The position numbers were made by a program, and so were the translations under genes. Below are positions 1 to 32,329 of a DNA stretch of 32,329 bases, piece after piece. The notes below the pieces were generated by a model, which was not told the origin of the DNA, made no database searches, and saw only the letters and a list, made by a program, of their open reading frames with translations. Each line of letters starts with the position of its first letter. Position 1 is the first letter of the stretch. Location: contig JAQCAD010000037.1 of the NCBI GenBank assembly GCA_027621915.1, positions 1 through 32,329 on the forward strand. Reading direction: 5' to 3'. This DNA is from Pseudomonadota bacterium (GTDB lineage Bacteria > Pseudomonadota > Gammaproteobacteria > Steroidobacterales > Woeseiaceae).

Positions 1-184
1 GTTTCTGTTGTCATCATTCACCTCGTTATGGCATTTTAACGCCTTAACTCGGTGTCCGGTTTTAGTAGACCACTTCACAGTTTTTGTCGTCGATACGATC
101 ACGAAGCAAAACATTTCCGATTGAGGTAAAGCACCAGACCAACTATGCGGCTGGCATTACAGCTGCTCGAAAGGAGTTATCGAA

Positions 185-412
185 ATGACTGGTTCCGCTG
201 AAAGTCATGTGCCGTGGATCCTGTGGCCGTTTTACGCAATCTGGAAAATTCTTACTTTTATTCTGAATATTACAGGTCGCATTATTTGTGCGGTGCTGGG
301 GTTGTCCCTGATGGTGGCAGGTGTGGCGATATCGCTGAGTATTGTCGGTGCGGTTCTTGGCATCCCGTTGGCCGCGTTTGGCTTCCTGCTCGCTGTTCGG
401 GCACTTTTTTGA
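185..412 (+). CDS. Small two-helix membrane protein, unknown function
   Basis: This 75-residue protein is not recognised as a named family. A strong ribosome binding site (AAGGAG at 171-176, eight bases before the ATG) supports it as a real gene. About residues 9-30 and 34-74 are almost wholly hydrophobic and rich in Gly, Ala, Leu and Val, which predicts two inner-membrane helices with little outside the membrane. The N-terminal Pro-Trp-Ile-Leu-Trp-Pro stretch is aromatic. It lies 47 bases upstream of the cupin gene on the same strand and may be co-transcribed with it. No catalytic motif is visible. The reading frame and its RBS are seen; the membrane location is inferred from composition. 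Confidence 0.7.
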   Translation: MTGSAESHVPWILWPFYAIWKILTFILNITGRIICAVLGLSLMVAGVAISLSIVGAVLGIPLAAFGFLLAVRALF

Positions 413-459
413 TGCGTCCGATCGGCAGGGACTTACCTGTGAATTGATGGGGATTTAGG

Positions 460-783
460 ATGGCCGACAGATACACAGTAAAAAAGGCACTGACACTGGT
501 CGCCGAGTCAGAAGACAACGCCTACGGCGTGCTACTTGAACACGGTACGCTGGAGCTGGGATATTACAAGCCAGATAAAATCGATCCGCAGCAACCGCAT
601 ACCCGGGACGAAATCTACGTCATACAATCTGGCTCTGGCTTCTTCGTTCTCGATGGCGACCGCCACCCATTCGAGACGGGTGAGGCATTGTTTGTGCCGG
701 CAGGCATGGTGCATCGGTTCGAGGACTTCACCGATGATTTCGCCGCCTGGGTCGTGTTTTACGGGCCCGATGGGGGCGAATAG
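460..783 (+). CDS. Cupin-domain protein
   Basis: A 107-residue single-domain cupin, a small cytoplasmic beta-barrel. Motif 1 is seen as PHTRDEIYVIQSGSG (about residues 46-60) and motif 2 as GEALFVPAGMVH (about 73-84). The likely metal ligands are the His and Glu of motif 1 and the His of motif 2. Motif 1 has a single His rather than His-x-His, so metal binding may be weaker or three-liganded. The substrate cannot be told: small cupins of this type include sugar isomerases, dioxygenases and sensors. The ATG is preceded by GGGG about seven bases away. The stop codon overlaps the GTG start of the next gene by one base (TAGTG), so the two are probably translationally coupled. Confidence 0.85.
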   Translation: MADRYTVKKALTLVAESEDNAYGVLLEHGTLELGYYKPDKIDPQQPHTRDEIYVIQSGSGFFVLDGDRHPFETGEALFVPAGMVHRFEDFTDDFAAWVVFYGPDGGE

Positions 784-1298
784 TGCTGGGACGGCAAAAA
801 CTGAAAACCCTGCTTTCCGTCACGGCTGGAGTGACCCTTGTTTCGTTTCATGCGTATGGGGATTTGTTGCAGCTCAACTGGATGACGGGGTGTTGGGCAC
901 CGGCAGGGGCGGATCCGGGGTCCGTAGAACAATGGTCGAGCCCTGCAGGAGGAACGATGTTCGGATTCAATCGAACGGTAAGACAGGGCAAGACAGTTGC
1001 TTTTGAGTACTTGAGAATTGTCGATGAAGGCGACAACGTGATCGTTCTGATCGCGTCTCCGTCCGGACAGGAAACTGCACAGTTTCGAATGAGGGAACAG
1101 ACCGAGCGCGAGATCGTGTTCGAAAACCCCCTGCACGACTTCCCACAACGAATAAGTTATCGTCTCGATGACGGCGGCAATTTACTCGGTCGAATCGAAG
1201 GAAAGATCGATGGTGCAGAACGTATCGTCAACTTTCCAATGTTAAAGATTAGCTGTGATGGTGACGATAACGCCGCCAGTCAATCAAGTATTTTCTAA
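783..1298 (+). CDS. Secreted DUF6265-like protein
   Basis: A 171-residue protein with an N-terminal signal peptide (about residues 1-26: basic start, hydrophobic core, then Ala-Tyr-Gly). It is followed by a lipocalin-like domain of the DUF6265 type. Recognisable family signatures are WMTGCWAP near residue 35, the Pro-Ala-Gly-Gly-Thr-Met-Phe-Gly segment, and the strongly conserved FENPLHDFPQRISYR block around residues 118-132. Family members have no established activity. The gene starts at a GTG overlapping the cupin stop by one base. Its TAA stop interlocks with the stop of the opposing tpm gene. The family call rests on the HDFPQRI block and is fairly secure; the role is unknown, and a periplasmic location is inferred. 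Confidence 0.8.
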   Translation: MLGRQKLKTLLSVTAGVTLVSFHAYGDLLQLNWMTGCWAPAGADPGSVEQWSSPAGGTMFGFNRTVRQGKTVAFEYLRIVDEGDNVIVLIASPSGQETAQFRMREQTEREIVFENPLHDFPQRISYRLDDGGNLLGRIEGKIDGAERIVNFPMLKISCDGDDNAASQSSIF

Positions 1299-1927
1299 CT
1301 CGACAGCCAGACCACTTCCTGAATCGCCGTTAGTCCCGCCGCCCGGAATTTGGGCGGACAGGTATCGATGTCATCTGTCTCGTCAACACGCTGCAGATCA
1401 TCCCAGTACGTTACGATCTCTGCGGGCAGCACAGCAAACGGCGGGCCCTGCACAATGCTTTGGTCATATTCCAATGTAATGATTAATCGAAACGCATCAC
1501 GCCGGAGCAACTGTTTCGTTTGTGCGACGTACTTTGGCCGCATTGACGGTGGCAACGCGACAAGTGCACCACGGTCATACAACGCATCGAACGGCGTTGA
1601 GACAAAGTGGAAGTAATCACCACAATAAATTGAGATCGGCAAGTCATCCGCGCGATAACGATCGAGATGATCGCCATGCGATATCTGAAACGCGAGATTG
1701 TTGTCTGAAAAGAATTCTCGGATGGCAATTTCCGCAAGCTCTACACCTACAACCTCGTGCCCACGCTCCGCAAGCCACAGCAGGTCGGAAGTCTTCCCGC
1801 ACAAGGGAACGAGAACACGGTTTCCACAGTCATTAGGCGGCCAGTGGCATTTAAGCCCGGCATTGCCGTTCGCTTCGTGCCAGCCGGTCCTGCCATTTTT
1901 CCAGCGATCGAGCCAGTCCTCCGTCAC
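1295..1927 (-). CDS. tpm: Thiopurine S-methyltransferase
   Basis: This enzyme transfers a methyl group from SAM to thiopurines and, in bacteria, to selenium and tellurium oxyanions. It is a cytoplasmic class I Rossmann methyltransferase of about 210 residues, normal for the bacterial family. The N-terminal WLDRWKNGRTGWHE (about 5-18) and the motif I segment VLVPLCGKTSDLLWLAERGH (about 38-57) followed by Val-Val-Gly-Val-Glu-Leu are diagnostic. I chose the GTG at 1927, five bases after the doxX stop, because it puts the Trp-x-x-Arg-Trp motif at the position usual for this family. Longer starts at 1966 or 1969 would overlap doxX and add unconserved residues. No strong ribosome binding site precedes any of these starts, so coupling to doxX translation is likely. 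Confidence 0.87.
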   Translation of the reverse strand: MTEDWLDRWKNGRTGWHEANGNAGLKCHWPPNDCGNRVLVPLCGKTSDLLWLAERGHEVVGVELAEIAIREFFSDNNLAFQISHGDHLDRYRADDLPISIYCGDYFHFVSTPFDALYDRGALVALPPSMRPKYVAQTKQLLRRDAFRLIITLEYDQSIVQGPPFAVLPAEIVTYWDDLQRVDETDDIDTCPPKFRAAGLTAIQEVVWLSS

Positions 1928-1931
1928 TGTC

Positions 1932-2411
1932 TTAGCGCAGGAACGGTAGCCGATCGGAAAAACCATCATCGAGGCCGGCAATGCGCCCTGCCGGAACCAT
2001 ACCAAGCACAACAAAGATCACCAGCCAGACTGCATCGTGATTCGTACCGTCAAAAAAACCCTGGCCTTTGGCGAACCAGAAGTTTAATACGAGCAGTGCT
2101 CCGGCTGCCGCGGCGTAGCGGGTCGCCAGCCCCAAAATCATGGCGATACCAATCGAGAATTCGCCCCATGACACGAGAGATGCAAAAACTGCCTTATTGG
2201 GGATCACAATGAATTCGATGAACGACCGATAGAATTCGAATGATTTGTCGGCCTGTGCATTGAGGAACCCTTCCATACCATCCGCAAAGTTACCTCGCTG
2301 AAGTTTGGAAAATCCGTTCCAGGCAAAAAATAGTCCGGTGTATACGCGAAGCATCACGATTGGCCAGTGTTGAATAGCCAAACGGCTTCTCGAATCGATA
2401 CGATCTACCAT
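1932..2411 (-). CDS. DoxX-family membrane protein
   Basis: A 159-residue integral inner-membrane protein of the DoxX type with about four hydrophobic helices. The family signature is the N-terminal LRVYTGLFFAWNGFSKLQRG segment, followed by a loop region and the ASLVSWGEFSIGIAMILGLA helix. A Gly-Gln-Gly-Phe-Phe-Asp-Gly-Thr-Asn-His-Asp stretch precedes the last helix. Members are loosely linked to redox or sulphur metabolism, but no precise role can be assigned. The ATG at 2411 has GAGGAG eight bases upstream; a TTG two codons earlier is less likely. It is the first gene of a two-gene unit with tpm and is divergent from folD. Confidence 0.85.
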   Translation of the reverse strand: MVDRIDSRSRLAIQHWPIVMLRVYTGLFFAWNGFSKLQRGNFADGMEGFLNAQADKSFEFYRSFIEFIVIPNKAVFASLVSWGEFSIGIAMILGLATRYAAAAGALLVLNFWFAKGQGFFDGTNHDAVWLVIFVVLGMVPAGRIAGLDDGFSDRLPFLR

Positions 2412-2616
2412 GTTCAATTCTCCTCGCCACTGAAACAGCGCTTTGGCGGCTCCCGCTCACTCAATGTTAGCACCGGCTCAGGCTGTTTGTGGTGGAAATC
2501 TGGAGGTCCGCTCTGCTGCCGCCAATTCGTTTTCCTTCGCAGACGCCAGAGGTTACTATCTGCGGCCCTGATTTGACCGCCAATATTGTCGGTCGTTAAA
2601 GTTTGGAGACAAATAC

Positions 2617-3501
2617 ATGGCAGCGACGATTATCGATGGCAAAGCCAAAGCGGCAGAATTGTCAGAATCCATATCTGCGGCAACAGCTGTTATGGTGAAA
2701 CAGACGGGCATAAAGCCAGGTTTGTCCGTAGTGATCGTCGGAGAAGACCCCGCCAGCCAGGTCTACGTCAGGAACAAGAAACGGACTGCCGAGGCCTGCG
2801 GTTTCAATTCGATTCAGCATACGCTCCCCGAGGACTCTGCACAGGATGACGTCATCAATCTGATCGAACAGCTAAACGCTGACCCCGCGGTTCACGGCAT
2901 TCTTGTGCAGCTGCCGCTGCCTTCACAGCTTAACGAAGAAAAAATTACACAAGCGATTTTGCCTGGCAAAGATGTTGACGGGTTTCACTTTCAGAATATC
3001 GGTATGTTGACCGCCGGAAATACGGACAGTGCTTTTGTACCGTGCACGCCCGCTGGTTGCATGCTGATGATTGAGGATCATCTGGGTAAGGACTTGTCCG
3101 GTCTCAATGCAGTAATTGTTGGACGTTCCAATATCGTCGGCAAGCCAATGGCCAGTTTGTTGCTGAAAGCAAATGCCACAGTAACCATTTGTCACAGTCG
3201 AACCAGGGACCTGCCATCCGTTACAAGAAATGCGGACATCCTTGTCGCGGCTGTCGGTCGTGCACAGATGGTGAAAGGCGATTGGATCAAACCTGGTGCA
3301 ATAGTCATAGATGTTGGGATCAATCGAATTCAGGTCGATGTTGATGGCGCGTCGAAAAATCGCCTGGTAGGCGACGTCGATTTCGATGAGGCTGTCAGGG
3401 TGGCCGGCGCTATTACCCCGGTACCCGGTGGCGTAGGTCCGATGACTATCGCTTTGCTGATGCTGAATACCCTTCGATCGGCCAAACGATCTGCCAGCTA
3501 G
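2617..3501 (+). CDS. folD: Bifunctional methylenetetrahydrofolate dehydrogenase/cyclohydrolase
   Basis: FolD interconverts 5,10-methylene-THF, 5,10-methenyl-THF and 10-formyl-THF using NADP in cytosolic one-carbon metabolism. The 294-residue length is typical. The catalytic signature Tyr50-Val-Arg-Asn-Lys54 lies in [14 protein letters not shown]. The PGKDVDGFH motif is near residue 118, the nucleotide-binding [18 protein letters not shown] segment is near 165, and the C-terminal [11 protein letters not shown] signature is near 267. GGAG lies eight bases before the ATG. Its TAG stop and the stop of the opposing outer-membrane gene share one CTAG tetranucleotide at 3498-3501. All catalytic motifs look intact. 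Confidence 0.97.
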
Positions 3502-5126
3502 AAGCTCCTTTTCGATTCTATCGAAAACTGCACACCGTCGATCGATGGGTCTCCATCGATCGGAAATGCAACGTCAATGTGAATAACATCACGTCCACTC
3601 GCTCGAGTTGGAACAAGTCGTAAACCCAAACCTACGTCTTTCAGCCAACCGATAGGCGGAGTCCCCAGCGGGCTATTACCCCAGGTTCGGCCTGCATCGG
3701 CAAATATCGCGCCCCCGATGCGCGCGAGTCTGAACGGATACCAATTTGTGAAATAACGCTGCTCAGCAGTAATAAGAATTTTTGATTCACCCGTCTGGTA
3801 TCGCAGCGGGTAACCACGCAAGCCGTTTTCACCACCCAGATCGACCACGTTGTCGAGATCGAGGTTGTGGCCATAACTGCCCGCGAGAGTCATGAAAAAA
3901 AGTCTTTTCTCGGATATCTGATTGTAATATCGGGCGTCAAACGAAATCTCGTTATTTGCAGCATCTCCATTGTCAAAGCGACCGGTGACCGACGACGACA
4001 GTATCAAAGCTTTCTTCCCGATTGAACCGAAGCCTTTGTGCGCTTCGACCCGATAGATGAGCGAGTCACGGTCAGATCCAAGTTCGTTCGTAGCATATCC
4101 GACACTCGCGAAAAGGCTTGTACCAAGAAAGAAATCTTCTGTGCGCTCTATATGGTCCCTGTTCGAGGCCGATTCGAATTTGTCTTCAATTAGTTCGAAT
4201 CCGAAGAACGGGTAGATCAAGGTTCGATCTGCAGGTATCAACGGTGGCAAAACGCCATCGACCACGCTTGTGAAGTGCTGTTCATCGTGGACCATGCCGG
4301 CTGACCAGCGCCTGACCCATCCTTTCTGAAGGCCCCCGGACCAGCCAACAAATCCGGTGTACCTATCCGTTTCCGCGTCATACTCCGCCGCCTCGTGGCC
4401 AAGCTCGTAGAAGGTCTCTTCCCGCGCATCTTCAAAGAACGTGACGCCGCCAGACCTGAGCGAGTCCAGTGCGTAAAAGGGCCGAACAACGCGAACGTCC
4501 GTCGTGTGCCCGTCAGAGTTGTCTGCCAACTCAAGAAACATGGATGTCCAGCTTGCACCAAGATTTCTGTCGTAGAATTGAAAGCTGGTTGATTCGCGAT
4601 CGACATCGTCGTTGTAACTCAACTGGAGCGACATGCCCCTGCCCAGGAGATTACGCTCCGAGATTTTGACCCCGGTGCGATTTTCACCACCGCTGCGCGA
4701 GGCGGAAAACCCCGGCATCAGCGTCCAGAGGTCGCGTGTCCGGACATGAATATCGACGATGCCATTCTCGACTCTGACGGGTTCAATATCCACGTCGTAG
4801 AGATAGGAATTCTGACGCAGTAGCCTCTCGGATTCTTCGATGAGCCGTACTGAAAACTTGTCCCCCGGACGAAAGAGGAGCTGTTGCCGAATAACCGATT
4901 CGCGAGTCACGATATGCCAGCGATTTGCGAGTCGAAAAAGAGACTTGTTCTCTCCGGGTTGCGTCGGATCGAAAACGTTTTGCCTGTCGTAAGTGACCTC
5001 GCCGACCACCGCTCCCATCGCTTCGAGCGCTTCTGCCGATGGCAATTCATCCTCTGCCGTCACGCGCGCGGGCATCAAAGTCAGGAGCACAGCCAGAATG
5101 ACGGTGTATTTCTCAGTATGTGACAC
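3498..5126 (-). CDS. Omp85-superfamily outer-membrane protein with POTRA domain
   Basis: A 542-residue outer-membrane beta-barrel related to BamA, TamA and ShlB. A signal peptide covers about residues 1-24 (ending Ala-Arg-Val-Thr-Ala-Glu). One POTRA-like domain follows at about 70-137, ending in a conserved [12 protein letters not shown] segment. Alternating beta strands then run to a C-terminal Phe, as expected for recognition by the Bam machine. The GLRGYP motif at 435-440 matches the conserved loop-6 Arg-Gly-Tyr motif of Omp85 barrels. It has fewer POTRA domains than BamA, so it is not the core BamA. A role in surface-protein or lipid export is possible but unproven. The start is a GTG without a clear ribosome binding site. 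Confidence 0.85.
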
Positions 5127-5254
5127 AGGGCTAATCTATCACCGGGATCGGTGACTCGTGGCAATATTGTTCACGCTTTCCGCCCTGCTTTGCCGATCGG
5201 GCGTTAGAATGATGCCGAGCAGTCGAAGCCTGCACGCAGAAGGAGCACAGCATT

Positions 5255-6373
5255 TTGAGAAAAACCGGCGAAGAATTCCGGAGCATTTGGCAGAATCCTG
5301 CGGATCCGACCGTTGTGCAGATCATCGATCAACGGCGTCTGCCCCATGAATACGTCGTGCACGATCTTAAAACCTGGCAGGACGGTGCCGATGCCATCAG
5401 TGACATGCTGGTTCGTGGCGCCCCGCTAATCGGTGCTACGGCCGCATGGAGCCTGTACCTTGCAGCGAACCAGCGGAGCGGAAAATCTGACTGCCGGGAA
5501 TGTGTGTTGCGAGCCGCCGAAGCGTTAGGTCTAACTCGACCGACCGCCATCAATCTCAAATGGGCACTTGATCGATGCCGGCGCGTTATCGACGCAGCAA
5601 GCGGCGATTCGGATCTCGTCTCTTTGCTTGAGGTCGAGGCCAGGAGCATTTGCGATGAGGATGTGGAGATTTCTCGCCGAATTGGCGAACACGGACTCAA
5701 GCTCATTGAAGCTATTTCGGCAAGCAAGCCCGGAGAACCAGTCAACATTCTCACGCACTGCAACGCTGGCGCTCTGGCGACCATCAACTATGGCACAGCA
5801 ACTGCACCTGTTTATTTCGCTCATGCCAAAGGGATCGACGTGCATGTATGGGTGGACGAGACGCGCCCGCGCAATCAGGGATCGCAACTGACCGCCTGGG
5901 AGCTCGCAGAAAATGGCGTGCCACACACGCTAATTGTCGACAACGCCGGCGGCCACATCATGCAGCACGGATTGGTTGATATTTGTATTACAGGTACGGA
6001 TCGGACCACTAGAACCGGTGATGTGGCCAACAAGATCGGAACCTACTTAAAAGCGCTTGCTGCACACGACAACAGTGTTCCTTTCTACGTAGCGCTACCG
6101 TCGACAACGATTGACTGGACAATCAGCGACGGAATTCGCGGCATTCCGATCGAAGAACGCGATCCCGATGAGGTCAGCAGGATTTACGGCCGGATTGGCG
6201 ACAGGCTCGAAACGGTCAATACGGTCGCAACAAATACGAAGATCCGGAATTTTGCGTTCGATGTCACACCGGCGAAATTTGTTACCGGACTGATTACCGA
6301 ACAGGGGATTTGCGCGGCTAGCGAGAAAGGACTGACGGAGCTCTTTCCGAATATGGCCGCCCAGAAATCGTGA
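5255..6373 (+). CDS. mtnA: Methylthioribose-1-phosphate isomerase
   Basis: MtnA converts 5-methylthioribose-1-phosphate to methylthioribulose-1-phosphate in salvage of methylthioadenosine, the by-product of polyamine and homoserine-lactone synthesis. The 372-residue length is normal. The RGAPLIGATAAW motif (54-65), THCNAGALATINYGTA with catalytic-type Cys169, TRPRNQGSQLTAWEL near 203, and GTDRTTRTGDVANKIGTYL with Asp249 are all intact. The start is TTG, supported by AGGAG at 5241-5245 nine bases upstream; no in-frame ATG lies nearby. The stop overlaps the start of the class II aldolase gene by three bases, so the two products are probably made together in one pathway. Confidence 0.95.
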   Translation: MRKTGEEFRSIWQNPADPTVVQIIDQRRLPHEYVVHDLKTWQDGADAISDMLVRGAPLIGATAAWSLYLAANQRSGKSDCRECVLRAAEALGLTRPTAINLKWALDRCRRVIDAASGDSDLVSLLEVEARSICDEDVEISRRIGEHGLKLIEAISASKPGEPVNILTHCNAGALATINYGTATAPVYFAHAKGIDVHVWVDETRPRNQGSQLTAWELAENGVPHTLIVDNAGGHIMQHGLVDICITGTDRTTRTGDVANKIGTYLKALAAHDNSVPFYVALPSTTIDWTISDGIRGIPIEERDPDEVSRIYGRIGDRLETVNTVATNTKIRNFAFDVTPAKFVTGLITEQGICAASEKGLTELFPNMAAQKS

Positions 6374-6975
6374 TTGATGAGGGCTACATAAAGTTCGAAT
6401 CCCGCTGGCAATGCACGGACACATTGACCGACCCGGAGATTGTCGAATTAATCAGATGGCGCAATCTGCTCTTCTCTGCCGGATTGATCGGCCATTATGC
6501 AGACATCAACATCGGCTATGGCAACATCAGTGCACGTGTCGATACAAGAAACGAGTTCATCATCAGCGGGACACAGACGGGACATCTGTCGGAAGTGAGC
6601 AACCTGCATTTTGCCCGAGTGACCGAATTCGACATTGAACGAAACAGGGTGTTTTCCGAAGGCGCGACAGAGGCCTCATCTGAGTCGATGACTCATGCGG
6701 CTTTGTATCAGCTGGATCCCGGAATTCGCGCAGTAGTTCATATTCACAGTGATGCAATGTGGCTAGGATTAAAGGATCAAGCACCGACGACAAACGGTGA
6801 TGTCGCCTACGGCACGCCGGAAATGGCCGCTGAGTTCGGTCGACTGTTCCGGGAAACGGATTTTTCCACGACAGGCATTGCGGTGATGGCGGGTCACGGT
6901 GGTGGATTGATTAGTACCGGTGCCAGCGTACAGGAAGCTGCCGAAAAATTTCTGTCTCGTCTCGACGGTTTCTGA
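6370..6975 (+). CDS. Class II aldolase/adducin-family protein, coupled to mtnA
   Basis: A 201-residue zinc-dependent class II aldolase-fold protein. Seen motifs are IGYGNISAR (48-56), a Ser-Gly-Thr-Gln-Thr phosphate-type loop near 66-70, Glu105 in ASSESMTH (catalytic-type acid), His124-Ile-His126 and His176 in GHGGG. Together these give a complete three-histidine metal site. Family members include fuculose-phosphate aldolase and the dehydratase MtnB. The IGYGNIS region and YGTPEMA segment differ from the Ala-Thr-Ser-Gly-Asn-Leu-Ser signature I expect of MtnB. The GTG start lies inside the mtnA stop (GTGA), which implies translational coupling. The gene pairing points to methylthioribulose-1-phosphate as substrate, by dehydration or by aldol cleavage; which one is not settled by sequence. 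Confidence 0.85.
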   Translation: MIDEGYIKFESRWQCTDTLTDPEIVELIRWRNLLFSAGLIGHYADINIGYGNISARVDTRNEFIISGTQTGHLSEVSNLHFARVTEFDIERNRVFSEGATEASSESMTHAALYQLDPGIRAVVHIHSDAMWLGLKDQAPTTNGDVAYGTPEMAAEFGRLFRETDFSTTGIAVMAGHGGGLISTGASVQEAAEKFLSRLDGF

Positions 6976-7015
6976 ATCGAGGTCGCAACGCTCCGAGGCG
7001 GCATAGGGTGTGATG

Positions 7016-8002
7016 ATGAAACTCAGAACCTCGATGATCCTGCTTCTCGTTTTCTCCTGGCTGGTGCAAAAAGTGCTCGCCGACACTGTCGACATTCGTG
7101 AGTGGCTGGTTCCCTGGGCGAACTCTGAACCTGGACCGGCTTATGTCGACACAGGAGGGCGAGTCTGGTTTGTCGGTCAGCGTGCAGATTACGTCGCCAA
7201 TTTTTCACCAGAGACCGGTGAATTCAATCGATACGACTTACAGGCGGGTACGGCGCCGACGGCACTCATTGTCGACTCCAACCGCACGATCTGGTTTGCC
7301 AGCAACAAACGCCGGCACATTGGTTCATTAAATCCATCGACCGGACGTGTTGACGAATTCTCGATGCCGGACAGGAAAGCGAAGGATCCAAGGGCCATGA
7401 CAATCGACCAGGCTGGCGATATCTGGTTCACAGTTGAGGACGGCAACTTTATCGGGCGCCTGATGGTGGCCAATGGCGAAGTGGTTTTGATTCCGATTCC
7501 GACAAAGAAATTCAGACCCCACGGTATCGTAGTGGACTCGGACGGCAATCCTTGGGCCACCTCATCTGAACGAAACATGTTGTTACGGGTGAGTTTGTCA
7601 GACATGTCAGTTACCGAATTCGAAACACCAAATGTGAATTCCAGATTTCGAAAAATCGTAGCAACATCAGATGGCACCGTTTGGTTTACCGATTACGCAC
7701 TTGGACAGATTGGCCGATTCGATCCACGAAACGGCGAATTTTCAGAATGGCCCTTGCCTGGTGGTTCTGACAGCAAACCATCTGGCATTGCCGTCGACAG
7801 AGACGACCGCATCTGGCTTGTTGAAACCGGCCGCATACCGAACAGTCTGATTGGATTTGATACCGGTACCGAAACTTTCCTGACAGTAACCGACATCCCC
7901 AGCGGGGCAGGCTCAGTAGATCACATGCACTACTACGAACCTGCAGGAGAGGTTTGGTTTGGAACGCGGACAAATTATATCGGACGCGCGAAGGTCCACT
8001 AA
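7016..8002 (+). CDS. Secreted Vgb-like beta-propeller protein
   Basis: A 328-residue protein with a signal peptide (about 1-22, ending Val-Leu-Ala-Asp) and about seven repeats of roughly 40 residues. The repeats have a recurring Gly-x-x-Trp-Phe-x ... Ile-Gly-Arg-Phe-Asp-Pro-x-x-Gly-Glu-Phe pattern, the blade signature of the virginiamycin B lyase/streptogramin lyase-like propeller family. Members are often annotated as lyases, but most are uncharacterised exported propellers, and I could not map the catalytic His/Glu set of true Vgb. Possible starts are GTG 7010, ATG 7013 and ATG 7016. I prefer 7016 because AGGG lies seven bases before it. It follows the aldolase gene by about 40 bases and may share its transcript. 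Confidence 0.8.
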   Translation: MKLRTSMILLLVFSWLVQKVLADTVDIREWLVPWANSEPGPAYVDTGGRVWFVGQRADYVANFSPETGEFNRYDLQAGTAPTALIVDSNRTIWFASNKRRHIGSLNPSTGRVDEFSMPDRKAKDPRAMTIDQAGDIWFTVEDGNFIGRLMVANGEVVLIPIPTKKFRPHGIVVDSDGNPWATSSERNMLLRVSLSDMSVTEFETPNVNSRFRKIVATSDGTVWFTDYALGQIGRFDPRNGEFSEWPLPGGSDSKPSGIAVDRDDRIWLVETGRIPNSLIGFDTGTETFLTVTDIPSGAGSVDHMHYYEPAGEVWFGTRTNYIGRAKVH

Positions 8003-8055
8003 GCGAAAATTAGATACGTGGTTTTCAACGTCGGAGCAGGGAAAATGACAGCGCG

Positions 8056-8502
8056 CTATTCCTGATCGTCGCTGTCGACCCTGACCAAAATCGGGTCCAG
8101 GCGGAAGCGATAAATTCTGCAAGACCTTGCCGTTCCGACTATTTGTCCGGGTCCCACTGGCTCGAAGCTTGATTTCTTCATTGCCAGAAGTGCCGGCCTG
8201 GCAAAAATGCGGTGGCTGCTCTCGGTCACGACCGGTCGGGAAATCTGCCCGTTGGCCTTAATCTTGAAACAGACTGTTGTTTCCCCTTCTATTCTGTCGC
8301 GACGGGCGATCGAAGGGTATTTCGGGAATGCCGTCACGGCCGGGCTTCTATCGGTATTCAAGTCGATGAAGTGCGTAACGTCGGGCGAGTCCTGTGCAAT
8401 GGCAATCGCCGTTGCCAGGACGGTCACTGCAACAACACAGCACACGGCCGCGACAGATGGCCGACCTGAACTACGGCTGCTGTGGGTCCCCTGTATTTTC
8501 AT
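8056..8502 (-). CDS. TonB C-terminal-domain protein
   Basis: A 148-residue protein. A hydrophobic anchor or signal segment covers about 17-37 and is followed by a short linker. A TonB C-terminal-type domain follows: FPKYPSIARRDRIEGETTVC at about 60-79, then the Phe-Lys-Ile-Lys-Ala-Asn-Gly-Gln-Ile strand and the FARPALLAMKKSSFEP helix-strand. It lacks the long proline-rich periplasm-spanning linker of canonical TonB, so it may not energise outer-membrane receptors and could be a small periplasmic TonB-like protein. I chose the ATG at 8502; a longer frame upstream lies inside the TPR gene. The start overlaps the end of the TPR gene by 32 bases, so they form one unit. Confidence 0.78.
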   Translation of the reverse strand: MKIQGTHSSRSSGRPSVAAVCCVVAVTVLATAIAIAQDSPDVTHFIDLNTDRSPAVTAFPKYPSIARRDRIEGETTVCFKIKANGQISRPVVTESSHRIFARPALLAMKKSSFEPVGPGQIVGTARSCRIYRFRLDPILVRVDSDDQE

Positions 8503-9013
8503 TCTGTCTGTCGTCAATTTCGATTTCCGGACGAACCGGATGAACAGCATCCATGTACATCGACCGCGCGACTTTCATTGTACTCGCGCCGGGATTGAGT
8601 TCTTCGCCCTTTATCAGATCCTGTTCTGCTTTATTCCACTGTTTCGTCTGGATATAGATGACAGCCCGGTTGTTATAACCGCGCCAGTTCTTGTCGTTTC
8701 GCGCTAACAGGATGTCGCAGTACTTGAGTGCTTCCTGGTACTTTCCCAACTTGATATATCCGGCACACAAATTGGACAAAGCCGCCTCTTCCTCCCGTCG
8801 CCCTTGTGCAATCTCCAGGCCCTGATGCGTGAGCGCTACGCCTTTTTCATTTTCGCCCGCCAGAAGTGCCTGCGCCCCATCGTACAACGGGATATTTCGC
8901 GGCCCGATAACTGTTGTCGGACTTTGTCCACGGTTAATTCTCTCCCCAACCTGAGCCCAGCATAGTGGCGCAAGAAACAGAGCGAATATGAATAAAGCGA
9001 ATTGTCTGTACAT
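8471..9013 (-). CDS. Secreted tetratricopeptide-repeat protein
   Basis: A 180-residue protein with a signal peptide (about 1-20, ending Cys-Trp-Ala-Gln) and about three TPR units. These are seen as alternating Ala/Tyr/Leu helices, for example LCAGYIKLGKYQEALKYCDI and GYNNRAVIYIQTKQWNKAEQ with the typical Gly-Tyr...Ala spacing. TPR solenoids bind peptides or partner proteins; the partner here is unknown. The ATG at 9013 has GGGAG nine bases upstream, which favours it over an in-frame start 48 bases earlier. The gene overlaps the downstream TonB-domain gene by 32 bases. A shared periplasmic role for the pair is inferred. Confidence 0.82.
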   Translation of the reverse strand: MYRQFALFIFALFLAPLCWAQVGERINRGQSPTTVIGPRNIPLYDGAQALLAGENEKGVALTHQGLEIAQGRREEEAALSNLCAGYIKLGKYQEALKYCDILLARNDKNWRGYNNRAVIYIQTKQWNKAEQDLIKGEELNPGASTMKVARSMYMDAVHPVRPEIEIDDRQNENTGDPQQP

Positions 9014-9154
9014 GAATTGGAGCTCCCGCGAACCCGCCCATTCTAGACCAATTTCCGGCACCCGGAGGCATAATACCGGACGCCCCTTAGTCGAATTGGG
9101 TCAGAACGAGCCTACAGACCACGGGCTCCGCGCCCGGGCCGGTCCGCTTTCATA

Positions 9155-10039
9155 TCAGACCAGATTCTTATCAAAAAATTCAATTGTCCTGTGCCATGCG
9201 AGCCGGGCGGCAGCCTCGTCATAGCGGGGTGTCGTATCGTTGTGAAAGCCGTGATTTGCAGCAGCATACATATGCATCTCGTATTCCTTGCCAGATTCAT
9301 CCAACGCAGCTTGGTAGGCGGGCCAACCGTCGTTCACCCGGCTGTCGAGCTCCGCATAGTGAATCAGCAAGGGCGCCCGAATCTGTGCGACCTCCTCCGC
9401 AGCGGGTTGACGCCCGTAAAAAGGTACGGCCCCGCCCAGATCCGGAAGTCGGACAGCCAGCGCGTTCGCCACACCACCGCCATAGCAAAAACCGACACAT
9501 CCAACTTTGCCGTTACATTTGTCGTATTCCTGCATCGTGCGGACAGCGGCGACGAAATCTTCGAGCATCTCATCTCGGTCGCGCTGCTGCTGCATCGTAC
9601 GGCCATCATCATCGTTGCCGGGGTACCCGCCCAGTGGTGTCAGGGCATCAGGCGCGAAGCCGATGAATCCGGCTTTCGCGACCCGTCGTGCAACGTCTTC
9701 AATATATGGATTGAGGCCACGATTCTCATGTATGACCACGACGGCTGGCAGTCGACCCCTAGCCCCCGCAGGAATTGCCCTGTAGGCGCGCATTTTTCCT
9801 GCGCCATCTGGCGAATCATATTCCTGGTAGCCAACCTCGATTCCGGGGTCGTTGACGTCTACCTGACTCGCGAGCGCGTAATTCGGGGCAAGTGCATTGA
9901 ACACCGCTAATGCTGCGGTGCCGGATGCTGTGATAGCGCCAATTCTGTCAAGAAATTCCCGCCGATTGATTAACCCGTGGGCGTACTTGTCGTATAGGTC
10001 CAGGAAGCGCTGGTCATTCAAATGTTCGGTATTCATCAT
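9155..10039 (-). CDS. Dienelactone hydrolase-family alpha/beta hydrolase with Tat-like leader
   Basis: A 294-residue alpha/beta hydrolase. The nucleophile is Cys185 in GFCYGGG, with Asp232 in AELDSRVN and His263 in ANHGFHN completing the Cys-Asp-His triad of dienelactone hydrolases. Glu105 in IHENRG matches the conserved active-site Glu. Residues 24-58 ([11 protein letters not shown], then a hydrophobic run ending Tyr-Ala-Leu-Ala) look like a twin-arginine export signal after an unusually long 25-residue N-region, so the enzyme may be periplasmic. Dienelactone hydrolases cleave cyclic esters in aromatic catabolism, but no other pathway genes are near, so the substrate is open. Two adjacent ATGs (10039, 10036) follow AGGGG; the second has the better spacing. 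Confidence 0.88.
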
Positions 10040-10183
10040 GTCCCCTGCAACAGAATCCGATTGCTGCGAAGCTCGCGTCGCAGCAAATTCTAGCGTATCG
10101 GGAAGGCGAGTGCGGGCCTTCGGTCGGCCAGTGAGGGAATGTGGGGACTTAAGATGCCTTGTGCGAAACCTGCTGGCCTTCGG

Positions 10184-10903
10184 TTATCGGGAGTCGGTTT
10201 CAACTCGCCCGGCGATATTCGAAAAATCCAGGCCCCCGCTGCCATCTTCAACAATGATCAGATCTTGCTCGACATCGCTGACGTCGATCCCGCCGGATCC
10301 GTCATCAATCGTGACACTACCGGCTACATCGCGAACCTCGATGCTGCCGGATCCGTCGTTGATATAAATATTCCCCCCGACACTATGCACGGTGATCGCA
10401 CCGGAGCCATCATCAATTTCCACGTTACCGCCCACGTCCGTCATCAAAATTGATCCGGAACCATCGTCGAGAACGATATTCCCACGGACATTTGTCAATT
10501 CGATCGAGCCGGAACCGTCGTCAACTTGCAGGCCAAGATGCTCCGGCATGCGAACTGCGAGTTGGACAGATGGACTGTCTCCAAAGTCAAAGAAACCTCC
10601 CTGCTCGAAATAAGCTTTCAGAACAGCAGAGTCACCGACCTGCTCCAGTACCAACACGAGGTCCCGTTCGATTCTTTTTTGCGCCTTGTCCTCATTCTTG
10701 TCAGGTACGACTATGGTTGCTTTCACCGTAATGTCAGTCGCCCCGGAAACTCCGACGATATCGATACTGCCAGAGCCGTTATCTATACTCAGGCTGTCGA
10801 TCCCTCCGGTATCCAGCGTCAGCTCACGAACTTCCTCGTAATCGATCCAGGCAGCGCTTGTCTGGCCAGCCAGGAAAACCGTCATTACCAGCAAGCTGCG
10901 CAT
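10184..10903 (-). CDS. Secreted DUF4097-like beta-solenoid protein with DGSGS repeats
   Basis: A 239-residue exported protein with a signal peptide at about 1-18 (ending Thr-Ser-Ala-Ala-Trp). An N-terminal half contains one repeat (LSIDNGSGSIDIVGV) and a less regular segment. A C-terminal array follows with six units of about 18 residues of form Val-x-Ile-Asp-Asp-Gly-Ser-Gly-Ser-Ile-x-Val-x-x-Val-x-Gly-Asn. One hydrophobic pattern per 18 residues suggests a right-handed or flat beta-helix with a ladder of Asp-Gly-Ser-Gly turns on one face. Similar repeats occur in DUF4097-type putative adhesins. The ATG at 10903 has AGAGGGG seven bases upstream, which rejects the longer frame. No enzyme motif is visible. 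The repeats are seen; the fold is inferred. Confidence 0.82.
   Translation of the reverse strand: MRSLLVMTVFLAGQTSAAWIDYEEVRELTLDTGGIDSLSIDNGSGSIDIVGVSGATDITVKATIVVPDKNEDKAQKRIERDLVLVLEQVGDSAVLKAYFEQGGFFDFGDSPSVQLAVRMPEHLGLQVDDGSGSIELTNVRGNIVLDDGSGSILMTDVGGNVEIDDGSGAITVHSVGGNIYINDGSGSIEVRDVAGSVTIDDGSGGIDVSDVEQDLIIVEDGSGGLDFSNIAGRVETDSR
10232..10520. repeat. 54-base tandem coding repeats (18-residue units)
   Basis: Within the beta-solenoid gene a GCCGGATCC-like core recurs at 10292, 10346, 10400, 10454 and 10508, an exact 54-base period. A further unit at about 10235 is 57 bases away because of one extra codon. Each core encodes Gly-Ser-Gly on the reverse strand. The copies differ mostly at third codon positions, which indicates selection on the protein rather than very recent DNA duplication. 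Confidence 0.85.
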
Positions 10904-11013
10904 GATATTGCCCCTCTGAAGTTGAAAAACCCGAATAGGTCGAGCCTTGTCGATATTAGATACCGCAAGTCGCCAAACGGTTGCATTCCGGGTCATTCCG
11001 GCCCATGAGCAAT

Positions 11014-12369
11014 CTAGCGCTCGAATCGTCCCAAGAGACGATCGAGGTCGGCTCTGGACAGCCAGGTCCCCCGAACCATGACGCCATGAATGCGCCTGGA
11101 ATTCCTTATATCCTCGAGCGGGTTTGCATCGAGAAGGATCAGGTCAGCCTCGAGGCCCTCGCGCACTGATCCGAAAGAACTTTCTGACGAGAAGAATTTC
11201 GCCACACTGACGGTGCCCGTCTGCAACGCTTCGAACGGCGTCAGGCCAGCAGCGACCAGAAATTCAAGTTCCCGATGTAATGCGAAGCCGGGAACATTGA
11301 ATATTTGTGGAGAATCGGATCCCAGCAACAGACCGGCACCTGCGTTTTTCAACGCCAGAATTATTTTCTGTCGAATCTCGACTGCCCGACGTGCTGTTTG
11401 GGCGTCGTAATTGACATCATTTAGAACGTCACGCTTGGCGCTTTCCCATTGCGCAACAACTTCTTGTGGCATGTACTTCATTTCTGGCCAGCGAGCCATA
11501 TCTTCCGGTGACCAGTCGGCAACGGTTACGTGCTCGAATAACGATTCTGTCGGCACGTTCCAGACTTTCGCGTCAGCAGTCGCCTGGGCAACCTTTTCGA
11601 TTTTGGACAAGTCCGCCTGATCCGCAATAAAAACGCCGAAGAATCCGGCAAGTCCGCCCAGAGGATCATCATTCGGTGGCAACAGGGCCTCCATGTACCC
11701 GTCCAGATGGTCGATGGTCGCAATGCCGGCCGCCAGTGCTCTTTGCACACCGACATCCTCTGGCACATGGCCCGCGAACCGAATTCCCAGGTCATTTGCG
11801 GCGCCGGCGACAGCGTTAAATTCTTTCAGGGTCAGGCCCGGATGTATTTTCAGAAAATCGTACCCTGCCTCGTGCTGATCCCTGACCATTTGCGAGCCCT
11901 GCTCCGGGCTGCTGACGCTCCGATCATTGAAAGACGGGCCCGATGTGATGAGCCTGGGGCCCAACATCGTCCTGTTTCGAATTTCACTGCGCATGACCAG
12001 GTGCGACGGCTGACCGAGCATTCCGCGTACGGTCGTAACGCCGTTTGCAACATACAGGCCCAAAACACGGTCGAGATTTCCGGATGTGCGGCCAGGGACA
12101 TGTCCGTGCATCTCACCAAGACCTGGCATCAGGAAACGATCGGTGCCATCGACAACGACCGCATCATCCGGCACCGCAGTGTCCGCAACGCCGCCGATTC
12201 TTGTGATTACGCCGTCGACTACGATGACTGTCTGCGACTCAACCACAACCTCTGACGTCATTGGAACGACATTTACGTTGACGAATGCGGTGGATTCACC
12301 GTTCGCCGCCGAGACGGCAAGAGCAGCACACCAGAAAAAGGACGTCCTGATTACAAAAGATGCTGTCAT
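11014..12369 (-). CDS. Secreted amidohydrolase-family metal-dependent hydrolase
   Basis: A 451-residue amidohydrolase of the imidazolonepropionase/prolidase-like group. A signal peptide covers about 1-24. The beta-sandwich N-terminal part carries VVDGTDRFLMPGLGEMHGH with the His88-x-His90 metal pair. Lys174 is in FLKIHPG (bridging carbamylated-Lys type), followed by His201 in AGHVPE, His221 in ATIDHLDG and Asp352 in LLGSDSP. The binuclear metal set therefore looks complete, and an active periplasmic hydrolase is likely. The C-terminal EGLEADLILLDANPLEDIRN block is standard for the family. The substrate is unknown: peptidic or cyclic amides and lactones are all possible. It lies in a run of reverse genes but with a spacing of 84 bases from the dehydratase upstream. 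Confidence 0.9.
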   Translation of the reverse strand: MTASFVIRTSFFWCAALAVSAANGESTAFVNVNVVPMTSEVVVESQTVIVVDGVITRIGGVADTAVPDDAVVVDGTDRFLMPGLGEMHGHVPGRTSGNLDRVLGLYVANGVTTVRGMLGQPSHLVMRSEIRNRTMLGPRLITSGPSFNDRSVSSPEQGSQMVRDQHEAGYDFLKIHPGLTLKEFNAVAGAANDLGIRFAGHVPEDVGVQRALAAGIATIDHLDGYMEALLPPNDDPLGGLAGFFGVFIADQADLSKIEKVAQATADAKVWNVPTESLFEHVTVADWSPEDMARWPEMKYMPQEVVAQWESAKRDVLNDVNYDAQTARRAVEIRQKIILALKNAGAGLLLGSDSPQIFNVPGFALHRELEFLVAAGLTPFEALQTGTVSVAKFFSSESSFGSVREGLEADLILLDANPLEDIRNSRRIHGVMVRGTWLSRADLDRLLGRFER

Positions 12370-12453
12370 TGATTCAGCTCACTAATTCAACTGTTGATTG
12401 GAGCCTAAACTCGACTGTCGGTTCAATTTGCGATCAACACGCCTGGATTGAGG

Positions 12454-13413
12454 TCAAATTACCTTTTTTAGTGTTTCCCGACTGATATTGCCGCCACAAA
12501 TCACGATTACGACGTTATTGCCTTTGTACTTGTCGGCCACGTCAAGGAAACCGGCAATCGCGACTCCCGCTGCACCTTCAAGAAGCATGTGGTGTGAGTC
12601 GATAAATTCGCGCATCGCATGCGCGATCTGCTCCTCACTGACCAGGACGTACCTGCTTACGACGTCACGGCATATCTCAAAAGTGATCGCACCGGGTTCT
12701 ATTCCTCCGGCTGTGCCATCTGACAAGGTCGCATCACTTGGCAAATCCAGAATTTCGCCGGCCTTTACCGACTCGGTCATGACCGGTGACGCCGTTGGTT
12801 GACAGGAGACAACTTCGACACTCGGGTTGACCGATTTCAAAAAGACACCTATGCCGCTTATCAACCCTCCGCCGCCGACCGCGACGAACACGGCATCGAC
12901 TTTCGGTAGCTGCTTTGCCAGTTCAACGGCGATCGTACCCTGCCCAGCAACTACGTCAGCATCGTTGTAAGGTGACAGGTAGACCATGTTGTTCTTAACG
13001 GCATACTCTCGCGCATGCGTCTCTGTATCGAGACCATCGGTGCCAAAGAAACGAATGTCTCCGCCGGCTTGTTTGATCGCATCAATTTTTGCCTGGGATG
13101 TTTTTTCGGGGACAAAAATGACTCCGGTAACGCCAAGTTTTTTCATCGCAAATGCTACTGCGGCACCATGGTTTCCGCTCGATGCGGCCACACAACCTGC
13201 TCGGCGCTGCTCCGGACTCAAAAGGAGCAGCTTGTTAAATGCTCCGCGTAGTTTGAATGATCCAGTGTATTGCAGGTTTTCAAGCTTCAAATGAACATTG
13301 GCACCGGTCAGCCCGCTCAAGTACGGTGAATAATCCAGTGGCGTCTCACGAATATTCGGACCAATTCGATTCGCGGCAAGAACAATATCTGCCGGCAGTC
13401 TTGCTCTGTTCAT
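12454..13413 (-). CDS. PLP-dependent threonine/serine dehydratase
   Basis: A 319-residue fold-type II PLP enzyme that removes water and ammonia from threonine or serine to give the 2-oxo acid. The PLP lysine is Lys54 in YTGSFKLRGAFNKL. The cofactor-contacting Ser-Ser-Gly-Asn81-His segment and the glycine-rich phosphate loop VAVGGGGLISGIG near 177 are intact. It lacks the C-terminal regulatory ACT-like domain of biosynthetic IlvA. It is therefore more like catabolic threonine dehydratase, serine racemase or hydroxyaspartate dehydratase, and sequence alone does not separate these. GGAG lies nine bases before the ATG. It is followed on the same strand by the amidohydrolase gene. Confidence 0.9.
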   Translation of the reverse strand: MNRARLPADIVLAANRIGPNIRETPLDYSPYLSGLTGANVHLKLENLQYTGSFKLRGAFNKLLLLSPEQRRAGCVAASSGNHGAAVAFAMKKLGVTGVIFVPEKTSQAKIDAIKQAGGDIRFFGTDGLDTETHAREYAVKNNMVYLSPYNDADVVAGQGTIAVELAKQLPKVDAVFVAVGGGGLISGIGVFLKSVNPSVEVVSCQPTASPVMTESVKAGEILDLPSDATLSDGTAGGIEPGAITFEICRDVVSRYVLVSEEQIAHAMREFIDSHHMLLEGAAGVAIAGFLDVADKYKGNNVVIVICGGNISRETLKKVI

Positions 13414-13588
13414 TTTCCATTGCTCCGGCCAAGAAAGAATTGACTCAATATTTCGTCGAGACGGGACGATCGGCCCTTGTTACGTTCATTAACCACGATT
13501 TCATTTACACCGGAGCCGAGATAGCTGGAATCGTTCTTGACGGGATCTTTCGTGGACAGAAAATTTCGACCTGCATCTGAACTCATTC

Positions 13589-14770
13589 TTAGACACATTT
13601 TGCGAGGATTTCCATGTCGTTCTCAAACGATTCTGCGGACAGCGGGCCGAATGAGAAACGAATAAAACGATGCAGCGGCCCGCTATCGCCTTTCCGGCGT
13701 TCCATGTCGCAAAGGACTCCCGGAAGAATGCCGGCATTGTGGCGAAACAAGCGTTCATTAAATTCATCGGCGGACCATTCGCCTGGCAACCTTCCCCAGT
13801 GATAAAAGCCGCCATCCCCGGTGTACAACTCAAACCCAAGTTCTTTAAACCCGACTTCGTAGCGCCTGCGCTGGGACGTGAAGAAATCGTTTACCGCCCG
13901 CCTCGCCAGGCGAACTCGGGCCGGCTCAAGGAGATCCGCAACGTACAATTGAGACGGGCGCGATATCCCCCCCATACCGAACGAAGAATAATTCCTGAAA
14001 ATCTCAATGTGTCTTTTCGCTGCGATAACCCATCCGGTCCTCATTCCGGGCACCTGCAATCCCTTGGTCGCCGCGCCGACCACAAAAATATCGGTCTGAT
14101 CAATGTCTTTAATATACCGGAGCGCGCTCACGGGTTCCGGATCGCAGTAAAATTCATAGGCTTCATCGAACAACGCGCCTTGTCCGGGTTTTGAGAATCT
14201 CTCAACCAGGCCCCGAAGTTCCTCTCCGCTGGTCACGACACCGGTCGGATTGCACGGGTTACTTTTGATCAGCATCAGGCGGGATGTATCACCTGGGTAC
14301 TCAACGTCATAGTCAGATGCAGTCGGCCGGAATCTGTTTTCCGGATTACTGGGGATCAATCTCACCTGGCGATTCAGGATTTTGAGCATGTCGTAGTAAG
14401 GCGTGTACTCAGTTTCCTCAATAGCGATGCCAACATCGCGTTCAAGAAAAGCGAGCGTCGCGAGAATACCGGGTCGACCTCCTGCGAATACCGCGACGTG
14501 TTCTGGTGTGACAGCGGCTGCATAGTGTTCGTTGTAGTAATCAGCGATTCGCTCGCGTAGTTCTATTTCGCCGGTCGCTTTCGGATATTTGAGGTCCGAC
14601 GCTACCAGATCGATACGATCGGGTAACGCGGGTCCGCCAGGCAATTGGGTCGTCAGCGGGTATCCTTGCGCCCATGGGTGTGTTCCTGAATCACCCATGT
14701 ACTTGGCTGTCGCATCAGCGAACTTAAAGAGCGTCTCATAGACACCCATCGGTGGAAATTGCTGCAGCAT
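13589..14770 (-). CDS. PLP-dependent class I/II aminotransferase
   Basis: A 393-residue fold-type I PLP enzyme. The internal aldimine lysine is Lys236 in GAATKGLQVPGMRTGW. Asn174 lies in KSNPCNPTGVV and Asp202 in ALFDEAYEFY, and the C-terminal FIRFSFG holds the substrate-carboxylate-type Arg. These are the features of the aspartate/alanine aminotransferase clan. The exact substrate is not visible. The ATG at 14770 is preceded by AAGGGTG and starts MLQQFPPMGVYETLF. A longer in-frame extension to 14878 adds an unconserved Cys/Pro-rich stretch and was rejected. It lies 175 bases upstream of the dehydratase gene on the same strand; a joint amino-acid breakdown role is possible but only inferred. 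Confidence 0.9.
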   Translation of the reverse strand: MLQQFPPMGVYETLFKFADATAKYMGDSGTHPWAQGYPLTTQLPGGPALPDRIDLVASDLKYPKATGEIELRERIADYYNEHYAAAVTPEHVAVFAGGRPGILATLAFLERDVGIAIEETEYTPYYDMLKILNRQVRLIPSNPENRFRPTASDYDVEYPGDTSRLMLIKSNPCNPTGVVTSGEELRGLVERFSKPGQGALFDEAYEFYCDPEPVSALRYIKDIDQTDIFVVGAATKGLQVPGMRTGWVIAAKRHIEIFRNYSSFGMGGISRPSQLYVADLLEPARVRLARRAVNDFFTSQRRRYEVGFKELGFELYTGDGGFYHWGRLPGEWSADEFNERLFRHNAGILPGVLCDMERRKGDSGPLHRFIRFSFGPLSAESFENDMEILAKCV

Positions 14771-14932
14771 TCGAGTGGCACCCTTTTGTTGTTTCGTCGT
14801 GTCGACCGAGCTTATCGAGCTTGTACATTGGCAACAAGGCGGCGGCTTCCCTGCCATCGGCCGTGAGTGGGGGGACATATTTCAATAGTCATTTTGATAT
14901 GGCGTATCAACCGTTGTTAATAGAAATCTCAT

Positions 14933-15796
14933 CTAGATGGAATCCGCTGCAAAGGTATCGCAGCGACCGGGGTTGCCATGCTCAAAACCTGCGCGAAACC
15001 ATCGAACGCGTTGCGCGGACGTGCCATGTGTAAATGAATCTGGCGCAACCGAACCTCTTGATTGTTTTTGCAGACGATCGTCCCCAATTGCGCTTGCGGC
15101 ATTGAGCGCCTCTTCGATATCGCCAGGTTCCAGCGAAATATTACCGGTTCGCCGTGAGTGATGGGCCCAGATGCCCGCAAAACGGTCCGCCTGCAATTCC
15201 AGGCGGACAGACAATCGATTTGACTCGGCATCGCCTGACTGGCGACGAAGTCGGTTTACTTCGCCGGATGTGCCAAGCAGATTCTGTACATGGTGGCCCA
15301 CCTCATGCGCAATTACATAGGCTTGGGCGAAATCACCGGGCGCATTGAAGCGATTCTGCAGATCCCGGTAAAACGACAAATCGATGTACGCATTTTTGTC
15401 GGCAGAACAGTAAAAAGGTCCCATAGCCGCCTGGCCAGTTCCGCACGACGATGGCGTTGTGCCGGAAAACAGAACCAATCGTGGCTCCTCGTACCGTTGA
15501 TCGGCATCTGCGAATATTTCGCGCCAAACGTCTTCAGTGTCAGCAATCACGACTGAGACCATGTCGGCGAGTGGGTCATCCGCGAGATCTTCGGCACCAG
15601 GTCGCATCTCCTCAACTCCTGGGGAAACGTTCGCGGATTGCATTCCCTCCAGCAGGAAAGTCGGATCAACGCCAAAATACATCGCCGCAAGGATAATCAC
15701 CAGGGTACCAATTCCGCCGCCGGCCACTTTCTTTCCCGACCCGGATCTGCGCCTGTCGACGATATTTTTGCTTCTCCTGCCGTCACGCCATTTCAT
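14933..15796 (-). CDS. ypfJ: YpfJ-family neutral zinc metallopeptidase
   Basis: A 287-residue membrane-anchored metallopeptidase-like protein. Residues 1-20 are strongly basic (MKWRDGRRSKNIVDRRRSGS). A single transmembrane helix spans about 26-43, and a periplasmic domain holds the zinc motif His164-Glu-Val-Gly-His168. A likely third ligand is in LELQADRFAGIW at about 200-211. The C-terminus RVRWFRAGFEHGNPGRCDTF matches the family ending. The length is typical. I chose the ATG at 15796 rather than 15808 because family members begin Met-Lys/Arg-Trp. The physiological substrate is not known for the family. It is divergent from the riboswitch-controlled operon. Confidence 0.92.
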   Translation of the reverse strand: MKWRDGRRSKNIVDRRRSGSGKKVAGGGIGTLVIILAAMYFGVDPTFLLEGMQSANVSPGVEEMRPGAEDLADDPLADMVSVVIADTEDVWREIFADADQRYEEPRLVLFSGTTPSSCGTGQAAMGPFYCSADKNAYIDLSFYRDLQNRFNAPGDFAQAYVIAHEVGHHVQNLLGTSGEVNRLRRQSGDAESNRLSVRLELQADRFAGIWAHHSRRTGNISLEPGDIEEALNAASAIGDDRLQKQSRGSVAPDSFTHGTSAQRVRWFRAGFEHGNPGRCDTFAADSI

Positions 15797-15987
15797 TGTC
15801 CATTCCATCCCGCCAAATCGAAAGTCCTGCTAAATGTCATGCCGATCCCGCTTATGTCAAGGCGGCAAGCAGGTGCAATTGCCCGTCAGCATTCATGCTA
15901 ATCCGACGCGAAACCAAGCAGCATCACAACTTCAGCCCCATTATATGTCGGGACCCGGATGCCACCTGCATTGAATGTTTTCTCAAA

Positions 15988-16016
15988 TTGACAGGTTCAA
16001 ATTTACTGTGCAACGA
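15988..16016 (+). promoter_or_regulatory. Candidate promoter upstream of the riboswitch
   Basis: TTGACA at 15988-15993 matches the sigma-70 -35 consensus perfectly. A -10 element would be expected near 16011-16016, which would start the transcript just before the aptamer, as required. However, the sequence there (CAACGA) is a poor -10 match. The geometry supports the call and the -10 does not, so this is tentative. Confidence 0.3.
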
Positions 16017-16025
16017 TTGACCACG

Positions 16026-16112
16026 TTTGATAAAGGCACACCTTCCGAAAGGAGGGGTCGCAAAGCTACCGGTCTAAGGGGAAACCTAGGATAGCGGGGT
16101 TGCCGGGTTGAA
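16026..16112 (+). ncRNA. Cyclic di-GMP-I (GEMM-I) riboswitch aptamer
   Basis: This matches the GEMM-I aptamer in sequence and structure. An AAAGGC segment with G at 16035-16036 is followed by helix P2: CCTTCC at 16041-16046 pairs with GGAGGG at 16051-16056 around a GAAA tetraloop at 16047-16050. Next come the conserved GTCGCAAAGC joint (16057-16066), an ACCGG/CTAAGG arm with a CCTAGG return strand (16068-16090), and the hallmark ATAGCGGGGTTGCCGG (16091-16106). By hand alignment to the Vibrio Vc2 aptamer, the ligand-specifying position 20 is G (16035), which favours c-di-GMP over cGAMP. The 3' edge of helix P1 is approximate. It precedes the FAD-oxidase gene by about 140 bases, and no T-tract terminator is seen between them. 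Confidence 0.93.
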
Positions 16113-16160
16113 TCTGCCAGTTTGCATCGCAGTCAACCTGTAATGACAATCGTCAGGCAG

Positions 16161-16169
16161 CCCCCCCCC
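16161..16169. repeat. Run of nine C in the riboswitch leader
   Basis: A homopolymeric C9 tract lies between the aptamer and the oxidase start codon. Such tracts are prone to slippage. Here it is in untranslated leader, so length changes could alter leader folding rather than reading frame. Confidence 0.8.
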
Positions 16170-16255
16170 TCTTCGGTTTCATACCTGATCGCAGGCTCCG
16201 ATTACTGCCGGTATTCAAATATCGAATATCGTCCCGTTCGATCTTGGAGTAAGCA

Positions 16256-17623
16256 ATGTCAGGTAACGCAATGCACTTGCGACGGTCAGGTAGATATCGG
16301 TCATCGATATTGCAGGGCCCAACAGCAATCAGGCCAACTCGTGTCGTTGATATCAAGAACGCCCTCGGGCCGGACTCACATTATGCGGCGCCGTTCAGGC
16401 CGACAGGCGCCAATAGTTCGGCTACCGGTTGCACTTCTTCTTCTACCGGCACCCTCATCGACCTCACCGCGCTCAACCAGATCCTCAACATCGATCCCAA
16501 TGGACAGACAGTTACCGTACAGCCCGGCGTGCGGATCGGGGACCTGGTGCGGGAGCTTTCAGACTATGAAATGGAGCTCGCAGGCGGGCATGACCTTATG
16601 AGTCGTACTGTCGGTGGTGCAGTTGCTGGCGGATGTATCGGCCCGTCTTTCGGTGACGACAGCGCTTTCTTGTCGTCGCAGGTTGAAAGCATCCGCCTGA
16701 TCACACCTGCCGGCAAACCGATTGAAATTCGCAGCGACCAGAAAAATCTACTACATGCGTTTCGACTCAGTTTCGGAATGTTGGGAATAATCTACGAAAT
16801 CAAGCTGCGAGTTCGCCCAATAAGAACGTTCCCGGTTACACATCGACGTTGCACGTTTGAACAATTCAGTGCTGTTGCAGAAAAACTCGCGAATGTCGAC
16901 GTCGGCCTGAAATTCTTTCTGATGCCTTTCAGGGATCGTGTCTATCTCGATATTCGCAGAGTTAGTGCAGGAGAAACCGCGACGCATCGTATTCCATGGA
17001 AAGTGAAAGACTGGGGCGAGAGCACTGTTCTTCCTAACGTATTCAAATCCATCAGTCGAATCGTGCCATCGTCTGGAATTCGCTATCGAATAATCGATGA
17101 GATAAGCAACCTTACACAGGGCATCGTAAATAATCGACTCGTTAGTTCCGGAAGCAATTCGACCGCCTTGTCCAGCAGCACGAAAACAAACGATGCCGCC
17201 AAGAAACTGCTCTATTCGACCTGGTTTTTTCCGGCGGCTGACTTCGCTATCGTTGTGCAGGCCTATCGGGATTTTTGCTTTCGCGCAAAGGAAAGCAGTG
17301 GATTCCGCTGCGACATGCCAACGGTTGGTTTTCGCCTGGGTAAAGATGACTCTGCGCTTCTGTCGCCAAGTTTTGATGAACCGATGATCGCTCTGCGCGC
17401 AATATCGACGCAGATGAAAGGCTGGGAGGATTTCGCCATTGACTTTGGCGACTTTGCCCGCCACTGGGGTGGGTCTCCGTTATTTAATCAGACACTCGAA
17501 GTTCCGGCTGACTACCCGGCGCATGTGTTCGGTAGTCGGCTTGATCTCTTTCGCAAGATCCGCCGGCAATTTGACCCTGAAAACCGTATGATGAATCCGT
17601 TTCTGTCACAGTACTTTCTTTGA
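16256..17623 (+). CDS. FAD-linked oxidase (VAO/PCMH family), c-di-GMP riboswitch-controlled
   Basis: A 455-residue FAD-dependent oxidoreductase of the vanillyl-alcohol-oxidase fold. The PCMH-type FAD domain carries PFRPTGANSSATGC (46-59), TVTVQPGVRIGDLVREL (85-101) and TVGGAVAGGCIGPSFGDDSA (118-137). The C-terminus RQFDPENRMMNPFLSQYF resembles sugar-lactone and alditol oxidases. The position where many relatives carry a flavin-linking His in a Gly-x-His-Ser motif is Asn-Ser-Ser here, so FAD may be bound non-covalently. The substrate is unknown: an aldonolactone, alditol or other alcohol oxidised by oxygen are options. TTGGAG lies six bases before the ATG. It is first in an operon with the methyltransferase gene, 12 bases downstream. 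A cytoplasmic location is likely because no signal peptide is seen. Confidence 0.85.
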   Translation: MSGNAMHLRRSGRYRSSILQGPTAIRPTRVVDIKNALGPDSHYAAPFRPTGANSSATGCTSSSTGTLIDLTALNQILNIDPNGQTVTVQPGVRIGDLVRELSDYEMELAGGHDLMSRTVGGAVAGGCIGPSFGDDSAFLSSQVESIRLITPAGKPIEIRSDQKNLLHAFRLSFGMLGIIYEIKLRVRPIRTFPVTHRRCTFEQFSAVAEKLANVDVGLKFFLMPFRDRVYLDIRRVSAGETATHRIPWKVKDWGESTVLPNVFKSISRIVPSSGIRYRIIDEISNLTQGIVNNRLVSSGSNSTALSSSTKTNDAAKKLLYSTWFFPAADFAIVVQAYRDFCFRAKESSGFRCDMPTVGFRLGKDDSALLSPSFDEPMIALRAISTQMKGWEDFAIDFGDFARHWGGSPLFNQTLEVPADYPAHVFGSRLDLFRKIRRQFDPENRMMNPFLSQYFL

Positions 17624-17635
17624 CGCACGCAAACG

Positions 17636-18376
17636 GTGGAAAAAGTGGAGTCCGTCAAGGATCACTACGATAGTTTTCTCGGCGAAGTTTATTCCTGGAT
17701 ACTCGGGGACTTTGAGGTTGCGTACAGGAAAAACGTCGAACTCTTTGCGGAATTAAACCTGGTTCGTGAAGCAGGCGAACTCGCCCTCGATCTCGGCTGC
17801 GGCCCAGGCTGTCAATCACTGCCACTGGCTGAACTAGGCTACGACGTTCTCGCTGTCGACTTTTGTCAGGACCTGCTGGACGAGCTTTCGTCCCGTGCCG
17901 ACCAGATGCGCATCAAGACGGTTTGTGACGATATTCTGAATTTCCCTGATCATCTGACAGAGCAACCGAACCTGATCGTTTGCATGGGTGACACACTCGT
18001 ACATCTGCCCAACCGGAAGTCTGTCGCGTCCCTTGTAGACAAGATCTGCGTGGCCCTAAAACCCGCCGGCCTGTTTATCTATGCAATTCGTGACTACATT
18101 AGTTACGTGCCAACCGGCGCAGACCGTTTCATTCCGATCCGCGCGGATGACAATCGTATTTTCACCTGTTTTCTCGAATACAGGGACGATGTCGTACATG
18201 TGCACGACATCCTGCACCGTCGACAGGATGACAATTGGCACACGAGCATCAGCGACTACCTCAAGCTTCGCCTCGACACCTCAGATATCAACCATCAACT
18301 TGAAATTAACGGCATGACCATTCGTCGCCGTTTCGTTGTCGAGGGGATGATCACAGTTGTGGCCGAAAAATCCTGA
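17636..18376 (+). CDS. Class I SAM-dependent methyltransferase
   Basis: A 246-residue Rossmann-fold methyltransferase. SAM motif I is ALDLGCGPGCQSLPLAELGY (about 50-69), followed by an acidic Val-Asp at the end of strand 2 and the LIVCMGDTLVHL motif near 115. The protein starts with a KDHYDSFLGEVYSWILGDFE helical cap typical of small-molecule methyltransferases. The acceptor is unknown. It follows the oxidase gene by 12 bases, so it is very probably co-transcribed and under the same riboswitch; the product could be a methylated metabolite. The start is uncertain: GTG at 17636, or GTG at 17645, which has GGTGG five bases before it. A stem-forming inverted repeat overlaps the stop. Confidence 0.87.
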   Translation: MEKVESVKDHYDSFLGEVYSWILGDFEVAYRKNVELFAELNLVREAGELALDLGCGPGCQSLPLAELGYDVLAVDFCQDLLDELSSRADQMRIKTVCDDILNFPDHLTEQPNLIVCMGDTLVHLPNRKSVASLVDKICVALKPAGLFIYAIRDYISYVPTGADRFIPIRADDNRIFTCFLEYRDDVVHVHDILHRRQDDNWHTSISDYLKLRLDTSDINHQLEINGMTIRRRFVVEGMITVVAEKS

Positions 18377-18416
18377 TTTCACCGGGACGCCGCCTCTGAA
18401 GACGGCTGTTTCGGCC
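18361..18416 (+). terminator. Nested stem-loop at the end of the methyltransferase gene
   Basis: GGCCGAAA at 18361-18368 is a perfect complement of TTTCGGCC at 18409-18416. Inside lies a second stem, GCCG (18389-18392) with CGGC (18403-18406). There is no T run after it, so it is not a classical intrinsic terminator. It could still end transcription or protect the 3' end of the riboswitch operon transcript. The pairing is seen; the function is inferred. Confidence 0.4.
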
Positions 18417-18526
18417 TCGTCATGGTCTATTCCGCCACGATCCGGGGTCGAAAGAGTCAAATAACTCGTTGATATATATTATTATTCTTTTTTGTTGTGA
18501 GTAAATTCGCTGCTGCGCTGGCTTTT

Positions 18527-18563
18527 ATATATCAAACTGATAGTATGCATCGCCCCGATATAT
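18527..18563. promoter_or_regulatory. Palindromic candidate operator upstream of the PadR gene
   Basis: TATCA-AAC-TGATA (18530-18542) is a perfect palindrome about 53 bases before the PadR start codon. A wider pair ATATATC (18527-18533) and GATATAT (18557-18563) also forms an inverted repeat, and another GATATAT occurs at 18471. TAGTAT at 18541-18546 could be a -10 with a weak TGGCTT -35, placing the palindrome in the promoter spacer. PadR proteins commonly repress their own promoters, so autoregulation is a reasonable inference. Confidence 0.45.
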
Positions 18564-18594
18564 GGCCGACTGAGTTTCGGCGGATTGAATTCCT

Positions 18595-19146
18595 ATGGAT
18601 GTAAAGACTGTTTGCCTTGGCATGCTGACTGACGGCCCCGCCTCCGGCTACGACATGAAAAAGTGCTTTGAATCTTCGTTCGGACATTTTTTCCCCGCGG
18701 GCTACGGTTCGATTTACCCGGCTCTCGCCACGCTGGCGCGAAATGGCATGGTCGAATTCGAAGAAGTACCTCAGGAAGGGAAACCGGATCGCAAGGTTTA
18801 CACGATCACCGAAAAGGGACGTAAAGAGCTAATGCAGGGTCTGTCGAATCCGCAGCCGACCCATAGAGTTCGCTCAGAGTTTTTGGCAATGATGTGCTTC
18901 GCGCACTTGATGACGGAAGAACAGGTCAATCTCGTTATCGACAACAAACTTCTCGAGATCGAGAATTTTCTGAAGTTATTTGAGAAGCCCCTATGTAATC
19001 AATGTTCGTCAATGCCGAACGGAGCGCGCTTTGTCGCAGGCTTCGGACAGTTCGTTGCGTCGTCGCTTAAGGGGTACATCGAGGAAAATCGTGAAATGTT
19101 GACAAGTTCCGGCGCGGAGAAAGTCAAAGTGGCTGTCGGTCAATAA
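18595..19146 (+). CDS. PadR-family transcriptional regulator
   Basis: A 183-residue winged-helix repressor-type regulator. The N-terminal DNA-binding domain shows SGYDMKKCFESSFGHFFPAG, then YGSIYPALATLARNGMVEFE (recognition helix region) and the wing DRKVYTITEKGRKEL at about 65-79. The C-terminal half (about 90-180) is helical and matches the dimerisation part of PadR regulators. PadR proteins often control efflux pumps and respond to small hydrophobic compounds. Here the gene sits 34 bases before an RND adaptor gene on the same strand, so control of that pump is likely. The first codon is clear, but the ribosome binding site is weak (GGCGGA about ten bases away). A palindrome upstream suggests autoregulation. 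Confidence 0.9.
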   Translation: MDVKTVCLGMLTDGPASGYDMKKCFESSFGHFFPAGYGSIYPALATLARNGMVEFEEVPQEGKPDRKVYTITEKGRKELMQGLSNPQPTHRVRSEFLAMMCFAHLMTEEQVNLVIDNKLLEIENFLKLFEKPLCNQCSSMPNGARFVAGFGQFVASSLKGYIEENREMLTSSGAEKVKVAVGQ

Positions 19147-19180
19147 CTCGGCAAAATCAGATGATACGAAGGCACTTGAA

Positions 19181-20311
19181 ATGAATTTGGGCAATTTTGA
19201 AAGATACAAATCCTGGCTGGTCTCTGCCGGCATTGCTGTTGGCATTGCGCTTTGGCTACTTAGCGGTCGAATAGGCAATGATGCCGATTTGCGTGCCAGC
19301 AAGCCGGAGCCAACCACTCATGTCGATGCGCGCACGAGCGTGCGTGTCAGAAACCAGACCGCAGAAGAAGTTACTCGAACCATTACTGTCAACGGAAAGA
19401 CTGCACCGGCGCGCATTGTTGAGCTGAATGCTGAAACGGACGGTCGTGTCGTCTCTATCGGCGGAGAGCGCGGCGATCGACTTGATCGTGGTGAAGTAAT
19501 CGTTCGACTTGATGAACGGGACAGAAGCGCGAGACTCGCGCAAGCGGTCGCGACGGTCAAACAACGTGAACTCGAGTTTGCTGCCAGACAAAAACTCATG
19601 GGCGAGAGCTATGTTTCGGAGGCTCAGTTGCAGGAGGCGTCGGCAATGCTGGAGGCCGCAAGAGCAGAACTGGCCCGGGCGAAACTCGATATTGAATACA
19701 TGGTTGTTCGTGCTCCGTTTAACGGCGCATTGCAGGAACGTCAGGTTGAAATAGGCGACTACGTAAAGACCGCCGACCCGATCGCGACATTTGTTGACGA
19801 AAGAACGCTGATTGTTAGCGCCAACGTTTCAGAATTCGATGCGCACAATGTGAGCAAAGGCGAAGTAGCGTCGGCCAAACTTGCCACCGGCGAAACGGTA
19901 ACAGGCGTCATTCGTTACGTTGCCCCGATGGCGGACGAAGCAACGCGCACCTTTGTGGTTGAGCTTGAAATTGACAATGCGGCCGGAAAATATCGCGGCG
20001 GCATGACGGCCGAGTTGATGATTCCGGCTGAGACCATTTTTGCTCACCGAATTTCGCCGGCGCTGTTGACGCTCGATGACAACGGCAACCTCGGCATTAA
20101 GACAGTCAATGAACGTGGCTTGGTTGAGTTTCATCGGGCTGATATTGCCATGTCTTCCGGTGAAGGCGTATGGATAGCCGGTCTACCTCATTCCGCCGTA
20201 ATCATTACGGTCGGCCAGGGATTTGTGAACGCTGGCGCGCTTGTTGACTCGGTAACCGAGGTCGAAGTTGATATGGCAGTTGCGACCAAATCCGCCGAGC
20301 AGGGCCAATAG
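19181..20311 (+). CDS. RND efflux periplasmic adaptor (membrane-fusion) subunit
   Basis: A 376-residue HlyD/AcrA-like adaptor that bridges an inner-membrane RND permease to an outer-membrane channel. An N-terminal membrane anchor spans about 10-29, without a lipobox. The first half of the lipoyl-like domain is near ETDGRVVSIGGERGDRLDRG (85-104). A helical hairpin runs from about 113 to 172, and the lipoyl return is YMVVRAPFNGALQERQVEIG (173-192). Beta-barrel and membrane-proximal domains follow. The ATG is preceded by GAAGG eight bases upstream. It ends two bases before the permease GTG, so the two are coupled. It lies downstream of the PadR gene, which probably regulates it. Confidence 0.92.
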   Translation: MNLGNFERYKSWLVSAGIAVGIALWLLSGRIGNDADLRASKPEPTTHVDARTSVRVRNQTAEEVTRTITVNGKTAPARIVELNAETDGRVVSIGGERGDRLDRGEVIVRLDERDRSARLAQAVATVKQRELEFAARQKLMGESYVSEAQLQEASAMLEAARAELARAKLDIEYMVVRAPFNGALQERQVEIGDYVKTADPIATFVDERTLIVSANVSEFDAHNVSKGEVASAKLATGETVTGVIRYVAPMADEATRTFVVELEIDNAAGKYRGGMTAELMIPAETIFAHRISPALLTLDDNGNLGIKTVNERGLVEFHRADIAMSSGEGVWIAGLPHSAVIITVGQGFVNAGALVDSVTEVEVDMAVATKSAEQGQ

Positions 20312-20313
20312 CA

Positions 20314-23300
20314 GTGAAAATTATTGACACCGCAATGCGACGATCCCGAACCGTCATCCTGTCGCTGGTGGTGATTATTGTTTCGGGCGTTGTCACATAT
20401 ATCAACGTTCCGAAGGAAGCCGAGCCTGACATCAATATTCCGATGATTTATGTCAACGTGAAACACGACGGAATTTCTCCTGAGGACGCCGAAAGGTTGC
20501 TGATTCGACCGATGGAGCAAGAGCTTCGTACGATCGAGGGCATCGAGGAGCTAACAGCCAACGCATACGAAGGCGGGGCGAATATCACGATCAAGTTTGA
20601 CGCCGGCACCGATGTCGACCTGGCGCTGCAGGATTCCAGGGCAAAGGTAGACGCGGCCAAGGCCAAACTGCCGGGTGAGACCGAAGAGCCAACCGTGACG
20701 GAAATCAAGTTTGCAAGATTCGATCCGATGTTAGTTCTGAATCTTGCTGGAGACGTACCGGAGAGAACGCTGACGATAATTGCAAGAGACCTAAAGGAGA
20801 AAATTGAAGGTATCTCTGGCGTTCTGGAGGTTTCGCTGGTCGGTGTTCGCGAAGAACTGATGGAAGTGGTCATCGACCCGCGCGCCATGGAAAGTTACAA
20901 CCTTGACCAGGCGCAAATATTGTCCCTGGTCGATCGTAATAACCGTCTGGTAGCGGCCGGAGCATTGCATACAGACGAGGGCAGGTTTCCGGTCAAAGTT
21001 CCGGGCGTATTCGAATCGGCGGCCGACGTGCTCGAAATGCCGATTAAAGCGGTCGGTGATCGTATTGTGCATTTTCGGGATGTAGCCGAAGTACGACGTA
21101 CTTACAAAGACGCAGAGAGTGTTGCTCGCTTGAATGGCAACCCCGCACTGGCTATTGAAGTTGTGCAGCGCAGTGGCGCGAACATTATCGGCACAGTTGA
21201 AGAAGTAATGGCGCTGATTGAAGCAGAGAAAACGACATGGCCGACCGGCATTCAGGTCGTCGCGTCGCGGGACAAGTCCATTGATGTCCAGAGAATGCTT
21301 TCAAATCTGCAGAACAGCGTTATTTCGGCAGTGCTTCTCGTTTTTATCATTATTGTGGGCATTCTTGGCCTGCGCGCCGCCGGACTTGTCGGTGTATCGA
21401 TTCCCGGCAGCTTTCTGCTTGGAATCCTGACCATCGCTTCTTTCGGTGTCACGATCAATATGATGGTTTTGTTCGCGTTAATTATGGCGGTCGGCATGTT
21501 GGTCGACGGCGCAATTGTCGTCACCGAACTGGCAGACAGACGCATGGCTGAAGGTATTGAGCGCCATGACGCATATTCCAGCGCAGCGAGACGCATGGCG
21601 CTGCCTATCATTGCTTCCACGTGCACGACACTGGCGGCATTCATTCCGCTCGCGTTCTGGCCGAATGAGATGGGCGAGTTCATGAAGTTCCTGCCAATTA
21701 CATTGATTGCCGTGCTCTCATCCTCATTAATCATGGCACTTCTTTTCGTACCAACGCTCGGATCGTTGTTTGGTGGATCAGGAACGATGACGGATCGACA
21801 GCGCAAGGATTTGACGGTTGCGGAAACGGGCGACCTCGACGATATATCAGGGTACACCGGACGTTACGTTCAGTTTCTCAGGCGGTCGCTGCTCCGGCCA
21901 TGGCTAAATGTAGGAGTAGTGTCGCTCGTACTTGCCGGAATTATCGCGACGTTTCTGCTGTTTGGTCGTGGTTTCGAATTCTTCCCGGAAGTTGAACCCG
22001 AATTCGCCACGATTGAAATCAGGGCACGCGGAGATCTTTCTACTACTGAAAAGGATTTCCTGGTCAGTCAGGTCGAAGCCTATGTACTTGATCTGGATGA
22101 GATCGCAAGTGTGTACACAAAGACCGGCGGCAACGGACAGGGTGCTGCTGAAGATCAGATTGGCACGATTACGCTTAATTTTGTTGAATGGGATGAACGC
22201 CGCCCGGCTAACGAAATACTCCGCGATATTCGCAGGAGTGTAACGGGACTCGCGGGCGTTTCTGTCCAGACACGAAAAGCTCAGGATGGCCCTCAACAGG
22301 GCAAGCCGGTTCAGATCGAACTCTCGGCGATATCCCCTGCGCTGCTGACCGAGGCGACGGGCCGGGTCCGGGATGCGCTGGAATCGATCGAAGGCGTGTT
22401 TAATGTTGACGACACGAGACCACTTCCGGGCATCGAATGGCAGATCGATGTTGATCGTGCTGAGGCTGCCAGGTTTGGCGCCGATGTAACAATCGTCGGA
22501 AACATGATTCAACTCGTGACTAACGGAATCAAGATTGGCGAGTATCGTCCGGATGATGCCGAAGATGAAATCGATATCCGCGTTCGATACCCCTACGATA
22601 GCCGTAATCTCACTCAGATAGACGACCTGCGTATCCCTACACCCAATGGCCTGGTGCCAATAAGCAACTTCGTCAAGAGGGTGCCCGCCAACAAGGTCAG
22701 CACCATACAGCGGACCGACATGCGCCGGACAATGAGAGTCGAAGCCGATGTCGAGAGCGGCTACCTTGATGGCGATATTGTCCGCGAGATGGCGGAGCTA
22801 CTGCCATTTCTCAATATCGATCCAAGCGTCAACCTGCAGTTTCGCGGCGGCAGCGAAGATCAAAATGAGGCGGCGGCCTTTCTTCTGCGGGCGATGATGA
22901 TCGCGATTGCCGTAATGGCAATTATTCTGGTGACTCAGTTCAACAGTTTGTATCAGGCGTTCCTGATTCTTACAGCCGTCGTCTTCTCGACGGGTGGCGT
23001 ACTGCTGGGCCACCTTATAATGAACAAACCGTTCGGTACCGTTATGAGCGGTGTCGGTGTGATCACGCTTGCGGGAATCGTCGTTAACAACAACATTGTT
23101 TTCATTGACACCTACAACGTATTGCGCAGCAGAGGAACTGAAGCCTTTGACGCAATATTAAGAACCTGTGCAGTCCGTTTACGACCCGTTTTGCTTACAA
23201 CGGTTACGACAATCCTTGGATTGATGCCCATGGTATTTGCGGTCGATATCGACCTGATTAACAGGGACGTTTCTGTTGGCGCCCCGTCGACGCAGTACTG

Positions 23301-23460
23301 GACACAGTTGTCTTCTTCCGTTGCCGGTGGCCTCGCATTTGCAACCGTACTGACTTTGTTCCTGACACCCAGTCTTTTGATGATCGGCGCCAATTCATCG
23401 GACTGGCTTGTCAGCAGACGCGGCAGGGTCAGTCGAAATCCAGCCCAAGTTCCTTCCTGA
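20314..23460 (+). CDS. RND-family efflux permease (first pump)
   Basis: A 1048-residue proton-driven inner-membrane exporter of the AcrB/SwrC type with 12 predicted membrane helices and two large periplasmic porter loops. The N-terminal helix is at about 10-29. The TM4 proton-relay motif is GMLVDGAIVV with Asp398 followed by Gly399, where AcrB has two Asp. TM10 reads GIVVNNNIVFID, with Asn where AcrB has its relay Lys. The conserved RLRPVLLTTVTTILGLMPMV loop precedes TM11. The GTG start has AGGG nine bases upstream. It forms a pair with the upstream adaptor. The substrate range cannot be told, and no outer-membrane channel gene is in the window. Confidence 0.95.
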   Translation: MKIIDTAMRRSRTVILSLVVIIVSGVVTYINVPKEAEPDINIPMIYVNVKHDGISPEDAERLLIRPMEQELRTIEGIEELTANAYEGGANITIKFDAGTDVDLALQDSRAKVDAAKAKLPGETEEPTVTEIKFARFDPMLVLNLAGDVPERTLTIIARDLKEKIEGISGVLEVSLVGVREELMEVVIDPRAMESYNLDQAQILSLVDRNNRLVAAGALHTDEGRFPVKVPGVFESAADVLEMPIKAVGDRIVHFRDVAEVRRTYKDAESVARLNGNPALAIEVVQRSGANIIGTVEEVMALIEAEKTTWPTGIQVVASRDKSIDVQRMLSNLQNSVISAVLLVFIIIVGILGLRAAGLVGVSIPGSFLLGILTIASFGVTINMMVLFALIMAVGMLVDGAIVVTELADRRMAEGIERHDAYSSAARRMALPIIASTCTTLAAFIPLAFWPNEMGEFMKFLPITLIAVLSSSLIMALLFVPTLGSLFGGSGTMTDRQRKDLTVAETGDLDDISGYTGRYVQFLRRSLLRPWLNVGVVSLVLAGIIATFLLFGRGFEFFPEVEPEFATIEIRARGDLSTTEKDFLVSQVEAYVLDLDEIASVYTKTGGNGQGAAEDQIGTITLNFVEWDERRPANEILRDIRRSVTGLAGVSVQTRKAQDGPQQGKPVQIELSAISPALLTEATGRVRDALESIEGVFNVDDTRPLPGIEWQIDVDRAEAARFGADVTIVGNMIQLVTNGIKIGEYRPDDAEDEIDIRVRYPYDSRNLTQIDDLRIPTPNGLVPISNFVKRVPANKVSTIQRTDMRRTMRVEADVESGYLDGDIVREMAELLPFLNIDPSVNLQFRGGSEDQNEAAAFLLRAMMIAIAVMAIILVTQFNSLYQAFLILTAVVFSTGGVLLGHLIMNKPFGTVMSGVGVITLAGIVVNNNIVFIDTYNVLRSRGTEAFDAILRTCAVRLRPVLLTTVTTILGLMPMVFAVDIDLINRDVSVGAPSTQYWTQLSSSVAGGLAFATVLTLFLTPSLLMIGANSSDWLVSRRGRVSRNPAQVPS

Positions 23461-23469
23461 TCCGGGCGA

Positions 23470-23490
23470 GGTCAGAGGCCTTCTCTGACC
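23470..23490 (+). terminator. Stem-loop after the first RND permease
   Basis: GGTCAGAG (23470-23477) pairs perfectly with CTCTGACC (23483-23490) around a five-base loop, ten bases after the permease stop. No T run follows, so it may act as a transcript-end stabiliser or an imperfect terminator separating the two RND operons. Confidence 0.5.
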
Positions 23491-23703
23491 CAGGCCGCGT
23501 GACGATCTACATCCAAAGCCGCGTTGCATGCATCTAGGTCTTAAGAAAAGCCTTTTTTGGGCCCTTCTGAATAGCGTGGCAGCCTGAACCGGATCACATG
23601 ATGCTCGTCGATTGATACAGTCATCTGTCCGGCAAACACGGATATCACGTTGATTCTATTAGCTATTTTAGATGTTCTTAAAAGCGATTGCGTTATAGTA
23701 TTC

Positions 23704-23729
23704 TAGTGTTTTACTTAACTACAACACTA
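23704..23729. promoter_or_regulatory. Inverted repeat upstream of the second RND operon
   Basis: TAGTGTT (23704-23710) and AACACTA (23723-23729) are perfect inverted repeats with a 12-base spacer, in an AT-rich stretch 40 bases before the preferred adaptor start and just after a TATAGT hexamer. The form and place suit an operator for a dimeric regulator. No regulator gene is adjacent to this operon; the PadR protein or a distant regulator could act here. Confidence 0.4.
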
Positions 23730-23769
23730 TATGTCCTTACCGACGTTACACCATTACCTGGCAACTAAC

Positions 23770-24843
23770 ATGAATCTCAAAAATACAGTCTTCGCCGTCA
23801 CCGCGCTCTTGCTGAACTCAGCATTGACGGCATGCGGCGTCGGTGAAGCAAGCACAAGCAATGATGAACTGTCAGTGGCAACACCGCTCCAGGTTAAAGT
23901 CGTTTTGCCGCACAGGGCCGAAATATTTGCTACCTATCATACGACCAGCACGATCGCATCCGATGTCGACGCTCCGGTGACTGCCCGTGCGAGCGGCGAA
24001 ATCATCGACATCCTGGTAGAGGAAGGAGACCGGGTCGAAAGAGGACAGATTCTTGCTCGACTCGACGGCGATCGTCTGCGGCTGGAATTAAACCAGGCAA
24101 AAGCTAACCTGGAAAAGACCACGCGCGAGTACGAGCGTTTCGTCAATCTGCATAAGCGCGGTCTCGTCAGTTCAACCGCCATCGACGGAATGAAATATGA
24201 CATGGATTCGCTTCGGGCCACCTTTGAACTAAAGCAGCTGAGTTACAACTACACTTTCATTCGCGCACCGGTTTCCGGTGTCGTTACAGCGCGCGACGTC
24301 AAAGTCGGCCAGCATATTAGTGACGGTGACACGACGTTCAAAGTTACGGACACATCGAAGCTTGTCGCGTATTTACGCATACCGCAAAGTGACATGAGCA
24401 AATTCTCAGCGGGGCACGTTGCCAAGATTCAGGTCGATGCCATGCCGGAAGAAGTGTTCTCCGCCGCTATCTCGCGTATCAGCCCGACAATTGATACACG
24501 GAACGGGACGTTTCGTGCTACGGCATACATTGACAATGACGACGGCCGCCTGGTGCCGGGTATGTTTGGACGTTTTGAAATTGCCTACGAAAGTCACACA
24601 AACGCGCTGATAATTCCCGCTGCGGCTATTTTGGAAGAGGACAGCGTGTCAGTTGTGTATGTCGTGGACAATGGTGCGGCTGAACGACGACCAATTGAGA
24701 CGGGCATTCAGAGAGACGGAAATGTCGAAGTCCTCAGTGGCCTTGATGGAACCGAACACATCATTGTTACCGGTCAAAACGGCCTGCGTGATGGCAGCAG
24801 GGTCTTGGCCAACGCACAGTCGCCTGGTCCCGTGATCGGCTAG
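23770..24843 (+). CDS. RND efflux adaptor lipoprotein (first of a tandem pair)
   Basis: A 357-residue AcrA-like periplasmic adaptor with a lipoprotein signal. Residues 1-21 are basic then hydrophobic and end in the lipobox Leu-Thr-Ala-Cys22, so it should be lipid-anchored. The order is lipoyl half-motif VEEGDRVERGQILARLDGDR, a short helical hairpin of about 70 residues, lipoyl return YTFIRAPVSGVVTARDVKVG, then beta-barrel and membrane-proximal domains. I prefer the ATG at 23770 because the lipobox then sits at the normal distance; an ATG at 23731 would add 13 residues. No strong ribosome binding site precedes either. The next gene encodes a clear paralogue, which suggests tandem duplication. 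Confidence 0.9.
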   Translation: MNLKNTVFAVTALLLNSALTACGVGEASTSNDELSVATPLQVKVVLPHRAEIFATYHTTSTIASDVDAPVTARASGEIIDILVEEGDRVERGQILARLDGDRLRLELNQAKANLEKTTREYERFVNLHKRGLVSSTAIDGMKYDMDSLRATFELKQLSYNYTFIRAPVSGVVTARDVKVGQHISDGDTTFKVTDTSKLVAYLRIPQSDMSKFSAGHVAKIQVDAMPEEVFSAAISRISPTIDTRNGTFRATAYIDNDDGRLVPGMFGRFEIAYESHTNALIIPAAAILEEDSVSVVYVVDNGAAERRPIETGIQRDGNVEVLSGLDGTEHIIVTGQNGLRDGSRVLANAQSPGPVIG

Positions 24844-24869
24844 CCCGCAACTTTTACCGGAGCGGGATA

Positions 24870-26003
24870 ATGCCAAACAGTGAGCACATTGATCAGGTGA
24901 TGAAACCTGGTCGTATTTGGTCGGGACTTGTCGTTGCAGCTATTTTTATCACGGCGTGTGGTGACGATGGCAAGTCTGCTGACAAGTCCGAAGATGAAGA
25001 AGTGCTTTCAATTCCAGTCGAGACCGTCCGACCTTCTCGCGGCGATATTGTCGCCATGTACTCCGGAACCGCACCTATCGAAGCGTTTGCGGATGCAGCC
25101 GTCATTGCCAAAGTAGGCGGCGAAGTCACGGAGATTCTTGTCGAGGAAGGCGATGATGTAGTCAGTGGGCAAATTCTCGCTCGCCTGGACGGAGACCGCC
25201 TGCGGCTCGAATCCCAGCAAGCCGAAGCAAATTTGCGAAAACTGGAACGAGATTATCAACGAAACGTCGATCTTAAGGACAAGGCACTTATCAGTGCCGG
25301 CGACTTTGAAAAAATTCAATATGAGATGGAAGCTCTGCAGGCGTCGTTCGACCTCGCAAGACTTGAATATGGTTATACGGAGATACGCGCTCCGATTGAC
25401 GGCGTGATATCCGAAAGATTCATTAAGCTAGGCAATACCATTGACCTGAATGCCAGGACATTTCACGTGACCAGTCTCGAGCCCCTGGTTTCCTATTTGC
25501 ATATACCCGAACGAGAATATCGGCGCATTGATCCGGGCCAGGCGGCCACTATCGGGATTGATGCGTTGCAAGGTGCCTCGTTCGAAGCTGCCGTTGCACG
25601 CATCAGTCCGGTAGTCGACCCTGAAACGGGTACCTTCAAGATCACGATTGAAGTATCCGACCCGTCGCGCCACCTGAAGCCGGGCATGTTTGGCCGAATT
25701 GGGATTGTTTATGACACGCGACAGAATGTGCTGCAAATTCCTCGAAGCGCGATTATCGAAGAAGCGGGTTCGTCAACAGTCTTCGTAGTCACAGACGCGG
25801 TAGTCGAGAAGCGCGACGTTCGCACTGGATACACACAGGGCGGGCTTATTGAAGTGCAGGAAGGCATAGACGATGACGATGAAATTGTCTCCGTCGGCCA
25901 CACTAACCTGAAGAATGGATCAAAAGTATCCGTGATCAAGACGATCGATGCCGTCGATCTCAATGCAGCAACTATCCCGTCGACTGGCGGGATAGATAAC
26001 TAG
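24870..26003 (+). CDS. RND efflux adaptor lipoprotein (second of a tandem pair)
   Basis: A 377-residue adaptor closely related to the preceding one: both carry the identical QILARLDGDRLRLE block and a helical hairpin of the same length. The lipobox is Phe-Ile-Thr-Ala-Cys30. The start at 24870 has a GGAGCGGGATA ribosome binding region; a Met at residue 11 (24900) would give a shorter leader with Cys at 20 and is possible. The spacer after the lipid anchor is rich in Asp, Lys and Glu. It is followed 12 bases later by the permease gene, so it is in one operon with it. Two adaptors with two permeases suggest either mixed adaptor complexes or one adaptor per permease. Confidence 0.92.
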   Translation: MPNSEHIDQVMKPGRIWSGLVVAAIFITACGDDGKSADKSEDEEVLSIPVETVRPSRGDIVAMYSGTAPIEAFADAAVIAKVGGEVTEILVEEGDDVVSGQILARLDGDRLRLESQQAEANLRKLERDYQRNVDLKDKALISAGDFEKIQYEMEALQASFDLARLEYGYTEIRAPIDGVISERFIKLGNTIDLNARTFHVTSLEPLVSYLHIPEREYRRIDPGQAATIGIDALQGASFEAAVARISPVVDPETGTFKITIEVSDPSRHLKPGMFGRIGIVYDTRQNVLQIPRSAIIEEAGSSTVFVVTDAVVEKRDVRTGYTQGGLIEVQEGIDDDDEIVSVGHTNLKNGSKVSVIKTIDAVDLNAATIPSTGGIDN

Positions 26004-26015
26004 CCGGCCAGAAAA

Positions 26016-29000
26016 ATGCGCAGACTCATTGAGATTGCAACCGAACGTCGCGTGACAATTGTAATGTTTACTGTGGCGATCGTGCTATTTGGCATGGTGT
26101 CGTTGTCACGGCTGAACGTAAATCTTCTTCCGGATATCTCGTACCCGACAGTCACTGTTCGAACCGAGCTGACTGGCGCAGCGCCAGTTGAGATTGAAAA
26201 TCTTTTAAGCAAACCGATTGAAGAAGCTGTCGGCGTCATTAGAAATGTACGCCAGGTACGTTCCGTCTCCCGATCCGGACAGTCTGACGTCACGCTGGAG
26301 TTCATGTGGGGTACAGATATGGATATTGCGGGCGTGGACGTCCGCGAGAAGATCGATATCCTGGATCTGCCGCTCGAGGCAAGCCGTCCATTGTTGCTGC
26401 GATTCGACCCGTCGTCGGAGCCAATTGTTCGACTCGCGCTCATGGAAACCTCAGGCGAGGCCGGAACAGGGGCAACCGAATCGGATGAGGCGGACCTGAA
26501 AGCGCTTCGCCGCCTCGCTGAAGACCGGATTAAAAATGCGCTGGAGGCGGAAGAAGGCACCGCTGCAGTGAAGGTCAGCGGTGGCCTGGAAGACGAAATT
26601 CAGATTCAGGTCGACCAACAAAAGCTTTCGCAACTCGGCATCAGTATCGAGCAAATCGCAGAGAGGATTCGAGCTGAAAACGTCAATCTCTCCGGCGGTC
26701 GACTTGAAGAAGGATCGCAGCGGTACCTCGTCCGAACGATCAACGAGTTTCAAAAAGTCGAAGAATTCGCCGGCGCAATTGTTGCGACCGTAGCCAACCG
26801 ACCGGTCTACCTCAAGGACGTCGCCACTGTGGTTCGTGGCTATAAGGATCGCGAGGCGATTACACGGGTCAATGGGAGAGAGTCAGTTGAGCTTGCCATC
26901 TATAAGGAAGGCGATGCGAACACGGTTCAGGTCGCCAGGCGCGTCAAAAACAGACTTGAAGCGCTCCGCGAAGAGTTGCCTGATAACCTTGAGCTGGTAG
27001 AGATTTATGACCAGTCGAAATTCATATCTGCCGCCATTTCGGAGGTAACCTCGGCCGCTGTTATCGGGGGACTTCTGGCGATTGTCGTATTGTTCGGTTT
27101 CCTGCGTGATGCCCGTGCAACGTCAATTATCGCCATTTCGATTCCTGTATCTGTCATTGGCACATTCCTGCTGATGTATTCGAACGACGTGTCGCTCAAC
27201 ATCATGTCTCTGGGTGGCGTGGCGCTTGCTGTCGGAATGTTGGTCGATAACGCGATTGTCGTTCTCGAAAATATTGTACGCAAGCGTGAGCAAGGCGAAA
27301 CGATTCTCGACGCTGCCCGAAATGGAGCGTCGGAAGTATCGGCGGCAGTTATCGCCTCAACGCTAACCACTGTTGCTGTGTTCTTTCCCATGGTCTTTAT
27401 TAGCGGAATCGCGGGTCAGTTATTCAGAGACCAGGCGCTAACCGTAACTTTTGCACTGGTGTTTTCACTGATTGTGGCGCTGACACTCATTCCGATGCTG
27501 GCTGCAATGGGTACTGGTGCCCGTTACGAGGTTGGCAATGAGGCTTCATCTCCCAATCGCTTCACTCGCGGCGTCGCCTATCTGGTAAGAATGGCCGGCG
27601 GCGTATTCGCCGGTATTGGTTGGCTGTTTCGAATACTTCTATGGGCACCCAGCAAAATATTTCAGAGTCTGAACACGTCGGCCGCCAGAATTTACGAACC
27701 ATCACTACGTTGGTCGCTTGATCATCGCGCGATCATAATCGGCGGTGCGGCAGCTATTTTTGCCGCCACGATGCTGTTGATCCCAAGGTTGGGGACCGAA
27801 CTTATTCCGCAACTGTCGCAGGGCGAGTTCAATGTCGACGTCAGGCTGTCGCCAGGTGCCCCGCTTCAGGAAACGGATCGGGCTATCAGGGCAGCTCAGG
27901 CAGTGACCCGAGATATGGAAAATGTGGAGCTTAGTTACTCAGTTGCCGGTACCGGAAATCGACTTAATGCCAACCCAGTCGACTCCGGAGAAAATACCGG
28001 CACACTGAGTCTTACATTGACACCGGGTGTCGGGCGCGATGCAGAGACGGCCGTGATGACCAAGATGCGTGAGAAGCTCTCTTCAATGCCCGGTGTCCAG
28101 TACGAATTCGGTCGCCCTGCCTTGATGAGTTTTGCGAGCCCGCTGCAGGTCGAGATCTCCGGGTTCGATCTGGAAGGCCTGGAGGCGGCAAGCGAGGCAC
28201 TTGTTCGTGAGCTTTCCGAATCTGGCCGATTCACCGATCTCAAAACGACGATTGAGCCCGGCAATCCCGAAATTCAAATCCTGTTTGACCAGGACCGAGC
28301 GGCATCACTCGGCCTCGCCGTGCGCGACATTGCGGATCGCGTTGTTGCGAACGTTCGCGGCGAGCTTGCAACGCGCTATACCTGGCGCGACAAGAAAATT
28401 GACGTTCTCGTGCGCAGTATTGATTCGCGCGAGGCAAGCCTCGGCGAAATTCGCAATTTGATCGTCAATCCTGCATCTGAACGTCCTGTCACACTGGATG
28501 CGGTAGCCGATATTCGTGTTTCGCGAGGACCCGCCGAAATTCGCAGGGTAGCCCAGGAACGAGTGGCCATCATTACTGCAAATCTCGCCTATGGAGACCT
28601 CGGCGCAGCGGTCGCCGAAACGAATGCTGCGATCAACCGCATCCCGATGCCGAACGGAATAGCCGCAATGGTATCCGGACAGAATGAGGAGATGCAGGAC
28701 TCGTTTCGCTCAATGCAATTTGCACTCGCGCTGGCAATTTTTCTCGTTTACCTGGTTATGGCGTCCCAGTTCGAATCTCTTGTACATCCACTTGTCATTC
28801 TCTTCACGATTCCGCTGGCACTGGTCGGTGCCGTCCTCGCGTTGTTCTTGACCGGCACGACGGTCAATGTTGTCGCATTCATCGGCGTGATCATGCTTGC
28901 GGGCATCGTCGTCAATAACGCGATTGTGCTGGTCGATCTGATTAACCAGCTACAGGCCAAAGGGATGGAGAAAGCGGCGGCGATTATAGAGGCCGGAACG

Positions 29001-29246
29001 GCAAGACTCCGCCCGATCCTGATGACGACACTGACAACAGCTCTCGGCCTCCTGCCAATGGCAATCGGCGTCGGCGAAGGTTCGGAGGTTCGAACGCCAA
29101 TGGCGATCACGGTGATCGGCGGACTGCTGGTTTCGACTTTGCTAACGCTTGTCGTCATTCCAGTCGTTTACTCGATACTGGATCGGAAGAAATGGCCAGC
29201 GCCGCATGTATCTTCCGCCAATGCGCGGCTTTCGCCGGCGGGCTGA
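26016..29246 (+). CDS. RND-family efflux permease (second pump, first permease)
   Basis: A 1076-residue proton-driven RND exporter with the usual 12-helix, two-porter-loop layout. The TM4 motif is GMLVDNAIVVLENI with Asp411-Asn412. TM10 is GIVVNNAIVLVDLINQLQAK, and RLRPILMTTLTTALGLLPMA follows. A hydrophilic and amphipathic segment of about 60 residues between TM6 and TM7 (near 505-565) includes an extra hydrophobic stretch, making this protein a little longer than its neighbours. The porter motif LGTELIPQLSQGEFNV opens the second periplasmic loop. The gene starts 12 bases after the adaptor and ends 4 bases before the next permease, so co-expression is nearly certain. Confidence 0.95.
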   Translation: MRRLIEIATERRVTIVMFTVAIVLFGMVSLSRLNVNLLPDISYPTVTVRTELTGAAPVEIENLLSKPIEEAVGVIRNVRQVRSVSRSGQSDVTLEFMWGTDMDIAGVDVREKIDILDLPLEASRPLLLRFDPSSEPIVRLALMETSGEAGTGATESDEADLKALRRLAEDRIKNALEAEEGTAAVKVSGGLEDEIQIQVDQQKLSQLGISIEQIAERIRAENVNLSGGRLEEGSQRYLVRTINEFQKVEEFAGAIVATVANRPVYLKDVATVVRGYKDREAITRVNGRESVELAIYKEGDANTVQVARRVKNRLEALREELPDNLELVEIYDQSKFISAAISEVTSAAVIGGLLAIVVLFGFLRDARATSIIAISIPVSVIGTFLLMYSNDVSLNIMSLGGVALAVGMLVDNAIVVLENIVRKREQGETILDAARNGASEVSAAVIASTLTTVAVFFPMVFISGIAGQLFRDQALTVTFALVFSLIVALTLIPMLAAMGTGARYEVGNEASSPNRFTRGVAYLVRMAGGVFAGIGWLFRILLWAPSKIFQSLNTSAARIYEPSLRWSLDHRAIIIGGAAAIFAATMLLIPRLGTELIPQLSQGEFNVDVRLSPGAPLQETDRAIRAAQAVTRDMENVELSYSVAGTGNRLNANPVDSGENTGTLSLTLTPGVGRDAETAVMTKMREKLSSMPGVQYEFGRPALMSFASPLQVEISGFDLEGLEAASEALVRELSESGRFTDLKTTIEPGNPEIQILFDQDRAASLGLAVRDIADRVVANVRGELATRYTWRDKKIDVLVRSIDSREASLGEIRNLIVNPASERPVTLDAVADIRVSRGPAEIRRVAQERVAIITANLAYGDLGAAVAETNAAINRIPMPNGIAAMVSGQNEEMQDSFRSMQFALALAIFLVYLVMASQFESLVHPLVILFTIPLALVGAVLALFLTGTTVNVVAFIGVIMLAGIVVNNAIVLVDLINQLQAKGMEKAAAIIEAGTARLRPILMTTLTTALGLLPMAIGVGEGSEVRTPMAITVIGGLLVSTLLTLVVIPVVYSILDRKKWPAPHVSSANARLSPAG

Positions 29247-29250
29247 CACC

Positions 29251-32200
29251 GTGAAGCATACTGAGATTTCCCTGCGTCGTCCGGTCACGACTGTTGTGTT
29301 GTTCGTAGCGCTCGCACTGATTGGCCTGATCGCTACGCGTCTGCTTCCGCTCGAAAAGTTTCCGGACATCGAGTTTCCGGGAATTATCATCCAGGTACCC
29401 TATACGGGATCGACGCCCGAAGAGGTCGAACGGCTGATCACCCGTCCGATTGAGGAATCGCTCGCGACATTGTCCGGAGTTGAACGAATGTTTTCATCGT
29501 CAGGCGAGAACATGTCACAGATTTTTCTGCAATTCGGCTGGGACCAGAGCATGGGCGCCAAGGGCATTGAAGCTCGCGCCAAGGTTGACGGAATCCGGCA
29601 CCAGTTGCCTGCCGACGTTCGCCGCATCCTGATTTTCACCGGCTCACTCGGCGATCAGCCGATATTGCAATTGCGAATCTCGAGTGATCGTGATCTCACC
29701 AATAGTTACGACTTGCTCGACCGCATGCTGAAAAGACGAATTGAGCGACTCGAGGGCGTATCAAAAGTCGAATTACATGGCGTTGATCCACGAGAGATTC
29801 GCATTTTGCTCAGTCCCGACCAGCTATCAGCACATGGCGTTGATATCGACCAGGTACGCCAATTGCTGGAAAAGAGTAACTTTTCAGTCAGTGCTGGACG
29901 AATTACTGACAATGGTCAGCGATTCAGTGTTCGTCCACAAGGTGAGTTTCAGTCGGTCGCAGATATTCGGAACATGGTTATCAACACCGAAGGCCTCAGA
30001 CTGGACGATGTCGCAGACGTAGAACTTCGCAGCCCCGACCGCGATTACGGTCGCCGTCTCGATCGGAAGTACGCTATCGGTGTGCAGATAAGCAAGTCAA
30101 CCGGCTCGAACATGGTCGATGTAACTGACCGCGTCATGGCGGAAGTCGCAGAAATTTCGAAACTACCGCAGATGCAGGGCATCAATATATTCGATCTTGA
30201 CAATCAAGGGGACAGCGTTCGCGAGTCTCTTGGCGACTTGTTAAGCGCTGGCGCGATCGGCGCGTTGCTCGCGCTGGCAATTCTTTTTGTGTTTCTCCGC
30301 CAAGTCACGACAATGTTGATCGTCACAGCATCAGTTCCTTTCTCCCTATTGATTACACTCGGTGCGCTGTATTTTTTCGGCTTGAGCCTGAACATGCTCA
30401 CGATGATGGGATTGATGCTCGCGATAGGCATGCTAGTCGACAACGCTGTTGTCGTCATCGAAAGCATTTTCAGGCATCGAGCTTTGGACCCCGATAACCC
30501 GATGGAGGCAACGCTCAAGGGAGTCAAGGAAGTTGGTATCGCCGTGGTCGCAGGTACGCTGACGACGATCATTGTTTTCGTACCAATCATGTTCGGAGCG
30601 CAGACCGATATTTCAGTATTCATGACGCACGTCGGAATTACCATAATCGTCGCGCTTCTCGCGTCTTTGTTGATTGCGCAAACACTGGTACCGATGCTCG
30701 CGGCACGTATCGCGATTCCACCGCCACAGAAAAGCGGCTCGTTTATGGGAAGGCTTACCGCGCGTTACGTATCAAGCCTGCGCTGGGTCTTGGCGCGCCC
30801 GTGGAAAACGTTCGCAGGCATCATTGGAATCTGCCTGATTGGCTTGGCACCGATTGCGCTGAAGCTCGTCAAGTTCGATGCGTTCCCGCAAGACGTGGGC
30901 CGCCGTCTCTACATGGACTTGTACATTGAAGGGGAACATCCACTTGAGCGCGTCGAAGCCAATGTCCGCACTATCGAAGACTACCTGTTCGAGAACCAGG
31001 AAGAATTTGATATCCGGTCTGTGTACAGCTACTACGAGAAGGGTGATGCCAGCGTCGTAATCCTGTTGACGGAGGAAGAGGACGCGAAACTATCGACTAC
31101 AGACGTAGTCGCCCGAATTGAGAAAAACCTGCCGGAAATCGCCATCGGCAAACCGAGTTTCGAGTTCGATCAACAGGCTGGCGGAGACCGATTCAGTTTG
31201 CAGATATCGGGAGACTCAACCGTCATCCTCAATGAGATCGGTGTCGATGTCACTCGATTGTTGAGAACTGTTGAAGGTCTGCAGGATGTTCGTTCTGAAG
31301 CAAAAGTGGGCGACAGAGAGATTCAGATCTCAGTTGATCGGGCCCGCGCGGCCGCAGTCGGCCTGACGACCGAAGATATTGCTCGCGACATCGGCGTTGC
31401 AATGCGTGGCCAGAATTTGCGAGAGTTTCGTGGCGAAATGGGCGAAGTCGCGCTCAGACTGGCGTTTCGCGAGAGTGACAAACAGAGTATTGATCAGTTG
31501 GCGGATCTACCTCTGTCCACACCTGACGGCCGACGCATCTCTTTGGGATCGGTAACAGATTTTAGAATCGCAGTTTCTCCGGACACCATTCAGCGCACCG
31601 ATCGTCAAACCGCCGTGGTTATTTCCGCTAACCTCGATGATGAAGAAAGCCTCGAATCCATCAAGCCGAAAGTTGAAAAGTTGATGGGCGAATTCAAATT
31701 GCCACCCGGTTATAAGTGGAAATTTGGAAAGGGGTTTGAGCGCCAGGACGAAACGCAGCAAATGATGGCGACTAACATCATTCTCGGCATCGCCTGTATT
31801 TTTCTTGTCATGGCTGCGCTATTCGAATCGATGCTGTTTCCTTTTTCGATAATTCTTGGTTCGATTGTCTTTTCAGTGTTCGGCGTGTTCCTTTTTTTTG
31901 CGGCTACCAGCACTACTTTTTCGTTCATGGCATCTATTGGCATCATGATTCTGATAGGTGTTGTAGTTAACAACGGCATTGTACTGGTCGATCACATCAA
32001 TAACCTGCGGCTCGCGGGTGCTCCCAGAAACGAAGCGATCGTTGAGGCGGGGAGAGAACGTATCCGCCCGATTTTGATGACGGTCGCGACCACCATCCTT
32101 GGCCTCGCGCCTCTAGCTTTCAGCAGTACCCAGATTGGCGGGGACGGCCCTCCCTACTTTCCGATGGCCAGAGCGATCATCGGCGGGTTGGCGTTCTCAA

Positions 32201-32329
32201 CTGTGGTTTCATTACTGGTAGTCCCGGCTCTTTACGCCTACTTCGACACGCTGGCGGTCTGGGGCAGGAACGTTATGCGCGTCGCGCGCGGTGGTTCCGG
32301 GCGGTCAGTGACAACGATTAAGACCAGCG
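29251..32329 (+). CDS. RND-family efflux permease (second pump, second permease), runs off the window end
   Basis: The frame opens with GTG at 29251, four bases after the preceding stop, and stays open through the last base, giving at least 1026 residues. The N-terminus MKHTEISLRRPVTTVVLFVA is the standard RND start, followed by FPDIEFPGIIIQVPYTGSTP. The TM4 motif is GMLVDNAVVVIESI with Asp397-Asn398. TM10 is GVVVNNGIVLVDHINNLRLA, and RIRPILMTVATTILGLAPLA follows. The last membrane helix (about VVSLLVVPALYAYF) is inside the window, so only the short cytoplasmic tail is missing. With the preceding permease it forms a tandem pair, as in MdtB-MdtC heteromeric pumps; a mixed trimer is an inference. 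Confidence 0.93.
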   Translation, partial: MKHTEISLRRPVTTVVLFVALALIGLIATRLLPLEKFPDIEFPGIIIQVPYTGSTPEEVERLITRPIEESLATLSGVERMFSSSGENMSQIFLQFGWDQSMGAKGIEARAKVDGIRHQLPADVRRILIFTGSLGDQPILQLRISSDRDLTNSYDLLDRMLKRRIERLEGVSKVELHGVDPREIRILLSPDQLSAHGVDIDQVRQLLEKSNFSVSAGRITDNGQRFSVRPQGEFQSVADIRNMVINTEGLRLDDVADVELRSPDRDYGRRLDRKYAIGVQISKSTGSNMVDVTDRVMAEVAEISKLPQMQGINIFDLDNQGDSVRESLGDLLSAGAIGALLALAILFVFLRQVTTMLIVTASVPFSLLITLGALYFFGLSLNMLTMMGLMLAIGMLVDNAVVVIESIFRHRALDPDNPMEATLKGVKEVGIAVVAGTLTTIIVFVPIMFGAQTDISVFMTHVGITIIVALLASLLIAQTLVPMLAARIAIPPPQKSGSFMGRLTARYVSSLRWVLARPWKTFAGIIGICLIGLAPIALKLVKFDAFPQDVGRRLYMDLYIEGEHPLERVEANVRTIEDYLFENQEEFDIRSVYSYYEKGDASVVILLTEEEDAKLSTTDVVARIEKNLPEIAIGKPSFEFDQQAGGDRFSLQISGDSTVILNEIGVDVTRLLRTVEGLQDVRSEAKVGDREIQISVDRARAAAVGLTTEDIARDIGVAMRGQNLREFRGEMGEVALRLAFRESDKQSIDQLADLPLSTPDGRRISLGSVTDFRIAVSPDTIQRTDRQTAVVISANLDDEESLESIKPKVEKLMGEFKLPPGYKWKFGKGFERQDETQQMMATNIILGIACIFLVMAALFESMLFPFSIILGSIVFSVFGVFLFFAATSTTFSFMASIGIMILIGVVVNNGIVLVDHINNLRLAGAPRNEAIVEAGRERIRPILMTVATTILGLAPLAFSSTQIGGDGPPYFPMARAIIGGLAFSTVVSLLVVPALYAYFDTLAVWGRNVMRVARGGSGRSVTTIKTS

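Follow-up and report, generated by a model that had tools for sequence, protein, structure and literature searches.

The best explanation of the locus as a whole is that a c-di-GMP-I riboswitch aptamer in the leader of a gene for a FAD-dependent oxidase-like protein sets the translation of that gene, most likely as an OFF switch, and this explanation is considered probable. The locus lies in a stretch of 32,329 nucleotides from a member of the Woeseiaceae (Gammaproteobacteria), the whole of which is referred to here as the window. Sequence comparison shows the aptamer, its conserved contact bases and the long-standing link between aptamer and oxidase; it also shows a Shine-Dalgarno sequence that is in or against the aptamer in some relatives and in a predicted hairpin in others. 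The features concerned, in window positions, are the following.

15988-16017, forward strand: sigma70-like promoter predicted from sequence (TTGACA at 15988-15993, -10-like AACGAT at 16012-16017)
16025-16107, forward strand: c-di-GMP-I (GEMM-I) riboswitch aptamer (RF01051, 76.1 bits)
16098-16104, forward strand: aptamer 3' strand GGTTGCC, which can pair with the leader block at 16156-16162
16156-16162, forward strand: leader block GGCAGCC, candidate switching strand (7 of 10 members of the genus share a GGCAA core)
16206-16255, forward strand: hairpin, from predicted folds, hiding most of the Shine-Dalgarno GGAG (16246-16249)
16256-17623, forward strand: FAD-dependent oxidase-like protein, 455 aa (open reading frame and Pfam: FAD_binding_4 and ALO)
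17636-18376, forward strand: SAM-dependent class I methyltransferase, 246 aa, GTG start (Methyltransf_25)
18595-19146, forward strand: PadR-type regulator, 218 nt beyond the methyltransferase (open reading frame and Pfam)

The Rfam match to RF01051 at 16025-16107 on the forward strand scored 76.1 bits (E 1.9e-13) against a gathering score of 35, covered model positions 1-87, which is the full length, and was the only above-threshold match in the window once the search tool had dropped an overlapping match from the same clan. With this covariance search the c-di-GMP-I aptamer proposed in the earlier note, together with the hallmarks listed there (a GAAA-capped P2, GTCGCAAAGC and ATAGCGGGGTTGCC, all of them seen on inspection of the sequence), has been confirmed as a c-di-GMP-I riboswitch predicted by covariance and conserved contact bases. 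Full-length match, GAAA tetraloop and contact bases are thus common to the window aptamer and the family, and so is its position in the 5' leader of a gene, the oxidase start lying 148 nt downstream. The genome of 3.56 Mb contains three c-di-GMP-I aptamers. One (79.9 bits; L001:446-1588, on C49 of the same genome) is upstream of an M23 peptidase, and another (55.2 bits; L003:1501-1600, on C34) carries in its P3 3' strand a GGAG that is 8 nt from the downstream ATG of a gene for a 471-aa protein with no Pfam match. Of 60 genomes searched, 48 carry RF01051, in up to 21 copies, and the oxidase is therefore not the only gene for which the aptamer is used in these genomes.

Of 296 genomes of the order, 104 had the oxidase in a profile search (E <= 1e-60); among 369 genomes sampled from the class it was found in four, three of which belong to the order, and in these samples the enzyme is therefore nearly confined to the order. 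The aptamer was directly upstream, on the same strand, in 95 of the 103 order genomes that had both the oxidase and usable upstream sequence, and these were distributed over five families. The criterion was a match to RF01051 or RF03167 above the gathering score, and the tally was summed by hand; the 103 comprise 100 of the 104 profile-search carriers and three from a separate carrier search, which was the sole source of the upstream regions of G006, G010 and G023. Left out of the count were G063 and G040, whose sequence before the aligned start is 150 and 0 nt long, respectively, and G247, G293, G058 and G001, which are fragments or cut genes. By family, the linkage was found in 68 of 70 genomes of the window's own family (f1), 12 of 12 in f15, 8 of 8 in f10, 6 of 7 in f6, the single genome of f3 and none of five in f9. 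The computed gap between the aptamer and the first aligned base of the oxidase ranged from -30 to 218 nt over the 95 loci, in all of which the two share a strand. Chance is excluded for the aptamer-oxidase pair because of the E-value and this recurrence. The claim in the earlier note that the riboswitch belongs to the oxidase gene was borne out by this survey, and the oxidase is, as judged by these comparisons, the conserved target of the aptamer.

No aptamer was found upstream of the oxidase in G236, G257, G135 and the five f9 genomes among the 103, nor in G622, an oxidase carrier outside the order. A model of the oxidase-linked aptamers, run with filters off on the aptamer-less loci, returned nothing convincing, the best score being 15.6 bits at L160, one of the loci left out, followed by 11.4 bits at L159. 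In a tree of 81 oxidases, which is a part of the carriers, f1 forms one clade (support 0.95), f1, f3, f6 and f15 together have a support of 0.998, and G236, G257 and G135, which lack the aptamer, fall within carrier clades. The nearest oxidases outside the aptamer carriers, those of f9 and G622, are without the aptamer; G622 groups beside the f1, f3, f6 and f15 clade with support of 1.0, and the deeper branching of f10, which has the aptamer, is weakly supported (0.26-0.28). It is therefore not proved that the pairing arose once, which would call for loss or transfer of the gene in G622.

The oxidase gene begins with an ATG, 6 nt upstream of which is a GGAG. Its product matches PF01565 (FAD_binding_4) with 70.8 bits over a threshold of 26.4 and PF04030 (ALO) with 31.8 over 23.1; an alignment of 20 oxidases has 29 invariant positions, and FAD_binding_4 was found in 20 and ALO in 18 of the 20 scanned. 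The best solved relatives are L-galactono-1,4-lactone dehydrogenases (GALDH), then xylitol oxidase and DprE1, with the FAD domain and a little beyond it aligned and the C-terminal half uncovered in the first three alignments. Whilst FAD_binding_4 and ALO are common to the window oxidase and to D-arabinono-1,4-lactone oxidase, GALDH and DprE1, the window protein falls far below the NCBIfam cut-offs (102.6 bits against 292.25 for TIGR01679, and 47.7 against a curated 500 for DprE1, NF053785) and matches the solved relatives mainly in the FAD domain. Its sequence places it among the VAO-type flavoproteins, where aldonolactone oxidases/dehydrogenases and DprE1 are closest to it. An AlphaFold2 model made from an 8-row alignment was poor (pLDDT 50.1). 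The protein appears, by eye, to be cytosolic, and at a guess its predicted substrate may be sugar-type and oxidised in the switch between the motile and attached states. The suggestion in the earlier note that c-di-GMP controls a metabolite-modifying step is plausible.

A promoter-like TTGACA/AACGAT pair ends 7 nt upstream of the aptamer, and transcription would be predicted to start at about 16024, immediately 5' of it. By eye, a promoter-like stretch, TTGACA ... TGTGCAACGAT, with an unusual -10, can be seen upstream of many aptamers in the window's family, with TTGC in place of TTGACA in some members (the counterpart in the window is 15988-16022). At L159 (G257) a family-like TTGACA...GTGCAACG is kept some 50 nt upstream of the oxidase, the start codon follows directly behind it and the aptamer is absent, an arrangement suggestive of a naturally occurring riboswitch deletion. 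Intrinsic termination is not favoured, the window leader being, by eye, without a GC-rich stem and T run, and control is predicted most likely to act on translation. The transcript would begin just before 16025 with the aptamer at its 5' end, binding of c-di-GMP would lock the aptamer 3' strand (P3/P1, GCGGGGTTGCC), and the locked strand would alter the access of ribosomes to the oxidase start. Synthesis of the oxidase would most likely be lowered by c-di-GMP, and the output of the coupled methyltransferase would change along with it.

The predicted sign draws on relatives with short leaders. With start codons assigned by a rule, 15 of 88 loci have no more than 8 nt (0-8) between the aptamer and the start codon; seven of these, close relatives of one another, have the Shine-Dalgarno GGAG in the P3 3' strand, and in the other eight the final bases of the aptamer match form the beginning of the Shine-Dalgarno sequence. 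The layout with GGAG in P3 recurs at L003, the aptamer on C34 of the window's own genome. With the Shine-Dalgarno sequence in or against the aptamer at these 15 loci, a bound aptamer should bar the ribosome, so that repression by c-di-GMP is predicted. L161 and L162, outside the 88 and with the same aptamer, both end in GCGGAGTTACCAAT. The motif GCGGAG in P3 was rejected as a sole marker of the arrangement in which the Shine-Dalgarno sequence is within the aptamer, since it occurs in all seven such loci but also in 7 of 81 others. Among 24 leaders printed, seven (L021, L024, L131, L133, L134, L144 and L150) fold a TGTCTTTG.../...GGAGACA hairpin over the Shine-Dalgarno sequence. Translational control, as proposed here, is also the type found in Vc2 of Vibrio cholerae, in which P1 is said to be the switching element in a passage of PMC9262584, whereas at 15 of the 88 loci here the aptamer itself contains or abuts the Shine-Dalgarno sequence.

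For the window genus it is proposed that GGCAACC, the alternative partner of GGTTGCC, would report aptamer occupancy to the Shine-Dalgarno hairpin. The pairing of these strands holds in 65 of 70 cells (92.9%) in 10 genus members, which are close relatives, compared with 14-53% in slid controls, and includes one compensatory double change (G004); 29 of 500 shuffles reached that level. In all 10 members the predicted fold pairs some or all of the Shine-Dalgarno sequence. The hairpin z-scores run from -0.2 to -3.4 (mean -1.5), with values close to zero for G004 and G011, and the predicted folds of G009, G010 and G011 differ from those of the other members. When energies were compared with the aptamer 3' strand freed, the genus yielded one OFF, no ON and nine neutral results and the other loci 6 OFF, 12 ON and 45 neutral; this comparison showed no opening of the Shine-Dalgarno sequence on freeing that strand and did not decide the sign. 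Comparison of duplexes with shuffles gave weak results, with p <= 0.05 for the aptamer strand and leader in 3 of 73 cases and for the Shine-Dalgarno sequence and leader in 15 of 73 (1 of 10 and 0 of 10, respectively, in the genus). As the energies are silent on the sign and the duplex tests weak, it is by analogy only that OFF is taken to be likelier than ON for the window locus.

An ON switch in the window genus is thought unlikely, but it can be formulated in some detail. Without ligand, GGCAACC would pair with the aptamer 3' strand and a UGCCUGG-like segment behind it would help to close the Shine-Dalgarno hairpin; with ligand bound, the GGCAACC block would pair with UGCC(U)GG and the hairpin would be loosened. 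In the leaders of the genus, which are built differently from the short-leader loci, a GCC- or TCC-type segment is seen, by eye, at the base of the hairpin, and part of PMC9262584 treats closely related aptamers acting as ON or OFF switches, related cyclic-dinucleotide riboswitches being known with either sign. However, the pairing of the block with UGCC is by eye imperfect in G002, G007, G009 and G011, the energies are neutral, and the short-leader relatives favour OFF.

The methyltransferase gene starts 12 nt after the oxidase stop codon and is probably co-transcribed with the oxidase. Its best NCBIfam match, to the daptide RiPP methyltransferase NF041820, reached 53.5 bits, below the cut-off of 175, and the protein is on its sequence a generic class I methyltransferase, no narrower class being supported. 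A tblastn search (E <= 1e-8) over the collected oxidase loci found a homolog adjoining the oxidase in nine genomes of a single family (the window, G002, G003, G007-G010, G012 and G014). In G004 and G011, both of the window genus, and in the other families, where the aptamer is retained, the same search found no such neighbour; the locus of G006 is cut off, and absence from L013, L113 and L161-L164 is uninformative because these loci end soon after the oxidase. The earlier note had taken the oxidase-methyltransferase pair to be the regulated unit, and the 12-nt spacing in the window and the occurrence of the pair in nine genomes are consistent with this, but the retention of the aptamer where the homolog is missing contradicts it as a rule for all carriers. 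For the lineage of the window it may still be true; as the selected target, the pair is improbable. The methyltransferase is, from these comparisons, an optional partner of the oxidase, and it might be guessed that the product would be methylated only in some lineages, the window's included. The PadR regulator is probably a separate transcription unit. Within f1 the more regular neighbours of the oxidase are PadR, HlyD-type adaptors and RND pumps, and outside f1 the neighbours vary; in the window PadR stands at the head of a long, co-directional series of genes for HlyD adaptors and RND pumps (18595-32247). A second small-molecule methyltransferase of the window, of the Thiopurine S-methyltransferase family (PF05724), is encoded at 1298-1990 on the reverse strand.

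The identity of the ligand was approached through the bases predicted to contact it. The equivalents of G20, A47 and C92 (Rfam positions 11, 38 and 83) are invariant in all 88 oxidase-linked aptamers, the first being at 16035 in the window, and this fits c-di-GMP rather than cGAMP. Aptamers for cGAMP (GEMM-Ib) have an A at position 20, where all 88 have G. Elsewhere positions vary in step, positions 13/36 being C-G in 70 and T-A in 18 of the 88 and positions 15/34 being C/T in 52, A/A in 20, C/C in 9, A/G in 5 and T/A in 2, so that 61 of 88 have C/T or C/C where the RF01051 consensus is A/A. Although 24 of the 95 linked aptamers are listed under RF03167 (c-di-GMP-I-GGC), the consensus of that family has G at the A47-equivalent (Rfam 38), where A is found in 88 of 88 oxidase-linked aptamers and G in none, and the label was rejected as an indication of a ligand variant. 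The window's genome has 15 GGDEF matches, two of them with an in-frame stop. That the ligand is cGAMP or another cyclic dinucleotide is highly improbable in view of the invariant bases and of these GGDEF matches, even though cGAMP riboswitches are described, in a part of PMC7266159, as close variants of the c-di-GMP-I aptamer; G11 of Cd1, the counterpart of G20 in Vc2, appears as a selectivity factor in a section of PMC9262584. There is equally little to be said for a linkage inherited passively with an aptamer inactive by now, for which three genomes within carrier clades with the oxidase and no aptamer might speak, given that the linkage persists in 68 of 70 genomes of f1, whose oxidases range down to 43% identity with that of the window, that the contact bases are invariant and that paired positions change together.

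Woeseiaceae are abundant in marine sediment and genetically little studied. The sensor has been kept before the oxidase in most relatives with this gene, and the signal for biofilm formation and motility probably sets the amount of the enzyme. A VAO-type flavoprotein differs from the usual targets of RF01051; a flavin oxidase as c-di-GMP-I target was not found in the literature searched, and the early GEMM gene lists, which were outside that search, may contain one. GEMM targets are many and varied, according to the part of PMC7266159 that deals with them, and the oxidase is accordingly an extension of the class, not a departure from it. It may be, and this is put forward tentatively, that an ancient c-di-GMP regulon spans the order with one metabolic enzyme as its fixed target, the translation of a sugar-type flavo-oxidase being shut off directly and, in some lineages, the P3 strand being itself the ribosome binding site. 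Where the ribosome binding site is within the aptamer, the locus offers a simple case in which direct control can be tested, and natural comparisons are available in the three oxidase carriers that have seemingly lost the aptamer. The conserved riboswitch is also a handle for finding the substrate of the oxidase and, as it has been held before the gene in five families, the enzyme would seem to matter to the lifestyle decision governed by c-di-GMP.
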